Assembly (NCBI RefSeq): GCF_003335045.1
Contig: NZ_QOZG01000007.1
Location: forward strand, 186,001 to 250,000
DNA: 64,000 nt
Source: Paramesorhizobium salinisoli
GTDB taxonomy: Bacteria; Pseudomonadota; Alphaproteobacteria; Rhizobiales; Rhizobiaceae
Direction of reading: 5' to 3'
In this document: positions 1 to 64,000 of the stretch, one piece after another
Position numbering within the stretch: the first letter of the stretch is position 1
Layout: each line of letters opens with the position of its first letter
The notes under the pieces: generated by a model
The model's input: the letters and a program-made list of their open reading frames with translations, nothing else
Databases searched by the model: none
Told to the model about the DNA's origin: nothing
Made by a program: the position numbers and the translations under genes

Positions 1-158
1 TTCTCGCCATCATGTGCTGGCTGACGGTGCTTATCCGGACGCGTCATCCCTTCCTCACCGAAGTCGATCGTCTCTGGCAGAAGGTCCCCTCATGGATGGC
101 GCTGCGGGGAACCGGAAAGAATGCGGCCGACCCATCCACCGTCACGCCTGCGGAATGA
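1..158 (+). CDS. C-terminal end of an upstream gene, probably a membrane protein
   Basis: The frame starting at base 3 is open from the window edge and stops with TGA at 156-158. It begins with hydrophobic residues (LAIMCWLTVLI) and ends in a short polar tail. This looks like the end of a last membrane segment plus a cytoplasmic tail. The following glycosyltransferase starts 24 bases later on the same strand, so a polysaccharide flippase, polymerase or similar membrane component is plausible. Too little is present to name it. Confidence 0.45.
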   Translation, partial: LAIMCWLTVLIRTRHPFLTEVDRLWQKVPSWMALRGTGKNAADPSTVTPAE

Positions 159-182
159 ACTGGACCAGGAGCATGTCAAGCG

Positions 183-1169
183 ATGAGCAGCGTCGATATT
201 GTGATCCCCAACTATAATTACGGGCGGTATCTCCGGGCCTGTGCCGACAGCGTGCTTTCACAGGATATCGATCTGCGACTGCTGATCATCGACAACGCCT
301 CTACCGACAAAAGTGTGGAAATAGCATGTGAGATTGCCGCCCGCGATCCACGTGTCGAATTGCGGTTGCGCCGGGAAAATCTTGGGCCGCATTGCTCGTT
401 CAACGAGGGCATCGACTGGGCCCGATCGGATTATTTTCTTTTGCTCTTCGCTGATGATCTTCTTGTCCCCGGCGCGCTGCGCCGCGCAGCCACCATCATG
501 GACCGCGAGCCCGACATCGCCTTCACCTATGGCCGTGACGTGGCGATTAAGGGAAACGAGCCCATTCCGCATATCAACAGGCGGCCGGTGCATGTCCCCT
601 ATCGTCTGCATCAAGGCCGCGCTTTCATCAAACAGTTCTGCAGGCTCGGCGTTTTCCAGATACCAGGACCATCCATCGTCATCAGAACCAGTGTACAAAA
701 GCGCGTCGGCTATTACCGCACGGAGCTCCCGCACAGCGACGATTACGATGTGTGGTTGCGCCTGGCGCTTCACGGCAGTATCGCGGAGCTCGATTGCATC
801 CAGGCAGGCATACGCTCGCATGACGCAAACCGGTCGAGTGAGCTGAGGGCCCGGCAGATCATGCATATCCTGCATACTGCGCAGGCCGCCGAGTGCTTCT
901 TCGCCCATGAAGGCAAGGACATGCCCGACAGCGCCTATCTGCTGCAGCTTGCACGTCGGGGGATCGCCGAGCGCGCCTACTGGTCCGCCGTTTCGCATAT
1001 TCAACGCCGCGAGCCGGGCGCGATGGAGCTTTTGAAGCTGGCGTTCACACTGCGGCCGCGCACCGCCATTCTTCCACCGCTGGGCTATCTCTTGCGGCGG
1101 CCGGATACGGTCCGGCGGTTCAAAGCCCTGATCGGCGCCGGCAATGTCGCGGATGTTCGGGTGGCTTGA
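183..1169 (+). CDS. Glycosyltransferase family 2
   Basis: A 328-residue GT-A fold transferase expected to add a sugar from a nucleotide donor to a lipid-linked or growing surface glycan at the cytoplasmic face. The N-terminus has the family-2 opening (VDIVIPNYNYGRYL), followed by IIDNASTDKS for nucleotide binding and a FADDLL acidic motif near residue 92, equivalent to the metal-binding DXD. The C-terminal third is variable and may set the acceptor. An AGGAG-like ribosome site precedes the ATG by about ten bases. It is convergent with the pyruvyl-transferase-like gene. Donor and acceptor cannot be told from sequence. Confidence 0.88.
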   Translation: MSSVDIVIPNYNYGRYLRACADSVLSQDIDLRLLIIDNASTDKSVEIACEIAARDPRVELRLRRENLGPHCSFNEGIDWARSDYFLLLFADDLLVPGALRRAATIMDREPDIAFTYGRDVAIKGNEPIPHINRRPVHVPYRLHQGRAFIKQFCRLGVFQIPGPSIVIRTSVQKRVGYYRTELPHSDDYDVWLRLALHGSIAELDCIQAGIRSHDANRSSELRARQIMHILHTAQAAECFFAHEGKDMPDSAYLLQLARRGIAERAYWSAVSHIQRREPGAMELLKLAFTLRPRTAILPPLGYLLRRPDTVRRFKALIGAGNVADVRVA

Positions 1170-1181
1170 AGGTCGGTGTCT

Positions 1182-2402
1182 CTAGGCAGCGCCACGATTG
1201 ATGCCAGGCAATCCCAGGAGCTTCTCCCGCAGCAGATCTTCCTGCTCCATCAGCTGGGTGCGAAAAGTTTCCACGCCACGGCGGACGCTGCGCTCCAATT
1301 CCTGATATCTCTCCAGCATGGATGAGAATTGCGTCTTCAGGGCCTCCGTGTCGAAGGTTTCGACATGATGGCAGAATTCCGCCAGTCCGGTACGGATCAG
1401 CAGCTCGTCGCTCTTTTCGGCATAACCGAGCGAAATCGCAGGACGTCCGGTGCTGAGCGCGCAGATCACATTGTGATAACGTGTGGCGACCACCAAATCC
1501 GTCTGCAGGATCTGGCGCATCAAATCATGCAGGGAGGACATCTCCTCGGCGACGATCCTGCGGCTGGCGCCGTCCTCCTGACCGCTATTCACGATGGCCA
1601 GCAGATCCCCGACGGCCTGCCGATCGACCCCGCCGCCCGTCAAAAGCCTTACCGCCATTCCCTGCGCGAGCAGCCAGACGACGAAGTCGGACATCTTCAT
1701 GAGATAGGCTCGATAGATTGCCTCTCCATCGCTTCCTGCCTTCTTCCATCCGGAATAGGCCATAACGCCGACGCCGACAGTCACGACAGAAGCTGTGCTT
1801 AGCCGGCTTTCATCAGGAACGGACAGGCCGAAGGCAAGGTCGCTATAGACCCTGTCGCGCGCGACATCGAGGCCGAGGCTTTTCATGAAATTGCGGGACG
1901 ACGGATCCCGATAGGACCGATAGCAGGCCATGCGGGCGGAGGATTTCATGAAGATGCGGCTCAGCGGATGCCGGATGGGTCCCGCACCGATGCTGACAAA
2001 GGCGAGTTTTGCACCGCCCAGCCGCGCCGCGAGACACCAACGGAAGATCACAGAGGGCCAGCCGAGCGGAGATTCGCAGAAATCATCGAGGATACCCGTT
2101 CCCGGGACGATGATGAGGTCCAGTTTCCTGGCAACGCGGATGGCAGCAAAGAAATCCCCGATGCGGCGTGGCATCTGCTTGAAGGCTGAATCGGCGAGAC
2201 GCAGAAACCGGCTTTGTGGCTGATCGCCGCTGATGGCGACCGCGTCCAGCCCATATTGCCGCCGCACCACATCCGGCCGAGGGCAGATGCACAGCAATTG
2301 CGCATCGGGCACCGTTCTCCTGAGAAAGGCGAGCATGGCTTCAAGCGAACCGTCATTGCCCGTATTTCCGGAGCCGAACTGCCCGAAGAGACCGATCCTC
2401 AT
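1182..2402 (-). CDS. Polysaccharide pyruvyl transferase family protein
   Basis: About 406 residues. The start at 2402 is chosen because MRIGLFGQFGSGNTGND is the conserved family opening and a GGAG lies about nine bases before it; the frame is open for 20 more codons upstream. Members (CsaB, WcaK/AmsJ, PssM types) move pyruvate from phosphoenolpyruvate to sugars as a ketal, or are degenerate relatives. A VPGTGILDDF segment and a late VVATRYHNVICALSTGRPA segment with the conserved arginine and histidine are visible. It is transcribed opposite to its glycosyltransferase neighbours. Family call is solid; acceptor unknown. Confidence 0.82.
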   Translation of the reverse strand: MRIGLFGQFGSGNTGNDGSLEAMLAFLRRTVPDAQLLCICPRPDVVRRQYGLDAVAISGDQPQSRFLRLADSAFKQMPRRIGDFFAAIRVARKLDLIIVPGTGILDDFCESPLGWPSVIFRWCLAARLGGAKLAFVSIGAGPIRHPLSRIFMKSSARMACYRSYRDPSSRNFMKSLGLDVARDRVYSDLAFGLSVPDESRLSTASVVTVGVGVMAYSGWKKAGSDGEAIYRAYLMKMSDFVVWLLAQGMAVRLLTGGGVDRQAVGDLLAIVNSGQEDGASRRIVAEEMSSLHDLMRQILQTDLVVATRYHNVICALSTGRPAISLGYAEKSDELLIRTGLAEFCHHVETFDTEALKTQFSSMLERYQELERSVRRGVETFRTQLMEQEDLLREKLLGLPGINRGAA

Positions 2403-2617
2403 TCGCTGATACTCCGAACAACAGGGTGGAAACGAGTCCATGGACGTGAAAAGCATAAACATATGCCGGTGACGGCGAAATTATCATGAAGGCGGAAGGG
2501 CCTTCGCCGGTCCATCCGATTGGCGGAGCCCGCTACCTACCATTGCTGATCTGCGATGGCGTCGCGATCGACTAGGTTGAAGCCGGTCCAGTGTAGTCCG
2601 ACAGCAATGGGGCAGCC

Positions 2618-3835
2618 ATGAGATTTGCTTATTTCGCCCGCCCACATATCGGCGGGACCTATTCCGTCTTCAAACAATTGCGTCACGGGCTGGCGCCCTC
2701 CGGCATCGAAATCCGCTGGCTGAGCACCGGCAAAACCGACGTGGAGACCGATGAGCGGTGGCGGGCCGAACGCGCGATCGGCGATGCGCTCGACCCGCAG
2801 GGCAGGCTCGGCGAAAAAGAACGCGCTGAGCTGCTGTTGCGGTTCATCGAGGAAAACGGCCTCGACGGTGTTTTCATCAATGTGCTTGCCGACCGGCTGG
2901 AGACCAATATCGTCCGCTATCTTCCACCGCATGTGCTGCGTTTCATGATCGTCCATACCATAACGCCCGCAACCTACGCCGCCGCCGCTTCGATCCGCGA
3001 TCACGTACATGCGACGATCGGCGTATCGCAGCGCTGCCGCGGCGATCTCGTCTCGCGCTTCGGCTTTCCGCCCAAGCGGATCGTGGCGATCGCAAATGCT
3101 GTCGATTTCACCGATGCGGGCTCCCGTCCGCGCAGCGCGCCACCCTCGGGCGGATTGCGGCTTCTGTTCCTTGGCCGGATCGACGATACGTCGAAAGGCG
3201 TCTTCTGGCTGCCACGCCTGATGGGCCGCCTGCCGTCTTCGGTGAGGCTGACGGTTGCCGGCGACGGTCCCGACCTGCCGAAGCTGCGCAAGCAGTGTGC
3301 CCCCCACCACAGCCGCGTCACGTTCACGGGCGTTATCGCGCATGAAAAGGTCAGGGAGCTGCTCGCCGCGCATGACATTCTCGTCATGCCGTCGCGTTTC
3401 GAGGGGTCTCCGATGTCGCTGATAGAGTCCATGGCGACGGGTTGCATTCCCGTCGCTTCCAATATCAGCGGCGTCACGGACACGCTCGTTGATCACGGCA
3501 TCAACGGAATGCTCTTCCCGGTCGGTGACTGGCGGCAGGCGGCGCGGCATATCGAAACGATCCGTTCGAATTCGGCGCTTCTTTCAGCCATGTCGCGCGC
3601 GGCTCAGGCGAAGGCCGAAAGCGGCTTCACCACGACCAGGATGGCGGCCTCCTACGCGGCGCTCATAGCCGCAGTTAAAGCCGATCCACCCATCCTCGCC
3701 GCTCCACGGTCACTTGAGGAATGGAGCCTTCCCGCCGGGTTGCGCACCAATCTGCGCACCTATCTGCCGCAACCGGTCAAGAACTGGCTGCGGCTGGTCC
3801 AGGAAAGGTTGCACACAGCCGCTTCTTCGACCTGA
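2618..3835 (+). CDS. Glycosyltransferase family 4 (GT-B fold)
   Basis: A 405-residue retaining-type transferase. The C-terminal half carries the GT4 signature: LLFLGRIDDTSKGVFWL at the start of the donor domain, then VAGDGPDL, and the EX7E-like stretch FEGSPMSLIESMATGCIPV with both glutamates. The N-terminal half, starting with MRFAYFARPHIGGTYSVF, is the acceptor domain. There is no signal peptide, so it should act in the cytoplasm on a surface glycan precursor. It stands between the divergent pyruvyl-transferase-like gene and a PLP enzyme gene. Specific sugar unknown. Confidence 0.87.
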   Translation: MRFAYFARPHIGGTYSVFKQLRHGLAPSGIEIRWLSTGKTDVETDERWRAERAIGDALDPQGRLGEKERAELLLRFIEENGLDGVFINVLADRLETNIVRYLPPHVLRFMIVHTITPATYAAAASIRDHVHATIGVSQRCRGDLVSRFGFPPKRIVAIANAVDFTDAGSRPRSAPPSGGLRLLFLGRIDDTSKGVFWLPRLMGRLPSSVRLTVAGDGPDLPKLRKQCAPHHSRVTFTGVIAHEKVRELLAAHDILVMPSRFEGSPMSLIESMATGCIPVASNISGVTDTLVDHGINGMLFPVGDWRQAARHIETIRSNSALLSAMSRAAQAKAESGFTTTRMAASYAALIAAVKADPPILAAPRSLEEWSLPAGLRTNLRTYLPQPVKNWLRLVQERLHTAASST

Positions 3836-3974
3836 GCACCTTCTTACGCCTTCCGCGGTAGGAAACATCCACCCTATTGCGAAAGGGAAATCCCGGTGAA
3901 ACCACCTAAACTAATCCGGTGAATCCCTGCCGTCACCGGCAGGACTCCCCAGCCTTGTGATCATTGGATTTGCC

Positions 3975-5330
3975 ATGAACGAACAGAGGTCGCAATTCGA
4001 TAATTCCGAACGGCTGCGTAAAAAAGCGCATCGCCTGATACCGGGCGGCAGCCACACCTACGCCAAGGGCGACGATCAATATCCAGTGCTTTCGCCAGGG
4101 TTCATCCGGCGTGGTTTCGGCTCGCATGTGTGGGACGCCGATGGCAATGAATATATCGAATATGGCATGGGCAACCGCGCCGTCGGGCTCGGCCATGCCT
4201 ATCCGCCCGTCGTAAAAGCGGTGGAGGAAGCATTGCGCCATGGCTGCAATTTCACTCGGCCCGCGGAGATCGAGGTGGAGTGCGCTGAGACCTTTCTCGA
4301 TACCATTACCGGCGCGGAAATGGTCAAGTTCTGCAAGGACGGGTCCGATGCCACATCGGGCGCCGTCCGGCTGGCGCGTGCCTATAGCGGGCGCGACATG
4401 ATCGCCTGCTGCGCCGATCATCCGTTCTTCTCGACCGATGACTGGTTTATCGGGACGACAAAGATGAATGCGGGCATTCCTGAAACGGTCCGGCGGCTGA
4501 CGCTGACCTTCAACTATAACGATATCGCGAGCGTGCGCGGGCTTTTCAGCAGGCATCCAGGCAGGATCGCCGCGCTCATCCTGGAGCCCGCGCGTGGCGA
4601 CGACCCGCAGGACAACTTCCTGCACGAGGCCAAACGGCTTTGCCATGACAATGGCGCGTTGTTCATCCTCGATGAGATGATCACCGGCTTTCGCTGGCAC
4701 GCGCGCGGCGCCCAGGCGCTCTACGATATCGTTCCCGACCTCTCCTGCTTTGGCAAGGCGCTCGGCAACGGCTTTTCGGTTTCGGCCCTCGCCGGTAAGC
4801 GTGAGTACATGCGCCTCGGCGGGCTCGATCATACCGACAGGACGCGTGTCTTCCTGCTTTCGACCACCCATGGCGCTGAAACCCATGCGCTCGCCGCGGC
4901 CATCGCCACGATGAAGGTCTATCAGAACGAGCCGGTTATCGAACATCTTCATGCACAGGGACGCAAAGTGCAGGAAGGCTTCGAGGAAGCGATCGTGCGT
5001 CACGGCCTGCAATCCTTCATCAAGATCGTCGGGCGGCCTTCTTGCCTGGCCTATGCGACGCTCGACAGGGCCGGCGCGGCATCCCAGGCTTTTCGGTCGC
5101 TTTTTCTGCAGGAAACGATCCGGCGCGGTGTGCTGATGCCGTCGCTCGTCGTCAGCTACACACATTCGGACGAGGACATCGCGCGCACCATCGAAGCGGT
5201 GGACGGGGCGCTGGGCACCTATACGCTGGCGCTCGACCAGGGCGTCGAACGCTACCTGATTGGGCGCCCGTCGCAGATTGTCTACCGTCGTTTCAATCAG
5301 GACGGGGCGACGGCTCTGGCCGCAGGCTGA
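3975..5330 (+). CDS. Class III PLP aminotransferase, glutamate-1-semialdehyde aminomutase-like
   Basis: About 451 residues from ATG 3975; an in-frame GTG at 3957 is an alternative, and neither has a clear ribosome site. The N-terminus (RLIPGGSHTYAKGDDQYP) and the active-site block FILDEMITGFRWH and LSCFGKALGNGFS, whose lysine should bind PLP, match HemL-like class III enzymes. The position inside a polysaccharide locus, and the TGATG overlap with a secreted glycosidase-like gene, argue for amino-sugar or other surface-modification chemistry rather than tetrapyrrole synthesis. True GSA aminomutase activity cannot be excluded by reading. Confidence 0.85.
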   Translation: MNEQRSQFDNSERLRKKAHRLIPGGSHTYAKGDDQYPVLSPGFIRRGFGSHVWDADGNEYIEYGMGNRAVGLGHAYPPVVKAVEEALRHGCNFTRPAEIEVECAETFLDTITGAEMVKFCKDGSDATSGAVRLARAYSGRDMIACCADHPFFSTDDWFIGTTKMNAGIPETVRRLTLTFNYNDIASVRGLFSRHPGRIAALILEPARGDDPQDNFLHEAKRLCHDNGALFILDEMITGFRWHARGAQALYDIVPDLSCFGKALGNGFSVSALAGKREYMRLGGLDHTDRTRVFLLSTTHGAETHALAAAIATMKVYQNEPVIEHLHAQGRKVQEGFEEAIVRHGLQSFIKIVGRPSCLAYATLDRAGAASQAFRSLFLQETIRRGVLMPSLVVSYTHSDEDIARTIEAVDGALGTYTLALDQGVERYLIGRPSQIVYRRFNQDGATALAAG

Positions 5331-6661
5331 TGCGCCGTTGCTGGATGGTTATCCTTGCCGTTTTCGGGATGATGCAGGCTCTCCCTGCATTAGCGAAGAC
5401 GGGTTGGCCTCAGGCCACTTTTCCGCTGCATGTTTCCGCAGACAAGCGCTATCTCGTCGATGCCGCCGACAAGCCGTTTCTTATCCAGGGCGATGCCGCC
5501 TGGTCGCTGATTGCCGAACTTACCCGTGAAGAAGCCGAAACCTATCTCCGCGACCGCAGGAAACGCGGTTTCAATACGCTTCTCGTCAATCTGGTCGAGC
5601 ACCAGTTCAGCAGCAATCCGCCGGCCAATGCGTATGGTGAGAAGCCCTTCCAGGGCGCCGGCGGTTTTGCCGCCATGAACGACCGCTATTTCGACCATGC
5701 GCAGTGGGTGGTGCGGCGCGCCCGTGATCTCGGCTTGCTCGTGCTGCTCACCCCCGCTTATCTCGGCGCCAATGGCAGCGGCCAGGGCTGGTATCTGAAG
5801 GCAGAAGCGACGGGACCGGAGAAGCTCCGCCGTTATGGGGAATATATCGCCAGGCGCTTTTACGGCCTTGATAATGTCATCTGGGTGCATGGCGGCGACT
5901 ATGATGCGCCCGACACGGCGCTGGTGAAGGCGATCGTCTCAGGGATCGAAAGCGTCGCGCCCAATTCCCTTCACACCGTTCATTCCAGACGCGATACGGT
6001 GACTGCCGAATATTGGGCCGGGGAAGGATGGCTGAAACTCGATACGGTCTATACCTATGAGAATGTGCATCGCGCGGTGCTGGCGCGCACGGTCGAAACC
6101 AGGAGGATGCCCGTCCTGATGATTGAAGCGCTGTACGAAGGCGAACATGGAACCGCTGCGCAAACCGTACGACAACAGGCCTATGGCGCGCTTCTCGGTG
6201 GGGCTGCGGGACAGATATCGGGCAATCATCCGATCTGGCATTTCAGCGGCCCCGGGATCGTTTCGAGCCCCATGACATGGCAGGAAGCACTCGACAGTCC
6301 CGGCGCACGCAGCATGTCCCCGATGCGTCAACTTTTTGAAGGCCTGGACTGGTGGAAGCTCGAGCCGGATAGGAACGGCGATCTGCTCCGCTCAACTGGC
6401 GGCGATCCACATATGATGGCGGCAATTGCCAATGACAGGTCTTTCGCGCTGGTCTACGGGGAACGGCCCGATGGTTTTGTGGTCAAAATTGCGCTGTTCG
6501 GGTCAGATCGCGTCGACGCACGCTGGTTTGATCCCTCCAGTGGTGAATTCACCAGCGTGCCTGCCGAATTTTCCCGCGGGGAAAACCGCTTCCTGCCACC
6601 GCATCCGCGCAATGCGTCGGGCGACACAGACTGGGTCCTGGTTCTGCGCGATGGCCATTAA
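5330..6661 (+). CDS. Secreted DUF4038 glycoside-hydrolase-like protein
   Basis: 443 residues from an ATG that overlaps the upstream stop by one base (TGATG), so translation is probably coupled. A signal peptide is evident: MRRC, a hydrophobic core, then a cut near ALA-KTG. The mature part begins with DKPFLIQGDAAWSLI, the typical DUF4038 apiosidase-like TIM-barrel opening, and continues with NTLLVNLVEHQFS and NVIWVHGGDYD. The last 90 residues resemble the small beta-domain called putative collagen-binding in this family. It probably trims or edits an exported glycan in the periplasm or outside. Substrate unknown. Confidence 0.8.
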   Translation: MRRCWMVILAVFGMMQALPALAKTGWPQATFPLHVSADKRYLVDAADKPFLIQGDAAWSLIAELTREEAETYLRDRRKRGFNTLLVNLVEHQFSSNPPANAYGEKPFQGAGGFAAMNDRYFDHAQWVVRRARDLGLLVLLTPAYLGANGSGQGWYLKAEATGPEKLRRYGEYIARRFYGLDNVIWVHGGDYDAPDTALVKAIVSGIESVAPNSLHTVHSRRDTVTAEYWAGEGWLKLDTVYTYENVHRAVLARTVETRRMPVLMIEALYEGEHGTAAQTVRQQAYGALLGGAAGQISGNHPIWHFSGPGIVSSPMTWQEALDSPGARSMSPMRQLFEGLDWWKLEPDRNGDLLRSTGGDPHMMAAIANDRSFALVYGERPDGFVVKIALFGSDRVDARWFDPSSGEFTSVPAEFSRGENRFLPPHPRNASGDTDWVLVLRDGH

Positions 6662-6785
6662 TATCAGTCAAAAGGAGTAACCGACGCCAAATCCCGCCTC
6701 TCTCCTCCTCCCATAGGACACCTCGCCGGTAAAAGCTCAAGATTGTAGCGTTTGGCAAAGCAACGACAACGCTAGGGGGAGAGCG

Positions 6786-7853
6786 ATGAAAGTTCTGGTC
6801 ACCGGTCATCAGGGTTATATCGGTTCGGTCATGGTGCCGATGCTGATCGAAGCGGGGCATGCGGTCACCGGCTATGACAGCAATCTTTACAAGCGCTGCA
6901 CCTTCGCCGCCGGCGGCGCAATGCCCGATGTGCCATCAATCCGCGCGGATGTACGCGACATAAGGCCGAACGATCTCGAGGGCTTCGATGCAGTCATTCA
7001 TCTGGCCGCCCTGTCGAACGATCCGCTCGGCAATCTCAATGCCGAGATGACCTATGAGATCAATCACCGGGCCAGTGTGCGCGCAGCCACAGCGGCCAAG
7101 GCAGCAGGTGTCAAACGCTTCCTGTTCGCCTCCTCCTGCAGCAATTATGGTCTGTGCGATGATGATCTGATAGACGAGACGGGCGAGCTCAATCCGGTCA
7201 CGGCCTATGGCCGCTCGAAGGTGCTGGCGGAGCGGGATATCGCGGAGCTTGCCGACGCCAGTTTCTGTCCGGTCTATTTTCGACCGGCGACAGCCTATGG
7301 CGTCTCGCCGCGTCTGCGCTTCGATATCGTGCTCAACAATTTGGTTGCCTGGGCAGTGACGAAAGGCCTGATCTTTCTCAAATCCGACGGCACACCCTGG
7401 CGCCCGATCGTCCATATCGAGGACATTTCGCGCGCGTTCATCGCGGGTCTTGCCGCGCCGGAGGAAGCGGTCTGGAACGAAGCCTTCAATGTCGGCCTGA
7501 CAGAGCACAACTACCGCATCCGCGACATCGCAAGCATTGTCGCCAATGTCGTGCCGGGCTGCCGGCTGGAATTTGCATCCGATGCCGGTCCCGATGCGCG
7601 TTCCTATCGGGTCAGCTTCGAAAAGCTCGTCCGCGTTCTTCCCGCGGGCAAGCCACGATGGGATGCGGTTTCCGGCGCGCGCCAGCTCTTTGCCGCCTAT
7701 CGGCAATCAGGACTGACGCTGGAAGAATTCGAGGGACCCCGCTTCCAGCGCATCGCCCATATCAAGCATCTGATCTCTTCCGGCATTCTCGATAGCGATT
7801 TGCGCCATGTCGCACCGGAGACGACGCCGGATCACGCCGCACTGGCCTCGTGA
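6786..7853 (+). CDS. NAD-dependent epimerase/dehydratase (extended SDR)
   Basis: 355 residues with a strong GGGGGAGA ribosome site. The Rossmann motif [10 protein letters not shown] opens the protein. [11 protein letters not shown], the serine-rich [11 protein letters not shown] and the catalytic YGRSK (YxxxK) follow in the usual order, so the fold and NAD(P) binding are well supported. It should act on a nucleotide-linked sugar as epimerase, reductase or dehydratase. It overlaps the next gene by four bases (ATGA) and heads the block that appears to make a branched deoxysugar. The exact reaction is inferred only from context. Confidence 0.87.
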
Positions 7854-9181
7854 TGAACGAGCGGGTGGGCAGCGAGGCTTTCGGCGCGGTGGTGGACGAG
7901 GGGATCGGTGAGGAGATCCACGCTCTGGCGAGCCGCCTTTACCCGATCTGCCGCAGCATCACCGGGGACGGCGTGCGCGAGACGCTCGCCATCCTGGCGG
8001 AGCACATCGCGCTGGAGCGCCATGAGGTGCCAAGCGGGACGTCTGTCTTCGACTGGACGACACCGCAGGAATGGACCATCCGCGACGCCTATATCGCGGA
8101 TGGATCGGGACGGCGGATCGTCGATTTCAGGAAGCACAATCTGCATGTGCTGAACTACAGTCAGCCCATTCGCGCCAGGATGGCTTTAGGGGAGCTCGAA
8201 AAGCATATTCACACACTGCCCGAACAACCCGAACGCATTCCCTACCGCACCTCCTATTATGCCGGGAACTGGGGCTTCTGCATGGCGCATAAGGCCTTCG
8301 CGGCGATGGAGGACGGGGAATATGAGGTGGTGATCGACGCGGAGCATCGTGACGGCTCGCTCACCTACGGCGAATATCGTCATGCGGGTGCGACCGACGA
8401 GACATTCCTGCTTTCCGCTCATATCTGCCACCCCTCTCTCGCCAATGACAATTGCTCGGGGCTGGCGCTCCTGACGCTGCTTGCGCGCAATCTGGCCCGA
8501 CGGGTGACGCGCTGCAGCTATCGCTTTCTCTTTGCGCCGGGCACGGTCGGTTCGCTTGCCTGGCTTTCGCGCAATGAAGACCATGTGGCGGAGATAAAGC
8601 ATGGTCTTGTGGTGTCCTGCGTCGGTGACGGCGGCGGGCCGACCTACAAGCGCAGCCGGCAGGGCAACGCCTTCATCGACAGGGCAATGGCGCATATTGT
8701 GGAGCATTTCGGCGAAGGCGCCACGATCGTCGATTTCTCGCCCTCAGGCTATGACGAGCGGCAGTTCTGTTCGCCGGGTTTCAATCTTCCCGTCGGTCTC
8801 CTGCAGCGCAGCGCCTTCGGCACATTCCCCGAATACCATACCTCGGCAGACAATCTGGATTTCATCCGGCCGGAGCATCTTGGCACCTCCTATCGCATCA
8901 TCATGGAGGCAATCGACATCGTTGAGGGCGACTGGACGACGGTCAGCACCAATCCCAAGGGCGAGCCGCAACTTGGACGCCGCGGGCTCTACGCGGCGCT
9001 GGGAGGCGACAAGGCCGCAGCACAGGCGGCGATGGCGATGCTCTGGGTGCTCAATCTGGCCGACGGACATCATTCGCTCCTGGCGATGGCAGAGCGTTCG
9101 GGCCTGCGCTTCGCCGATCTCGCCCGCGCGGCTGATCTTCTATACGCGCATGGTCTGCTGCGGGAAGCGGATCGCTCCTAG
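7850..9181 (+). CDS. DUF4910 / aminopeptidase-like domain protein
   Basis: 443 residues, start overlapping the SDR stop by four bases. It has the [17 protein letters not shown] opening common in DUF4910/DUF2172 proteins and M28-like zinc-site elements: [18 protein letters not shown] (His, Asp) and later [11 protein letters not shown] (His). The last 80 residues resemble a winged-helix tail. Such proteins recur inside polysaccharide clusters, where their role is not established. They may be hydrolases or deacylases acting on a sugar adduct rather than peptidases. Convergent with the epimerase gene, sharing four bases at the 3' ends. Confidence 0.78.
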
Positions 9182-9747
9182 AAGGCGGGGAAGCCCGCGG
9201 TCTCGAACAGCCGTGGCTCCTGCGATAGAAAGGGCCAGGAGAGGTCCCTCTGGGAGATCACGGTAGGCGGATTCAGCCAGTCGATGCCGATCGTCGGATC
9301 GTCGAAACGGATGCCGCCGGCGGCATCCGGCGCATGAAAATGTGAAATGAGATAATGAACGACCACATCGTCCGTCAGTGTCTGGAAACCATGAGCGCAG
9401 CCCGATGGAATATAGAAATGCGTTCCCTCCTCCGCCGAAAGCTCCAGGCTCAGCCAATCGAGATAGGAAGGCGAATCCGGACGCAGGTCGATGATGACAT
9501 CCCAGATGCGCCCCTGGACGCAGGACACGAGCTTGGTTTCACAATGCGGCTGCTTCTGGTAATGCATGCCGCGGAGCGTTCCCCGTGCACGAGAGAAGGA
9601 GGCGCTGTGCTGCACGAAGCGCGTTTCCAGCCCAAGCTCGGCGAATTCCTCTTCGCAGAACAGGCGCGCGAACCAGCCGCGTTCGTCCTCAATCCTGACA
9701 GGCGAGATTGACCAGGCTCCCTCGATTTTCAGCGGCGTGAACTGCAT
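9178..9747 (-). CDS. dTDP-4-dehydrorhamnose 3,5-epimerase (RmlC) family protein
   Basis: 189-residue cupin of RmlC size. Conserved positions are readable: DERGWFARLF, the substrate-contacting TLRGMHYQ with the catalytic-histidine region, LVSCVQGRIWDVIIDLR, and FYIPSGCAHGFQTL. The enzyme epimerises a 4-keto-6-deoxy NDP-sugar at C3 and/or C5. It is transcribed opposite to the rest of the sugar block and divergent from the C-methyltransferase gene, with a 304-base region between. Given the cytidylyltransferase next door, the substrate may be CDP- rather than dTDP-linked; that is inference. Confidence 0.88.
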   Translation of the reverse strand: MQFTPLKIEGAWSISPVRIEDERGWFARLFCEEEFAELGLETRFVQHSASFSRARGTLRGMHYQKQPHCETKLVSCVQGRIWDVIIDLRPDSPSYLDWLSLELSAEEGTHFYIPSGCAHGFQTLTDDVVVHYLISHFHAPDAAGGIRFDDPTIGIDWLNPPTVISQRDLSWPFLSQEPRLFETAGFPAF

Positions 9748-10051
9748 GAATGACTCCAGAAACCTTCACTGTGCTGTCTAACTCTTGGTCCGAAACCTGA
9801 CCGCGGAAAGAGCGCTTTTGTGGATATGGCGTCCACCGAAGGGAGGGATGCCTGTGCGGCGCATCCGCCAAAGGTGGGTGCTCCTTACTCCGAAACATCT
9901 TTCGGTTGGCCTTTCGGCACCGACACCACGGTTTCCGGCAGCCGATGGGATGATCGCTTCGATCTGATTGCAGTATCGGCACGCCATGCCCGCTTTTGTA
10001 ACCTCCCTCACAGACAGTCGCGCTGAATTTCCAGACCAGGGGGAGAAAAGC
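9748..10051 (+). promoter_or_regulatory. Divergent intergenic region between epimerase and C-methyltransferase genes
   Basis: 304 bases with no convincing gene. It must hold the promoters of both divergent genes. A strong ribosome site (AGGGGGAG) lies just before the methyltransferase ATG. I see no clear -35/-10 pair or operator palindrome. Confidence 0.4.
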
Positions 10052-11347
10052 ATGAATATCCAGACGCCGGAGCTCTTGCGGGAAACGAAGCATGAATCCG
10101 CTCAGACCGGGTGCCGCCTCTGCGGTCAGCAGCTGCGGCACAAATTCGTCGATCTCGGCATGTCGCCGCCATGCGAAAGCATTCTGACAGCCGATCAGCT
10201 CGACCGCATGGAGCCGTTTTTCCCGCTGGATGTGCTTGTTTGCGAATCCTGTTTTCTGGTGCAGCTGAAGGAATATGTCGGGCCGGAGGAGATTTTCACC
10301 GAATATGGCTATTTTTCCTCATATGCCACCAGCTGGGTTGCCCATGCCAAGACCTATTGCGAGGCGATCACGCAGCGTCTCGGTCTCGACGAAAACAGCT
10401 TTGTGGTCGAGCTTGCGAGCAATGACGGCTATCTGCTCCAGCATTTCAAGCCGCTTGGCATCCCGATGCTCGGCATCGAGCCCGCCGCCAATGTGGCGGA
10501 GGTGGCAAAGGCACGTGGCGTTCCCACCTGTGTGGAATTCTTCGGCGTCGCGCTCGCGCAAAAGCTGGTCGGTGAAGGCTCTCGGGCCGACCTCATCATC
10601 GGCAATAATGTGCTGGCGCAGGTTCCCGACCTCAACGATTTCGTCGGCGGCATCAAAATCCTTCTGAAGCCGGAGGGAACGATTACGCTGGAGCTTCCGC
10701 ATATCGAAAAGCTGATCGGGCATAACCAGTTCGATACGATTTATCATGAGCATTTCTCCTATTTTTCGGTCACCACCATCCGCCACATGGCATGGCGTCA
10801 TCGGCTGAAGATCGTCGATGTCGAGGAATTGCCGACCCATGGCGGATCGCTGCGCATCTATCTCGCTCACGAGGCGAGCGGGCAGAAGCCGGCCCCGCGG
10901 GTCGATGAATTGCTCGAAAGAGAGGCACGGCACGGGCTCACCGACGTGACAACCTACGCCGCCTTCGCCGACAAGGCTCAGCGGGCGAAACGCGATCTTC
11001 TTTTCTTCCTGATCACGGCGAAGAACGAGGGCAGGCGCATCTGCGGCTATGGCGCGCCGGGCAAGGGAAACACGCTGCTCAATTATTGCGGTATCGGCAC
11101 CGACTTTCTCGATTTCACGGTCGACCGCAACCCCTACAAGCACGGGCGCTTCACGCCTGGTATGCACATCCCGATTCTGCCCGTCGCCGCGATTGATGAG
11201 GCAAAGCCCGATTACATCCTGATCCTGCCCTGGAATTTCAAGGACGAGATCATGGAGCAGATGCGCCATGTCGCCCACTGGGGCGCCAAATTCATCATCC
11301 CCATCCCCTACGTCACCATCATCGATCCAGCGGAGCTCAGAAAATGA
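10052..11347 (+). CDS. SAM-dependent sugar C-methyltransferase
   Basis: About 431 residues; start chosen at ATG 10052 behind AGGGGGAG, although the frame is open further upstream. Three parts match NDP-sugar C-methyltransferases: an N-terminal zinc-type domain (CRLCGQQL and later CESCFLVQ), a central SAM-binding domain (VVELASNDGYLLQHF), then a C-terminal domain (GRRICGYGAPGKGNTLLNY). Homologues such as TylCIII and NovU place a methyl branch at C3 or C5 of a 4-keto-6-deoxy sugar. It overlaps the nucleotidyltransferase gene by four bases. This is the best clue that the locus makes a branched sugar. Confidence 0.87.
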   Translation: MNIQTPELLRETKHESAQTGCRLCGQQLRHKFVDLGMSPPCESILTADQLDRMEPFFPLDVLVCESCFLVQLKEYVGPEEIFTEYGYFSSYATSWVAHAKTYCEAITQRLGLDENSFVVELASNDGYLLQHFKPLGIPMLGIEPAANVAEVAKARGVPTCVEFFGVALAQKLVGEGSRADLIIGNNVLAQVPDLNDFVGGIKILLKPEGTITLELPHIEKLIGHNQFDTIYHEHFSYFSVTTIRHMAWRHRLKIVDVEELPTHGGSLRIYLAHEASGQKPAPRVDELLEREARHGLTDVTTYAAFADKAQRAKRDLLFFLITAKNEGRRICGYGAPGKGNTLLNYCGIGTDFLDFTVDRNPYKHGRFTPGMHIPILPVAAIDEAKPDYILILPWNFKDEIMEQMRHVAHWGAKFIIPIPYVTIIDPAELRK

Positions 11348-12159
11348 AAGTTGTTCTGTTCTGTGGCGGGCTTGGCACGCGCATCAGGGAATATTCAGAA
11401 AGCGTCCCCAAGCCGATGATCCCGCTCGGCCACCAGCCCATCCTGCGCCATGTCATGGAATATTACAGCGATTACGGCCATGACGAATTCATCCTGTGCC
11501 TGGGCTACAAGGCCAATGTGGTGAAGGACTTCTTCCTCAACAGCCGGCCACAGACATTTGCCGACTGCGTCGTGTCGGAGGGTGGGCAAAACATCCAGCT
11601 TCTCGACGAGATCAAGCGCGACTGGCGCATTACCCTGCTCGACACCGGCATCTGGCGCAATATCGGTGAGCGGCTATGGGCGGCCAGGCAGCATGTCGAA
11701 GGTGACGAGATGTTCCTCGCCAATTACAGCGACGGCCTCACCGATGTCGATCTCGACGACATGACCCGCCGCTTCCAGGCAAGTGGCAAGCTTGCCTGTT
11801 TCCTGGCGGTGCGCCCGCCGCTGACCTATCATCTGGCGGATATCGCCAGCGACGGACAGGTGCGCGAATTCAGGACATCCAACACATCCGATATCTGGAT
11901 CAATGGCGGCTATTTCCTGTTCAGGCGCGAGATATTCGATTTCATGCGCGAGGGAGAAGAGCTTGTGCTCGAACCATTCAGGCGGCTGATCGAGGCAAAC
12001 CAGCTCATGGCCTACAAGCACGAAGGCTTCTGGCGTTCCATGGATACGCTGCGCGACTGGCAGACGCTGGAGGATATGGTCGAAAAAGGCGACATGCCCT
12101 GGAACGCCAGAATGCGGAGCGAGAGGGCGAAGAAGAAGGTCATGTTTGCCCTGTCATGA
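11344..12159 (+). CDS. Sugar-1-phosphate nucleotidyltransferase, glucose-1-phosphate cytidylyltransferase-like
   Basis: 271 residues, ATGA-coupled to the C-methyltransferase gene. The opening MKVVLFCGGLGTRIREYSE with PKPMIPLGHQPILRHVMEYY and LCLGYKANVVKDFF closely follows the RfbF pattern, and LANYSDGLTDVDLDDM supplies the metal-binding aspartates. It would activate a hexose-1-phosphate with CTP (or another NTP) to start a CDP-sugar pathway. No CDP-glucose 4,6-dehydratase is visible in the window, so that step must come from elsewhere or from the SDR gene. Confidence 0.86.
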   Translation: MKVVLFCGGLGTRIREYSESVPKPMIPLGHQPILRHVMEYYSDYGHDEFILCLGYKANVVKDFFLNSRPQTFADCVVSEGGQNIQLLDEIKRDWRITLLDTGIWRNIGERLWAARQHVEGDEMFLANYSDGLTDVDLDDMTRRFQASGKLACFLAVRPPLTYHLADIASDGQVREFRTSNTSDIWINGGYFLFRREIFDFMREGEELVLEPFRRLIEANQLMAYKHEGFWRSMDTLRDWQTLEDMVEKGDMPWNARMRSERAKKKVMFALS

Positions 12160-12169
12160 AGAGCTTGCT

Positions 12170-12829
12170 ATGATGAAGTGTCTCGATCTGGCGGAACGCG
12201 GAAAGCCCCTTTCCGTCCTGTGTCTGGGCGCTCATTCCGATGATATCGAGATAGGCCTAGGCGGTACGATTCTCAGCCTGATCGCGTCGGGCATCGATCT
12301 GCGTGTGGATTGGTGCGTCTTGAGCGCCTCCGGGCCACGCGTCGCGGAGGCGCAGTTGTCGGCAACGGATTTTCTCATGGGGGCGAAGGCCCAGAACATC
12401 GAGATAGCAAATTTCGATGACAGCTTCTTCCCATCCCAAAGCCGGCTGTTGAAGAAATGGCTGTTCGACCTGCGCATGCGCATATCTCGGCCGGATATGG
12501 TTTTCACCCATACATCCCATGACCGGCATCAGGATCACCGCGAGCTCAATCAGCTGACGTGGAACGTGTTTCGCGATGAATTTATCCTCGAATACGAGAT
12601 TCCGAAATGGGACGGAGATCTCGGTCAACCGAATGGCTATATCGGCCTTTCCAGGGAAATCATGGACAGGAAGGTCGAACTTCTGATGAAGCATTTCGGC
12701 ACGCAGCGCTCGAAAGACTGGTTTGATCCGGAAACGTTTCGCGGGCTCGCCCGGTTGCGCGGCATGGAATGCCGGGCCGAAGGCCACTATGCGGAAGCTT
12801 TCACCCTGCGCAAAGCCCGTCTATTTTGA
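12170..12829 (+). CDS. PIG-L family deacetylase
   Basis: About 219 residues. The pair of ATGs at 12170 and 12173 follows a GAAGAG site eleven bases after the preceding stop; a TTG further upstream is possible but poorer. The zinc-site motif LGAHSDDIEIGLGG (AHxDD) and the later histidine block HTSHDRHQDHREL identify the LmbE/PIG-L fold. Members remove acetyl from N-acetylated sugars or related amides. As last gene of the sugar block it may unmask an amine on the product. Confidence 0.86.
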   Translation: MMKCLDLAERGKPLSVLCLGAHSDDIEIGLGGTILSLIASGIDLRVDWCVLSASGPRVAEAQLSATDFLMGAKAQNIEIANFDDSFFPSQSRLLKKWLFDLRMRISRPDMVFTHTSHDRHQDHRELNQLTWNVFRDEFILEYEIPKWDGDLGQPNGYIGLSREIMDRKVELLMKHFGTQRSKDWFDPETFRGLARLRGMECRAEGHYAEAFTLRKARLF

Positions 12830-13028
12830 CGTATGAGGCCCGGCGATCGGGCAGATAACGCGGTCGTCACGCCGCATGTCATGGTGAGCGGCAAGCTGCG
12901 CTCAGACCCCGTGCCTGCTGTTCCACGAGTGCTATCGCTGCAAGCAAAACGGGCGAAGACTGATCGGCAGCTCCGGCTTTCCCGCGCTCGCGGCTGAAAG
13001 CTCTTGTTTCCGTCAACAGATTTCATTA
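12830..13028 (+). other. Intergenic boundary between sugar locus and toxin-antitoxin module
   Basis: About 200 bases without a supported gene. A short hairpin (GCCCG-GCGAT-CGGGC) lies just after the deacetylase stop but lacks a T-run. This marks the start of the accessory segment. Confidence 0.35.
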
Positions 13029-13047
13029 TATGACTACAGTGGTCATA
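13029..13047 (+). promoter_or_regulatory. Palindromic operator of the Phd-PIN module
   Basis: TATGACTAC-A-GTGGTCATA is a 19-base inverted repeat centred at 13038 with one mismatch per arm. It lies immediately before a strong AGGAGG ribosome site and the antitoxin ATG. Type II antitoxins normally bind such palindromes to repress their own operon, so this is a likely autoregulatory site. The sequence is seen; the binding is inferred. Confidence 0.7.
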
Positions 13048-13060
13048 ATAGGAGGCGGAC

Positions 13061-13303
13061 ATGAGAGAGATCCAGCTTAAAGACGCCAAGGCGACGCTTT
13101 CCGCTGTTGTCGATCAGGCGGTTCGGGGCAATCCCGCGATCATCACGCGGCATGGCAAGAAGGAAGTGGTCGTGCTTTCATTCGAGGAGTATGAAAAGCT
13201 TTCTCACGTTCCAAGTCTTGGACGTCTGCTGGCATCGTTTCCAGGTGACGAGAGCGACATCCCCTCACGCAGCAGCAAGCCGAGCCGAACTGTCGATCTG
13301 TGA
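13061..13303 (+). CDS. Type II antitoxin, Phd/YefM family
   Basis: 80 residues with an AGGAGG site five bases before ATG. The opening REIQLKDAKATLSAVVDQAVRG and the block ITRHGKKEVVVLSFEEYEKL are classic Phd/YefM features. The N-terminal domain dimerises and binds DNA, while the polar C-terminal tail should wrap the toxin. The stop overlaps the toxin start (TGATG), the usual antitoxin-first order, and a palindrome precedes it. It looks intact. Confidence 0.88.
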   Translation: MREIQLKDAKATLSAVVDQAVRGNPAIITRHGKKEVVVLSFEEYEKLSHVPSLGRLLASFPGDESDIPSRSSKPSRTVDL

Positions 13304-13737
13304 TGTTTCTGGTCGACACGAATGTCATTTCCGCTTTGGCACCGTCCAAACGCCAGAATTTCGAGCTGCTTGTTGAATGGCTCGACAAAATCGGCCCACA
13401 GCTGTTCCTGTCGGTTATTTCGGCCGCTGAAGTCAAATCCGGGATTGCCAAGGCTGAACGTGAAGGGGCAACCACGAAGGCACGCCGGCTGAAAGAATGG
13501 TGGGAGAGCATCGAATATCTCTATGCGCAAAATCTACTGCCGTTCGATTTGAAATGTGCACATGCCGCCGGTCATATGCTTGACCACTCTCGCGCCCATC
13601 CGCCGGGTTTCGAGGATATTGCGATTGCCGCAACGGCCCAGGTGCATGGCTTGACGGTTCTGACGCGAAACCTGAGGCATTTCCAGCCTCTGGGGGTTCG
13701 CGCGCTCGATCCTTTCGATGCGCTGCCCGAGTCATAG
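13303..13737 (+). CDS. PIN-domain toxin, FitB/VapC type
   Basis: 144 residues starting at ATG 13303, one base into the antitoxin stop. The PIN acidic residues are in place: FLVDTNVISAL (first Asp), SAAEVKSGI (Glu), FEDIAIAATAQVHG (Asp) and LTVLTRNLRHF (Asn near the last site). PIN toxins are metal-dependent RNases, usually cutting tRNA or rRNA. FitB-like length and the Phd-type partner fit well. No damage is seen, so the pair is probably functional and may stabilise this accessory segment. Confidence 0.88.
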   Translation: MFLVDTNVISALAPSKRQNFELLVEWLDKIGPQLFLSVISAAEVKSGIAKAEREGATTKARRLKEWWESIEYLYAQNLLPFDLKCAHAAGHMLDHSRAHPPGFEDIAIAATAQVHGLTVLTRNLRHFQPLGVRALDPFDALPES

Positions 13738-13871
13738 GGCAGATGAGGTATTCGGCTTGAGCCTCATCTTCAGACGTCCGGGGATTGTAGAAAAGAGGTA
13801 CTGCGCTTCGAGCGATGATAGAACGTAGTCATGCTTTGCAACAGCCACAAGCATCGGAAAGAAAGCGCAGC

Positions 13872-14150
13872 ATGAAGCACTATGGTGGCCACGAGGTTTC
13901 GGTGAAAGAGGCGTCCATATCGTTGATGAAACAGCCAGGATTTGCCACGAGATCAAGGTAGTGAGCCATCCCGACGATCTGGTGGCCGTACTGAGAGATT
14001 CTGCTTGGAAGTTGGAGAGAACCGGTCTTGAAGACGGCCCTCAATGGCTGTTCGAAAGGTCTCGCCAAGGCTGGATTACCAGCGATCTGCATCGAAACAT
14101 GTCACGCCAAGGCATTCCTGAAGGCCCGGCCCCGACGTCTGTCCACGCAA
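13872..14150 (+). mobile_element. N-terminal remnant of an IS110-family transposase
   Basis: Starting at ATG 13872, pieces in shifting frames align with the IS110 DEDD-transposase N-terminus. They are MKHYGGHEVSVKEASIS, then HPDDLVAVLRDSAWKLER with TGLEDGP, then LAKAGLPAICIETCHAKAFL. At least two frameshifts separate the blocks, and the RNase H-like core aspartates are not all kept. The match ends near 14150. It is dead. A C-terminal IS110 fragment lies in opposite orientation at about 16.9 kb and could be the other half of the same or a sister element. Confidence 0.7.
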
Positions 14151-14306
14151 AATAGGGGTGGTGGCTTCCCTTTTTTAGCATCCCTTAATTGGGTATGCTG
14201 CTTGCGTGTGACGCTTTGGAAGGAAATATCTCCAAACGTCCGAAAAAAAGCCGACGGCAGGTCAGTAGTAGTTAGAATCCCTTAAAAAGCGGCTGGAGGT
14301 AAGACC
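14151..14306 (+). other. AT-richer gap upstream of a lipoprotein gene
   Basis: No gene seen. It contains the probable promoter of the following lipoprotein gene, whose ATG is preceded by GGAGG. Confidence 0.3.
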
Positions 14307-14741
14307 ATGCTAAGCAAATTTTGGACTATCGTCACAATAAGTTGCGTTTCCGGTCTAGCGCTATCAGGCTGCCAGTCCCAAGGTGTCTATCATGAGGGAT
14401 ATTATCGCTCGGCATATGACGACTATGCTTATGACAATTATTATGGTGATGGCTCCTTCTATCGCCGTCATCACGGGCATCATCACCGGTATAGCCCCGG
14501 ACGCCCTGCCTATGTCGCTCCTACAACTCCGGGCCGGCCAGTCTATAGTCCCGGCGGTCCGATCCAGCGGCTCAATTCGGGCCGGTCCGCGCCTCGGATC
14601 GGCCAAGGCGTAATCATTCCGGCGAGCCCCGACTCTAATATCGGCAGCCCGATTCAGCCGCTGTCTCCCGCTCGTCCGGACGACAGACAACCGAGACGAC
14701 CCGCTCCTCGGATTGGTGAGGGTGCGACCGTCGCCGAATAG
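14307..14741 (+). CDS. Small Tyr/His/Pro-rich lipoprotein of unknown function
   Basis: 144 residues with a GGAGG site. A lipoprotein signal ends in the lipobox LALSGC (Cys 22), so the mature protein should be lipid-anchored in the periplasm or outer membrane. The mature part is low-complexity: a Tyr/Asp run (SAYDDYAYDNYYGD), a His cluster (RRHHGHHHR), then Pro/Gly/Arg repeats in which RPAYV, RPVYS and APRIG(Q/E)G recur. No enzyme motif. Similar short lipoproteins are common in rhizobia without known role. It lies between transposase debris and a broken antitoxin. Confidence 0.72.
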   Translation: MLSKFWTIVTISCVSGLALSGCQSQGVYHEGYYRSAYDDYAYDNYYGDGSFYRRHHGHHHRYSPGRPAYVAPTTPGRPVYSPGGPIQRLNSGRSAPRIGQGVIIPASPDSNIGSPIQPLSPARPDDRQPRRPAPRIGEGATVAE

Positions 14742-14786
14742 TATAAGGCTATCCGCAAGCCGTGGTTCCCTAGCTTCTCGCCATCT

Positions 14787-15045
14787 TCACGCCTCGTCTT
14801 CCATGGACGAGAGAACATCTGCCGGCAGGTTGTCGAAGTCTTCGGCAACTTTGATCTTCCCGCGTAACGCGCCGGGTTTGCGGACGACGACGTCCGACGG
14901 CGGCCCTATTTTCCGCGACGACCTTATGATGAGAGGTGAGGACAAACCGTTGGCCATCCTCGACCTGTTCTAGGAAGGATGTCAGGTTGCCGCGAAACTC
15001 CCGCCCGCCGACACGACGGGGAGTCTGTTGCTGGAACTGAAGCAT
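14787..15045 (-). pseudogene. Frameshifted orphan Phd/YefM antitoxin
   Basis: From ATG 15045 the frame reads MLQFQQQTP, REFRGNLTSFLEQVEDG and RFVLTSHHKVVAE, an antitoxin N-terminus. It then leaves frame at an A-run (GCGGAAAATAGG). Deleting one A there restores a good antitoxin C-terminus, PSDVVVRKPGALRGKIKV and DFDNLPADVLSSMEDEA, ending at the TGA complementary to 14787-14789. The toxin that should follow is missing: the next ATG gives only four codons before TAG, and then the convergent lipoprotein gene begins. It is a decayed toxin-antitoxin module, unless the extra A is a sequencing error. Confidence 0.75.
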
Positions 15046-15102
15046 GGTGAGGCTTCGTTTGAATAGAAAATGTGGACACAATTCCTCCAAAATGCAAGGG
15101 GC

Positions 15103-15403
15103 TTACGCGCCATCTCCTTTGAGTTCCCAGGCATCGATGCCGAACCGCCGGGCCTTAACTGTCGACCAGAGGAGATATTCGAGATCTGGCTCCAGCCGCG
15201 TGTCACCGAGCATCTCGAAGAAGGCGTCGGACATCGTGGTCAGCGCTGACTGGACCATTGGCTCCTGGGGCAGCAGACGCGGGTCCGGTTCGTCCTGGAA
15301 GGGGCGGTAGCCAAAGACTTGCATCTCATAGATGACGCGGTCGGTCGGGGAAGTCGCGTGGTCGGGCTCGAAGGTGTCGTTGATGGGAAAGGGTGAGGTT
15401 CAT
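15103..15403 (-). pseudogene. Truncated, frameshifted DUF2493-like plasmid gene
   Basis: ATG 15403 starts a frame that goes wrong after five codons at a homopolymer (CTTTCCC). In the shifted frame the reading INDTFEPDHATSPTDRVIYE, then MQVFGYRPFQDEPDPR and DTRLEPDLEYLLWSTV is continuous. From memory this resembles the N-terminus of DUF2493 (SLOG-type) proteins of rhizobial plasmids and integrative elements, which usually continue for over 200 residues. Here homology ends after LLWSTV and the frame stops at 15103. Frameshift and truncation together mark it as dead. The family name is from recall and should be checked. Confidence 0.55.
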
Positions 15404-15582
15404 GATCGTCTCCGTCGGTTTGGGTGCTCTCGCGGCCTGACGGCGATCCCTTCTATCCGACCGACCGGAACCGCGGCGTCCCGCGCAGCGGCCAGCGCAA
15501 CGGCAGTTGGAGGCCAGAACGCCTGATGGGTCAGTTCCGGGAGACAGCGAAATGACACCTTAATGCCTCCGTCCCCCTTTGT
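15404..15582 (-). other. Short coding-like remnant upstream of the DUF2493-like fragment
   Basis: On the minus strand a frame reading FWPPTAVALAAARDAAVPVG and on to a TGA overlapping the next ATG looks like the tail of a lost gene of the same operon. It has no start and no recognisable family. Confidence 0.25.
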
Positions 15583-16368
15583 TCAGCTAAGGAACTCAAC
15601 AAGAATACGTGAAAGCCGCTCCGGCTGTTCAATAGGACTTGCATGCCCGCCGGGGATTTCAATAAAGGCTGCGCCAAGTTTTTCCGCGAGCATCTTTCCT
15701 TCCCGCGCCGGTGCCAGTAAGTCCTCGATGGCGGAGATAACAAGTGTGGGACAATCTAACGGTTTATTCCATGGTCGTGCATCAAACGGCTTTAATGCCA
15801 TCAATTGCCTCTCCTGATCAGCCAGCGATTGCGGCAGTGGATTGGTCTTGAGCGCCGCTTTGAAAGCAGCAATGTTTTCCTGCGCGGAAAGCCATTCGCT
15901 GCCGTTCAGCCATGGCACGGTTGCCTCAATCAAAAGGTCGAAATCAACGCCTGCCTTGCGAAGCGCAAGCAAGTTCTCCAAAGCCATCATGGCCGCCGTT
16001 CTGAAGCGTTGCGTTGAATTAAGAATTATGCACTGGCCAAACTTCTCGGGGAATCGCGCGAACATTGCCTGGGTAATTGCTCCGCCCATGGACTGACCGA
16101 CAATCGCGGGCCGAAACAGTCCAAGACGGTCGATCAGGGCCGAGCTATCCGCCATCATTGTCTCAATCGAGAAAGGCTCTCCATTGTCTTTTGTGCGGCC
16201 AATCCCTCGATTGTCGAACACCACTACCTGAAAATGCTCGGCTAATATGGGCAAAACGGCATCCCAGAACGCATGATCGCATGTGTATCCGGCAATCAAC
16301 ACGATGGGAGAGCCTTGTCCATGAAGTTCATAATAGACTTCATAATCATCAAATTTAGCGATGGCCAT
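15583..16368 (-). CDS. Alpha/beta hydrolase
   Basis: 261 residues, complete. The oxyanion region (PIVLIAGYTCDHAFW), the nucleophile elbow VGQSMGGA (GxSxG with Ser near residue 93), an aspartate on ISAIEDLLAP and the late GGHASPIEQPE histidine give a full catalytic triad. No signal peptide, so it is cytosolic. Relatives include 3-oxoadipate enol-lactonase-like and other small esterases, but the substrate is unknown. Base composition around it is more AT-rich than the sugar and transporter loci. It sits among transposase fragments and is probably horizontally acquired. Confidence 0.85.
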   Translation of the reverse strand: MAIAKFDDYEVYYELHGQGSPIVLIAGYTCDHAFWDAVLPILAEHFQVVVFDNRGIGRTKDNGEPFSIETMMADSSALIDRLGLFRPAIVGQSMGGAITQAMFARFPEKFGQCIILNSTQRFRTAAMMALENLLALRKAGVDFDLLIEATVPWLNGSEWLSAQENIAAFKAALKTNPLPQSLADQERQLMALKPFDARPWNKPLDCPTLVISAIEDLLAPAREGKMLAEKLGAAFIEIPGGHASPIEQPERLSRILVEFLS

Positions 16369-16488
16369 GCAAAGTTCCTATGATGGTTGCAATCAAATAC
16401 TTTGCCAACGATTACAATTACTCTAAGATAATTTGAAAGAAATAACTATTCTGTGAATCCTAGTATTAGAGCCTGACTCGAAAAGAAC

Positions 16489-16650
16489 TCAATAGGTATG
16501 GTATCTTGCAAGCCTTGGGGTGAGAATGCATGTGGGCGACGAGCATCCAGGCTTCAGCGGAAGCGATTGATTTCTCCCAATCCTTGGCCAGTCGCCTGCT
16601 TCTTCCAAGCCATGCGAATGTGCGCTCGACGATCCAGCGACGACCACTCC
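16489..16650 (-). mobile_element. C-terminal remnant of an IS5-family transposase
   Basis: The minus strand reads [37 protein letters not shown], then after one base of frameshift [12 protein letters not shown] and a stop at 16489. This is the standard IS5-type C-terminus containing the DDE glutamate region (VERTFAW). A stop lies just upstream at about 16655, so only the last 50 or so residues remain. Confidence 0.75.
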
Positions 16651-16856
16651 CTCTCCATCAGACATATTGGCGACGGGTGAAATCAGTCCAGCCCATTGTC
16701 CCACCATAGGATCAGTAGAATGATATGGTTCAATCTTTTTGCCACCCTGATAATCATGTCATCGAGTATGGTTGAGTGCGAACTCATATCACTCGTCGTC
16801 CACGAAGGACGTCTTCCGCCGCGAGGCGGAACTTTATATGCCCTTTGAGAACCCAG
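16651..16856 (+). other. Gap between IS5 and IS110 fragments
   Basis: About 200 bases with only short open frames and no recognised gene. Probably scrambled insertion-sequence flanks. Confidence 0.3.
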
Positions 16857-16858
16857 GC

Positions 16859-17172
16859 TTATGCTGCAGTCGTTGCCTCCCGTGTCCAGCGGAACTCGGT
16901 TTCATCACTCCATTTCCGATGAAGGACGACTGCAAGCCTCCGCGCCAGCGCCACCACGGCTTTACGGGCGCAGCGTCGTTTGGCAACATTCATTGCCCAG
17001 GCTTTCAGCCAGGACCATCTCGTGACCCGTGTTAGCAAAGTCTGCGCGGTCTCGTAGAGAAGGGTCCGCAGCATACCGTCGCCATAACGCGAAACATGGC
17101 CTATACGGCTACTCTCGCCCGACTGGTTGAGAATCGGCGTCAATCCGAGAACGGCTCCAACCGCCCAATTTG
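16859..17172 (-). mobile_element. C-terminal remnant of an IS110-family transposase
   Basis: Minus-strand reading starts near 17172 with NWAVGAVLGLTPILNQSGES and continues through RIGHVSRYGDGMLRTLLYE, VTRWSWLKAWAMNVAKRR and VALARRLAVVLHRKWSD to a stop. This is the IS110/IS116/IS902 C-terminal domain, with the conserved GD and LYE blocks and the transposase serine region. The N-terminal half is absent. It directly abuts the 3' end of a binding-protein gene, so the insertion or a later deletion defines this boundary. Confidence 0.8.
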
Positions 17173-17177
17173 TTGGG

Positions 17178-18275
17178 TTACCTCATAGCATTGCCGCCAT
17201 GGATGATTAGATTGCTCCAATCGGCGATGAAACGCTCGCGCTGCGCCTGGTCTTGTGCGGCGAGAAGCTCCGGGCCGATGCGGATCGGCCGCGCGATCCC
17301 GGATTCGACCAGCGTCAGCGGCCCGTCGACATCGAGCGGCAACGGCCCTTTTTCGGAGAAGAAGAACGCCTTCTCGCGGGCAACCGCCTGGCCGCGCGGC
17401 GACAGGAGGTAATCGAGGAACCGGGCGCCGAGATAACCCCGCGCGGTGTTCTTGGGGATCAGCGCGCCTCGGCTGAGGATGAGGGTATAGTCGCGCGGCA
17501 GGACGATTTTCAGCTGCGGATTGCGCTTTTGCTCGGCATAGGCGTAGGAGCCCAGAATATTGTAGCCAATATAGAAATTGCCGCTCGCTACCTGCTGTAG
17601 AACCTCGCTGTTACAGCAGCGGACCGCGGCATCGGCCCGGCTCATGCTTTCGAGCAGCCGGCCATAGACGGTGGTCGTCTGCTTCGCATCGTAGAAAGCA
17701 AGCAGATAGCCGATGCCGGACTGGCGCAGATCATAGGTGCCGATGCGCCCGCGATAGAAATCGAGCTTGTGGCGAAGCAGGTCAGCCAGTTCCACATGCG
17801 TCCGGGCAACGTCCGCTGCGGGAACGAAGTTGCTGTTATATACGAATACGGACGGCTCGAAGGTGAACCCGAAGACCTCGTCGCGCCAGTTTGCCCAGGA
17901 GGCGACGCTTTCAATCTGCGGCGACCGGTGCGATATGGCGCAGCCGTCATTGGCGAGCTTCACCAGTTGGTCGACGGAGGACGACAGGTAAATGTCGCCG
18001 AGCGCGGCGCCATTGCGGCAGGCCTTCTCCGCATCGTTGTAGAGATCGTTGGTGACATATTCGACATATTCGACGGCGGTGTCGGGCGACATCTTCTGGA
18101 AGTCGAGAATGAGTGGTTCCATCGCCGCGACATCGGTGGCGGCGTGGATGGAGAGCACGTCACGTTCGGTCTGCGGGGCAGGGTAGAGGTGGCGACTGCC
18201 TTCCAGCGCATTTGCCGTTCCGGCAGCCAGAAAGGCGGCCAGGAGGGCACAGAAGCGGATCCAGATGTTCTTCAT
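17178..18275 (-). CDS. Periplasmic ABC-type solute-binding protein co-encoded with TctDE-like regulators
   Basis: 365 residues from ATG 18275, which overlaps the sensor-kinase stop by four bases. A signal peptide is clear (MKNIWIRFCALLAAFLAAGT, cut near ANA-LEG). The mature protein resembles iron/ABC type 1 binding proteins: LSIHAATDVAAMEPLILDF at the first strand and later GNFYIGYNILGSYAY and LILSRGALIPKNTARGYLG. No permease or ATPase is nearby. Last position in a regulator-kinase-binding protein operon suggests it senses a ligand and presents it to the kinase, but this is inference. It could also feed an ABC importer encoded elsewhere. Confidence 0.82.
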   Translation of the reverse strand: MKNIWIRFCALLAAFLAAGTANALEGSRHLYPAPQTERDVLSIHAATDVAAMEPLILDFQKMSPDTAVEYVEYVTNDLYNDAEKACRNGAALGDIYLSSSVDQLVKLANDGCAISHRSPQIESVASWANWRDEVFGFTFEPSVFVYNSNFVPAADVARTHVELADLLRHKLDFYRGRIGTYDLRQSGIGYLLAFYDAKQTTTVYGRLLESMSRADAAVRCCNSEVLQQVASGNFYIGYNILGSYAYAEQKRNPQLKIVLPRDYTLILSRGALIPKNTARGYLGARFLDYLLSPRGQAVAREKAFFFSEKGPLPLDVDGPLTLVESGIARPIRIGPELLAAQDQAQRERFIADWSNLIIHGGNAMR

Positions 18276-19675
18276 TTCTGTTTCTTCACCTCTGCTTCCC
18301 ACTTGGCCAGCGGAACTTCGAGATAGACGGTAAAGCCGCGCTGACCTTTTTCCCGGAACCCGAGCTTGCCGCCATGGGCGGTCGCAACTTCAGACGCGAT
18401 GGCAAAGCCCAGGCCGCCGCTGCCCTCATGTGCCTTGGAGGTGACGAAGCGCTGCGTTACCCGTTTCCACTCGCCGGGCGGAATGCCGGGCCCGTCATCC
18501 TCGACTTCCACGCGCGCCTTGTTCCCGTCGCTGGCGACCCGCACCTCAAGGCGCGATATGGTTCCATGCCGAAGCGAATTGTCGATCACATTGACGATCG
18601 CCTCGCGCAAGGAGACGGGATCGCCAAGCACCATGGGGATTTCGCTGGGCGCCTCGAACGATACCACGATGTCGGGGTCAATGGTGATCGGTATGGCCGC
18701 GCGGAAGGCGCGTCTTGCGATGTCGACGAGATTGACCGGCGCCAGTTGCACAGATTCCGAACGATGGATCACCATGGCATGGCTGAGTATCTGGTTCGTC
18801 AGCCGCGCCAGCTCGTCGGCGCGCTTCTTCACCCGGGCAAGATGCTTGCGGCCGGATTCGTCCATCTGGTCCTGGCCAAGCAGATCCACCTGCGCCGAAA
18901 GGGCGGTCAGCGGCGTCCTGATCTGATGGGCGGCGTCCGCGATGAAGCGCTGCAGAAGATCGACCCGTTCGTTCAACCGGCCCATGAAATGGTTGATCGA
19001 GGCGATGAAGGGCTGCAGTTCGCGTGGAGCCTCGACTTCGACCGGTGTCAAATCCTGGGGGTCACGCAGGCGCATCGCAGCACCGAGTTGCGCGATCGGC
19101 TGCAGCGAATAGCGGATGGCGAGCATGGTGCCCGCCAGGGCGAGAATGCTCATGATGGCGACGAGAATGACGGCGCGCGAGGTAAGCTCGCTGGCAAGGG
19201 CGCGGCGCGCCTCTGTCGTCTGCGCGACGATGACATGCGCGAAGCCGGAAAGGGTCGGATCGGAAAGCGCGCGGGCGACGATCGTGAGGCGGACCGGCGC
19301 ACCGCGAAACTCAGCCGAGGCAAAGACCGGATCGGCGCGGACGCTATCGAGATCGATATCCGTCTTGAGATCGTCATAGCCTGTCAGGGTCCGGCCGCCG
19401 GGATCGACGACGCGATAGAAAATACGGTCGCTGGCTGCAAGTCCGAGCAACTCGAAAGCCGATGATGGCAGGTTGATGACGAGATGGCCGGCATCGACGG
19501 TGAGGCTCTCCGCCATCTGGATGGCGGCGCCGAGCAACAGCCGGTCATAGGCGTCATCGGCGGCAGCTCTTGCATAGACCCACGCGGCGGTGATCAGCAA
19601 TCCCGCTCCGGCGCACAGCACGAGTGCAACCCGCAGCGCGAGGCGCCAGAAAAGGGAAGGTTCACGCCGTGGCAT
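18272..19675 (-). CDS. tctE: Sensor histidine kinase, TctE-like
   Basis: About 467 residues from ATG 19675, overlapping the regulator gene by 14 bases. Layout: short cytoplasmic tail (MPRREPSLFWR), membrane segment, about 130-residue periplasmic 2CSK_N-type region, second membrane segment (VILVAIMSILALAGTMLAI), HAMP, HisKA with ADAAHQIRTPLTALSAQ (phospho-His), then HATPase with NVIDNSLRHG (N box), VEDDGPGIP (G1) and GSGGLGFAIASEV (G2). It should phosphorylate the adjacent OmpR-type regulator in response to a tricarboxylate-like substrate, directly or via the neighbouring binding protein. Confidence 0.87.
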   Translation of the reverse strand: MPRREPSLFWRLALRVALVLCAGAGLLITAAWVYARAAADDAYDRLLLGAAIQMAESLTVDAGHLVINLPSSAFELLGLAASDRIFYRVVDPGGRTLTGYDDLKTDIDLDSVRADPVFASAEFRGAPVRLTIVARALSDPTLSGFAHVIVAQTTEARRALASELTSRAVILVAIMSILALAGTMLAIRYSLQPIAQLGAAMRLRDPQDLTPVEVEAPRELQPFIASINHFMGRLNERVDLLQRFIADAAHQIRTPLTALSAQVDLLGQDQMDESGRKHLARVKKRADELARLTNQILSHAMVIHRSESVQLAPVNLVDIARRAFRAAIPITIDPDIVVSFEAPSEIPMVLGDPVSLREAIVNVIDNSLRHGTISRLEVRVASDGNKARVEVEDDGPGIPPGEWKRVTQRFVTSKAHEGSGGLGFAIASEVATAHGGKLGFREKGQRGFTVYLEVPLAKWEAEVKKQK

Positions 19676-20336
19676 CGGACACCAGCTGATAGCCGAGGCC
19701 GCGGACGGTGACGATGCGGGCGCGCGATCCCTCGAGCTTCTTGCGCAGCCGACCAACATAGAGCTCGATGGCATTGTGGCCGGCGGACTCTTCGAAACCG
19801 AAAAGCTGGTCCAGCAATTCGTCCTTGCTGAAGACGCGGCCGGGGCGGCTGGCGAGTATTTCCAGCAGCGTCATTTCCCGCCGCTTTAACTGCACCTCGC
19901 GCTTGCCGACCCGCACGCTGCGGCTCGACCGGTCGAGCACGATGTCACCGCACTCGATCAGATTGGTCGCCTCCCCTGCATGGCGGCGCAACAACACGCG
20001 GGCGCGTGCCTCCAGTTCGCGGAAATCGAATGGCTTGACGAGATAGTCATCGGCGCCGAGATCCAGCGCGCCCACCCGGTCCTCGATTTCGGAGCGTGCG
20101 GTCAGCACCAGGACCGGGATGGATTTCCTTGCCTGGCGCAGGCGGCGCAATATCTCGAACCCGTCGAGGCCGGGGAGCATGACGTCGAGTATGACCAGGT
20201 CATAATCGGTGAAATCAAGGATATCCGATGCAGTCTGGCCATCGGTTTCCCAATCGACCGTATGCCCGACCGTCTCGAACCGGCGGCTGATTGCCTCCCC
20301 TACATCCTGGGTATCTTCGACAAGAAGAATGCGCAT
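19662..20336 (-). CDS. tctD: OmpR-family response regulator, TctD-like
   Basis: 224 residues; ATG 20336 is chosen because MRILLVEDTQDVGEAI is the receiver start. The acidic pair (VEDTQD), phospho-acceptor Asp in DLVILDVMLPGLDGFEI, the switch Thr in VLVLTARSE and Lys in YLVKPFDF are all present. The C-terminal winged helix includes ELYVGRLRKKLEGSRARI and TVRGLGYQL. It should activate the divergent tctCBA operon. Repeated CATGACAG-type elements in the shared promoter region are candidate sites. Confidence 0.9.
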   Translation of the reverse strand: MRILLVEDTQDVGEAISRRFETVGHTVDWETDGQTASDILDFTDYDLVILDVMLPGLDGFEILRRLRQARKSIPVLVLTARSEIEDRVGALDLGADDYLVKPFDFRELEARARVLLRRHAGEATNLIECGDIVLDRSSRSVRVGKREVQLKRREMTLLEILASRPGRVFSKDELLDQLFGFEESAGHNAIELYVGRLRKKLEGSRARIVTVRGLGYQLVSDATA

Positions 20337-20647
20337 TTTCCTGCATTTGCACGGAACATGACGGCAATCAAGAAGAAGCGCATGGCAGTCCTCTTTAGCC
20401 GGATGGCGGCATGACAGCATCATGACAGGTTTGTCCTCTAAGAACGTCGCGAGCCTGTCCGTGGGAGAAGGATCGGACGGCGGCGGAGGAAATCGCGAAA
20501 TTCACCCACGCGGAAGCGACGGAGCGTCCGCGGATTTTCTGCAAGCGAGCTTTCACATCGCCATTGCGCGCGGTGCGCGGGCTGCTCTGCCGCTGCAATG
20601 AGATCCTTCATCCGGCGAGGGCCAATTAATCAACATGGGAGAGGACT
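20337..20647 (+). promoter_or_regulatory. tctD/tctC divergent promoter region with CATGACAG repeats
   Basis: 311 bases without a gene. Four related octamers occur on the plus strand: CATGACGG at 20357, CATGGCAG at 20381, and CATGACAG at 20410 and 20421. The last two are spaced 11 bases start to start, one helical turn, as expected for a tandem-bound OmpR-type dimer. A GGGAGAGG ribosome site precedes tctC. Binding by the TctD-like regulator is inferred. Confidence 0.55.
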
Positions 20648-21622
20648 ATGATGAAACTGAAAACTGGAGCCCTCGTCGCCGGCATTCTGCTTGCGGCGCT
20701 GGCCGGGGGAAACGCTGCGGCAGAGCCGACCAAGCCGGAATGCCTCGCAGGGGCAAAGCCCGGCGGCGGCTTCGACCTGACCTGCCGTCTGGCGGCCAAT
20801 TCGCTGCTCGAAGCCAAGCTGATCAGCAAGCCGATGGCTGTGACCTATATGGAAGGCGGCGTCGGCGCGGTGGCTTATAACCACGTGATCGGCAAGCGCG
20901 GCTCCGACGGCAATCTGATCACCGCGGCTTCCTCCGGTTCGGCGCTGCTGATCGCCCAGGGCAAGTTCGGACAGTATGATGAAACCGCCGTGCGCTGGCT
21001 GGGCGCGCTGGGCGCCGATTACGGCGTGTTGGTCGTCGCGGCGGATTCGCCCATCAAGACGCTTGGCGAGCTGGTCGAGGCCTACAAGGCCGATCCGTCG
21101 AGCTTTGCCATTGCCGGTGGCGGCGCTGTCGGGTCGCAGGACTGGATGAAGGGCGCGATCCTTGCCAAGGCCGCAGGCCAGGATCCGAAAGCCATGCGCT
21201 ATGTCGCGCTCGAGGGAGGTGGCGCGGTGCTGACGGCGCTGGAAGGCGGCCACGTCAAGGTCGGCGCAGGCGATGCGGCCGAGATGGCGAAGCATCACGT
21301 AGCCGGAAAAGTCCGCATCCTGGCCGTGATGTCGAAGGAGCGCCTGCCGGGCGAACTCGCCGAGGTGCCGACCGCCAAGGAACAGGGCATCGATATCGAA
21401 TGGCCGGTATGGCGCGGCTATTATGTCGGCAAGAATGTCTCCGATGCGGACTACAATTGGTGGGTCGATACCTTCAAGAAGCTGGTCGAAACGCCTGAAT
21501 TCAAGAAGGAGCGCGAAACGCGTGGCCTTTATGAATACACCCTCATCGGCAAGGCTTTCGACGATCAGGTGAAGACCGATGTCGGTCGCTTCAAAGTGCT
21601 TGCCAAGGAAGCCGGCATGTAA
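20648..21622 (+). CDS. tctC: Tripartite tricarboxylate transporter binding protein (TctC/Bug family)
   Basis: 324 residues; ATG at 20648 or 20651 behind GGGAGAGG. A signal peptide (LVAGILLAALAGGNAAAEP) leads to a periplasmic protein of the usual Bug length. Typical segments are CLAGAKPGGGFDLTCRLAAN at the first ligand loop, MEGGVGAVAYNHV, and FAIAGGGAVGSQDW. It captures a tricarboxylate or other carboxylate and hands it to the TctAB membrane complex. Ligand not predictable. First gene of tctCBA. Confidence 0.9.
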   Translation: MMKLKTGALVAGILLAALAGGNAAAEPTKPECLAGAKPGGGFDLTCRLAANSLLEAKLISKPMAVTYMEGGVGAVAYNHVIGKRGSDGNLITAASSGSALLIAQGKFGQYDETAVRWLGALGADYGVLVVAADSPIKTLGELVEAYKADPSSFAIAGGGAVGSQDWMKGAILAKAAGQDPKAMRYVALEGGGAVLTALEGGHVKVGAGDAAEMAKHHVAGKVRILAVMSKERLPGELAEVPTAKEQGIDIEWPVWRGYYVGKNVSDADYNWWVDTFKKLVETPEFKKERETRGLYEYTLIGKAFDDQVKTDVGRFKVLAKEAGM

Positions 21623-21691
21623 GTGCCGCAGGCGGTCCCTCGCTATCGGGTGGACCGCCACTTTCTGCTTGCGCACACGACGGAGAAACCG

Positions 21692-22150
21692 ATGTCGGAC
21701 AAATCAAAAACTGCTTCACTGGCGGGCAGGATAGGCGGAATTTGCCTTCTCGCCCTGGCGATCGTCTATGGCATCGGCGGCAGCCGGATCGAATACGCCT
21801 TTGCCTCCGATCCGCTCGGACCCCGGGTAATACCGGTCATGCTGGCGATCATCCTTGGCGTGTTATGCCTGTTTCACCTGAGAAAGCCAGGTACGACGGA
21901 GCCGTTTCCAACAGGCACGCTTCTGGGCAAGACGCTCGCCGTTCCCGCCCTCATCATTGTCGTCGTGCTTCTTCTGGAACCACTCGGCTTCGCGGCGTCG
22001 ATCTTCGTCCTGACGGCGGGAGTTGGACGGATTTTCGGGGCGTCGTGGCGCAAGGCGCTGCTGGGTGCGGCCGGGCAAGCCCTGCTGTGGTGGTTCGTCT
22101 TCTCCTATCTGCTTGAGGTCTATCTGCCGAAGGGCGCGCTTTTCGGCTGA
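21692..22150 (+). CDS. tctB: Tripartite tricarboxylate transporter small membrane subunit (TctB)
   Basis: 152 residues from ATG 21692 (GGAG seven bases before); the frame is open 23 codons further upstream but that part looks non-coding. Four hydrophobic segments are readable: GGICLLALAIVYGIGG, VIPVMLAIILGVLCLF, LAVPALIIVVVLLLEPLGF and ALLWWFVFSYLLEVYLP. This is the TctB pattern. It partners TctA in the proton- or sodium-coupled uptake complex. Confidence 0.87.
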   Translation: MSDKSKTASLAGRIGGICLLALAIVYGIGGSRIEYAFASDPLGPRVIPVMLAIILGVLCLFHLRKPGTTEPFPTGTLLGKTLAVPALIIVVVLLLEPLGFAASIFVLTAGVGRIFGASWRKALLGAAGQALLWWFVFSYLLEVYLPKGALFG

Positions 22151-22183
22151 GCCGGAAGCGGGAAACCGACCGAGGATATTTCC

Positions 22184-23692
22184 ATGAATCTTGAATATCT
22201 CTGGGGTGGCTTCGCCGTCGCCCTCACATTCCAGAACCTGGCGATCGGGTTCATCGGCTGCTTCATCGGCACGATGGTCGGCGCATTGCCGGCGATCGGA
22301 CCGATCAACGGTATCGCGCTGCTTCTGCCGATCGCCTATACGATGGGCCTTCCGCCCGAAAGCACGATGATCCTGCTTGCCTCGATCTATTGCGGCGCTG
22401 AATATGGCGGGCGGATTTCATCCATCCTGTTGAATGTGCCGGGGGATGCCGGCGCCGTGATGACCGCTCTTGACGGTTATCCGCTTGCGCGCCAGGGCCG
22501 CGCCGGCGAGGCTTTGATGTTGAGCGGTATTGCCTCCTTCGTCGGTGGCATGATCGGCGCCACGGGCCTGGCGCTTTTTGCGCCGCTGCTTGCCAGTCTC
22601 GCCACCGGCTTCGGTCCGGCTGAATATTTCGTATTGATGGTGTTTGCCTTCGCCACACTCGGCTCCATGGTCGGAAACCAGCCGGTGAAGACGCTGATCG
22701 GCTGCACGCTCGGCCTGATGCTTGCCACGGTGGGTCTCGATGCGACCTCCGGCGCCTATCGCTTCACCTTCAACGAGCCGGAATTGGGCGACGGCATCGA
22801 ATTCGTGGTGCTGGTGATCGGCCTCTTCTCGATTTCCGAAGCGCTTCTTATCCTGGAGCACCAGGCATCGGGGCTTACCGTCATCAGGCAGCTCGGTCGG
22901 ATGTTCGTGCGGGCCGATGATATCCGCAAATCCATCGGCACGACACTGCGCAGCTCCGTCATCGGCTTCATTGTCGGCGTACTGCCGGGAACCGGAGCGT
23001 CGGTTTCAAGCGCCATCGCCTATACGACGGCCAAGCGCCTCTCCGATACGGAAGGCACCTTCGGCAAGGGCGACATGCGTGGTTTGGCAGCACCCGAAGC
23101 GGCCAACAATGCCACGGCCTGCGGCGCCTTCGTGCCGATGCTGACCCTTGGTGTGCCGGGTTCCGGCACCACGGCCGTCATGCTCGGCGCGCTGATGCTC
23201 TACAATATCCAGCCGGGTCCGATGTTGCTCACCGAGCGTCCGGAAATCGTCGGCGGCCTCGTCGCCTCACTCTTCATCGGCAATATCCTGCTGCTGATCC
23301 TCAATCTTCCGCTCGTCAACCTGTTCGCCCGTGTGCTGACGGTTCCGAACTGGCTGCTCGTACCGGGCATTCTGGTCCTGTCGATCGTCGGCGTCTATTC
23401 GACCCATGCGTCAGGCTTCTCGGTCCTCCTGATGTTGGCAATCGGCATGGTGGGCTGGCTGTTGCGCAAGCTCGGCTTCGATATGGCGCCGATCATTCTC
23501 GGCTTCGTGCTTGGCCACGTCATGGAAATCAATCTGCGCAATGCGCTGGCGATCAGCGGTGGAGATGTCTCCATCCTCTTCCAGAGCAAGATTTCCCTGG
23601 TGTTGTGGGTCCTTGCCGCAGGAATGGCCGTTCTGCCCCTGGTCCTGGCGCGGCGTGCGAAGAAGAGACTGAAAGTCGCCGCGCCGGCCTGA
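22184..23692 (+). CDS. tctA: Tripartite tricarboxylate transporter large membrane subunit (TctA)
   Basis: 502 residues with about a dozen hydrophobic segments, standard TctA length. Family signatures include FIGCFIGTMVGALPAIGPIN near residue 25 and the repeated GVLPGTGASVSSAIAYTTAK and LGVPGSGTTAVMLGALML blocks. It is the main transport subunit in the inner membrane. The final gene of tctCBA is followed by a strong hairpin. Confidence 0.92.
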   Translation: MNLEYLWGGFAVALTFQNLAIGFIGCFIGTMVGALPAIGPINGIALLLPIAYTMGLPPESTMILLASIYCGAEYGGRISSILLNVPGDAGAVMTALDGYPLARQGRAGEALMLSGIASFVGGMIGATGLALFAPLLASLATGFGPAEYFVLMVFAFATLGSMVGNQPVKTLIGCTLGLMLATVGLDATSGAYRFTFNEPELGDGIEFVVLVIGLFSISEALLILEHQASGLTVIRQLGRMFVRADDIRKSIGTTLRSSVIGFIVGVLPGTGASVSSAIAYTTAKRLSDTEGTFGKGDMRGLAAPEAANNATACGAFVPMLTLGVPGSGTTAVMLGALMLYNIQPGPMLLTERPEIVGGLVASLFIGNILLLILNLPLVNLFARVLTVPNWLLVPGILVLSIVGVYSTHASGFSVLLMLAIGMVGWLLRKLGFDMAPIILGFVLGHVMEINLRNALAISGGDVSILFQSKISLVLWVLAAGMAVLPLVLARRAKKRLKVAAPA

Positions 23693-23711
23693 CCCGGCGC
23701 GTCATACCCTG

Positions 23712-23743
23712 GATCAGGGACCGGGTGATACCGGTCCCTGATC
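23712..23743 (+). terminator. Hairpin after tctA
   Basis: GATCAGGGACCGG, six-base loop GTGATA, CCGGTCCCTGATC: a perfect 13-base-pair stem starting 20 bases after the tctA stop. There is no clear T-run, so it may act as an mRNA 3' stabiliser or a Rho-independent terminator of the weak-U type. Confidence 0.65.
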
Positions 23744-23744
23744 T

Positions 23745-24102
23745 GCTTCCGGTTCCAAGGGCGAGCCGCGGCTTTCCGGCACTGCGAAATATTGCGGATG
23801 CTGCTTGCGCAAAGCGGCAATGCGCGAATTGATCCGTGTTAGATGATGGCGCTTGCCGCTTCGGCGTAAGACGCGGCCCGATTGCGGGACGTCAATGATA
23901 CCTTTGAGTGCCACAGCTTCGTTGAGGCAAGGCGGAGATCGCGCACCCGGTCCATCTGCGCCTTCTGTTCGTTTATCAGCGTCCAAACGGGACCGCGACC
24001 GATCCTTCGGATGGAGCGATGAAAAGCGTTGTCCAGATCGTGGAAAAACGCGCATTCATTGATGCCGACCGCCTTTGGCTGCCGCTCGACGATGTCCTCA
24101 AT
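23745..24102 (-). pseudogene. GntR-family (FCD domain) regulator remnant
   Basis: Minus-strand reading IEDIVERQPKAVGINECAFF, HDLDNAFHRSIRRI, WTLINEQKAQMDRVRDLRLA follows the FCD ligand domain of GntR regulators (LDxxFH and RVRxL motifs). The frame then shifts; the C-terminal part reappears in another frame as HHLTRINSRIAALRKQHPQY. The winged-helix N-terminus and the start are gone. FCD regulators often control organic-acid transporters, so this may be a former regulator of the tct genes, but it could be unrelated. Confidence 0.7.
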
Positions 24103-24482
24103 TGTCGATCAGCCCGTTGCTACGCTTCTCCTATGCAGTCCTCGATTGTCGCCTCCAATGCAGCCTTGGGCGAGAACTCGCCTTGCATCATGGGCTCGGC
24201 AGAGGGCGGGGGCTTGGACTTTGATCCATGACGGCGATTGACGCCGCAGATAGCGGCGCCCGAACTCCGCCTCAGGCGACGGGATCGACCACCTTATCGT
24301 CAGTCAGTACGGCATACCACAAATGCACGGCGTTCAGATCATTGCGGCACCCAGATCATGGGCGACAGTGCCGCGCGAGCGGCTTTGTCGGGGCCGGTAC
24401 CCGACTGTCTGGCGTTGGTCAGGACTGCAACAAGCAGCTGTTGCCGACCCCGCCGCGTGGCGTCCAGAGGGAGGGCGCAGCG
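24103..24482 (+). other. Accessory gap with only short open frames
   Basis: About 380 bases. Several overlapping short frames are open on both strands, but none shows a recognised motif or ribosome site. Probably decayed mobile DNA. Confidence 0.3.
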
Positions 24483-24707
24483 ATGGCCGATGAGGCAAAC
24501 CATGAGGGCAGGGAGAGACCGGCGAATGACAATCGTGTGCCCGGCGGCCAGGAGGGGGCCGGCAACGCCAACGCTTCCGAACGGTTCGACGCGGTCGTGC
24601 TGTCCATTGCTCGCTTGATCGGCAGTCAGATGGCGCGGAAGGACTTTGCAGCCCGCATTGCCGCCAACGATAATCGGAACAGAAATACAGAGAATGGAGA
24701 TGGATGA
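24483..24707 (+). CDS. Small unknown protein with AANDN-type motif
   Basis: 74 residues from ATG 24483 with a GGGAGGG site. It is polar and Asn-rich (ERPANDNRVPGG, IAANDNRNRNTENG) around one amphipathic helix, VVLSIARLIGSQMARKDF. From memory, similar short proteins in rhizobia and relatives lie beside site-specific recombinase genes in mobile elements; I cannot confirm this. No recombinase remains here. The following PIN gene begins 57 bases downstream. Confidence 0.45.
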   Translation: MADEANHEGRERPANDNRVPGGQEGAGNANASERFDAVVLSIARLIGSQMARKDFAARIAANDNRNRNTENGDG

Positions 24708-24730
24708 CGGGAGCCGTCATCCCAAACGTT

Positions 24731-24748
24731 GACATCTTATTGGATGTC
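24731..24748 (+). promoter_or_regulatory. Palindrome in the PIN-RHH module promoter
   Basis: GACATC-TTATTG-GATGTC, a perfect six-base inverted repeat, begins 33 bases before the toxin ATG and overlaps a TTGACA-like -35 (24729-24734), with a TATAAA-like element directly after. Such placement fits repression by the RHH antitoxin encoded downstream. Sequence seen; regulation inferred. Confidence 0.55.
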
Positions 24749-24763
24749 TATAAATTGTCTGCT

Positions 24764-25183
24764 ATGAGACTGGTTCTGGACACCAACGTTATCGTGGCGG
24801 CGTTCCGCAGCCGCAATGGCGCAAGCAACATGCTTTTACGTTTCGCGGATCGCGGCATGGTGACGCCGCTTTGTTCGACGGCGCTGTTTTTGGAATATGA
24901 GGCGGTATTGAGCCGGGAGGAAACCCGGCAGGCGACAGGCCATAGCCTTGCGGATGTTGCTTCGGTGATGAGCGCACTGGCCGTCATTTACGAGGGCGTC
25001 GATATTTCGTTTCGGACCCGCCCGATGCTGGCCGATATCGCAGACGAAATGGTGCTGGAAGCTGCCTTGAACGGGCAGGCCGAAGCGATCGTGACGCATA
25101 ATGTCAAGGATTTCCGCCCGGCGCTCGGGCTGGGCGTGACCGTGGTTACACCGGGAGAGATCGTCAGGAGATTGAATACATGA
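24764..25183 (+). CDS. PIN-domain putative toxin
   Basis: 139 residues from ATG 24764, chosen because MRLVLDTNVIVAAFRSRNG is the conserved opening of the 'putative toxin component, PIN family' group. Acidic residues occur at LDTNV, LFLEYEAVLSREE, DEMVLEAALNGQAE and VTHNVKDF. It is expected to be an RNase. Toxin-first order with an RHH antitoxin overlapping by four bases is typical for this group. Looks intact. Confidence 0.82.
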   Translation: MRLVLDTNVIVAAFRSRNGASNMLLRFADRGMVTPLCSTALFLEYEAVLSREETRQATGHSLADVASVMSALAVIYEGVDISFRTRPMLADIADEMVLEAALNGQAEAIVTHNVKDFRPALGLGVTVVTPGEIVRRLNT

Positions 25184-25434
25184 CACAGACCCAACGTTAC
25201 AAATACCCGCTGCAACTGCCGCAGTCGCTCAAAGAGACGGCGGCGCGTCTGGCGCAAGAGGACGGCGTATCGCTCAATCAGTGGATCGTCTCGGCAGTCG
25301 CGCAGAAGATCGGGGCCGTGGAGACGGCCAGTGAATTCCTCAAAGCACGCGCAGGTACGGCGAAGCGCGGTGCTCTGACAGGCTTGCTGGACAAAGCGCC
25401 GGATGTGCCGCCGCTGAAGGAAGACACCATTTGA
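25180..25434 (+). CDS. RHH-type antitoxin (HicB/Arc-like)
   Basis: 84 residues, start overlapping the toxin stop (ATGA). The N-terminus YKYPLQLPQSLKETAARLAQ and DGVSLNQWIVSAVAQKIG is a ribbon-helix-helix unit: a beta strand then two helices with a conserved SLNQWI turn. The C-terminal 35 residues would bind the toxin. It probably also binds the palindrome upstream of the toxin gene. Confidence 0.8.
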   Translation: MTQTQRYKYPLQLPQSLKETAARLAQEDGVSLNQWIVSAVAQKIGAVETASEFLKARAGTAKRGALTGLLDKAPDVPPLKEDTI

Positions 25435-25516
25435 TGTAATGCATCGGGGCTGAACAGATGCGATGAAAGCCTTTTTGGCTTGCAGGCATTGGGCAGCTAT
25501 CGATGAGGTGACAGGA

Positions 25517-25825
25517 ATGCTTATGACCGCACGTAAGCCGGCGACAGTCGGGGAAATTCTGGTGGAAGAGTTCATGCAGCCGTTGGGATTGACGCAATCG
25601 GCGTTGTCCGAGGCGATGGGCGTTCCGCGCAAGCATGTGAACGAGCTTTGCAATGACCGGCGAACCGTCACGGCCCCGACCGCGCTCATACTGGCGCGCG
25701 TGTTCGGCAATAGCCCCGATTTCTGGCTGAACGTGCAGCGCCGCACCGATTTGTGGGAAGCGATGCACTCGCCGCGTGAGCGTGAGCGAATCGAACGGGC
25801 CAGACCACTGGCTTCGGCCGCTTGA
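25517..25825 (+). CDS. higA: HigA-like XRE antitoxin without a visible toxin gene
   Basis: About 102 residues; ATG 25517 and 25523 are both possible, each with an AGG-type site. It has the HigA opening PATVGEILVEEFMQPLGLTQ, a helix-turn-helix (QSALSEAMGVPRKHVNELCN) and the tail FGNSPDFWLNVQRRTDLWEA, diagnostic of the HigA/VapI branch. The usual higB toxin would lie directly upstream, but the 80 bases there contain no HigB-like reading. It is an orphan antitoxin or stand-alone regulator. Confidence 0.82.
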   Translation: MLMTARKPATVGEILVEEFMQPLGLTQSALSEAMGVPRKHVNELCNDRRTVTAPTALILARVFGNSPDFWLNVQRRTDLWEAMHSPRERERIERARPLASAA

Positions 25826-25902
25826 AGGCGGATACGTCGAAACCGCAACGCGCAAGTATTTACCGCCGACAACAGGAGTTGGGAGAGAAGGTCGATTAGG
25901 CC

Positions 25903-26366
25903 GTGCAGAGCGCGTTTGCGAGAGAGGGGTATGCGGGTATTTCTCCCGATGAAGTCTTCAGCGACTGCCTGTTGGAGACATCGAAGTTCGATGCATCCGA
26001 TCTGCTGGGATCGGCGTTCCCTAATTATGCGCGCTCGAACCGGACCTTTATCCCGATTTTTCGCTATCTGCGTTCAGCGGCATTACATCGGAAGCAGAAC
26101 TGGCAACTACGAAATTCGAGGGAGCCAAAAAGGTTGTTCAAAAGCTACGGGGTGCCGACTATACTCTCCCCTCATATGCTGGCCGATCTAAAAGCGCCTT
26201 TGCCGGGCTCTCAACCGCGCAGATTATCGAAAAATCGTCCTCACCCATCGAAGCCGTTTTGATGCTGGCCTTCCAGCCTGACGGGGAAATCGACACGCTT
26301 ATTCTGCGCGATTTTCTCAGGGATAATGCAGCTTCGTGTGACCGTGAACCGAACAGCCTACCGTAA
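25903..26366 (+). pseudogene. Frameshifted gene of unknown function
   Basis: A frame from GTG 25903 reads FAREGYAGISPDEVFSDCLL and LETSKFDASDLLGSAFPNYA. Downstream, a different frame with no start codon reads LEPDLYPDFSLSAFSGITSE, TKFEGAKKVVQKLRGADYTL and KSSSPIEAVLMLAFQPDGEI, stopping at 26366. Both stretches look protein-like, and together would give about 155 residues if one base were lost or gained near 26030. No family recognised. It is either a pseudogene or a sequencing error; a programmed frameshift is unlikely but not excluded. Confidence 0.45.
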
Positions 26367-26489
26367 GGCCGTCTGCCGATATGATCGGCTGACCTTCGAC
26401 TTCTGATCGGCGCTTTTCCGGGCCGATATAGATGGTTGTCTGTGGTTCACCGGCGGGTGTACGCTGCTCTTCACAACCTCCGACGGTTG
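26367..26489 (+). other. Short gap without features
   Basis: Nothing recognised between the frameshifted unknown gene and the tail of the next minus-strand gene. Confidence 0.3.
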
Positions 26490-27041
26490 TCACGGCGCCA
26501 TCGGGGTCCGACCTTTGCTATCGTTGGTAGACCCATTTTCATTTAGGTAATTGAGAAGGCCATCTTTCAGCTTCGGCCGCGGCTGGAAGGCGACCAAGCC
26601 ACGGTGCTCTTCGGGATCAAATCCCGCTTTCCGGATCGCTCCGAAGATGTGAGCCTCTACCCAGTCGGCGCCTTCCTTCAACAACTCAAGCGAATTGCGC
26701 CCCTCAAACTGCACTCCCTTCATTAGCAGCACAGGACGCGCACCGTCGTCGTCCATCATCAGGAGCGAGAGCCGGGCGGCGCGGAACGTGCCGTCCGGTT
26801 TCATCCAGGCCTCGTAGGCCTGCCACTGGTATTCGTGGATAACGTTGTCGCGCTCCTGTTTAAGAAACTTCCAGAAGATGGCATGCTCATCTTTTTGAGC
26901 CCTGATAGCTTTCCACTCGGCTGCTATCTCTTCCCTTATGCCCGGAGCCAAGCATGACTTCGCGTCCACCCTGAACAAATCGATTGCGGTCCTGAGAACG
27001 GCGCAGGTGCCGATCCAGGCACCCAGAGCGCCAGCCCGCAA
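26490..27041 (-). CDS. Unknown protein, N-terminally truncated at a deletion junction
   Basis: The C-terminal 160 residues look coding: IREEIAAEWKAIRAQKDEHA, IFWKFLKQERDNVIHEYQWQ, DGTFRAARLSLLMMDDDG, and KAGFDPEEHRGLVAFQPRP. Charged helices with VIHEY recall HEPN-like or similar small helical domains, but I do not recognise a family. The first 20 or so residues overlap the end of the MocR gene and do not look natural. The gene probably lost its own 5' end when a deletion fused it to the MocR gene; whether it is expressed is unknown. Confidence 0.5.
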   Translation of the reverse strand: MRAGALGAWIGTCAVLRTAIDLFRVDAKSCLAPGIREEIAAEWKAIRAQKDEHAIFWKFLKQERDNVIHEYQWQAYEAWMKPDGTFRAARLSLLMMDDDGARPVLLMKGVQFEGRNSLELLKEGADWVEAHIFGAIRKAGFDPEEHRGLVAFQPRPKLKDGLLNYLNENGSTNDSKGRTPMAP

Positions 27042-28171
27042 CCATCGGCAATGTCGATACCGCGCTCCCGCAGGGCAGCCGCAAGCCCGCTGCAGCGTTC
27101 ACGATAGCGCTCGCGTGCCGTCGCGATCGTGTCCCAGGTCGATTGCTGCCCGAGAAGCCAGGCGGCCGCGCCTTGCAGGACGCGGCTGGTCCATCCGGAA
27201 CTGAAGCTGCGATAGGACTGGATCTGCTCGATGATCGCAGAGGTGCTGGAAAGGACGGCCAGCCGCAGGTCGGGGCTGAGAGTCTTGGAATAGGAGACAA
27301 TATGGATGGTCCGCTCGGGGAAACGGGACCCCAGCGAAATCGGCGCGGACGGCGAGAGGTCGGCTGTGCCGTCGTCCTCGACAATCAGCATATCCGCGCC
27401 CTCGAGAACGTCTCCGAGCGCCCTCAGGCGATCGATGCCGATAGAGCGGCCAGTGACGGAGTGGATACGCGGCTGAAACAGGAAGGCCGCGGGGCGATGC
27501 TGCATCGCCGCCTGCAGCGACGACGGCAGCGGCCCGTTCTCGTCGCAGAGAACCGGCACGATCATGACGCCGAGATCCTCGAGAATGTCCAGCAGGCGCA
27601 TCCCGGTCGGATGTTCGATGGCCACTGCCGAGCCGGGCTGAACCAGCGCGTGCAGCAGCGTGTAAACCGCGTTATAGCCGCCGTTGGTGGCAAGGAATGC
27701 TTCAGCCTGATAAGGCCAGGTCCTTTCGGCGGCCTTCCGAAGTTCGGGCACGATCCTGCTGCGTTCGTAGCTGTTCATCCCGCTCGCCCTTGCCCCGTGA
27801 GCCATGGCTTCTGCCAGCGGCGGCAGCAGGGCCGCATCGGGCACGGCGAGCGTCAGGTCCAGAAAAGCCGCACCGTAATTGCCCGAGCTAGCGAGCCGTT
27901 CCGGCTTCGCAACGAACCTTTCGCCGCAAACCCAGGTGCCGTTTCTGCCCCTCCCGGTAATGATCTTCTGCCGACGCAACTCGCTCCAGGCTTCCGAAAC
28001 CGTCGCCGGGCTGACGCCCAGTTCGTAGGCGATATCGCGGATGGCAGGCAGGCGCGTGCCCACCGGAAGGACACCGGCCCGAACCAAGGCACTGGTTTCC
28101 AAGGAAATTCCGCGCATGGTTCGATTGTTAATCTTTTTTGCAAGCCAGTCGGCCGCGACAATCTCGCCCAT
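26936..28171 (-). CDS. MocR-type GntR/aminotransferase regulator, C-terminally truncated
   Basis: 411 residues. A GntR winged helix (LPAIRDIAYELGVSPATVSE) is followed by a fold-type I aminotransferase domain with EHPTGMRLLDILEDLG, ADMLIVEDDG and the PLP lysine in HIVSYSKTLSPDLR. The sequence is family-like up to ADGCGLALWVP, then becomes Pro/Ser-rich and ends. The usual final 50 or so residues are missing, replaced across a deletion junction at about 27.03 kb. DNA binding may remain; ligand sensing may be impaired. It is divergent from the NMT1-like gene with a symmetric operator between them. Confidence 0.75.
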   Translation of the reverse strand: MGEIVAADWLAKKINNRTMRGISLETSALVRAGVLPVGTRLPAIRDIAYELGVSPATVSEAWSELRRQKIITGRGRNGTWVCGERFVAKPERLASSGNYGAAFLDLTLAVPDAALLPPLAEAMAHGARASGMNSYERSRIVPELRKAAERTWPYQAEAFLATNGGYNAVYTLLHALVQPGSAVAIEHPTGMRLLDILEDLGVMIVPVLCDENGPLPSSLQAAMQHRPAAFLFQPRIHSVTGRSIGIDRLRALGDVLEGADMLIVEDDGTADLSPSAPISLGSRFPERTIHIVSYSKTLSPDLRLAVLSSTSAIIEQIQSYRSFSSGWTSRVLQGAAAWLLGQQSTWDTIATARERYRERCSGLAAALRERGIDIADGCGLALWVPGSAPAPFSGPQSICSGWTRSHAWLRA

Positions 28172-28185
28172 TTTGGAACCATCTT

Positions 28186-28235
28186 TAAATGTTCAGTAAC
28201 ATAATAACATTTGTGACATTAAAGATGAACATTTA
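28186..28235 (+). promoter_or_regulatory. Inverted repeat between MocR and NMT1-like genes
   Basis: TAAATGTTCA (28186-28195) and TGAACATTTA (28226-28235) are exact ten-base inverted repeats separated by 30 AT-rich bases that contain further TAACAT-like elements. The position between divergent regulator and target is typical for MocR binding and autoregulation. Binding is inferred. Confidence 0.6.
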
Positions 28236-28257
28236 GTTTCTGGCCGTTGACAGAATT

Positions 28258-29229
28258 ATGAGCCCTGAAATGACGTTGAAACTTCGCATAGCTCTCCGCG
28301 ACTGGGACTACATGACCCCGTTGGTCCTGGGAGATGTTTTCTCTCCTCGCCTCCACATCGAGGTAGATCGCGTCGGGACGCTCGTTTCCAACATCGCCAA
28401 GGACGAAGCCCATGATGCGGCTGAAATATCCTTCAGCCGCTACGCGCTGCTTCGTCACGACGGTGACGATAGCGTCGTCGGAATGCCGAACTTCATCATG
28501 CGCGGGTTTCGCCATCGCTGCATCATCACTACGAAGGAGAGCTCGATCCGCAAGCTCGCTGACCTCGCCGGCAGAAAGATCGGCGTGACCGGCTGGCGAG
28601 ACTCCGGCAATATCTGGACGCGTGCGGCCTGCCGGCGCGAAGGCGTCGGCGTCGACGACGCCATGTGGTATGCGGGCCGCCTCACCGAGGCTCATCCCAT
28701 CACGGATCGTCTCGACGGATTTGGCCGGCCCGGCCGGATCGAGGCCGCACCCGGCGAGCGGCCCATGATCGAGCTCCTGAAGGAAGGCGGTCTCGACGCC
28801 ATCTTCACCCCATTCATGCCGAAGGGCTTCTTCGATCAGGATTCGCCTTTCCGCCAGGTCCTGGACGATTATCGTTCGTCGGAAGTCGCCTATTTCAACG
28901 AGGTTGGCTACGTGCCGGGCATGCACCTGATAGGCTTCAAGGCCGAACTCGTACAGGAACATCCCTGGGTCATGGGTGAGCTCAGCGCCCTGATCGACGA
29001 ATCCCAGCGCATGTGGCTCGAAAAACGCGAAAAATACGCAGACACGACCCCGTGGATGATTGACGAACTGCGCCGCTGCGCCTCCGACTTGCCGCCAAGC
29101 TGGAATATCAGCGGGTTCACGGAAAACGAGAAGATGATTACCGACTTTGCGAGCGAGCTTTACGCACAGAAGCTCCTTCCTCGGAGGCTCACTCCCGCCG
29201 AGTTCTTTCCGTCGCATGCAAGAGGTTAA
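28258..29229 (+). CDS. NMT1/4,5-dihydroxyphthalate-decarboxylase-like solute-binding domain protein
   Basis: 323 residues; ATG 28258, with 28270 as alternative; neither has a good ribosome site. No signal peptide is visible. The sequence LRIALRDWDYMTPLVLGDVF, KLADLAGRKIGVTGWRDSGN and DAIFTPFMPKGFFDQ follows the periplasmic-binding-protein-like fold used by PhtD-type decarboxylases and NMT1-like proteins. Lack of a signal peptide favours a cytosolic enzyme or sensor. It heads a cluster with an amino-acid ABC transporter and an amidohydrolase, so it may act on the same imported compound. Confidence 0.72.
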   Translation: MSPEMTLKLRIALRDWDYMTPLVLGDVFSPRLHIEVDRVGTLVSNIAKDEAHDAAEISFSRYALLRHDGDDSVVGMPNFIMRGFRHRCIITTKESSIRKLADLAGRKIGVTGWRDSGNIWTRAACRREGVGVDDAMWYAGRLTEAHPITDRLDGFGRPGRIEAAPGERPMIELLKEGGLDAIFTPFMPKGFFDQDSPFRQVLDDYRSSEVAYFNEVGYVPGMHLIGFKAELVQEHPWVMGELSALIDESQRMWLEKREKYADTTPWMIDELRRCASDLPPSWNISGFTENEKMITDFASELYAQKLLPRRLTPAEFFPSHARG

Positions 29230-29299
29230 TTGACGCCTTCGCCAGTTCCAACCATTCGATGACGCAAACCTTGCCAGACCAAAAAAGGGGAAATACCGC

Positions 29300-30187
29300 A
29301 TGCATTCGAAACTGATTGGTTCCGCTTTCGTCGGCCTCATGCTGACAGGCCTCGCGCTCGCCGAGGAAGCCGCAATGCCGCAGCAGTCCGTGAACGAGGA
29401 GCTTCGCGCCCGTCTGCCGGAAAAAATTCGCGCCGAAGGCAAGATGATCTCCGTCAACAACGGCTCCTTCCCTCCCTACGAGATAGTGATGGGAACCGAG
29501 ATGGATGGTGCCAGCGAAGACCTCACTGAGGCGCTCGGCCAGTTGCTTGGCATCGAGATCGAGCATGCGACCGTCGGCGGCCTTCCGGCGCTGCTGGCCG
29601 GCGTCAACTCCGGGCGCTACCAGTTTGCCTTCGGACCGGTCGGCGACTTCAAGAGCCGCGAGGAAGCCAACGACTTTGTCGACTGGGTGCAGGAATTCGT
29701 TGTCTTCGCCGTTCAGCGGGGCAACCCCAAGAGCATCGTCTCGCTCGAAACCTCCTGCGGCAACCGCATCGCCGTGATGGCCGGCGGTTCGGCCGAGCGC
29801 GTAATCCAAGCCCAGTCGGAAAAATGCAAGGTGGACGGCAAGGCGCCCGTCGGAATCCAGTCCTACACCGACCAGCCGAGCTCGATCCTGGCGGTCCGCT
29901 CCAAACGCGCCGACGCCTTCTTCTCCTCGCAGGCACCGCTCACCTATTTCGTATCCCAGGCCAATGGCCAGCTCGAGCTCACCGGCGTCGGCGAAAAGAA
30001 CGGCTTCGACAATCTCTACCAGGGCGCCGTCGTACCGAAAGGTTCGGAACTCGGCCCTCTGTTACACGACGCGGTCAAGATCCTGATGGACAATGGCACC
30101 TACGAAGCGATCATGAAGAAGTGGGGCCTTGAGAACAACATGATCAAGCAGCCCGGCATCAATCTCGGAGGCCAGCTGCCGAAATGA
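29300..30187 (+). CDS. Amino-acid ABC transporter substrate-binding protein (family 3)
   Basis: 295 residues with an AGGGGAAAT-like ribosome site. Signal peptide: KLIGSAFVGLMLTGLALAEE. The mature domain begins ISVNNGSFPPYEIVMGTEMD and contains SEDLTEALGQLLGIEIEHAT and KILMDNGTYEAIMKKWGL, all typical of family-3 (SBP_bac_3) proteins. It delivers an amino acid or derivative to the permease encoded four bases inside its own stop. Ligand unknown. Confidence 0.88.
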   Translation: MHSKLIGSAFVGLMLTGLALAEEAAMPQQSVNEELRARLPEKIRAEGKMISVNNGSFPPYEIVMGTEMDGASEDLTEALGQLLGIEIEHATVGGLPALLAGVNSGRYQFAFGPVGDFKSREEANDFVDWVQEFVVFAVQRGNPKSIVSLETSCGNRIAVMAGGSAERVIQAQSEKCKVDGKAPVGIQSYTDQPSSILAVRSKRADAFFSSQAPLTYFVSQANGQLELTGVGEKNGFDNLYQGAVVPKGSELGPLLHDAVKILMDNGTYEAIMKKWGLENNMIKQPGINLGGQLPK

Positions 30188-31110
30188 ACGAAACCGCCGT
30201 CGTGAAAGCGCAGCCTTCGGGCGGCGCGGACTTTCGGGATGTCGCGACCGCGCATACCCCGTTCCGAACCGGGCGGCTCGTCCTTTGGGTCATCCTCGCC
30301 CTCGTCGTCGCCAATTTTGCCTGGATCGTCGCGCATAACGAGAATTTCGGCTGGCCGGTCGTCGCCCGGTACTTCTTCGACCCCACCGTCATCAGCGGGC
30401 TCTATGTCAGCCTCGGCTTGACGGTGATTGCCATGATTCTCGGCATCGTCCTCGGCCTCGCCGTCGCCATCGCCCGGATGTCGAGCGACCGGCTGGCGAA
30501 GTCCTTCGCCTCGCTGTTCATCTGGTTCTTCCGCGGCACGCCGCTGCTCGTGCAGCTGATTTTCTGGTACAATATGTCGACGCTGTTTCCGCAGCTGTCG
30601 ATCACCATTCCCTTTGGTCCCACGCTTGCGAGCTGGGACACGAACTCGGTGATCACGCCGATGGCCGCGGCAATCGTCGGCCTTGCGCTCAATGAAGCCG
30701 CCTATATGGCGGAAATTATCCGCGGCGGTCTTCTTTCCGTCGATCGCGGCCAGACCGAAACGGCGGAAGCCTTCGGTATGACCAAGGCCCGCGCGCTCTG
30801 GCGGATCATCATTCCGCAAGCCATGCGCTCAATCGTACCGCCCACCGGCAATCAGCTCATCAGCATGATCAAGGCGACCTCGCTCGTCAGCGTCATCGCC
30901 ATGGCCGACCTGCTCTACTCGGTTCAGTCGATCTACAACCGGACCTTCGAAATCATTCCGATGCTTCTGGTGGCCGTGATCTGGTACCTGCTGATCACCT
31001 CGATCCTCAATGTCGGCCAGAGCTACGTGGAGGCCTATTACGGCCGCAGTGATCGCCGCAATGGAGAGGCCGCAAAACCCGCCGCAGCAACAGACGAGGC
31101 AAGCCATTGA
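30184..31110 (+). CDS. Amino-acid ABC transporter permease (HisM/HisQ type)
   Basis: 308 residues, start overlapping the binding-protein stop (ATGA). Multiple membrane segments, and the EAA loop [20 protein letters not shown] for ATPase contact. The N-terminal 45 residues are a polar extension. [20 protein letters not shown] precedes the EAA motif as in polar amino-acid permeases. A single permease suggests a homodimer. Confidence 0.88.
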
Positions 31111-31886
31111 CCGCCGTCCATAACGCAAGACCTCTCGTGCAGGCCCGAAATGTCCATAAATCCTTCGATCAGCTCGAAGTGCTGAAGGGCATAGATCTCA
31201 ACGTGATGCCGGGAGAGGTTGTGGCCATCCTCGGCCCCTCCGGTTCGGGCAAATCCACCTTGCTGCGCTGCATCAACCACCTTGAAGCCATCCACAAGGG
31301 CTATATCGAGGTGGACGGCGAACAGATCGGCTACAGGGTGCGCAACAATCGGCTGGAGAAGCTCTCCTCCAGTGGCATTGCCCGTCAGCGCCGCAAGATT
31401 GGCATGGTGTTCCAGCAGTTCAACCTCTATCCGCACATGACGGTGCTGCAGAACATTATCGAGGCGCCAGTCGGCGTGCATAAGGAGAACCGCAAGGATG
31501 CCATCGAGAACGCCAGGCGCCTCCTTGACCGGGTGGGGCTTTCGGAGAAGACCGATAGCTTTCCGCGCCAGCTCTCCGGCGGCCAGCAGCAGCGCGTCGC
31601 CATCGCCCGCGCACTAGCCATCAAGCCGAAGCTGATGCTGTTCGACGAGCCAACCTCCGCACTCGATCCAGAACTCGTCGGCGAGGTGCTGGCAACCATG
31701 CGCGATCTCGCCAGCGAGGGCCTGACGATGATTGTCGTCACGCACGAAATCAGCTTTGCCCGCGAGGCGGCCGACCGCGTGGTCTTCATGGATGGCGGCC
31801 ACCTTATCGAGATGGGCAAGCCCGAGGACGTTATCGGCAATCCGCAACATCCACGTACACAGGCCTTCCTGTCCCGATTCCTCTAA
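31107..31886 (+). CDS. Amino-acid ABC transporter ATP-binding protein
   Basis: 259 residues; the start is TTG within the TTGA overlap of the permease stop. Walker [14 protein letters not shown]-loop [15 protein letters not shown], signature [15 protein letters not shown], Walker [16 protein letters not shown] and the switch His in VVTHEIS are all intact. GlnQ-type energiser of the importer. Confidence 0.92.
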
Positions 31887-31959
31887 AATTCCGAATCCTT
31901 CCCGACTTGGCGCGGCTCATTTGGCCGGCGCTCCCTTTCCATCTCTCCCGGACGGTCTC

Positions 31960-33141
31960 ATGCTCAACGACAATCAATACGCCCGCGTTTCCGATTTCGA
32001 ACCGATGGAGGCCGAGCTGAAGGCGACGCGCCAGCATCTGCACGCGCATCCGGAACTTTCTCTGGAAGAAGTCGAAACCGCGCGCTTCGTTGCCGAAATG
32101 CTTGAAGGCTGGGGTTACGAAGTGACGCGAAAGGTGGGTGGCCATGGTGTCATCGCACGTCTGACGAATGGCACGAGCAGGAAGAGCATCGGCATTCGCG
32201 CTGACATGGATGCGTTACCGATCATGGAAGATACCGGACTTCCCTATGCCAGCAAATCGCCCGGCAAGATGCATGCCTGCGGCCATGACGGACACACGAC
32301 TGTGCTCCTGGGTGCTGCGGAGTATCTGGCCAAGACCCGCCGCTTCGACGGCACCGTGACGCTGATCTTCCAACCAGCCGAAGAAAACGGCAAGCCCAGC
32401 GGCGCGCAGAATATGATCGAGGACGGGCTCTTCGAACGTTTCCCGGTCGATGCGATCTTCGGCCTGCACAACCACCCGGGCGCGCCGGAAGGCTCGCTCC
32501 TGCTGCGCTCGGGCCCGATGATGGCCTCGTCCGACACGGTCAACATCACCATCAGAGGCAAGGGAGGCCATGCCTCACGCCCGCACCTGACGGTCGACCC
32601 TGTCGTCGTCGCCTGCAACCTCGTCGTTTCGCTACAGACGGTCGTCTCGCGCAATGTCGATCCGACCCAGACGGCCGTTGTAACCGTCGGCACGATCCAC
32701 GCCGGTGAGGCGGTCAACGTCATTCCAGAATATGCGAAGCTCGCGCTCAGTGTGCGCTGCTTCGAGCCCAAGATCCGCGGCCTGCTCGAAGCGCGTATCA
32801 TCAAGCTCGCCCGCTCGATCGCCGAGGGGCATGACGCCACCATCGAGATCGGCTACGAGCGCGGCTATCCGGTCGTGGTGAACTCCGAAGCTGAGACGGC
32901 CTTTGCCCGCACCGTAGCGGAAGAACTGATCGGTGTCGACAAGGTCTCGACTTGTCCCCTTATCCCAGGCAGCGAGGACTTTGCCTATTTCCTCGAACAC
33001 AGGCCGGGAAGCTTTCTGCGCCTCGGCAACGGCATGAACTCGGCCACCCTGCACAGCCCGCAATACGATTTCGCCGATGGCAGCCTGACGGTCGGTGCGG
33101 CGCTGTGGGCGCGGCTCGCGGAGCGTTTTCTGCAGAGATGA
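31960..33141 (+). CDS. M20 family amidohydrolase (hippurate/N-acyl amino-acid hydrolase type)
   Basis: 393 residues from ATG 31960; the frame stays open upstream but overlaps the ATPase gene antithetically. Metal ligands are readable: IGIRADMDALPI, MHACGHDGHT, PAEENGKPSGA and CPLIPGSEDFAYF. The lid domain includes the GKGGHASRPH histidine. It cleaves N-acyl amino acids or similar amides in the cytosol. Being 73 bases after the ABC ATPase, it is probably in the same operon and would release the amino acid from an imported conjugate. Confidence 0.88.
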   Translation: MLNDNQYARVSDFEPMEAELKATRQHLHAHPELSLEEVETARFVAEMLEGWGYEVTRKVGGHGVIARLTNGTSRKSIGIRADMDALPIMEDTGLPYASKSPGKMHACGHDGHTTVLLGAAEYLAKTRRFDGTVTLIFQPAEENGKPSGAQNMIEDGLFERFPVDAIFGLHNHPGAPEGSLLLRSGPMMASSDTVNITIRGKGGHASRPHLTVDPVVVACNLVVSLQTVVSRNVDPTQTAVVTVGTIHAGEAVNVIPEYAKLALSVRCFEPKIRGLLEARIIKLARSIAEGHDATIEIGYERGYPVVVNSEAETAFARTVAEELIGVDKVSTCPLIPGSEDFAYFLEHRPGSFLRLGNGMNSATLHSPQYDFADGSLTVGAALWARLAERFLQR

Positions 33142-33686
33142 CGGCGGCACGCGCGGCACCGGTTCTGCCAGGGAGAGAAAGCCTCCACTTCGACCAATGA
33201 AACCTCGGTGCGGGGAACCATCTCGAGCGTGCTGATCGGCGCGTCCAAGATTGATTTTTGCTTTTTCGAACTCGCTACCAGTTTGCATGTGCATCGATCA
33301 TTTTCGCTGCGCAGTGAATAACCCATGTAGAGCAAATAACGGCGTCGCTTGCACGTCACCTCCTTCAAACAGGTAGTCCGCTTGCCCACATCGGCTTCAA
33401 CTGATGCAGCAGGCAATGTCGGCACTCCGCGGTCCGATGCCTTGGCTCGCCTTCCCTAGTGATCCACCGGTTTTGGCCGCAGCGCCGCCATACGGCGGTT
33501 ACTCGGGTAAGGGGCCGACCGATCCGGTGTTTTGGAATAACCCAGCGCTTCGACGATCCGAGCGTCGCTGATACGCATCAGCTTAATCGCGGAGCGAACC
33601 GCCATCGTCGAAGTTGAAGCGCCAGCGAGCGCCGGTATGCTGGCCAATCGGAACGCTTGAGCGCCGCGAATGCCGCCCTGCATAAA
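33142..33686 (-). other. Intergenic region with one doubtful short gene
   Basis: 545 bases. A 75-residue minus-strand frame (33456-33683) reads RSAIKLMRISDARIVEALGY and DRSAPYPSNRRMAALRPKP. It has no ribosome site I would trust and no known family. The remaining 300 bases show nothing. The reading may be a gene tail left from a deletion. Confidence 0.25.
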
Positions 33687-34352
33687 TCATGTGGCAATCC
33701 AGCTAGTGGCAGCATACGCACCGTAGAGCAGGCCGACTGTCACGCTGATTGCGAGCACGGACAGGCCGAGACCAACCGTTGCTGCCAGCCCGTCGCGCTC
33801 CAGCAAGGCCGTGGCGATGACGACCAGGGCGATGACCGGAAGGACGTTGCCGAAGGGGATCGGCAACGCGATGGCAATGGCGAGCAGAAGGACAGGGATG
33901 CCGAGAAGCTTCTGGGCTGCCGGGCCTGTGAGCCTTGGCAGCCGACCAGGACGGAGCAGTCTTTCGATCCATGAAATGCCAGGTGCGGTGTAGCGCACAA
34001 CGAGCGCGATCGTCTCTGCTGACATTCGGCGGCGGGCGACGAAGCGGGGAAATTTCAGGTGCCGGGCTCCGCCAATGATCTGGAGCGAAACAATCGCCAG
34101 ACAGGTTCCAAACAGCATGCCGAAGGGACCTGGGATCGGCGTCAGGGCAGGCAGAGCCAGAACAAGGATGGTAAAGGCGATGCTGGAGGTTCCAATCGTC
34201 TCCATCATTTCGGCGATGGAGAGGCTGCCCCTGCGGGCAGCCTCCTCGCTCAGTTGCTGCAGATGAGCTGAGGTGCTGCCACCACATTCTGGGCCCTTCG
34301 GCCCTTGGCTGCCTTCCATGCTTTTCATCGCCTTGGCCGGTTGTGTTGTCAT
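33687..34352 (-). CDS. exoD: ExoD family protein
   Basis: 221 residues, start overlapping the TerC stop by four bases. After a polar N-terminus it has ARRGSLSIAEMMETIG, then hydrophobic segments TSSIAFTILVLALPALTPIP and IPVLLLAIAIALPIPFGN, the pattern of ExoD. ExoD in Sinorhizobium affects exopolysaccharide and alkali tolerance; the molecular role is not known. Coupling to a TerC gene supports a membrane or ion-stress role. Confidence 0.85.
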   Translation of the reverse strand: MTTQPAKAMKSMEGSQGPKGPECGGSTSAHLQQLSEEAARRGSLSIAEMMETIGTSSIAFTILVLALPALTPIPGPFGMLFGTCLAIVSLQIIGGARHLKFPRFVARRRMSAETIALVVRYTAPGISWIERLLRPGRLPRLTGPAAQKLLGIPVLLLAIAIALPIPFGNVLPVIALVVIATALLERDGLAATVGLGLSVLAISVTVGLLYGAYAATSWIAT

Positions 34353-35347
34353 GCAGCCACCTTTTCACTGCGCGTCTTGACGAGGCTCCAGATGACGCCG
34401 CTGATGATAATGCCAAAGGTAATGCCAAGCGACAGGGCTGCCGGGAACTTTTCGAGGCCCAGGAGATCGGCGACGAAGATTTTCGAACCGATGAAGATGA
34501 GGACCACGGCCAGTGCCGGCTTCAGGTAGCGGAAGCGATGAATCATTGCGGCAAGTGCGAAGTACAGCGCGCGCAGGCCGAGAATGGCGAAAATATTGGA
34601 CGTATAGACCAGAAAAGGATCGGTGGTGATGGCAAAGATGGCGGGTACCGAGTCGACGGCGAAGATCACGTCGGCAACCTCGATCAGGACGAGCGCCATG
34701 AACAGGGGCGTGATGAACCAGACGAGCCTGCCGGTTTTGGGATCTGCCTGTCGGATGAAGAATTGTTCGCCGTGATGGGTCTCCGTCACGTTGAAACGGC
34801 GGCGCATGAAGCGCACCAGCGCATTGTTTGCGATGTCCGGCTCCGCTTCCTTCATAAACAGCATTTTCAGGCCCGTGATTACCAGGAAGGCGGCAAAGAC
34901 GTAGAGCAGCCATGAAAATTCGGCGACCAGTGTCGCGCCGACGCCAATCATGATGGCGCGCAGGACGAGAACGCCGAGGATGCCCCAGAACAATACCCGG
35001 TGTTGGTAGAGGCGCGGGACGGCAAAGAAGGAGAAGATCAGCGCGATGACGAAGACATTGTCGAGCGCGAGGGTCTTTTCGACAACGAAGCCGGTCATGT
35101 AGGCAAGGCCAGCATCAGCGCCGAGATACCACCAGACCCAACCGCCGAAGGCGATACCGAGCGAGATATAAAGGGTGGAGAGTATTATGCTCTCGCCGAC
35201 CTCGATCTCCTTGTTTTCCTTGTGTAGGACTCCAAGGTCAAAGGAGAGGACGACGATGACGAGAGCAAAAAAGCTGAGCCACATCCAGACAGGCTTGCCC
35301 AGCCAGTCGATGAACAGAAGCGATATATCCACGGGAGATGTCTCCAC
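34349..35347 (-). CDS. TerC/Alx family integral membrane protein
   Basis: 332 residues with about nine hydrophobic segments. The family blocks LSFDLGVLHKENKEI, TGFVVEKTLALDNVFVIALI (with acidic residues in the membrane) and DVIFAVDSVPAIFAITTDPF are conserved. Alx/TerC proteins are linked to manganese export and to tellurite or alkali stress. I looked for a yybP-ykoY manganese riboswitch upstream and could not support one. Operon with exoD. Confidence 0.9.
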   Translation of the reverse strand: METSPVDISLLFIDWLGKPVWMWLSFFALVIVVLSFDLGVLHKENKEIEVGESIILSTLYISLGIAFGGWVWWYLGADAGLAYMTGFVVEKTLALDNVFVIALIFSFFAVPRLYQHRVLFWGILGVLVLRAIMIGVGATLVAEFSWLLYVFAAFLVITGLKMLFMKEAEPDIANNALVRFMRRRFNVTETHHGEQFFIRQADPKTGRLVWFITPLFMALVLIEVADVIFAVDSVPAIFAITTDPFLVYTSNIFAILGLRALYFALAAMIHRFRYLKPALAVVLIFIGSKIFVADLLGLEKFPAALSLGITFGIIISGVIWSLVKTRSEKVAA

Positions 35348-35483
35348 CGGCGTGCGTTGTCGGAAAACGGTCCGACATCACAAGCGCGCCGGGGCGCCTG
35401 CCAGAGGGGCCCGGACCAGCGGGTTGGCCTAGATTTGGGCGGGGAGAGGCTGGAGTACAAGGCCGGGCGGCAAGTTTTTTGCT

Positions 35484-35700
35484 GCTTGCGTCCAAGCGCG
35501 ATGGCCTTTTCGAGGTCGTGTGCGATCATCACGACGGCGCGGTGTTCTTCCTGCCAAAGCCGCAGGACCGCGTTCTGCATGAGATGCCGCGAGTGGATGT
35601 CTAAGGCCGGGAACGATTCGTCGATCAGAATGACCTTCGGACCGGCAATGAGGGGTTGCGCCATCTGGGCAGGTTTACGCTGCCGCCGGCAGTTGATGCG
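35484..35700 (-). pseudogene. Remnant of a nitrate/taurine-type ABC ATPase
   Basis: Minus-strand reading QMAQPLIAGPKVILIDESFP, ALDIHSRHLMQNAVLRLWQE and HRAVVMIAHDLEKAIALG matches the Walker B to switch-His segment of SsuB/NrtD-like ATPases. The Walker B glutamate is kept (DES) but Walker A, Q-loop and signature are absent, and no start is available. Only about 70 residues of a lost transporter gene remain. Confidence 0.7.
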
Positions 35701-36096
35701 AGCGTTGAAAGCGAGATTACAGTTCGCCTCAAAGATCGGTGGGCGCCCCATGAAGCTTCCCCTCGAAGCCGAATTTTTCGGATGCCGGATTTGCTGATCG
35801 TACAAGACCAATATTCGGCGGGTGCCAAATCTTTGAACGCGAACGATACGTTTTCTCGCGCCAGTTCTTTTGCATAGCAACGCCGACGTTTACTGCCTTG
35901 AGGAGCAAGCGGAGCGCGATCAGGGACGGTTCCTTTTTTCTCTCAATCTGCAATATGCATATATGCGCAGGTTATTGATTATTATATTAGAATTAACTGT
36001 GAGACCAGCAATTTCAAGCAACTAGTTGAATTCGAAAATAATAAAAACTCTAATGTTGATTGTCTGTGGAAGGTTAATCGATGTGGGGGAAACATT
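35701..36096 (+). other. Gap with falling GC content
   Basis: About 400 bases. The first half shows short minus-strand frames with no family. The second half is clearly AT-rich compared with the surroundings and probably contains the promoter of the small gene that follows. Confidence 0.3.
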
Positions 36097-36297
36097 ATGA
36101 CGCTCAGAGACCTTAAAGAAGATAGACTATTATACATTGCAGACATTTTGCGGGAGTTGCATAAAATGGCCAAAAGAGACGATTTTGGGCTCGTACCATA
36201 TATAATCTTGATGGCCGTCATAGAGGCTGAGCATACTTATTGCGACGACCTCGTTCGAGGTAATAGAAACCTCAGGATGGAGAGAAATGCGAACTGA
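36097..36297 (+). CDS. Small helical protein of unknown function
   Basis: 66 residues behind a G-rich site (GTGGGGGAAAC). Sequence TLRDLKEDRLLYIADILREL and DDFGLVPYIILMAVIEAEHT suggests two or three amphipathic helices. Short proteins like this occur in rhizobial genomes without known function. The gene and its upstream region are AT-rich, suggesting foreign origin. It is followed by a hairpin. Confidence 0.55.
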   Translation: MTLRDLKEDRLLYIADILRELHKMAKRDDFGLVPYIILMAVIEAEHTYCDDLVRGNRNLRMERNAN

Positions 36298-36324
36298 TAT
36301 TAAGTTCTTTCAATGCATTTGATA

Positions 36325-36350
36325 GTGTGCCGCCTTTGCCGGCGGCGCAC
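36325..36350 (+). terminator. Hairpin after the small helical gene
   Basis: GTGTGCCGCC, loop TTTGCC, GGCGGCGCAC: a ten-base-pair stem with one G-T wobble, 27 bases after the stop, followed by TTAAT. Weak T-run, so termination is probable but not certain. Confidence 0.5.
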
Positions 36351-36385
36351 TTAATCCATCGCGTTCCTTTTGGAGTCGATGAAGA

Positions 36386-36555
36386 TTACTGCCTCTTCAT
36401 TTCGCGATCAGCCCAAACCATGTTCTCCGGGTCGTTCAACGCGGGGTCTCTGGGTTCAATGAAATCCAGGCCGAAGGTGTGTTTGAGCCCGAGCAGGCGA
36501 GGAAACCATTCCACGCCGTAGCGTCCTGTAAAGCCAAGGCCACCCATTTCTTGCA
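36386..36555 (-). pseudogene. C-terminal coding remnant, family unknown
   Basis: One minus-strand frame reads GGLGFTGRYGVEWFPRLLG, LKHTFGLDFIEPRDPALNDP and ENMVWADREMKRQ to a TAA at 36386. It looks strongly protein-like but has no start and is cut off upstream. It is the tail of an unidentified gene. Confidence 0.35.
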
Positions 36556-36637
36556 GTCAGAACGCATCAATGCGCGCTGACGCGGGCTGCGTCCGGTGCT
36601 GCCGACTGAATCTGGCAAGGGGAGGTATATGGATAGT

Positions 36638-36730
36638 CTATTGCTCCCACCAAAACTTGATCAGCAGGCAAAGCGTGAACAGGAGCATCGCGCCCGATAT
36701 GATGGCTTCAACGGTGTAGAAGATGCTCAT
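36638..36730 (-). CDS. Possible 30-residue single-membrane-span peptide
   Basis: ATG 36730 follows a GAGAGGAATAGG ribosome site. The product, starting MSIFYTVEAIISGAMLLF and ending in KFWWEQ, is one hydrophobic helix with a short charged tail, like known small membrane proteins that bind larger complexes. It lies directly after the SH3 gene on the same strand. Too short for family assignment; a real product is plausible only. Confidence 0.4.
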   Translation of the reverse strand: MSIFYTVEAIISGAMLLFTLCLLIKFWWEQ

Positions 36731-36743
36731 TGTCCTATTCCTC

Positions 36744-37357
36744 TCAAAAGTAGCAAACCGGGTTGCGTCCACCTGGGCGACTGTATGCGCTTCTACCCCC
36801 GCACAGTCGGCCGTTGCGCATAAGGTCGTATGGGCAATCGCAGGTACCGACATAAGGAGATCGTACGGCGTCACCGGACCGGCGAGATGCAGGCAGCCTG
36901 GCCGCCACAGGAGGTGCCGGCGATCGGGGCTTCGCTTTTGGCGCCGGCTTCGGTGGAGGGGTCTCTGAGACATAGAAACCGTAAACCCATCCCGTCCGGT
37001 TCCGATATGAGATGCTGAACCAATCCGACCGCTTATTCTGAACTAGGACGGTTTGTCCGGCATTGATGGTCTGAATGACCGCCGATGACGTATTGGGATC
37101 TGCGCGCATGTTGACGCGTCTGGTGGTGAAGACGTGCTTGCCGACAAGGGGTCTCGATCGACCATGGAAAACTGGTCCGCCAAACGCGGGGAAGTGGATT
37201 GTACGAACGCAAGCGGCTGCCGAGGCTGAGGGGAAGGTGGCTGGGCAATAACCGGCTCGACCGGCCGCGAATCCTTCTTAGGCTCGTCGGCGCCAAAAAG
37301 CTTGCCTATCAGGAACAGCGCCACAACGCCAAAGAACCAGGTCTTTGCCTTCGACAA
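36744..37357 (-). pseudogene. SH3-domain protein with a single-base frameshift
   Basis: From TTG 37357 the frame gives a membrane or signal segment (KTWFFGVVALFLIGKLFG) and a Pro-rich linker, then runs out of frame at a C-run (plus-strand GGGG at 37148-37151). Adding one C restores LVGKHVFTTRRVNMRADPNT, VLVQNKRSDWFSISYRNRTG and WVYGFYVS, a bacterial SH3 domain. It ends in the Cys-rich tail CDCPYDLMRNGRLCGGRSAY and NPVCYF. The tail, with four cysteines, is common in rhizobial SH3 proteins. Either a fresh pseudogene or a homopolymer error. Confidence 0.72.
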
Positions 37358-37404
37358 TTTTACAACCCCAGGCGCCCCATTGGCTCAAAGCAAAAAGATC
37401 AGTC

Positions 37405-37881
37405 TCATACGCTCCAGCCCGGCCAAGTTCCGTCGAACATCGGCTGGCCAGCGCACCGGTAGTCATAGACGAAGCGTCCGGTGGATCGGTCCCGGCACCG
37501 CCAGATTAGCTGATAGTTCTGGTTGTAGAATTGATCCCAAGCAACCCCGTAAGAGCCGTAGTTTGGGTGCCGGGGATAATATCCTCCGCCGTAGCCGTTG
37601 TGAACTGCGGCCCCTGCAGCGCCAGCAACAGTCGCCACTGCTATTCCAGCCGCGATGGAGTTGTCAGTTGCAATGAGCCGTTGACACTTTTCAACGGTCG
37701 CGCCGCGGCGAACGAGAAGGTTCGCGATTTTCAGCCGATTGTTGTGGTCGGCTTCCGTAGCGAGATCTCGACAAAGAGCGTTCGTGCTTTTGCCAGTGAG
37801 ATCCTTGTTTGTGATAGCCGAATTCGTCGTGCAGCCGGATAAGGCCATGGCTGCACTTAGCAACAGCGCTGTCGATTTCAT
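37405..37881 (-). CDS. Putative lipoprotein of unknown function
   Basis: 158 residues. Signal with lipobox AMALSGC (Cys 17) predicts a lipid-anchored envelope protein. The mature part has a charged helical stretch (LCRDLATEADHNNRLKIANL), a glycine-zipper-like hydrophobic stretch (AAGIAVATVAGAAGAAVHNG) and a Tyr/Asn/Trp-rich tail. The glycine zipper suggests membrane association. Same orientation as the SH3 gene but 47 bases apart from it. No family name available. Confidence 0.65.
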   Translation of the reverse strand: MKSTALLLSAAMALSGCTTNSAITNKDLTGKSTNALCRDLATEADHNNRLKIANLLVRRGATVEKCQRLIATDNSIAAGIAVATVAGAAGAAVHNGYGGGYYPRHPNYGSYGVAWDQFYNQNYQLIWRCRDRSTGRFVYDYRCAGQPMFDGTWPGWSV

Positions 37882-38019
37882 TGTTGTCCCCCATGCCCGT
37901 CACCATTATTGCAACAACCAGGGGGCGAGAGTCTACCTCAAAGAATGCCACCTTTGGCGGCAAAGATGGGAAAATGTCGGCGGGCGATAAGCAGCCCAGG
38001 CTGCCACAATCCTAAACAC

Positions 38020-38285
38020 CTGGCGATGGATTTCCTTTGATACGATGTCTGCCCGGCAACCCGAACACTATCAAGCCTATGGGTGTGGCGGTTGGTGGTA
38101 ATCTTGCCGGCGTGACCGATAATTGCCCGATGGTGCTATCGGAATAATCGAGATCAGCGGCAACGGACGCAAAGCTATGGCGCAGGATATGAGCGGCAAC
38201 CGTCAGGTTGACGTCCCTGCGTCGCGGCATGCCGGGGCATGAGCCGCTCCAGGGGCGTGAACCCGTAGATCCGCTTGGTGTTTTT
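38020..38285 (-). mobile_element. Tyrosine recombinase (integrase) C-terminal remnant
   Basis: Minus-strand reading includes AAHILRHSFASVAADLDYSD with the catalytic H-x-x-R-H box, then after a frameshift GHAGKITTNRHTHRLDSVRV, matching the end of phage-type integrases. The catalytic tyrosine position (normally RYVHH) is occupied by NRHTH, so the nucleophile is lost. N-terminal domains are absent. A dead integrase suggests a former integrative element here. Confidence 0.7.
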
Positions 38286-38399
38286 CGTTGACCGTGGTCA
38301 AGGCTAACAAATAAGAGAGCCTTCGATGAAGCTGTGCATACCCTCATATGTCGGGCTTTTCTTTAATTTCCCTCAAGCGGCGACTGGTATGATGAGAAA

Positions 38400-40190
38400 A
38401 TGAGAATAAGCGTCATCACCAATTGGGCCTATGGCATCACCCTGGCTTTGACGGCTCTTTCAGGAGCTTCCTTCATCATGTCGTCCCGCAGCGCCGTCGA
38501 GGAACGATCGGCGGTGGCGGAGCATCTGGCACTCGATACGCTGGTGGAAGAGCTCGCTCTGGGAGCAGAGGTACGCGGCGACGACGCGCGGCTTTACGTG
38601 ATGCGGGGCGGTGACCGTCACCTGCAAGCGTTTCATGCTGACGAGGAAACGGAGCGGCGCCTGGAGGCAGCCGCAGCCAAGCTCTCATCTCAGGGACTAT
38701 CGTCTGGAGAAGCCAAAGCGCTGAGCGAAATTGGGAAGGATTCCGAGGAACTCGATAAGATCGAAGTAGCTGCCATCCAGGCCTTTCAAGGCGGAGACAA
38801 GAGCGCGGCGCAGGATTTGGTCTTCGGATCGGAACACGAAAGGCTCCAAAAAGCGCTTCTGGCCTCTGTCGCCCATTTTCGTGATCTGATTGCGGCGCGG
38901 ACCACTTCTCAGCTTGAGGCGGCGCGATCCCGTAGCGACTGGTGGAGCCTCCTCGCAAAGATCATGCTGGGATTGACGGGGGCCCTGTTTCTGTCTGTGC
39001 TTTACTTCATCTTGCGGCGGCGGGTCGCGATGCCGCTCATGCGCATGACCGGGATCGTCGGCAGGCTGGCGAAGCAGGACTATTCGGTCGAAGTTCCCGT
39101 CGACCGCCGCCGTGATGAAATTGGCGAGATGAACGAGGCTATCCAGATCTTTCGCGCAAACGGTATCGAGCGTGATCGGCTCGATGCTGAAAGAAGGGCG
39201 GATCAGCACACAAAGGATCTCATCCTGCAGTTGATGCATCGTGTGCAGGCATGTCGGAGCCAGGAGGAGCTTGCAGGTGTTGTCGTGCGCTTTGGTCCTC
39301 AGATCTTTCCCGACATCGCTGGCAGCCTTTACATGCTTAATGAAAGCAAAACATCGCTGACGCGCGCCGGCCTGTGGCTGGAGCCTCGACACTCGGCAGC
39401 AGCCTTCCCTGCAACTTCGTGCTGGGGATTGCGCCGTGGCCGGCCCCATATGAGCCGGGAGAACGAACACGACGTGCCGTGCCAACATCTGGACGGCACA
39501 GCCGTAACGGCTCTATGCGTTCCGCTGACGGCCCAGGGCGAGATAATCGGGCTTCTCTATTTGGAGGAGCGCGGGGAGGAGGCCCTTGAGCTCGGTGGGT
39601 CAAGGCTTTATCTTGAGCTGATCGCGGAAAACCTTGGCTTGGCTATTGCAAATCTTCAAATGCAGGAAAAGTTGACCGCGCTTGCCAACCGCGATCCGCT
39701 TACGGGTCTCTTCAACCGCCGTTACCTGGATGAAACGCTGCAACAGCGGGCTCAGGGTCATCCCAGCGAGCCGCTCGCGTGTCTGATGATCGACATCGAC
39801 CATTTCAAGCGCTTTAACGATGAGTTCGGCCATGACGCAGGAGACATGGTCATGCAGTATGTCGGGCAGATTCTTCGTGAAACAGTGGGGCCGGTCGGCA
39901 ATCCCTACCGTTTCGGTGGAGAGGAGTTCACTGCGCTGCTGCCGGGCCTTGGCGAACAAGAAGGCGTCGAACTGGCTGAGACATTACGCCAGAAGATCAG
40001 CAGCGCTGCACTCTCCCATGCCGGTCGCCTCCTGGGTACAGTTTCAGTATCAGTTGGTGTCGCCGCGTCTCCGGAGGGAGGCTCGGTGGATACGCTCGTT
40101 ACGCGCGCCGATGCTGCGCTGCTGAAAGCCAAATCGGAAGGTCGCGATTGTACGATTGTTGCGAGCAGGATCAGGAGACCCGTGGCTTGA
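38400..40190 (+). CDS. Membrane diguanylate cyclase (HAMP-GAF-GGDEF)
   Basis: 596 residues. Layout: membrane segment at about 10-28, periplasmic helical sensor region to about 180, second membrane segment (LLAKIMLGLTGALFLSVLYF), HAMP, a GAF-like domain around 285-430 (ALCVPLTAQGEIIGLLYLEE), then GGDEF from about 430. The active site reads RFGGEEF, a functional variant, with LMIDIDHFKRFNDEFGHDAG for metal and GTP. The inhibitory RxxD site is absent five residues upstream. It should make cyclic di-GMP in response to a periplasmic and a cytosolic signal. No phosphodiesterase domain. Confidence 0.9.
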   Translation: MRISVITNWAYGITLALTALSGASFIMSSRSAVEERSAVAEHLALDTLVEELALGAEVRGDDARLYVMRGGDRHLQAFHADEETERRLEAAAAKLSSQGLSSGEAKALSEIGKDSEELDKIEVAAIQAFQGGDKSAAQDLVFGSEHERLQKALLASVAHFRDLIAARTTSQLEAARSRSDWWSLLAKIMLGLTGALFLSVLYFILRRRVAMPLMRMTGIVGRLAKQDYSVEVPVDRRRDEIGEMNEAIQIFRANGIERDRLDAERRADQHTKDLILQLMHRVQACRSQEELAGVVVRFGPQIFPDIAGSLYMLNESKTSLTRAGLWLEPRHSAAAFPATSCWGLRRGRPHMSRENEHDVPCQHLDGTAVTALCVPLTAQGEIIGLLYLEERGEEALELGGSRLYLELIAENLGLAIANLQMQEKLTALANRDPLTGLFNRRYLDETLQQRAQGHPSEPLACLMIDIDHFKRFNDEFGHDAGDMVMQYVGQILRETVGPVGNPYRFGGEEFTALLPGLGEQEGVELAETLRQKISSAALSHAGRLLGTVSVSVGVAASPEGGSVDTLVTRADAALLKAKSEGRDCTIVASRIRRPVA

Positions 40191-40609
40191 ATTGAAGTCC
40201 GGACCTAAGTAGGCCGGTAACCGACAAGTTCATGAAAGTCATGCGCCGATTTATCTGCACAACACATTTCAGGATGCGGTCGATGCGTTTGAAGACTGGA
40301 TTGCAGGCGCTGATGAACCTGCAGTCGATGTGAATGGCAAGATTACACGCACCAGCGGTGTCTTCCGACGCCTGTGGAGTTGCACGGATCCGATTCCGAT
40401 GCGTGCGCTCGATTTCTCTGAGCCAAGCCGAGCTGTAGACCACACAGACTGGTGGATAGCCGGGATGTCGCCCATCGTCAGGGTGGAAGCCGGCAACCAT
40501 CCGGCTGCACACGTCCACCGCCAGGTGAGCCATGTGCGGCCGGTTGGCATGCTCGTCTCTTCGTGTAGTCGTCTTGACGATCTTAAACTCGCCCCGACCC
40601 GATCGCTGA
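40191..40609 (-). mobile_element. Mosaic of Mu/TniA-type transposase and plasmid-gene remnants
   Basis: On the minus strand, about 40450-40600 reads GEFKIVKTTTRRDEHANRPH and MAHLAVDVCSRMVAGFHP, resembling the catalytic-core start of Mu/TniA-type DDE transposases, with the first aspartate context (IDHT) already lost. On the plus strand, 40243-40410 reads YLHNTFQDAVDAFEDWIAG, VNGKITRTSGVFRRLWSCTD, resembling from memory a small rhizobial plasmid protein. Neither is a complete gene. The order suggests nested insertions and deletions. Confidence 0.5.
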
Positions 40610-41741
40610 TTATTTAACTCCACCCCACGCGACCGGATAATTGGGCATATCCTGGCAACCGCACATCGCGTAGTGCAGCGGCGGCATCTTGTCGTTGATG
40701 TACGTGTCCAGCGTCTCCTGGGTGATAGCCGGCTGCGGCAGCACCCACTCGGGGCCAGGAACTGCTTCACCCTTGAGGATCCTTACCGCCGCGATGATCG
40801 GCGTACGCCATTGATAGGTCGGATAGGTCGGGGCAATCGCCTTCATGTCGAGCGCGCGCCACTTTTGCAGGAAGTCCTGCTGGTCCTCCCCGACGAAGAC
40901 AGGGATATCGTGGCCGCCATCCTCGAAAGCTTCGACGGCGGCAACCGCCGTCGCGCCGGCATCCATCCAGACGGCGTCAATGCTGCCGCGCTGGAGATAA
41001 TCTTCCACGATCGATTTGGTCTTGGCATTGTCGCCGTCGGTGAATTCGGCGCCAACAATGTTCAGTCCGGCGTTATCGAGGATGCGGCGGCCTGCCGAAT
41101 AGCGGGTTTCAAGCACATCGACGCCAGGCAGGATGCGCAGCATCAGCACGTTTGCGCCTGGCTTGACATTGTCGGCGATGAACTGGGCCCCCTGTATGCC
41201 GAAGCCGTAGCCGCCGACGGGATGGATGAAGGTAACGGGGCAGTCGGTCTGCACGCCGCGGTCGAAGACGATGACGGGCAGCTTTTTGCAGGCAGCCTCG
41301 ACAGCGGGTGTCAGTGCGGCCGTGGTGTTGGGCGACACGATCAGGATGTCGCAATTGCCGCTTGCCAAAAGGTCGGCGATGTCGGCGATCTGCTTGTCGT
41401 CGGAGCCTTCCGCGTCAACATGAACGAACTTGCCGATTTCCGGATGCAGGGCAACCTCTTGCGTCATGTTGGTGAAGCCTACCACCCGCCAGGGATTGTT
41501 AACGCCCGCATTGGAGAAGCAGACGGTGTGAGGGCCTTCCTTGGCGTACTTCGCCGTGTCGGCCATCTTGTCCACCAGATACTGCACCCACGGCTTTCCT
41601 TCCGGCCCATTCGGCGCCATTGAGAGTTGCTCAAGCTGGCGCGCATACTCCTCCGGATCATTGAAATTTTGCGCAATCGTAGCACTCGACGCGGCGAGCA
41701 CCATGCTCGCTGCAAGCGCATGTGACAGGAATTTCTTCATC
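40610..41741 (-). CDS. Sugar ABC transporter periplasmic binding protein
   Basis: 376 residues from ATG 41741, chosen for the signal peptide (MKKFLSHALAASMVLAASSA) and a GGGAGGAAAC ribosome site. The mature protein is of the RbsB/peripla_BP_4 type: HTVCFSNAGVNNPWRVVGF, ADLLASGNCDILIVSPNTTA, KKLPVIVFDRGV and GAQFIADNVKPGANVLML. It ends with a Cys-containing tail (MCGCQDMPNYP). It is the first gene of the transporter operon in protein terms but lies last in transcription order. Ligand probably a sugar or polyol. Confidence 0.88.
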
Positions 41742-41772
41742 GTGTTTCCTCCCTTTCGATGATGATTGTGGG

Positions 41773-42765
41773 CTATTGCCCGGTTCGTTTGCGGCGGTAC
41801 ATGGCAAGGGCCACCGCCACGATGAGGATGAGCCCCTGAACGACCTGCCGGACGGGTTGCGGCAGGCTCAAGAAATTCAGAAGCGTGAAAATGGCGGTCA
41901 ATGTAAGCGCGCCTGCAATGGCGGCCGGCACGGAGCCGCGCCCGCCCAGAAGCTGCGCGCCGCCGAGCACGGCCGCTGTGATCGCCTGCAGCTCGTAGCC
42001 CGTGCCGACATCGGTCGAGACACCGGCGAAACCGCCGAGCAGAATGCCTGTGACGACCGCGCTGAGCGAGGAAACGACGAAGGCGATGATGCGCACCCGG
42101 TTGACGGGCACACCCGCAAGCTGCGCCGCACGGGGGTTGTCGCCGATGGCGTGGATCATTCGACCCAGATTGGTACGGTGCATCAGCCAGTTGAGCACGA
42201 AGCCCACCGTGATGAGCACGATCAAAGCCACAGGGAGCATTCGGATCAGCGGCACGTCCATGATGTTGACGCGGCCGAAATAACGAAAGCTGTCGGGCAG
42301 GTATCCGCGCGGAGCTCCTCCCGACCACATGAAGGCAAAGCCGTTGAGCGTGATCATCATGCCGAGCGTGGCAATCAGCGACGGCACCTTGAGGTAGCAG
42401 ACCACCAGCCCGTTGATCAGACCGACGGCCAAGCCGATGCCGAACATGACCGGGATCACCCACCATGTCGCGTTCGGATCATTGTTCAACAGCATCGACG
42501 ACCCGACCACCACGAGCGTGATGAGGGAGCCTACGGACAGGTCGAAGCCGCCCGAAACGATTACATAGAGCTGGCCCGCGGCAAGAATGGCGAGAGGCGC
42601 GGCCCGCTTCAGGAAGTTCATGTAGCCGGCAGGCTCCGCGAAGGCCGGGTTGTTCAAGATGATCGCCACGATCAGGGCCGCCAGGATGAAATAGACAGGA
42701 TTGACCTGCGGCAGGCGGCGCGTGTGTGCGGCTTTCGGCGTGGTGGAGAGGATCTGGTCGCTCAT
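41773..42765 (-). CDS. Sugar ABC transporter permease 1 (RbsC type)
   Basis: 330 residues from ATG 42765, overlapping the other permease stop by four bases; the open frame upstream of that is antisense-like. About nine hydrophobic segments, with LYVIVSGGFDLSVGSLITL and the cytoplasmic EAA-like loop HAIGDNPRAAQLAGVPVNRV characteristic of BPD_transp_2 permeases. Together with permease 2 it forms a heterodimeric channel. Confidence 0.88.
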   Translation of the reverse strand: MSDQILSTTPKAAHTRRLPQVNPVYFILAALIVAIILNNPAFAEPAGYMNFLKRAAPLAILAAGQLYVIVSGGFDLSVGSLITLVVVGSSMLLNNDPNATWWVIPVMFGIGLAVGLINGLVVCYLKVPSLIATLGMMITLNGFAFMWSGGAPRGYLPDSFRYFGRVNIMDVPLIRMLPVALIVLITVGFVLNWLMHRTNLGRMIHAIGDNPRAAQLAGVPVNRVRIIAFVVSSLSAVVTGILLGGFAGVSTDVGTGYELQAITAAVLGGAQLLGGRGSVPAAIAGALTLTAIFTLLNFLSLPQPVRQVVQGLILIVAVALAMYRRKRTGQ

Positions 42766-43754
42766 CCGACGATCCTCCTTGAGCGGGCTGCATATAAAGC
42801 GACGGCGGCAACAATGATGGCGCCGCGAAGCACCTGCTTTACGAAGGCATCCACGCCGAGCACGTTGAAGATCGAGTCGATCAGCGAGAAGATCATCACG
42901 CCCGCCACAGTGCCCCAGATGCCGCCTCGTCCACCTGCCAGGACGGTGCCGCCGATCACCACGACGGCAATCGATTCCAGATCGTAAACGCCGTTTGCGC
43001 CGATCCACGGAGCGCCGGAGCGCAGCCGGCTGGCGAGATAGAGCCCTGCCAGTGTCGCGCAGAGCGAGCAGATGACATGGGTGATGACGATCACCTTCCG
43101 CGTCGAGATGCCGGCAAAATGCGCGGCATCCTGATTGCCCCCGACGGCATAGATGTTTGACCCGAAGCGGGTGAACCGCAGGACGAGGAAGGCGGCAATT
43201 GCCAGCGCGAAAAAGAACAGGATGGCGAAGGGAATGCCTGCCAAATTGCCATAGGCGAAGAACTGGAACTCGGGCGGCACCGACCCGGCGAAATTGGAAA
43301 CGAAGGCCGATAGACAGCCCTGGATCACAAGGCTCACGCCAAGCGTGGCGATCAGCGGGTTCACATCGAGACGGGTGATGATCAGCCCGTTGACAAGCCC
43401 GACCGTCACACCGAGCGCGAGCGCGGCAGCAACCGCGGGCACGATCATGGTCGGGGCGCCATTCATGATAACGGAGGCCAGAACGGCGGTCGCCGAAATC
43501 AGGCTCGCCACCGAGAGGTCGATCGAGGCGACGAGGATCACGAAGGTCTGACCGATCGCCGTGATCCCAAGTGCAATGGAACGACCGACGACCGCGAGCA
43601 GATTGCTCCAGTTGAGATATTGCGTCTGGCCGGTCATCACGCAAGCGGCGACATAGATCGCCACGGCAGCCATTAGCAGAAGCGCGGGCGCCCACCGGTC
43701 GAAGTGAAATCTGGGCCGGGTGGCCGGCACCTGTCCCACCGTGGCATCACTCAT
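42762..43754 (-). CDS. Sugar ABC transporter permease 2 (RbsC type)
   Basis: 330 residues, coupled to the ATPase gene by a four-base overlap. Signature blocks TFVILVASIDLSVASLISAT and YAVGGNQDAAHFAGISTRKV match RbsC-like permeases. Similar length to permease 1 but clearly divergent, so the pair is an old duplication rather than a recent repeat. Confidence 0.88.
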   Translation of the reverse strand: MSDATVGQVPATRPRFHFDRWAPALLLMAAVAIYVAACVMTGQTQYLNWSNLLAVVGRSIALGITAIGQTFVILVASIDLSVASLISATAVLASVIMNGAPTMIVPAVAAALALGVTVGLVNGLIITRLDVNPLIATLGVSLVIQGCLSAFVSNFAGSVPPEFQFFAYGNLAGIPFAILFFFALAIAAFLVLRFTRFGSNIYAVGGNQDAAHFAGISTRKVIVITHVICSLCATLAGLYLASRLRSGAPWIGANGVYDLESIAVVVIGGTVLAGGRGGIWGTVAGVMIFSLIDSIFNVLGVDAFVKQVLRGAIIVAAVALYAARSRRIVG

Positions 43755-45262
43755 GCCGCGGCCTCCTTCTCGCCGGTGGCATCGAGCATGATGGCGGTTT
43801 CGCTGGCGCCCCGGCCGTGTTCCGCAACGATCGCACCCTCCCGCATGACGAGAATGCGATCAGCCGCGCCGATCACCTCCGGCAGGTCCGACGAGATCAT
43901 GATGATGCCCGCGCCCGCCCGCGCCAGATCGCGCATCAGATGGTAGATCCGGGCCTTGGCATTTACGTCAATGCCGCGTGTGGGCTCGACGAAGATGAGC
44001 ACTCTGGGTTCGAGTGAGAGCCATCGGGCAAGAATGGCCTTCTGCTGATTGCCGCCGGAAAGCAGACGGATCTCCTGCTCGTAAGAGGCGGCCTTGACCT
44101 CCATGCGGTCCAATAGTGCGTCCATCCGGCCAAGATCGGCGAACCTGTTGCGCTTGTGGCTCGCGGCCAGGGATCCAAGGGCGCGCGACGTGAGCATGCC
44201 ATTGTCGCGCACAGACTGCATCAAGGCCAGCCCCTCACCCTTGCGGTCGCCCGGCAAGAGCCCGATGCCGGCCCGGATGGCCTGGCGCGGATGCATGAAA
44301 CGCACGCTTTCGCCGGCCAGCGTCATGGCGCCGGTCTCAAAGGGCAGTGCGCCGAAGATCGCCATTCCAAGCGCCACCCGCCCGGCACCCTGGATCCCGG
44401 CGAAGCCCAGGATCTCGCCGGCCCTGAGTTCGAAATTGATGTCGCGCAGCGCAGCGTTGCCGCCGCCGCGGACGGCCAGAATCGTCGCGCCTAGCTCGTC
44501 CGGCTGGGCGAAGGGTGCATAGAAATCGGCGATGTCGCGACCCACCATCGCGCGCACGATCGCAGCCGGTTGCGGCACGGTCTCGAAACGCGCGGCTATT
44601 TCGCCATCCTTGAGCACGGTCACCCGGTTCGCCAGGCGCGTAACTTCCCGCATGCGGTGGGTTATGTAGATGACGGCGGTTCCATGGGCGCGCAGGGCAT
44701 CGACGGTCTCGAACAATTTGCGGCATTCGGCTTCGTTGAGCGCGGCTGTCGGCTCATCCATCACCAGCACTTTGGCATTCAATGCGATGGCCTTCGCGAT
44801 CTCGACCATCTGCTGCGAAGCCACGTCGAGATCGACAACCAGCGCATCCGGATCGATGCGTTTGCCCGCGCCGAACATGTCGAGGACGCGGCGTGTTTCC
44901 GCGCGCATGGCCGCCTGGCGGAGCATGCCGTTGCGGGCCAGTTCACGGCCGAGGAAGATGTTCTGCGCGACCGTGCGCTCCGGCAGGAGCGAGAATTCCT
45001 GATAGATGACCGAAATGCCGGCATGAAGCGCATCGACGGGGTGGCGAAAGCGGGCAGCGCTTCCATCCACTACAATCTCGCCGTCGTCAGGCTGGTAGAC
45101 GCCGGACAGAACTTTGATCAATGTGGACTTGCCCGCACCGTTTTCGCCGACAAGCGCGTGAACCTCTCCCGCATGGCAAACAAGGCTTACGTCATTGAGC
45201 GCCGCAACGCCGGGAAAGCGTTTGCCGATACCGCGCATTTCAATGGCCGGGGTACTGATCAT
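43751..45262 (-). CDS. Sugar ABC transporter ATPase (two nucleotide-binding domains)
   Basis: 503 residues from ATG 45262, coupled to the isomerase gene (ATGA). Domain 1: Walker A VGENGAGKSTLIKVL, Walker B KVLVMDEPTAAL, switch His IYITHRM. Domain 2: degenerate P-loop (FAGIQGAGRVALGMAIFG), signature LLSGGNQQKAILARWL, Walker B LIFVEPTRGIDVNAK. This is the RbsA/MglA/XylG architecture in which only one composite site is fully active. Confidence 0.92.
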   Translation of the reverse strand: MISTPAIEMRGIGKRFPGVAALNDVSLVCHAGEVHALVGENGAGKSTLIKVLSGVYQPDDGEIVVDGSAARFRHPVDALHAGISVIYQEFSLLPERTVAQNIFLGRELARNGMLRQAAMRAETRRVLDMFGAGKRIDPDALVVDLDVASQQMVEIAKAIALNAKVLVMDEPTAALNEAECRKLFETVDALRAHGTAVIYITHRMREVTRLANRVTVLKDGEIAARFETVPQPAAIVRAMVGRDIADFYAPFAQPDELGATILAVRGGGNAALRDINFELRAGEILGFAGIQGAGRVALGMAIFGALPFETGAMTLAGESVRFMHPRQAIRAGIGLLPGDRKGEGLALMQSVRDNGMLTSRALGSLAASHKRNRFADLGRMDALLDRMEVKAASYEQEIRLLSGGNQQKAILARWLSLEPRVLIFVEPTRGIDVNAKARIYHLMRDLARAGAGIIMISSDLPEVIGAADRILVMREGAIVAEHGRGASETAIMLDATGEKEAAA

Positions 45263-46110
45263 GCGGCAGCGTCCCACCGGGTGCGTATGAAGTCTATCGA
45301 TTCCGCAAAAAGGGTGTCGTAATCGGGGAAGAGCGGGCGCCAGACGCGCGTTGCCGCCGCCAGTTCCGGGAGGCCGCCGCCGAAGGCCTCCACGGTCACC
45401 CAGCCGTCGAAGCCGGTCTTGCGGATGGCGCGAAAGATCTCGGGGAAATCGATATGCCCACGGCCCGGGATGCCGCGATCATTCTCGGAAACATGAAGCA
45501 CGCCGATGTGGCCGGCGATCGTCGCGATCGCGGCGGGCTGCTTCTGCTCCTCGATATTCGCGTGAAACGTATCGTACATGATGCTGAAGGCGTCGTGGTC
45601 CACCGCCGCGACGTAGGCCTTGGCCTGCGCCATCGTGTTCAGGAAATGCGTCTCAAAGCGGTTGAGATGCTCCAGGCTGAGATAGATGCCGTTTGCCTTC
45701 GCCGTTTCGGCCATGCGGTTGTGTGCCTCGGCGCCATAGCGGATCTCGTCAACACTGGGGCCTGTTCCGGTGAAGCACCCGATCGGGGCATGGAACGGTC
45801 CGCCTACGCACTCCGATCCAAGCGCGAGGGAACACTCCATGATCCAGTCGAGATACTGACGCCCGCGCCGGCGCACGTCCGGGTCGCCGCTGAGCGGGTT
45901 TGCATCGGGAGAAGGAACGATTGAGGTCGATGTACGGCGCAGGCCGAGCGCGTCGAGCTCTTTCGCCAGCCGGGCATAATGCGCGGGATCCCCTTTGAGG
46001 ACGGGCACTTCAACGCCGTCATACCCAAGCTCCTTGAGGCGCCTGATCTGCGGCAGATGCGCCTCGGTGATGAACCCCGCCAGGCACAACAGATTGATAC
46101 CGACCTGCAT
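45259..46110 (-). CDS. Sugar isomerase/epimerase, xylose-isomerase-like TIM barrel
   Basis: 283 residues. Metal-site residues of the AP_endonuc_2 fold are visible: IYLSLEHLNRFETHFL (Glu), SIMYDTFHANIEE (Asp, His), IGVLHVSENDRGIPG (His) and GWVTVEAFGGGL (Glu). The combination with EHLNRFE and SENDRGIPG is typical of D-tagatose/D-psicose 3-epimerase-like enzymes. As first gene in transcription order, ahead of the ABC genes, it probably converts the imported sugar. Divergent from the AraC gene. Confidence 0.87.
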   Translation of the reverse strand: MQVGINLLCLAGFITEAHLPQIRRLKELGYDGVEVPVLKGDPAHYARLAKELDALGLRRTSTSIVPSPDANPLSGDPDVRRRGRQYLDWIMECSLALGSECVGGPFHAPIGCFTGTGPSVDEIRYGAEAHNRMAETAKANGIYLSLEHLNRFETHFLNTMAQAKAYVAAVDHDAFSIMYDTFHANIEEQKQPAAIATIAGHIGVLHVSENDRGIPGRGHIDFPEIFRAIRKTGFDGWVTVEAFGGGLPELAAATRVWRPLFPDYDTLFAESIDFIRTRWDAAA

Positions 46111-46397
46111 TCTCCTCCCCCCGGGCTTTGTGCCCCTTGTTCAAAACCGGTGTTCGAATTTCACTTTGAACGTCCGGCCATGTTTTTCTCGTGCTCCTCA
46201 GCTGCGACCCCCGTGAGCTTCATCGCTTGCAAAATCATCCTGTCCTTCCCGGATGAGCAGATCGAATACATTGACTTTTCGCATCCATCCACATCAACTT
46301 CAAACCCGATGCCGATAAGGACAGCATTGCCCAACTGTGCGTGGCGCGCGTTCAAAATCGGCAAGTGGTAAAAATCGAACATCGGGAGGAGGTGTCG
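46111..46397 (+). promoter_or_regulatory. Divergent sugar-operon/AraC promoter with GTTCAAA elements
   Basis: 287 bases without a gene. GTTCAAAACCGG (46139-46150) and GTTCAAAATCGG (46350-46361) are near-identical direct repeats, one near each gene. Close to the first is an interrupted palindrome GTTCGAA-N6-TTTGAAC (46152-46171). Such half-sites fit AraC-type binding and DNA looping; binding by the adjacent regulator is inferred. Confidence 0.5.
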
Positions 46398-47444
46398 ATG
46401 ACGAATCTGGAAAAGGCGAGCGCGGTTGCGCGGCCGGCGGTGTTCCGTGAGCCGGGGGCGCTGCTTTATGCCGGCAATTGCAAGGATTTGCACAACGCCT
46501 CGCTGGAGGGAAAGGTGACCCTGAGCGCTTGGACGCGCCGCGGCTATCCGGGCCGCGATCTGGGCGACGCACTGCCGCAGGTCTGTTCGGTCGGCGGGTG
46601 GGACGCCACGCGTCCGCAGGACTGGGGGCTGAAGGAGCACTGCAACGAAGGCGTCAAGATCGCCTATCTCGCGCGTGGCACCCTCACGCTCACGCTTGAC
46701 GGCCAGCGCCACGAACTGCAGGAAGGCCAGATGTTCGTCGTGCGGCCGTGGCAATTGCATGCATTCGGCAACCCGTTTGTGGCTCCGAGCCAGATCGTCT
46801 GGGTATTGTTCGACATGGGTGTGCGCCGGCCGCACGAGCGATGGTTGTGGCCCGATTGGATCGCCTGGCCCGAGCGTGACCAGACCCGTCTGACCGAACT
46901 TCTCTCCATGAACGAACAGCCCTGGTACACAGCCTCCCGCGAGGTTGCGCGCAGCTTCATGAACATCGCCGACATCGTGGCGAGCAACGATATCGACGGC
47001 GGCGAGACGCGGCTGCGGCTGCTGATTTCGATGATGCTGCTGCAGTTCAAGGACCAGCTGGAGGCGCAGCAGCCGGAACTCGACCACTCGCTGGCGGCCT
47101 CGCGTCGCACGGTCGAGATCTTCCTGCGCCGGCTGTGGCACGCGCTGGACGACGATTGGACGCTGGAGAACATGGCCACGGAGTGCAACCTCTCACGTAC
47201 CCAGTTCTCCAAACATTGCCTCTCGCTCACCAACATGACGCCGTCGCGCTACCTGCAGATGATCAGGCTCGCGGCCGCGCGTCAGATGCTGGCATCCAAT
47301 GGCGGGAGGTCGGTCACGGAAGTGGCGTTCGACTGCGGATTCTCGTCGAGTCAGTATTTCGCGACCTGTTTCCGCAAGCAGTTCGGAATTTCCCCAAGTG
47401 AATTGCGACTCGATAATCGCGCTCCCGAGATCGCCGCATTCTGA
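46398..47444 (+). CDS. AraC-family regulator of the sugar operon
   Basis: 348 residues from ATG 46398 with a GGGAGGAGG site. An N-terminal cupin-like sensor (VKIAYLARGTLTLTLDGQRH) precedes the AraC DNA-binding domain: first HTH MATECNLSRTQFSKHCLSLT, second HTH VTEVAFDCGFSSSQYFATCF with KQFGISPSELR. It should bind a sugar and activate the divergent isomerase-ABC operon. Confidence 0.88.
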   Translation: MTNLEKASAVARPAVFREPGALLYAGNCKDLHNASLEGKVTLSAWTRRGYPGRDLGDALPQVCSVGGWDATRPQDWGLKEHCNEGVKIAYLARGTLTLTLDGQRHELQEGQMFVVRPWQLHAFGNPFVAPSQIVWVLFDMGVRRPHERWLWPDWIAWPERDQTRLTELLSMNEQPWYTASREVARSFMNIADIVASNDIDGGETRLRLLISMMLLQFKDQLEAQQPELDHSLAASRRTVEIFLRRLWHALDDDWTLENMATECNLSRTQFSKHCLSLTNMTPSRYLQMIRLAAARQMLASNGGRSVTEVAFDCGFSSSQYFATCFRKQFGISPSELRLDNRAPEIAAF

Positions 47445-47658
47445 ACTGGACCAGCAGGCCAGCCAGCCCGATCCGGCTGTCTGCTGCCTCGCCCGTTGGC
47501 GATGGGCCGCTTCAGTCTCGGCCAGCGCGATACCGAGGAAATGCTGCTTCAGCGCGGCATGCTCGTTTCCTGCCGGACCACCCGCCGACGGTGCCGAAAA
47601 CACGGTCCCGATTATGTGTGCAACTGACGCCGCAAGGCAGCGGAACAATGTCTGTGCC
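47445..47658 (+). other. Short convergent intergenic gap
   Basis: 214 bases between the 3' ends of the AraC and IclR genes. An imperfect stem (CCAGCAGGCCAGCC with GGCTGTCTGCTGC) may end transcription; nothing else seen. Confidence 0.3.
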
Positions 47659-48477
47659 TCACGGGCGGATGTTGCTCAGGCTGCGCAGCGGATAGCGCAA
47701 GGAGACGTCGAAGGGATTGAGGCCGGCGGCGAGATTCATCGCCTCGGTCTTGAGGATGCGCACCACGCTGGGCAGGCGTTCCGGACCGAGCCGTTCGGCC
47801 AGCGTGCCGACGCTGAGCGCGGCGACCGGGCGTCCCTGCGCGTCGATGACCGGCACGCCCACCCCAGCCATACCCGGGATGAGGCCGGTATTGAGATTGA
47901 CCCAGCCCTGTTCACGCGCCGTGGCGATGGCCGCGCGCAAGCCCGCTTCGTCGAGGAAACCGCGATCGATGAGGCGCGGAATATTGAAACGGATGACTTC
48001 TTCCTGTTCCGCCTCGGGCAGATGGGCGAGGATCGCCAGACTGCCCTGGCCCAGGCCAAGCGGCACCTTGCCGCCGATATCGCCGGTAAAGGACCGGATT
48101 GGGAAAGGCCCCTCGACACGGTCGAGACATACCGCGTCATAGCCGTTGCGCACCAGAAAGAAGATCGTGTCGCTTAAGGTGGTGGCAAGGCGCAGAAGCA
48201 CTGGCCGGGCGAGATCACGTATGCCGCCGGCTTGTCCGGCCCGCGCGGCGAGCACGAAGAAATCAAGCGAAGGACGATAGCGTTTCCCGCCCTCGACCTG
48301 CTCGACGAAGCCCTCCGCCATCAGATCCTGCAGCGCTCGATGCGCCGTCGACTGGCTGCAGCCGGCAGTACCGGCAATGTCCTTCAGCCGTATGCCGGCG
48401 GGATCACCGCCTGCGACGATGCGCAGGAGCGTGAGAGCCCGGCGCAGGCTGGACAGTCCTCGATCTTGATCGGTCAT
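47659..48477 (-). CDS. IclR-family transcriptional regulator
   Basis: About 272 residues from ATG 48477; an in-frame start at 48534 would add 19 residues. N-terminal winged helix: LKDIAGTAGCSQSTAHRALQ, EGFVEQVEGGKRYRPS. C-terminal IclR ligand domain: CLDRVEGPFPIRSFTGDIGG and GVGVPVIDAQGRPVAALSVG. It is divergent from the ABC-oxidase operon and most likely its regulator. Confidence 0.88.
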   Translation of the reverse strand: MTDQDRGLSSLRRALTLLRIVAGGDPAGIRLKDIAGTAGCSQSTAHRALQDLMAEGFVEQVEGGKRYRPSLDFFVLAARAGQAGGIRDLARPVLLRLATTLSDTIFFLVRNGYDAVCLDRVEGPFPIRSFTGDIGGKVPLGLGQGSLAILAHLPEAEQEEVIRFNIPRLIDRGFLDEAGLRAAIATAREQGWVNLNTGLIPGMAGVGVPVIDAQGRPVAALSVGTLAERLGPERLPSVVRILKTEAMNLAAGLNPFDVSLRYPLRSLSNIRP

Positions 48478-48480
48478 CGA

Positions 48481-48575
48481 TTCATATAGGCCTGGAATGA
48501 AATCTGTGTGGTCATTGATCATCCAAAATTTCATATAACGGAATTAAGTCAAGAAAAATTCTGTTAAATGGAATT
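48481..48575 (+). promoter_or_regulatory. Candidate IclR operators in the divergent promoter
   Basis: Three related elements of form TTC(A/T)-N-GGAAT occur: at 48481-48498, 48530-48545 (TTCATATAACGGAATT) and 48559-48575 (TTCTGTTAAATGGAATT). IclR proteins often bind short TTCC/GGAA-type palindromes. Seen as repeats; function inferred. Confidence 0.45.
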
Positions 48576-48641
48576 TTAATTTGACTATCCCGGGTCGCTG
48601 CGACCTCCTTTGAAGAGTTTCAAAGTGCGGTTGGTGGGTGC

Positions 48642-49709
48642 ATGGCTTTCCTGACGCTTGAGCAGGTGAACAAGTTCTACGGCGAGTTGGCCGCTGTTCG
48701 CGACGTTGATCTCAGCGTCGCCAAGGGCGAATTCGTCTCGCTGCTCGGACCTTCCGGTTGTGGCAAGACGACGACACTGCAGATGATCGCCGGACTGGTC
48801 GAGCCGACCAGCGGCCGCATCACGCTCGACGGGCGGGACATCACGCACGAGAAGCCGAACCGGCGCGGACTCGGCATCGTCTTTCAGAGTTACGCCCTGT
48901 TTCCGCATATGACGGTCGCGCAGAATGTCGCCTTCGGGCTGGAAATGCGCAAGGTGCAGCGCGCCGAGCGGGACACCCGCGTCGCCGACATGCTCGCGCT
49001 CGTCCATCTCGCCGGGATGGCGGATCGCTATCCGCGGCAGCTCTCGGGCGGACAGCGCCAGCGTGTCGCCATTGCCCGCGCGCTCGTCATAGAGCCGCCG
49101 GTACTGCTTCTCGACGAGCCGCTTTCCAATCTGGATGCCAAGCTGCGCGAGGAAATGCAGTTCGAACTGCGCCGGATCCAGCGTAGCGTCGGCACGACGA
49201 CCATCATGGTCACGCACGACCAAGCCGAGGCGCTTTCGATCAGCGATCGCGTGGTTGTGATGGAGGCTGGATGCATGACGCAGGTCGATGCGCCCTACCG
49301 CCTTTACGAGAAGCCGGCAACGCCCTTCATCTCGTCCTTCGTCGGCAGGATGAACCGGCTTGAGGGTATCTGGTGGCCCAACGGTCCCATCGGCACGGTG
49401 GAAGTGGCAGGGGCAATGCTGCCAAGCGAGGCGGCGGATCTTCCTGCCGGCGCCGCGGTGACGGCGTCGATCCGCCCGGAAAAGCTTCTTCTTCACAAGG
49501 CCGGCGAAGGGCGTCTCAACGGTAATGTGGCCAGCCGGTTCTTTCTTGGCGGGCACTGGCTCTTCAATGTAGAGACCCCGGCGGGCGTCATTGTCGTCTC
49601 CATGCCGAACCATGGCGAGGAGCCGGCGCGGGAAGGCGAACGCGTCGGGATCGACTGGGCGCCGGCAAGCCTGCGCATCGAAGCTTCAGCCGGCGGGACC
49701 GTGTCATGA
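48642..49709 (+). CDS. ABC transporter ATPase, PotA type
   Basis: 355 residues. Walker A LGPSGCGKTTTLQMIAG, Q-loop IVFQSYALFPHMTV, signature [15 protein letters not shown], Walker B LLLDEPLSNLDAKLRE, switch His MVTHDQAEA, then a C-terminal TOBE-like domain (VTASIRPEKLLLH). First gene of a seven-gene operon; energises import of a polyamine- or opine-like compound. Confidence 0.9.
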   Translation: MAFLTLEQVNKFYGELAAVRDVDLSVAKGEFVSLLGPSGCGKTTTLQMIAGLVEPTSGRITLDGRDITHEKPNRRGLGIVFQSYALFPHMTVAQNVAFGLEMRKVQRAERDTRVADMLALVHLAGMADRYPRQLSGGQRQRVAIARALVIEPPVLLLDEPLSNLDAKLREEMQFELRRIQRSVGTTTIMVTHDQAEALSISDRVVVMEAGCMTQVDAPYRLYEKPATPFISSFVGRMNRLEGIWWPNGPIGTVEVAGAMLPSEAADLPAGAAVTASIRPEKLLLHKAGEGRLNGNVASRFFLGGHWLFNVETPAGVIVVSMPNHGEEPAREGERVGIDWAPASLRIEASAGGTVS

Positions 49710-50557
49710 GCCGGTCGCCCGCCGCACCCTGGCTGCTCGTCTCGCCCGGCGCAGTGCTGTTTCTCGGGCTTGTCCTCGTGCCGCTCGTCCTGACGGTGAT
49801 CCTGTCCTTCCTCACCTATAATTATGATACCGGCATCGGCGACAGCTACACGCTCGCCCATTACGGACGTGTCCTTTCAGACAGCTATTATCTCGAGATC
49901 TTCTGGCGCACGCTGCGCCTTGCCTTCCTGACGACGCTTCTGTGCGCTCTGATCGGCGCGCCCGAGGCTTATATCCTGTCGCGGATGCGAAGCCCCTGGC
50001 GATCCATCTTTCTCCTGGTGATCATCGGGCCGCTCCTCGTGTCCGTGGTGGTTCGCGCCTTTGGCTGGAGCATGCTGCTCGGTTCCACCGGCCTCGTCAA
50101 CGCAGCACTCGGTGTGCTGGCCCTCGGCCCGGTCAGGCTGCTCTATACGGAGACGGCCATCGTCATCGCGCTCGTCCACGTCATGCTGCCCTTCATGGTC
50201 ATTCCGGTCTGGACCGCGCTGCAGAAGCTTGATCCCATGGTGGAGACGGCCGCCTGGAGTCTCGGGGCCTCGCGTTTTGCCGCCTTGCGGCGCGTGGTGA
50301 TGCCGCAGGTCAGCATAGGCCTTCTCTCGGGCAGCCTTATCGTCTTCGGGCTTTCAGCCAGCGCCTTTGCCATCCCCGGTCTGCTTGGCGGACGGCGGCT
50401 CAAGATGGCGGCGACGCTCGTCTATGACGAATATATGCAGGAGTTGAACTGGCCGATGGGCGCCGCGATCGCCATTATCGTCCTCCTCGCCAATCTCGTC
50501 ATCATGCTTGCTTATAACCGCGCCGTCGAGGCCCGGGCACGCAGAGCCCTGGGTTGA
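49706..50557 (+). CDS. ABC transporter permease, PotB type
   Basis: 283 residues, ATGA overlap with the ATPase gene. Six hydrophobic segments and the EAA loop AAWSLGASRFAALRRVVMPQ. Typical PotB-like N-terminal segment (APWLLVSPGAVLFLGLVLVP). Confidence 0.88.
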   Translation: MSRSPAAPWLLVSPGAVLFLGLVLVPLVLTVILSFLTYNYDTGIGDSYTLAHYGRVLSDSYYLEIFWRTLRLAFLTTLLCALIGAPEAYILSRMRSPWRSIFLLVIIGPLLVSVVVRAFGWSMLLGSTGLVNAALGVLALGPVRLLYTETAIVIALVHVMLPFMVIPVWTALQKLDPMVETAAWSLGASRFAALRRVVMPQVSIGLLSGSLIVFGLSASAFAIPGLLGGRRLKMAATLVYDEYMQELNWPMGAAIAIIVLLANLVIMLAYNRAVEARARRALG

Positions 50558-51357
50558 GTGCCATGCAGAAGAACGGTCCCCTTGCGCTCCTTTTCCACAC
50601 GGCCGTGATTGCCTTCGTACTTGCACCGCTCGTCGTTATCTGTCTCGTCGCCTTCACCCCCGAAAACACGCTGACGATACCCACGACTCGCTTCTCGCTG
50701 CGCTGGTTTCGCGCCATTCTGGATTATCCCGATTTCATCACTGCCTTTGGCAATTCGCTGTGGCTTGCAACCATTGCGGCAACGCTGTCGGTTGCGATTG
50801 CGGTTCCATCGGCGCTTGCCATCGACCGTTATCGCTTTTTCGGCCGCGACGCGCTCAACGCGCTTTTCCTCTCGCCGCTGATTATTCCCCACCTCGTGCT
50901 CGGCGTGGCTTTCCTGAGGCTCTTTGCGCTTATCGGCGTTACCGGAAGCTTCACCTGGCTGGTCTTGACCCATGTCATCGTCATCACGCCCTATGTGCTG
51001 CGCCTGGTCATCGCGGCGCTTTCCGGACTGGACCGCAGCGCGGAGCAGGCGGCCATGACGCTCGGCGCTTCGCGATGGACCGTCTTTCGCCGTATCACTT
51101 TGCCGATGATCCTGCCCGGCGTCACCGGCGGTTGGCTTCTGGCCTTCATCAACAGCTTCGACGAACTGACCATGTCGATCTTCGTGACGTCTCCCGCGAC
51201 GGTGACCCTGCCGGTGCGCATGTATATGTACGCGACCGAATCCATCGATCCGATGATGGCCGCCGTTTCGGCCCTGATGATCGCGCTCACCGCAATCGCC
51301 ATGCTGGTGCTCGACCGCGTGTTCGGGCTCGACAAAATCCTTGTCGGCGAAAAGTGA
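50554..51357 (+). CDS. ABC transporter permease, PotC type
   Basis: 267 residues from TTG 50554 (TTGA overlap); ATG 50563 is an equally possible start. Six hydrophobic segments, EAA loop AAMTLGASRWTVFRRITLPM, and the PotC-type GGWLLAFINSFDELTMSIFV block. Forms the membrane channel with the PotB-like subunit. Confidence 0.88.
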   Translation: MSAMQKNGPLALLFHTAVIAFVLAPLVVICLVAFTPENTLTIPTTRFSLRWFRAILDYPDFITAFGNSLWLATIAATLSVAIAVPSALAIDRYRFFGRDALNALFLSPLIIPHLVLGVAFLRLFALIGVTGSFTWLVLTHVIVITPYVLRLVIAALSGLDRSAEQAAMTLGASRWTVFRRITLPMILPGVTGGWLLAFINSFDELTMSIFVTSPATVTLPVRMYMYATESIDPMMAAVSALMIALTAIAMLVLDRVFGLDKILVGEK

Positions 51358-51365
51358 GGCGCGCG

Positions 51366-51656
51366 ATGCAGCTCTTCCACCGCATTGCCCGAAGCGAGCA
51401 CAGGCCGATTTCCTTTACGCTTGACGGCACTCCCTGCGTCGGGCGGGAAGGCGACACCTTGCTCACCGCTGTCCTCACCGCGGGCACAGCCGTGCGTTCA
51501 AGCGAATTTTCCGACGCGCCGAGGGCAGGCTTCTGCCAGATGGGAGCTTGCCAGGATTGCTGGGTGACGCTCGCAAATGGCGAACGTGCCCGCGCCTGCA
51601 CGACGCCCCTTGCCGCCGGCATGGAGATTTTCACCGGCACGGGAGCCGCCGCATGA
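51366..51656 (+). CDS. Small [2Fe-2S] subunit of an opine oxidase / HcnA-like dehydrogenase
   Basis: 96 residues. Plant-type ferredoxin fold with clustered cysteines FCQMGACQDCWVTL and a later RACTTPL. This matches the small subunit (HcnA, OoxX-like) of three-part amino-acid/opine dehydrogenases. It shuttles electrons between the FAD subunits. ATGA coupled to the next gene. Confidence 0.85.
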   Translation: MQLFHRIARSEHRPISFTLDGTPCVGREGDTLLTAVLTAGTAVRSSEFSDAPRAGFCQMGACQDCWVTLANGERARACTTPLAAGMEIFTGTGAAA

Positions 51657-53038
51657 CGGGCCGTCCGCAACCTCTCGTCGTCGGCGCGGGACCGGCCGGC
51701 GTACGCGCCGCCGAGGCTCTTGCCAACGCTGGCCTGCGTCCGCTCGTCGTCGATGAAGCGCCGGCCTGCGGCGGCCAGATCTATCGCCAGCGGCTCGTCG
51801 ACGATGGCCGCAGCACCCGCGATCTCTACGGCTCCGAAGCGCCGAAGGCGGAGCGGCTGCACCGCGATTTCGCCGCGCTCGCCAGGCGCATCGACTATTG
51901 GCCGCAGGCCCTCGTCTGGAACCTGCGCGAAGGCATGGCGGATATCGCGCTGGCGGGCGTAAGCCGGGAGGTCGCCTATGACGGGCTCATCCTTGCGACC
52001 GGTGCCAGCGATCGCGTGCTGCCCGTTCCCGGCTGGACACTCCCCGGTGTTTTCACGCTCGGCGGCGCGCAGATCGCGCTCAAGACGCAGGGCTGCGCCA
52101 TCGGCAGCCGCGTCGTCTTCGCAGGCTCGGGGCCACTGCTTTATCTCGTCGCCTGGCAATATATGAAAGCGGGCATCGATGTCGCCGCCGTGCTCGATGC
52201 CACCCCGCTGATGGCCAAATACCATCTTCTGCGCGGCCTGGTGCTCGCCCCCGACATCGTGCTGCGCGGCATGCGTTTCGCCGCTGAATTGCGGTTGCGC
52301 GGTGTCGCCATTCACTATGGTATCGAGGACCTCGCCATGGAAGGCGTTACACGTGTGGAAGGCGTCCGCTGGCGGCAAGGCGAACGCGAGCGAAGTCTCG
52401 CCTGTGACGGCATCGGGTATGGTCTGTCGCTGCGCTCCGAAACCCAGCTTGCCGATCTGGCCGGTTGCGCCTTCTCCTTCAACGCGCGCGAGAACGCCTT
52501 TCTGCCGCAGCGCGACATCAGCGGCCGCAGCAGTGTCGCAGGCGTCTATCTTGCCGGCGACGGCGCAGGAATTGCCGGAGCTGATGCGGCGGAGCTTGCC
52601 GGCGAGCGCGGGGCGCTGGCCCTCCTGGAGGATCGTGGTTTGCCGCACGCGCTTGAGCGCGCGGCGGATCTGGAGCGAAGGCTCAGCCGTATCGGCCGTT
52701 TCCGCGAGGTGCTGGAGGCGGCCTTTCCATATCCCGGGCATTGGGCGAAGTGTGTCGCCGATGAAACACTCGTTTGCCGGTGCGAGGAGGTGAGCGCTGG
52801 CACCTTGCGCCAGTCCGTGCGCGATTTCGCGCTCGACGAGCTCAATCGCCTGAAAGCTGTCAGCCGCATCGGCATGGGCCGCTGCCAGGGGCGGTTTTGC
52901 GGCGCGGCGGCGGCCGAAATTCTTGCCTGCGAAATCGCAAAGAGCGTCGATGCTGTGGGTCACCTGCGCGCTCAGGCACCGGTCAAACCCTTGCCTCTGG
53001 CGTTGAAACCGGGAAGAGCGCGGACGGCTGCGGAATGA
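51653..53038 (+). CDS. FAD/NAD(P)-binding oxidoreductase, opine oxidase subunit A / HcnB-like
   Basis: 461 residues from ATG 51653. N-terminal FAD motif VVGAGPAGVRAAEAL, then VVDEAPACGGQIYRQRL typical of OoxA/NoxA/HcnB, an ATG motif LILATGASDRVLPVPG, a second nucleotide site VVFAGSGPLLYL, and YLAGDGAGIAGADAAELAGE. The C-terminus has a BFD-like [2Fe-2S] site: CRCEEVSAGTLRQSV with later GRCQGRFCG. Electron-transfer subunit of the complex. Confidence 0.88.
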   Translation: MTGRPQPLVVGAGPAGVRAAEALANAGLRPLVVDEAPACGGQIYRQRLVDDGRSTRDLYGSEAPKAERLHRDFAALARRIDYWPQALVWNLREGMADIALAGVSREVAYDGLILATGASDRVLPVPGWTLPGVFTLGGAQIALKTQGCAIGSRVVFAGSGPLLYLVAWQYMKAGIDVAAVLDATPLMAKYHLLRGLVLAPDIVLRGMRFAAELRLRGVAIHYGIEDLAMEGVTRVEGVRWRQGERERSLACDGIGYGLSLRSETQLADLAGCAFSFNARENAFLPQRDISGRSSVAGVYLAGDGAGIAGADAAELAGERGALALLEDRGLPHALERAADLERRLSRIGRFREVLEAAFPYPGHWAKCVADETLVCRCEEVSAGTLRQSVRDFALDELNRLKAVSRIGMGRCQGRFCGAAAAEILACEIAKSVDAVGHLRAQAPVKPLPLALKPGRARTAAE

Positions 53039-54228
53039 ACAGGCGTCTTAATGTCGATGTCGCGATTATCGGCGGCGGCCTCGTCGGCAGCTCCGCCGCG
53101 CTGGCGTTGCGGACAGCCGGTATGGATGTCGCCCTGATCGACCGGCGCTATTGTGGCGCGCAGGCCAGCGGCGTCAATTATGGTGGCGTGCGCCGGCAGG
53201 GTCGCCCTCCCGAGCAATTGCCGCTCGCGCAGCGCGCTCATGCCATCTGGCCCCACCTCAAAGAGCTGATCGGCATTGATGGGGAATATCTGCGTTCCGG
53301 TCATTTAAAGCTCGCGGCTGATGAGGCCGACATGGCTTCCCTTGAAGCCTATGCGGCAAAAGTCGCGGATTACGGCCTTGAACTGGAACGCGTCGGCCCC
53401 AGCGAGCTGCGCCGGCGTTTCGGCTTTGTGAGCGACAGCATTGTCGGCGCTTCGTTCTGTCCAGGTGACGGACATGCCAATCCGCGTCTCGTGTCGACTG
53501 GTTTCGCCGTTGCAGCCCGCCGCGCCGGCGTGCATGTGCTGGAAAACAGCCAGGTGACCGGCATTACGCGCAACGGCGATGGATTTGCGCTGGAGTCGGG
53601 GGAGGGGACCGATATCACCGCTCGCATCGTCATCAACAGCGCCGGCGCGTGGGCCGACGATTTCGCCACGCTGTTCGGCGAGCCAGTGCCGCTCACTCGC
53701 ATCTATCCCTCCATGGTGGTGACGGAGCCGTTGGCGCCCGTGCTCACTGTCAATATCGGCATGGAGGGCGGAGGCGTCTATGCCCGACAGGTCGAGCGCG
53801 GCAATTGCATCATCGGCGGTGAACGCGGGCTGCCGCTCGTGGATGCTGATTTCTCGCGCCCGAGCGGTGAAGGCCCGCTTGCCATCATGAACCGCGCCGC
53901 AGCGCTTTTCCCCGGCCTCATGCGCGCCCATGCCATCCGCTTCTGGAGCGGCACGGAAGGCGCGATGCCGGACAGAAATCCTGTGATCGGCCCTAGCCGG
54001 ACGACGCCGGGCCTGATCCACGCCTTCGGCTTTTCCGGCGCCGGCTTTCAGATCGCGCCGGGTGTCGGCGAGGTGCTGGCGGAGCTCGTGCGCGACGGTC
54101 GCACCACGACGCCGATCGAAGCCTTCTCCATCACGCGCTTCACGACGGATATGGGAGCATCTATCCACCGCACCATCCACGGCTCGGGTGCGGGGCACAG
54201 CCAAGAGCCGCAACAAAGGGGAGTCTGA
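53035..54228 (+). CDS. FAD-dependent D-amino-acid/opine oxidase catalytic subunit (HcnC/OoxB-like)
   Basis: 397 residues, ATGA overlap. DAO fold with the FAD motif VAIIGGGLVGSSAALALRTA, VNYGGVRRQGRPPEQLPLA at the flavin loop, and C-terminal LIHAFGFSGAGFQIAPGVGE. It should oxidise the secondary amine of an opine or a small amino acid; with the previous two genes it forms an alpha-beta-gamma complex. The association with an importer favours opine- or amino-acid-type substrates over cyanide synthesis. Confidence 0.88.
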   Translation: MNRRLNVDVAIIGGGLVGSSAALALRTAGMDVALIDRRYCGAQASGVNYGGVRRQGRPPEQLPLAQRAHAIWPHLKELIGIDGEYLRSGHLKLAADEADMASLEAYAAKVADYGLELERVGPSELRRRFGFVSDSIVGASFCPGDGHANPRLVSTGFAVAARRAGVHVLENSQVTGITRNGDGFALESGEGTDITARIVINSAGAWADDFATLFGEPVPLTRIYPSMVVTEPLAPVLTVNIGMEGGGVYARQVERGNCIIGGERGLPLVDADFSRPSGEGPLAIMNRAAALFPGLMRAHAIRFWSGTEGAMPDRNPVIGPSRTTPGLIHAFGFSGAGFQIAPGVGEVLAELVRDGRTTTPIEAFSITRFTTDMGASIHRTIHGSGAGHSQEPQQRGV

Positions 54229-54231
54229 TAA

Positions 54232-55281
54232 ATGATCAATCATCGAACCACATTTGCCGCCGGCATCGCCCTGCTGACGCTTACCACCAGTGCCGCACAG
54301 GCGGAAACCAAGACGCTTTATGTTGGCATGAATGGAGGCAATTTCGAACGCACCTATCTGCAGGACGTCTTTCCCGATTTCGAGAAGGAGAATGACGTCA
54401 AGATCGTCGTCGTACCCGGCACGTCCGCCGATATTCTCGCCAAGGCGACCGCGGCCAAGGACAATCCGCAGATGCATCTGATGTTCCTCGATGACGGCGT
54501 GATGGTGCGCGCCATCGGTGCGGGCCTTTGCCAAAAGCTGAAGCCAAGCCCTGAGTTGAATGAGATCGCCTCCAGCGCACGGCTGAAGGATGATATGGCG
54601 GTGGGTATTGACCTGGGTATGACCGGCCTCGCCTATAACAAGAAGATGTTCGACGAAAACGGCTGGGCGGCGCCGACCTCCTGGATGGATCTGGCGGATC
54701 CGAAATTCGAGGGCAAGGTGGTTTTCCAGTCCGCAGCCACATCTTCATTCGGGCTGCACGCCTTTCTCATGTTCAACCGTATCGAAGGTGGCAGCGAAGA
54801 AAATGTCGAGCCCGGCTTCGAGAAATTCCCTGACACGATCGGCAAGAACGTCCTTGAATATATTCCGAACTCCGCCAAGATTTCGGAAATGGTGCAGACG
54901 GGTGAAGCAGCCATCTTTCCGCTGACGCCAACCGGGGTATCGACGCTTCAGGGCAAGGGCATTCCGGTGGAATACGCCCAGCCGAAGGAGGGTTCGGTCA
55001 TGTTGATGGTGGCGGAATGCGTTATCGCCAATAATTCCGAGCCCGAGCTGGCACAGAAGCTCGCCGCCTATCTTCTTTCGCCGGAAGCGCAGTCCAAGGC
55101 GCTGGCCGCCGGCAACATCGTGCCCTCCAACCCGAAAGCCAAGGCGACGACGCCGGAAGCGGAAAGGAAGCTGGAGGCTTTCCACGGCTATATGAAGACT
55201 GCGGTGACGCTGGACTGGGATGCGATCAATGCCAAGCGGCCGGAGTGGAACAGCCGCTGGAATAAGACGATCGAGCGCTAG
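54232..55281 (+). CDS. Periplasmic binding protein, PotD/spermidine-putrescine type
   Basis: 349 residues, three bases after the oxidase stop with an AAGGGGAG site. Signal peptide ends near AQA-ETK. Mature protein: LYVGMNGGNFERTYLQDVFP, VVPGTSADILAKATAAKDNP and VMLMVAECVIANNSEPELAQ, an SBP_bac_6-like fold. Supplies the ABC permeases; last gene of the operon. Confidence 0.88.
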   Translation: MINHRTTFAAGIALLTLTTSAAQAETKTLYVGMNGGNFERTYLQDVFPDFEKENDVKIVVVPGTSADILAKATAAKDNPQMHLMFLDDGVMVRAIGAGLCQKLKPSPELNEIASSARLKDDMAVGIDLGMTGLAYNKKMFDENGWAAPTSWMDLADPKFEGKVVFQSAATSSFGLHAFLMFNRIEGGSEENVEPGFEKFPDTIGKNVLEYIPNSAKISEMVQTGEAAIFPLTPTGVSTLQGKGIPVEYAQPKEGSVMLMVAECVIANNSEPELAQKLAAYLLSPEAQSKALAAGNIVPSNPKAKATTPEAERKLEAFHGYMKTAVTLDWDAINAKRPEWNSRWNKTIER

Positions 55282-55285
55282 TCAT

Positions 55286-55385
55286 TCATTCTGCGGCCCG
55301 GAAGTGACCGGGCCGCAGCACCTGTTTCGCCAGGTCGATGAAGGCGCGGAGCTTCGTCTGTGTCTGGGCGCGCGGGTAATGCCTG
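55286..55385 (-). pseudogene. LysR-family regulator C-terminal remnant
   Basis: Minus-strand reading YYPRAQTQTKLRAFIDLAKQ then VLRPGHFRAAE and TGA. The RAQTxxKLRAFIDL pattern is the usual end of LysR regulators. Only about 32 residues remain; the rest is lost. Confidence 0.55.
55291..55318 (+). terminator. Hairpin after the ABC-oxidase operon
   Basis: CTGCGGCCCGG, loop AAGTGA, CCGGGCCGCAG: a perfect 11-base-pair stem ten bases after the last stop. T-run absent. It lies within the tail of a minus-strand LysR remnant. Confidence 0.6.
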
Positions 55386-55685
55386 TCAAATATATGGCAA
55401 CACCGCTCTGTCAAAAAGGTGAGTCAGTTCAGATCTTTACACTTGACTACCGCGATGAACCGTTTTGCCAGTGTCCACTCTGGGTTGATCGCAGTTAATA
55501 TTGCGGCAAGTGTACGTCATATGAAAATTCTGCCCGTCAGTAGGCAGTATGGCGCTGATTGTTCGGTGATGTTTCAGTTCCGAGGCTGGTCTAGCATAGT
55601 CGACTTCGAGCTTCTTTCTCATATCGCTCGGCACCAGCCGGAACATGCCAGGAACCGCTCGGTCGTAACGATGATCGGGAGCGCG
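55386..55685 (+). other. Gap between LysR and arginase remnants
   Basis: 300 bases with only short open frames and no recognised feature. Confidence 0.3.
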
Positions 55686-55689
55686 GATC

Positions 55690-55887
55690 ATGCCGGCAGT
55701 TGATTTCCGTGTGCCAGGCGGGCTGTCGTGGCACGAGTTGGGGACGGCGCTGCGGATAGCCATAGCAAGCGGCAAGGCAGTCGGTATCGAGGTCACCATC
55801 TACAATCCGCGCCTCGACGAGAACGGCAGCGCTGGGCGCGGACTGGCTGATGTGCTGGTAGCAGTGCTCGAAATCGCGGCACGATAA
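55690..55887 (+). pseudogene. Arginase/ureohydrolase C-terminal remnant
   Basis: 65 residues read MPAVDFRVPGGLSWHELGTA, SGKAVGIEVTIYNPRLDENG and SAGRGLADVLVAVL, which is the end of arginase-family enzymes. All manganese ligands lie upstream in the family and are missing here. Arginase would metabolise arginine released from octopine or nopaline, so the fragment fits the neighbouring opine-oxidase operon, though it may be coincidence. Confidence 0.65.
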
Positions 55888-55960
55888 GCTAAAATCATCG
55901 GGCGCTTAAAGCCCAGCGCCGGCCACTGGCCACGCATCGACCGGCGCGCCGCAAGGTTGG

Positions 55961-56540
55961 TTATTGCTGCATCCCCTTCGGCGTCTCGCCCTTCAGAAAG
56001 GCCTCGACGTGGGTAAGCAATAAATTGGGCCGTCCAATGACGGCGGTGTGACTGTTGGCCGGCAGGACGGCGAGGCGCGACTGCGACAAGGGTTTGCCCA
56101 TGTCTCCCATGCCGCCTCCGCCGAGCAGCCGAAACATCGCCACCGAGTGCTCAAGGGTCGTGACATCAGCGTCGCCGGTGATGATCAGCACGGGTGTCTT
56201 CAGCGCCTTCACATCCGCTTCCCACCTCATGGGCTCATGCTCGAGCGCGATCAGCTTGCGGACGAGCGCGGGAAATCCATCGGGATTTGGGGCGAGCTTG
56301 CGGTATTCCTCCGCGAACGGCATGCCGAGGAACATTTCCGGAGTCATCTGGGGAATGAAGGCCCGGTAGTCGGGCTGAAAGCCGGTAGCGTCGTAAGCGG
56401 GCGAGGCCGCGGCAAGCTTCTTAATCTTTCCCGGGTGGCGGAGGGCGAGCTGGAGGCCAGTCGCCGCGCCCATGGAATAGCCGAAGACATCGGCCTTCTC
56501 GATGCCGACCGCATCCATGAAGGCAGCAACGTCACCGGCG
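55961..56540 (-). pseudogene. Alpha/beta hydrolase truncated at its 5' end
   Basis: From about 56540 the minus strand reads LAGDVAAFMDAVGIEKADVF, then GYSMGAATGLQLAL (nucleophile elbow GxSxG), LKTPVLIITGDADVTTLEHS (Asp) and PANSHTAVIGRPN (His). The catalytic triad remains but the first 80 or so residues, including the oxyanion strand, are replaced by transposase sequence of the opposite strand. A frame stays open into that region up to 56659 but is not native. Confidence 0.7.
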
Positions 56541-56684
56541 AGACAACGCCATCGAGCTGCCTTGGAGCAACGGACAGGCGAAGGCCAGATCAACCGCCTC
56601 AAGACCCTCAAGCGCTCGATGTACGGCCGGGCAGGACCTGAACTGCTGAGGGCCCGCATGCTGCCGCCGCTTCACACAAAGTGA
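56535..56684 (+). mobile_element. ISL3-family transposase C-terminal remnant
   Basis: Plus-strand reading DNAIELPWSNGQ, then after a one-base shift EGQINRLKTLKRSMYGRAGP and ELLRARMLPPLHTK with a stop at 56684. This is the conserved ISL3 transposase end (SNGQxEGQINRLKxxKRxMYGRAG). It replaces the 5' end of the hydrolase gene, so insertion and deletion probably broke that gene. Confidence 0.75.
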
Positions 56685-56899
56685 GGAAGAACCTCGATCC
56701 CGACCATTACAGGAAAATAGCCGCAATTATTGTTCCCGATCTCCTCGCGCAATACGGGAAAGCTGCTCCGCCCGCCCGCACAATTCATCTTCTTGTCATC
56801 AAACCATAATGCTCGCCGAGCATAGTAGATGGACATCCTGCCGCTTCAGTCAGGCCCATCCGGGAGCGTCTCTCCCGGGAAGATTACCGGAGAACGATC
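56685..56899 (+). promoter_or_regulatory. Upstream region of the large LysM gene
   Basis: 215 bases. A hairpin (TCCGGGAG-CGTC-TCTCCCGGGA) lies about 15-40 bases before the ATG, with a GGAGA ribosome site after it. No rhizobial tts box could be recognised. Confidence 0.35.
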
Positions 56900-59800
56900 A
56901 TGTCCTACCGCATCGATATTGATGGAAAATATCGCTACAATGCAGCGGGTAATCGCACGTCTGTCCTTTCGGACGAACAGCAGCGCCTGTTCCAGGCCGA
57001 GATCAACGAGGCGATAAACGAGCGGGCGCAGGCGGGCGGCTCTGACAAGATCGATCCTCTCAATGAAAAGGCCGTCGTCATTGAGAATGGCGACAGCCTG
57101 TGGGAAATCGCCCGCGAGAACAATGTCAGCCTCGACGATCTGCTGGCGACCAACAAGATTGAGCTCGGTGCGACCGACGGGGTGATTCAACCCAACGAGG
57201 TGCTGATCGTGCCGCTGAGCTCGCCGGAAGTCGTGGCGAACGGACCTGTTGACAGCAACGGCGTGCCGGCTGGAGAAGACGCCTTTATCAGCGATCTCTA
57301 CGAGCGGGGCAATGAGCTGGAATATGCCGACGATCCCTCGCAGATCGACCATGAAGCCGAAACGCGAGCCATGCAGGAGGATGTCGGAACCTATCTCGAC
57401 AACCTGCCGGAATCAGAACGGCAGGAGGCGGCACTGCGTCTGGCCGAGAGCGACTGGCGTGATGCCGGTCCGGCCGGCACCGCCATCACAGTGGCCATCG
57501 AGGAACGTGGCCTCAAGACCGAACGGGAAGACATCTTTGCTGGTGAGATCTATGACCGCGGCAATGAAATCCAGTATTCGGATGATCCCAATATCGATTA
57601 TCAGACCGAAACGGCCGAAATCACCAGTGATGTGAAGACCTATATCCAGCAATTGCCGGAAGGCGAACGGGCCGGTGCGCTGCAGCGGCTCTTTGACCGG
57701 GAATGGCAGGATGCCGCGCCCGCGCAGACGGCAATCGAGAATGCGGCAAACGAGCTCGGCATCACTTTGCGCCCCTCCACCCATGCCGGTGTGGATCTTG
57801 AAGAGAGGGCCCGGCAGATTATCGACGCCGCCAATGCAACGGGGGAGCCGGACAAGGCTTTCCAGCAATTCAGTGAATCCTATGCCTCCGCGCCCGCCGA
57901 TCTGCAGCAGGTGCTCCTGCGCTCCGACGATGCCGATCAACTGATCCGCAACGCTGCGGATTGGGCGACGCAGCCGCTCGCCGAGTACGATCCGGAGAGC
58001 GCGACCAGCGATCAGGGCGACGCCGCGACGGTGATGGCGAATTTGGAAAAGCTGACGGACGGCGTCGATCCGAAACTCGCTGTCGATCTCCTCTCCGCAT
58101 CGATGCCGACCATCGAGGCTGCAAATACCCGGCGCCAGGAGATGATTGGTAGTGAGTTGATCGGAATGAATGGTCAGATGGACCTGATGGAGATCATCGA
58201 CCGCATTGGCGGCACGCCGGGCGCTGACGCCATCGTCGAACGTTTCGCCGCACTGGGCGGCTATAACATAAACTCCATACCGCCGGCGATCGCCAATGGT
58301 TCCCGCCTGGATTACCCGCTGGCCGTGGCCGCGGAATATGGGTCCACCAGCCCGGATTTCGTCACCCAGAACATCATTCCGAATGTCGAGCAATACGCCT
58401 CTACGGTCAACGGCAGTATCGACGCCTATGCCACACATATGCAGGAACTGCAGTGGCTGATCGCCAATCACGGATCGACGATGACGCCGGAACAGCTTGA
58501 GCAGGCCGTCGAGGATTATAAGACCGAAAAAGGGCCTGACTGGCAGGCGACGGAAGAGCGCCTGGAAAACGATATCGCCGAACAGGGCGGGAAGCTCCTT
58601 ACGCAACTGACGGCGCTCGGCAACCTGCCGCCGGAACTGGCGTCGCAGCAAGCCGCAGTCGATGAGCAGATCGGTCAGATCCTGTCGGACGAAAAGACGG
58701 CCATGGCGATCGATATCGCCATGAAGACGAATCCCGAACTGCTCGACAATCCGCAGGTCGTTAACTTCCTGGGCGACCAGGCCCGCCTGACCGACCGCGG
58801 CCGCAAGCTGGCGGAGGAGGCGACGACGCAGATCGTCCGGCGCACGGTTCTGCCGTCCTTCAGCGAACTCGACGTAAACAATCCCGCCAGTCTCGAACGG
58901 GCCAGAACCAGCCTCGAAAACATGAAGAGCAGCACCCTGTCGTCCTTGCTGGGTATCCCCGAAAGCGATATGAACAGGGCTATCGATGCCGTCAAACAAT
59001 CGCTGCCGGAGCCTGGCGACACGGTTGAGCAGGCGAGAGCCAAGATGGCGCAGCTCGACAGCGATCTCAATGATCTGCGCAGTTCGAGCGGTATCCGGTC
59101 CTTCGCCAACACCACGGTTCCCGGCCAGTTGCTGCGCATGGTCGGCGTCGCGGCGACGGGGGCGACACTGAGCAATTCAGCAACGAATCTGCAGAACGAC
59201 CCGACGCTGAAAAACGGCCTCAAGGTCGTCATTGATGCGGTAGGTCTTGGTCAACGCACAGTCGAAATCCTCGGTGGAATGGACCGGATCGACGCCGATT
59301 CCGCTGCCGTGCGGCACTTCGGCAGCTCGAGCAAGCCAGCAGTGAAATTCCTCGGAGCGCTCAGCGCAGGGTTCGATGCGTGGAATGCCGTCGATCATTT
59401 CAGGGCCGGCGACCCGCTCATGGGCAGCCTGTCCGCGGTCGCGGCCGGCGGCACGGTCATGGCGGCCCTGGGCACGGGCACGATGTTCGGACCTGCCGGA
59501 CTTGTGATCGTCGGAGCCGCAGTCATCGGCCAGATGATCGTCACCGATACCCGGGCGTCCAATGTCTATATGACCGATACGTCAAAGCAATTCCTGGAGT
59601 ATGCAGGCCTTGACGAGGATGTGGCAGGTGCCCTGGTCGATCAAAGCGGCGATGGTTTCAGCGCCGTGCCGCTCCTTGCCCGATATGCCGAGATGAAGGG
59701 TTTCGAGCTAGACCAACCGGCGGATCGCCAGCAGTTCATCGACTGGCTGAACAATATGCCTCACGAGAGCCTGGAGGCGCTGCGGGATAATCTGCACCAC

Positions 59801-60022
59801 ACGCTCGACGATTTCGGAGGTGATGTTTCCAAGCTGGGCGCCACGTCCGAAAACGATTTCCAATATACCGATCCCGACGAGCTGAACTACCAAATTACCG
59901 GCACAGGTGTTTACGTTCCAAGCCTCGCCGCCAGTATCCAGTCCGGCGATGCCCATCCATCATCGGTGGCGCAGATCGATGTGGTTCTGGAGCAACTAGG
60001 GATCGATATTCCGGTCGCGTGA
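56900..60022 (+). CDS. 1040-residue LysM-domain protein, candidate type III secretion substrate or translocator
   Basis: One LysM domain at about residues 58-111 (NGDSLWEIARENNVSLDDLL, then VIQPNEVLIVPL). Two adjacent homologous units follow at about 127-207 and 210-289, each opening with an ED-x-F segment, (Y)ERGNELEYADDP versus YDRGNEIQYSDDP, and ending in WxDAxPAxTAI. The middle is acidic and helical. At about 840-881 lies a Gly/Ala-rich hydrophobic stretch (AAGGTVMAALGTGTMFGPAG), followed by an EF-hand-like DQSGDG. No signal peptide. It converges on the sct operon with 21 bases between. Resemblance in layout to HrpK-type translocators is only suggestive. Confidence 0.6.
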   Translation: MSYRIDIDGKYRYNAAGNRTSVLSDEQQRLFQAEINEAINERAQAGGSDKIDPLNEKAVVIENGDSLWEIARENNVSLDDLLATNKIELGATDGVIQPNEVLIVPLSSPEVVANGPVDSNGVPAGEDAFISDLYERGNELEYADDPSQIDHEAETRAMQEDVGTYLDNLPESERQEAALRLAESDWRDAGPAGTAITVAIEERGLKTEREDIFAGEIYDRGNEIQYSDDPNIDYQTETAEITSDVKTYIQQLPEGERAGALQRLFDREWQDAAPAQTAIENAANELGITLRPSTHAGVDLEERARQIIDAANATGEPDKAFQQFSESYASAPADLQQVLLRSDDADQLIRNAADWATQPLAEYDPESATSDQGDAATVMANLEKLTDGVDPKLAVDLLSASMPTIEAANTRRQEMIGSELIGMNGQMDLMEIIDRIGGTPGADAIVERFAALGGYNINSIPPAIANGSRLDYPLAVAAEYGSTSPDFVTQNIIPNVEQYASTVNGSIDAYATHMQELQWLIANHGSTMTPEQLEQAVEDYKTEKGPDWQATEERLENDIAEQGGKLLTQLTALGNLPPELASQQAAVDEQIGQILSDEKTAMAIDIAMKTNPELLDNPQVVNFLGDQARLTDRGRKLAEEATTQIVRRTVLPSFSELDVNNPASLERARTSLENMKSSTLSSLLGIPESDMNRAIDAVKQSLPEPGDTVEQARAKMAQLDSDLNDLRSSSGIRSFANTTVPGQLLRMVGVAATGATLSNSATNLQNDPTLKNGLKVVIDAVGLGQRTVEILGGMDRIDADSAAVRHFGSSSKPAVKFLGALSAGFDAWNAVDHFRAGDPLMGSLSAVAAGGTVMAALGTGTMFGPAGLVIVGAAVIGQMIVTDTRASNVYMTDTSKQFLEYAGLDEDVAGALVDQSGDGFSAVPLLARYAEMKGFELDQPADRQQFIDWLNNMPHESLEALRDNLHHTLDDFGGDVSKLGATSENDFQYTDPDELNYQITGTGVYVPSLAASIQSGDAHPSSVAQIDVVLEQLGIDIPVA

Positions 60023-60028
60023 GATCGG

Positions 60029-60049
60029 GACTAAGCCAAGTGCTTAGTC
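60029..60049 (+). terminator. Bidirectional hairpin between LysM gene and sctT
   Basis: GACTAAGC, loop CAAGT, GCTTAGTC: perfect eight-base-pair stem between two convergent genes, overlapping the sctT stop codon. Likely ends both transcripts, although T-runs are short. Confidence 0.6.
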
Positions 60050-60886
60050 TTCCGCCCCGGGGTTTGGTGCAGGAACATCAGACACCGTCATGCGCAGCAT
60101 GTCGAATGTGCCGGACATATCGCCGATCTGCGAAAGCATGAGAGGGACGAGGAACATCGCGTAAAGCAGGATCAACACGCAGAAGAGCAGGTTTTTGATC
60201 GCCAGCGAAAGGTCGAATACGTGCAGTTGCGGCGAGAGGCGGGAGAGATAGGCAAGCATCAGATCCGCGATCAGGATGGCCAGTACAACAGGTGCGATGA
60301 GGAGCAGGGCGATCTGCATGATACGGTCGAGAGCGCCTAAAAGGGCGGAAACAGCCTCGGATCCCATGACGGGCGTAAAGCTGGCGATCGGCCACAGATC
60401 GTAGCTTCTGTAAAAGCCGTCCAGGAGCAACAGAAACCCGCCGGACATGAAGAAGAGCGCCACGAGCGAGATGCTGAACAGCGTCGCGGAAATGCTCGCC
60501 TCGTTTATTGCAAGCGGGTCGACGAGCTGTGCTGATGTGGAACCCCGCTGCAAATCGACAAGATCGCCGGCAACTTCCGCCGCCCAGAACGGAATGCCGA
60601 AGGCGATCCCGATGATGATCCCGATCACGAATTCTTTGATCATCAGGCCCGTCATGATGATGCTTGTGAGATCACGGTGTTCAGCCATGGCGGACATAAT
60701 GCCGGGAACAACGGGAACGCTGATGGCGATCGCCACACCCGAGCGGAGAAGGCCGGTGAGGCCCAGCCGCGTGAACGCCGGTGTCACCACTACCACGCCG
60801 AGCGCGCGCGACATCGCCATGGCGGTCGCAATCAGCAAGGGATAGGCGAACTCGATAATGGAGAAGGTCGCGGCCGTTGCGTCCAT
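60044..60886 (-). CDS. sctT: Type III secretion export-apparatus protein SctT
   Basis: 280 residues with six or more hydrophobic segments, FliR/SctT family. Conserved blocks: RALGVVVVTPAFTRLGLTGL, VIGIIIGIAFGIPFWAAEVA and the functional core GDLVDLQRGSTSAQLVDP. It forms the entry gate with SctR and SctS. Starts eight bases after sctS. The DLQRG with STSAQ fits virulence/symbiosis systems more than the flagellum. Confidence 0.9.
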   Translation of the reverse strand: MDATAATFSIIEFAYPLLIATAMAMSRALGVVVVTPAFTRLGLTGLLRSGVAIAISVPVVPGIMSAMAEHRDLTSIIMTGLMIKEFVIGIIIGIAFGIPFWAAEVAGDLVDLQRGSTSAQLVDPLAINEASISATLFSISLVALFFMSGGFLLLLDGFYRSYDLWPIASFTPVMGSEAVSALLGALDRIMQIALLLIAPVVLAILIADLMLAYLSRLSPQLHVFDLSLAIKNLLFCVLILLYAMFLVPLMLSQIGDMSGTFDMLRMTVSDVPAPNPGAED

Positions 60887-60894
60887 AATGTGGC

Positions 60895-61173
60895 TCAGCG
60901 TGTCACGACGGGAAAGGTATCGAGCACCTGCCCGGCGAGATTGGTCACGTGCAGGGCTAGCGCCGGTCCGAAAACGATGAGCACGAGCATCACCGCGACG
61001 AGCTTGAAGGCCTGTGGCAGCGTCTGGTCCTGGATCTGCGTCAATGCCTGGATCAGACCGACGCTAATGCCGATCAGGATGGCGATGCCGAGGGCAGGCG
61101 CCGAAACCAGGAGAACCGTCAGCAGCGCATTCTGCATTTGGGAGAGAAAGATGTCCTGTCCCATCACGCTCAC
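60895..61173 (-). CDS. sctS: Type III secretion export-apparatus protein SctS
   Basis: 92 residues with two membrane helices (LLTVLLVSAPALGIAILIGI and LVAVMLVLIVFGPALALHVT) separated by the conserved VGLIQALTQIQDQTLPQAFK gate loop. FliQ/SctS family, complete. ATGA overlap with sctR. Confidence 0.92.
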   Translation of the reverse strand: MSVMGQDIFLSQMQNALLTVLLVSAPALGIAILIGISVGLIQALTQIQDQTLPQAFKLVAVMLVLIVFGPALALHVTNLAGQVLDTFPVVTR

Positions 61174-61823
61174 CCGTAGCTGAGGATGAGGCCGTGCATC
61201 AGCCGCGACCAGCCGTCGACGGCGACGAATAGGAATATCTTGAGCGGGATGGAGATCAGCGTCGGCGAAACCATCATCATGCCCATCGCCATCAGCACGT
61301 TCGAGACAATGAGGTCGATGACGAGGAACGGGATGTAAAGCAGGAAGCCGATCTCGAACGCCCGGGTCAGCTCCGAGCTGACGAAGGAGGGGATCAGCAC
61401 CACCAGATCATCCGGCTGGAGATCCGCACGCGCTTCCGGCGACCAGACATTTTCGGTCGCGTTCAGGAAGAACTGTTTCTCCTTATCGTCGGTAAATCGG
61501 GATAGATGCTCCTGCAGCGGCGGCCGCAGCCTTTCGGCGGCTTCCCTGATTCCTTCGAGCGACTGCACATCGACGGGGCGACTTTCGATCAGGCGGTACA
61601 TGTTCCCGACCAGGGGCGTCGTCACATAGACCGTCAGGATGAGCGCAATTCCGTAGAGCACGAGATTGGGCGGCGATTGCTGGATGCCCAATGCATTGCG
61701 GACCAGGAAAAGCACGATCGATATCTTGAGAAAGCCCGTCATGGTCACGACCGCCAGCGGGATGAGTCCGATGGTTGAGACCAGCAGGATGATCGGCAGC
61801 AGATTCGAGGAGGCACTATCCAT
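61170..61823 (-). CDS. sctR: Type III secretion export-apparatus protein SctR
   Basis: 217 residues, FliP/SctR family. TGFLKISIVLFLVRNALGIQ, QSPPNLVLYGIALILTVYV, PSFVSSELTRAFEIGFLLYI and VLMAMGMMMVSPTLISIPLK are strongly conserved. No signal peptide, as in non-flagellar SctR. Overlaps sctQ by eight bases. Confidence 0.93.
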   Translation of the reverse strand: MDSASSNLLPIILLVSTIGLIPLAVVTMTGFLKISIVLFLVRNALGIQQSPPNLVLYGIALILTVYVTTPLVGNMYRLIESRPVDVQSLEGIREAAERLRPPLQEHLSRFTDDKEKQFFLNATENVWSPEARADLQPDDLVVLIPSFVSSELTRAFEIGFLLYIPFLVIDLIVSNVLMAMGMMMVSPTLISIPLKIFLFVAVDGWSRLMHGLILSYG

Positions 61824-62088
61824 TTTCGGCGATACGCACCACTCGAACGCCTAGACCCTCGCCGATCTTCACGAGGTCGCCTTTGCCGATGCGCCGGCCA
61901 TTGGCGAGGATATCGACCGCGCTATCGACGCCGGGTGCGGTCAAAAGCACGCTGCCTTCCGCCAATTGCCGGATTTCACCGAGGGTAAGTTCACGGCGGC
62001 CGATCTCGAAAACAAGCTCGACCGGCAGATCGTCCAGATCAATGTCCTTCGCTTGTGGCTTGCCTGAGGGTCGGCTTTTCGCTTCCAT
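61816..62088 (-). CDS. Putative internal translation product SctQ-C
   Basis: Inside sctQ, ATG 62088 is preceded by AGGGAA five bases away (complement of 62094-62099), a better ribosome site than that of many genes here. It would give a 90-residue protein, MEAKSRPSGKPQAKDIDLDD followed by the whole C-terminal SpoA domain. In Yersinia YscQ and Salmonella SpaO, an internal start makes exactly such a short form that is part of the ring. Presence of the start is seen; translation is inferred. Confidence 0.6.
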   Translation of the reverse strand: MEAKSRPSGKPQAKDIDLDDLPVELVFEIGRRELTLGEIRQLAEGSVLLTAPGVDSAVDILANGRRIGKGDLVKIGEGLGVRVVRIAENG

Positions 62089-62877
62089 GATCGTTCCCTG
62101 ATTGTGATTGGATTTATGCCAGGAACCCGCAGCCCTGAAGCCATCAGGCCCCCTGAGCGCGCGTGCGGCATATCGGTTGGCCAGCAGCGCTTCCGCCTGA
62201 TCTTCCCGTGCTTCATCGATGAGGACGATATCACCCGGGCGAAGGCTCGTGAGTTCTGCATAGCTCAGCGACTGACGACCGGCCATTATCTGCAACGGCA
62301 CCGGAATATCGTCACCGATGGTGTTCTGCGCTGGCGGCGCGACGCTGGGGAGGTATGCGGCCATAATCTCCAGGGCACCGATCGGCAGATGCAGCTCCGC
62401 GATTGCCGCGACATTGCTTGAGACCACCTGCCACGGTGTCTTGATCAACGGCGTCTCCGGTTTTCCGGCGCCGTCGAGATGGACCGGTTGCCCGATATCG
62501 TCCTCCAGCTTTTCAAGCACGTCCGCCAGCGCATGTTCCATGAGGAGCGCGAGCGAGACCGGGGAAAGGCCCGAAGCGGCTTTCCCACCCGTTACCGGCT
62601 CAAGCACCCGTTCCGCTATCGCCAAGGGCAGGGCGAGCTTTCCCTCCCACGAACCGATCGTCAGCGGCAGTTCGACGAAAGGCCGAGTGATCGATGCCCA
62701 GGGCCTGGCAATATGGATTTCGACAGTCAGACCTTCATGCGGCAGGCTCAGGGGCAGCCGGGGACAATAAAGCGCATTCAGACTTTCAAGGCAGCCCATG
62801 GGTAGCCTGGGCAGCCACCGATCCGCTTCCATGACCTTCGATGAATTTGAGGCCAATTGTATCCGTTCCGCCCTCAT
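61816..62877 (-). CDS. sctQ: Type III secretion cytoplasmic-ring protein SctQ
   Basis: 353 residues. N-terminal region, then two SpoA domains: one around 195-240 (PLQIMAGRQSLSYAELTSLR then GDIVLI) and the C-terminal one from about 280 (LPVELVFEIGRRELTLGEIR, VDILANGRRIGKGDLVKIGE). It forms the sorting platform that recruits substrates. ATGA overlap with sctO. An internal ATG at 62088 would release the second SpoA domain separately. Confidence 0.88.
   Translation of the reverse strand: MRAERIQLASNSSKVMEADRWLPRLPMGCLESLNALYCPRLPLSLPHEGLTVEIHIARPWASITRPFVELPLTIGSWEGKLALPLAIAERVLEPVTGGKAASGLSPVSLALLMEHALADVLEKLEDDIGQPVHLDGAGKPETPLIKTPWQVVSSNVAAIAELHLPIGALEIMAAYLPSVAPPAQNTIGDDIPVPLQIMAGRQSLSYAELTSLRPGDIVLIDEAREDQAEALLANRYAARALRGPDGFRAAGSWHKSNHNQGTIMEAKSRPSGKPQAKDIDLDDLPVELVFEIGRRELTLGEIRQLAEGSVLLTAPGVDSAVDILANGRRIGKGDLVKIGEGLGVRVVRIAENG
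62094..62099 (-). promoter_or_regulatory. Internal ribosome binding site for SctQ-C
   Basis: TTCCCT on the plus strand, AGGGAA in the mRNA, five bases before the internal sctQ ATG. Spacing and strength fit a genuine initiation site. Confidence 0.55.
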
Positions 62878-63377
62878 TTGCCGGCGCGCCTTCTCAAACC
62901 GGAAGTGGAGCGCAAGGCCGACTGCTCCTCCTCTTCCAATTCGCTCTGCATTGCCGCCTCGCGGTGCCTTTGCTCAAGACGCTGCTGTGCCAGCAAAAGG
63001 ATCTTGTCATGCTCGCGCAACCTCCGGTGATGTTCCCGGTGCTTTTCCTGCTGCCGCTGCGTTTCGGCCGCTAGAAGGTCCTTGGCAGACTGCTCAGCCT
63101 GCTTCAGATCGTCCGCCTTCCGGGCGAGTGCATCCATAAATTCACGCTCCTGCGCGAGTGCCTGGCTGCTGACGGGCTGAAGCGCCATCTGATCGATCGC
63201 CGCCTGTTCCTGCGCGCGCCGCATATCGTCGTGCCGGGCTATGTCCTGGACGGCAGCGTGCACGCCGCTCTCCGCCTGCCGCCGCACCCCGTTCTGCAGC
63301 AAAAGCGCATTCTCACTGAGCGTCATGCGCATGCGACGCAGCTTCAGAAGCCTTTCCAGATGTCGCTCATTGGTCAT
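62874..63377 (-). CDS. sctO: Type III secretion stalk protein SctO-like
   Basis: 167 residues, almost entirely charged helix ([40 protein letters not shown]), with heptad-like spacing of a long coiled coil. Length, composition and position between sctN and sctQ fit the FliJ/YscO/HrpO stalk that sits in the ATPase ring. Sequence conservation in this family is low, so the call rests on context. ATGA overlap with sctN. Confidence 0.8.
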
Positions 63378-64000
63378 GAGGCAAATTCACCCATTCGCGC
63401 GACGGTGGACGAAAACGCCGCTGGCTCGCCGGTCTGTTGCCTGAGGAAATCCTCTATGTGTTGCCGCTTGTCGATCGCCTCGTCCGATTTCGGATCATTG
63501 CCGCGCTGATATTCGCCGACGCGCAGGAGAAGCTCGATATCGTCATAACGTGCCAGAAGCTCGCGAAGATAGGCTGCGCTCGCCCGATGCGCCTTCGAGG
63601 TGACGCTATCCATAAGGCGGCTGCGGCTGCGCAATATGTCGATCGCCGGGAAGTGATTGCGCCGGGCGAGTTCGCTGCTCAGAACGATATGGCCGTCGAG
63701 GATGGATTTCGTCTCCTCGGCGACCGGATCGAGCGTGCCGTCGCCCTCCGTCAGTACCGTGTAGAGCCCGGTGATCGATCCGCCGGTGCCCGGCCCGGCC
63801 CGCTCCAGCAGTTTCGGCAGGGCTGCGAAGAGCGACGGAGGAAAGCCGCGCCGGGTCGGCGGCTCGCCCGCCGCCAGCCCGATCTCGCGCTGTGCGCGCG
63901 CAAACCGGGTAATGCTGTCCATGAGCAGCAGAACGTGATGACCTTGATCGCGGAAATATTCGGCGATGGCCGTCGCTCCATAGGCGGCCTTGACCCGCTC
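63374..64000 (-). CDS. sctN: Type III secretion ATPase SctN, C-terminal part
   Basis: The minus-strand frame runs off the window edge; about 208 C-terminal residues are present. [20 protein letters not shown] with the Walker B aspartate, [40 protein letters not shown] and [20 protein letters not shown] identify the FliI/SctN family. Walker A is outside the window. It unfolds and feeds substrates into the secretion channel. First of the visible, fully coupled sctN-O-Q-R-S-T series. Confidence 0.93.

Follow-up and report, generated by a model that had tools for sequence, protein, structure and literature searches.

Type III secretion systems (T3SS) of the Rhc-II group occur in many Sinorhizobium and related genomes, and the sections of the literature available to us present them as a poorly understood machine (PMC3973906, PMC9569860). 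In the published T3SS-II locus of Sinorhizobium fredii NGR234, which belongs to this group, the last gene is NGR_b23010, according to the parts of the two sources seen (PMC3973906, PMC3732241). By gene count from rhcN (NGR_b22950), NGR_b23010 is the orthologue of the protein described here. Bacteroids show raised expression of a range of NGR234 genes within which NGR_b23010 falls by the same count: all 22 genes of the range in Leucaena and 8 of the 22 in Vigna, as given in the available part of the report (PMC3732241). Since a strain with seven T3SS-II genes deleted had no symbiotic defect, as the same portion of that report states (PMC3732241), a role in plants is unproven. Gazi et al., in the portion available, describe the NGR234 T3SS-2 as lacking the gene for the hypothetical HrpK-like translocator of its P. 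syringae relative (PMC3574062).

The window analysed is a stretch of 64,000 nt from Paramesorhizobium salinisoli (GCF_003335045.1, contig NZ_QOZG01000007.1, positions 186,001-250,000, forward strand). Its end is occupied by type III genes on the minus strand: sctT (60044-60886; PF01311), sctS (60895-61173; PF01313), sctR (61170-61823; PF00813), sctQ (61816-62877; PF01052), a sctO-like ORF (62874-63377) and sctN (63374-64000; PF00006 and PF18269), which continues past the window end and encodes 470 aa in L012. The sctO-like ORF has no Pfam match and is named from its position and its 34% identity to the SctO-type protein of L100, a locus with an annotated YscO. Gene content and order match those of L098, L099 and L100, and the P. 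salinisoli SctJ is, among the matches listed, 69% identical to that of pNGR234b versus 52% to NolT of pNGR234a. By these sequence features, SctJ identity together with gene content and order, the system is of the Rhc-II kind, as is the T3SS-2 of NGR234.

The gene of interest (56900-60022, plus strand) encodes a LysM protein of 1040 aa, referred to here as family A. It faces sctT directly, as a sequence-only reading of this DNA had noted, and the two convergent genes are separated by a 21-bp gap. That reading had also called the 1040-residue ORF, which holds: the ORF has the top coding score in locus L012 and its product is conserved across a 31-sequence alignment (A5, window protein included), so a chance ORF is rejected. 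The reading knew of no described protein with this layout. We found no description or function for NGR_b23010 in the portions of the NGR234 T3SS-II literature available, which fits the claim, but the orthologue, as placed by gene count, does lie within a published locus.

Most of the layout proposed by the sequence-only reading was borne out. An N-terminal LysM domain (residues 60-105; 57077-57214, plus strand) matches PF01476 at 31.1 bits, above the cut-off of 20.9, which places the protein among the LysM proteins; it also matches the PDB profile 4b8v (Extracellular protein 6; E 1.3e-7), and PF01476 is the sole family above cut-off in the Pfam search. The tandem duplication of about 80 residues comprises unit 1 (residues 126-205; 57275-57514) and unit 2 (residues 210-288; 57527-57763), both on the plus strand, whose self-alignment scores 203, against a mean of 29.7 and a maximum of 51 in 500 shuffles. 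The long acidic helical centre (about residues 299-725; 57794-59074, plus strand) has a net charge of -20 over residues 300-500 and of -15 over residues 500-700. An AlphaFold2 model, the structure prediction that had been suggested for the repeats, is helical from residue 126 to about 725, with blocks mostly at pLDDT 70-95. Comparison with solved folds (Foldseek and VIA) gave weak matches only, mostly to helical repeats. The absence of a signal peptide is upheld on the basis of hydropathy, rather than of a dedicated predictor: the maximum over the first 60 residues is -0.36, and it is at most 0.35 across the 31 sequences. The NCBIfam search gave nothing above cut-off, and Pfam and NCBIfam together revealed no recognisable toxic or catalytic domain. 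Membership in the T6SS effector family NF041559 is rejected (18.7 bits for family A and 13.5 for family B, cut-off 150), the match likely being to the hydrophobic region.

The Gly/Ala-rich hydrophobic stretch expected near residue 860 proved to be a hairpin, with Kyte-Doolittle maxima at residues 840-858 (1.51) and 863-881 (1.97), inside a C-terminal region (residues 815-953; 59342-59758, plus strand) that is homologous to the C-terminus of family B (hhalign 98.8%, E 5e-17). This region holds the whole-protein hydropathy maximum in all 31 aligned sequences (at least 1.6 in 25 of them), and the AlphaFold2 model gives the hairpin a pLDDT under 50. The loop DQSGDGFSAVPL (residues 914-925; 59639-59674, plus strand), identified in the translation and containing several invariant or nearly invariant alignment columns, had been called EF-hand-like. 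The resemblance to an EF loop holds for its first half; the residue at position 12 is Leu925 in place of an acid, and there is no EF-hand family among the Pfam matches.

Family B is the second giant of the same cluster (copy in the P. salinisoli genome at L013:2291-5806), with further copies in L028, L030, L099, L014/L015 and L024, the last with no sct genes around it. The copies of the P. salinisoli genome and of S. meliloti are only about 25% identical. Profile comparison alone gives family B a LysM-like N-terminus as in family A; Pfam detects no LysM in the L013 and L099 copies, nor does the family A LysM HMM find one. A further protein of about 1195 aa (family C) adjoins family A in NGR234 and has no likeness to A, B or HrpK in profile comparison.

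The sequence-only reading had suggested a protein that is perhaps HrpK-like, and the remote-homology search it proposed for the C-terminus shows a weak likeness in the hairpin. The family A C-terminus aligns to HrpK by hhalign (36%, E 4e-4) with a score of 45.0, against at most 23.2 for reversed and shuffled controls, and of five closely related HrpK C-termini four outscore the whole set of 312 hydrophobic controls, one by a margin of just 0.1. An hmmsearch with family A recovers a single HrpK (E 0.002); in the opposite direction, A is found at E 0.26 or worse. This likeness could reflect a common Gly/Ala composition. Membership in the HrpK family itself is rejected: PF16937 is absent among the matches of the window protein up to E 10, and a separate HrpK gene lies near family A in seven loci. 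The P. salinisoli genome has no PF16937 match at E <= 0.001.

We surveyed 33 family A loci, some of which share a genome (L035 with L041; L042 with L057); one scan relied on a pair of short peptide patterns, and its finds are a lower bound. The linked homologues that the sequence-only reading had proposed to look for are there: sct genes lie within 10 kb of the family A gene in 19 of 33 loci, or in 21 once a 2.5-kaa neighbour is passed over in two Nitratireductor genomes; of the alphaproteobacterial relatives found, most have the gene at the sct locus. Homologues remote from type III loci, which that reading took as counting against it, exist as well, with no sct gene near 12 of the 33 copies; 10 of these 12 are in genomes with SctJ elsewhere. 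Of the 33 genomes with family A, 31 have SctJ above cut-off, compared with 19 of the 151 genomes sampled from the family. Hypergeometric statistics take no account of the kinship of genomes. That sample contains family A in five genomes, all T3SS-positive (5/151 rather than 6/151 after exclusion of a LysM-only match in G016), and the family of Billgrantia G172 has four strong matches in 121 genomes, all among its 17 T3SS-positive ones (4/121 rather than 9/121 after exclusion of five LysM-only genomes at E 4.8e-5 or weaker). Weak SctV and SctS-like matches in L034 were counted as flagellar. Among the matches listed, 15 of 17 plasmids with SctJ of at least 65.7% identity carry family A, one as a chimera; this line was set post hoc at a gap, the next record being at 61.3% (among the 60 of 377 matches listed). 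One alternative is a wall protein, cytosolic or exported by another route, that simply accompanies the cluster without being a substrate of the T3SS. It would account for eight of the 12 unlinked copies, which belong to Halomonadaceae and have no sct gene within about 10 kb, and for two genomes (the L037 MAG and L046) with neither SctJ above cut-off nor a T3SS-type SctV. The co-occurrence with T3SS in two families and on plasmids argues against it, and we regard this explanation as improbable.

Conservation brings in a second alternative, a peptidoglycan-bound assembly or anchoring factor that would be exported early via the T3SS, held in the periplasm by its LysM and work with an L,D-transpeptidase. 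Export in the absence of a signal peptide is known from the flagellar protein FlgJ, and family A combines a LysM with the lack of such a signal. Its identity to the NGR234 protein (68%) is within the range of machine parts (SctN 71, SctJ 66, SctV 56, SctD 45, SctQ 36) and in all 11 loci it lies above the SctD and SctQ values that were measured. An L,D-transpeptidase gene adjoins sctU in four of five annotated plasmid clusters extending past sctU. However, two T3SS-2 plasmids lack the family A gene and both have the L,D-transpeptidase, Pfam shows no hydrolase domain in the window protein, a length of 1040 aa and a hydrophobic hairpin would be unusual in such a role, and the C-terminus is unrelated in Ensifer NER9. 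We consider a wall anchor of this kind unlikely.

On the NER9 plasmid the corresponding place holds residues 1-202, with a further repeat-to-repeat match, ahead of this unrelated C-terminus. L022 and L023 have residues about 1-366 and 3-352 in common with family A, and in two proteins of about 1400 aa the N-terminal module is fused to DUF4781. One N-terminus with exchangeable C-termini (NER9, L022, L023) is the pattern of effectors and polymorphic toxins, terminal reassortment being the name of this pattern in type III effectors. Family A could accordingly be read as an ordinary injected effector acting inside a eukaryotic host cell, with LysM and repeats as the delivery half only. Its conservation equals that of SctJ and SctN in Sinorhizobium-like loci only and drops below them elsewhere (52-53% versus 67-68 and 75-76 in Phyllobacterium; 38% versus 56 and 65 in Stutzerimonas), as would suit an effector. 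Yet the C-terminal region is kept in 31 of 33 loci, 15 of 17 plasmids (among the matches listed) is high for an effector, and Pfam and NCBIfam identify no catalytic domain; the effector reading is on the unlikely side.

A conserved element, TGTCATCAAAC, was located by motif scan 106 nt before the family A start codon (56794-56804, plus strand; one match in the window versus 0.03 expected). Of 23 sequences scanned, 14 contain it, once each and every time ahead of a family A gene; it was not found ahead of sct operons in those sequences. It is possibly half of a Pho box. In the P. salinisoli genome a 14-mer with one mismatch is common to the sequence ahead of the family A gene and the sctD/N0 intergenic region; a motif common to both regions was rejected, two Phyllobacterium loci being without the 14-mer and the intergenic region being without the conserved element.

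Our preferred reading, held tentatively and at a little short of even chances from sequence comparison, is that family A is an export substrate dedicated to the Rhc-II system (T3SS-2) and closer to a translocator than to a host-specific effector. Counting against it are the two genomes lacking SctJ above cut-off, the two T3SS-2 plasmids without the gene, the eight unlinked Halomonadaceae loci, the lower conservation in Phyllobacterium and Stutzerimonas, and the absence of the upstream element ahead of sct operons. The sequence-only reading had left the choice between translocator and effector open; the type III partnership (linkage and co-occurrence) and the weak likeness of the hairpin to that of HrpK stand, and the place in the HrpK family does not. 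The ligands of LysM domains are peptidoglycan or other polymers of GlcNAc; given these ligands and the lack of a Sec signal, we predict that the T3SS itself is the protein's way out of the cytosol. The N-terminal module would carry export or docking information, the LysM would anchor it to the wall of the bacterium or to a chitin-like surface on the target, and the acidic helical centre would be an extended spacer. The hairpin is proposed to insert into the target membrane, and for this reason family A, together with B and/or HrpK in genomes that have them, may work as a translocator-like part.

A broader and rather unlikely proposal is that Rhc-II systems export a class of giant modular LysM proteins, with the family A N-terminal module as a portable cassette for export and docking and the LysM binding a polymer of GlcNAc on the target, be it bacterial wall or fungal or protist chitin; such binding would point to a target that is not a plant cell. 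The class would comprise A, perhaps B, and LysM/ALTTAQ/DUF4781 giants of 2.5-3 kaa.

Family A is a usual and well conserved giant of these systems and makes a good candidate for the part that T3SS-2 is missing for contact or translocation; it may help the machine to dock on or pierce a target. As one gene, it also offers a way to probe, by deletion and localisation, the function of the Rhc-II machine. Among known systems, the putative translocators HrpK1 and HrpF (PF16937) are likewise giant and T3SS-linked with a C-terminal helix-GD-helix hydrophobic hairpin, the profile likeness being weak, whereas the window protein has an N-terminal LysM and repeats and is without PF16937. Polymorphic toxins and terminal-reassortment effectors resemble it in placing a common N-terminal module ahead of different C-termini but differ from it in that no toxin domain is recognisable in the window protein. 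NGR_b23010 is 67-68% identical to it over the whole length and lies directly behind sctT, which it follows, whereas the window gene converges on sctT.

The gene of the 1040-residue LysM protein (family A; open reading frame at 56900-60022, plus strand) directly faces sctT across a 21-bp gap, as the sequence-only reading had it, at the point where the type III core genes sctT-S-R-Q-O-N converge on it. Next in the cluster, outside the window, are sctL, sctJ, sctI and sctF, then the gene of a secretin N0 protein, followed by sctD, V, C, a TPR protein gene and sctU (sctL, sctI and sctF are named from gene order). Past sctU lie a second giant, family B (1171 aa; L013:2291-5806), and, at the far end of the cluster, a patatin-like phospholipase gene (PF01734; L013:6174-7286, plus strand), whose product is a candidate type III effector. 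An L,D-transpeptidase gene adjoins sctU in the annotated plasmid clusters L099, L100, L117 and L142, and none is annotated in L119, the fifth such cluster reaching past sctU. The genome also encodes a second, more distant SctJ (G000:C25:4127-4684; 176 bits, over the cut-off), perhaps belonging to a second type III system.

Most of the layout first read from the sequence was borne out. LysM was called at residues 60-105 (31.1 bits), and no other Pfam family exceeded its cut-off in the protein. The hydropathy profile has no hydrophobic N-terminus, in line with the proposed lack of a signal peptide. The tandem duplication of about 80 residues (126-205 and 210-288) scores 203, the best of 500 shuffles reaching 51. 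Most segments are acidic, and the structure prediction proposed for the repeats (AlphaFold2, 31-sequence input; mean pLDDT 77.5, pTM 0.60) models helices from residue 126 to about 725, consistent with an acidic helical centre. The last 150 residues are modelled confidently, and 759-887 have pLDDT <50. Hydropathy peaks at residues 863-881, within the Gly/Ala-rich stretch expected near 860; this region holds the maximum in 31/31 aligned sequences (our own counted), and the maximum is at least 1.6 in 25 of them. The EF-hand-like loop is present (DQSGDGFSAVPL) but lacks its last acid. That the LysM protein is a wall-anchor factor seems to us improbable.

Among 151 sampled genomes of the family, five encode family A (our own, and others at 65, 53, 43 and 34% identity; a sixth match, of LysM only, was left out). 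When the genome collection was scanned with the N-terminal alignment, by a pattern-based and non-exhaustive method, 33 loci emerged in Sinorhizobium, Rhizobium, Phyllobacterium, Nitratireductor, Paramesorhizobium, Halomonadaceae, Stutzerimonas and others, 31 of them with both the N- and C-terminal regions. Linked homologues, which the sequence-only reading proposed to survey, were found at many but not all loci: 19/33 have sct genes no more than 10 kb away, a count that rises to 21/33 because two Nitratireductor genes sit at a sct locus, beyond a 2.5-kaa giant. The other 12 (eight Halomonadaceae, one Stutzerimonas, the MAG L037 and the DUF4781 fusions L041 and L042) have no sct genes in the roughly 10 kb covered on each side.

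SctJ (TIGR02544) exceeds the cut-off in 31/33 genomes with the gene (29/31 reached via loci, plus G000, our own genome, and G138). The exceptions are the L037 MAG and the Billgrantia genome of L046, where a Billgrantia SctV query gives only a 36% match, which we read as FlhA. SctJ occurs in 19/151 genomes of our own family and in 17/121 of the family of Billgrantia G172, and all family A positives carry it (5/5 and 4/4); the hypergeometric chance, with query genomes excluded and kinship ignored, is 1.5e-4 and 2.0e-3, respectively. Since most SctJ-positive genomes lack the gene (14/19 and 13/17), it marks a subtype of type III system. SctJ of the window's cluster matches 377 plasmid records; among the 60 listed, 17 have at least 65.7% identity, and 15 of these carry family A, once as a chimera and once in four pieces. 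Phyllobacterium 628 and T1293 are the two without it; behind their sctT lies a DUF4781 protein of 2.1 kaa. The plasmid search with family A itself gave 16 records in all, the sixteenth being S. fredii SMH12 (CP035038). This record is absent from the 60 listed for SctJ, and its locus has other sct genes, with SctJ not seen. The other 360 SctJ records therefore lack family A, unless SMH12 is among the 317 unlisted.

Identity of family A to its NGR234 counterpart is 68%, compared with 78 for SctR, 71 for SctN, 66 for SctJ, 56 for SctV, 45 for SctD and 36 for SctQ. By these identities its conservation is in the range of the machine parts, and it exceeds SctD and SctQ, where measured, in 11/11 compared loci, which makes a host-specific effector less likely. 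At greater distance identity drops under that of SctJ and SctN, as an injected effector might show: 52% against 67 and 75 in Phyllobacterium L100, and 38% against 56 and 65 in Stutzerimonas L054. On balance we consider injection as an effector unlikely. The likeliest reading is that family A is a translocator-like protein that would be exported through T3SS-2, may bind by its LysM and could insert into a membrane.

The hydrophobic C-terminal region (hairpin, residues 815-953) matches family B in profile comparison (98.8%, E 5e-17; score 150.9, reversed and shuffled controls at most 25.8). Family B adjoins family A in L028, L030 and L099; around the copy in L024, sct genes are absent. Its N-terminus appears LysM-like in profile comparison (89%, E 2e-6), although the LysM HMM built from family A found nothing in family B and Pfam called no LysM in two scanned family B proteins. 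The suggested likeness to HrpK is suggestive only. The hairpin scores 45.0 against HrpK neighbours in profile comparison (36%, E 4e-4; controls at most 23.2), and five single HrpK C-termini, close relatives and thus not independent tests, score 25.2, 29.4, 21.5, 30.8 and 27.3 (312 hydrophobic control stretches, at most 25.1). However, a plain HMM search of 1189 genes listed a single HrpK, that of R. johnstonii (E 0.002, the best match outside A and B), and the reverse search from HrpK reached family A at E 0.26 or worse. A third giant, family C (about 1195 aa; L098:24873-28463, minus strand), is highly conserved near family A in NGR234, R. sullae, S. saheli and others; it has no Pfam or NCBIfam match and resembles none of A, B and HrpK.

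The family is modular. At the same spot behind sctT, Ensifer adhaerens NER9 encodes a 1473-aa chimera that shares residues 1-202 (62%) and then differs; beside it, a 227-aa LysM-annotated protein matches the C-terminal end of family C (E 1e-7). Mesorhizobium J18 and Phyllobacterium YR531 encode proteins of 1399 and 1416 aa joining residues ~1-366 and 3-352 of family A to DUF4781, without nearby sct genes but in SctJ-positive genomes. DUF4781 occurs in 3/151 family genomes, all SctJ-positive, and DUF4781 giants of about 2.0-3.0 kaa adjoin sct loci in Nitratireductor, Mesorhizobium, Phyllobacterium and Billgrantia (L034:13130-20743, L135:6485-15547, L136:10896-17789, L117:24219-30635, L137:14040-19901; the Billgrantia domain, in L135, scores 27.2 bits, under the cut-off of 27.9). 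Some carry LysM (L034 and L135 among those scanned), ALTTAQ repeats or SH3_3. At the C-terminal ends of the two smaller DUF4781 fusions (L022:7338-11534 and L023:8750-12997), a GHGVDLF...VVAEIKA-like stretch recalls by eye a PD-(D/E)XK nuclease core; Pfam gave no match there.

The element TGTCAT[CA]AAAC (56794-56804, plus strand) lies 93-162 nt before the family A start codon across loci and is conserved across genera (L012, L014, L016, L025-L029, L031-L033, L035, L098, L100, L101, L118; for L031, L032 and L118, 300 nt upstream were covered). All 14 matches in 23 whole-scanned sequences precede a family A gene, and the NER9 chimera gene keeps the element. In L038, L039 and L043-L045 a TTCATNAAACTGTAAC variant occurs; neither form is present in the Nitratireductor and Halomonadaceae loci examined. 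The element looks like a Pho box, with 9-11 of 14 matches to the consensus where it is present, mostly weak relative to shuffles.

The system compares most directly with T3SS-2 of Sinorhizobium fredii NGR234, on pNGR234b, which is among the plasmid matches and where family A follows sctT, whereas in the window it converges on it. Three papers place this system in the Rhc-II group, whose role they describe as unknown (PMC3973906, PMC9569860, PMC3574062). Consulted parts of the open-licence literature on LysM, Rhc-II and T3SS translocators hold no description of family A, as the sequence-only reading supposed, but its orthologue lies within a published locus: counting from rhcN (NGR_b22950) via sctO, Q, R, S and T, we infer that it is NGR_b23010, the last gene. 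A T3SS-linked DUF4781 giant is likewise already published, for Burkholderia cenocepacia (PMC12580581). According to PMC3732241, deletion of b22890-b22950 caused no symbiotic defect in NGR234, and NGR_b22800-b23010 is up in Leucaena bacteroids (22/22 genes) and in Vigna (8/22).
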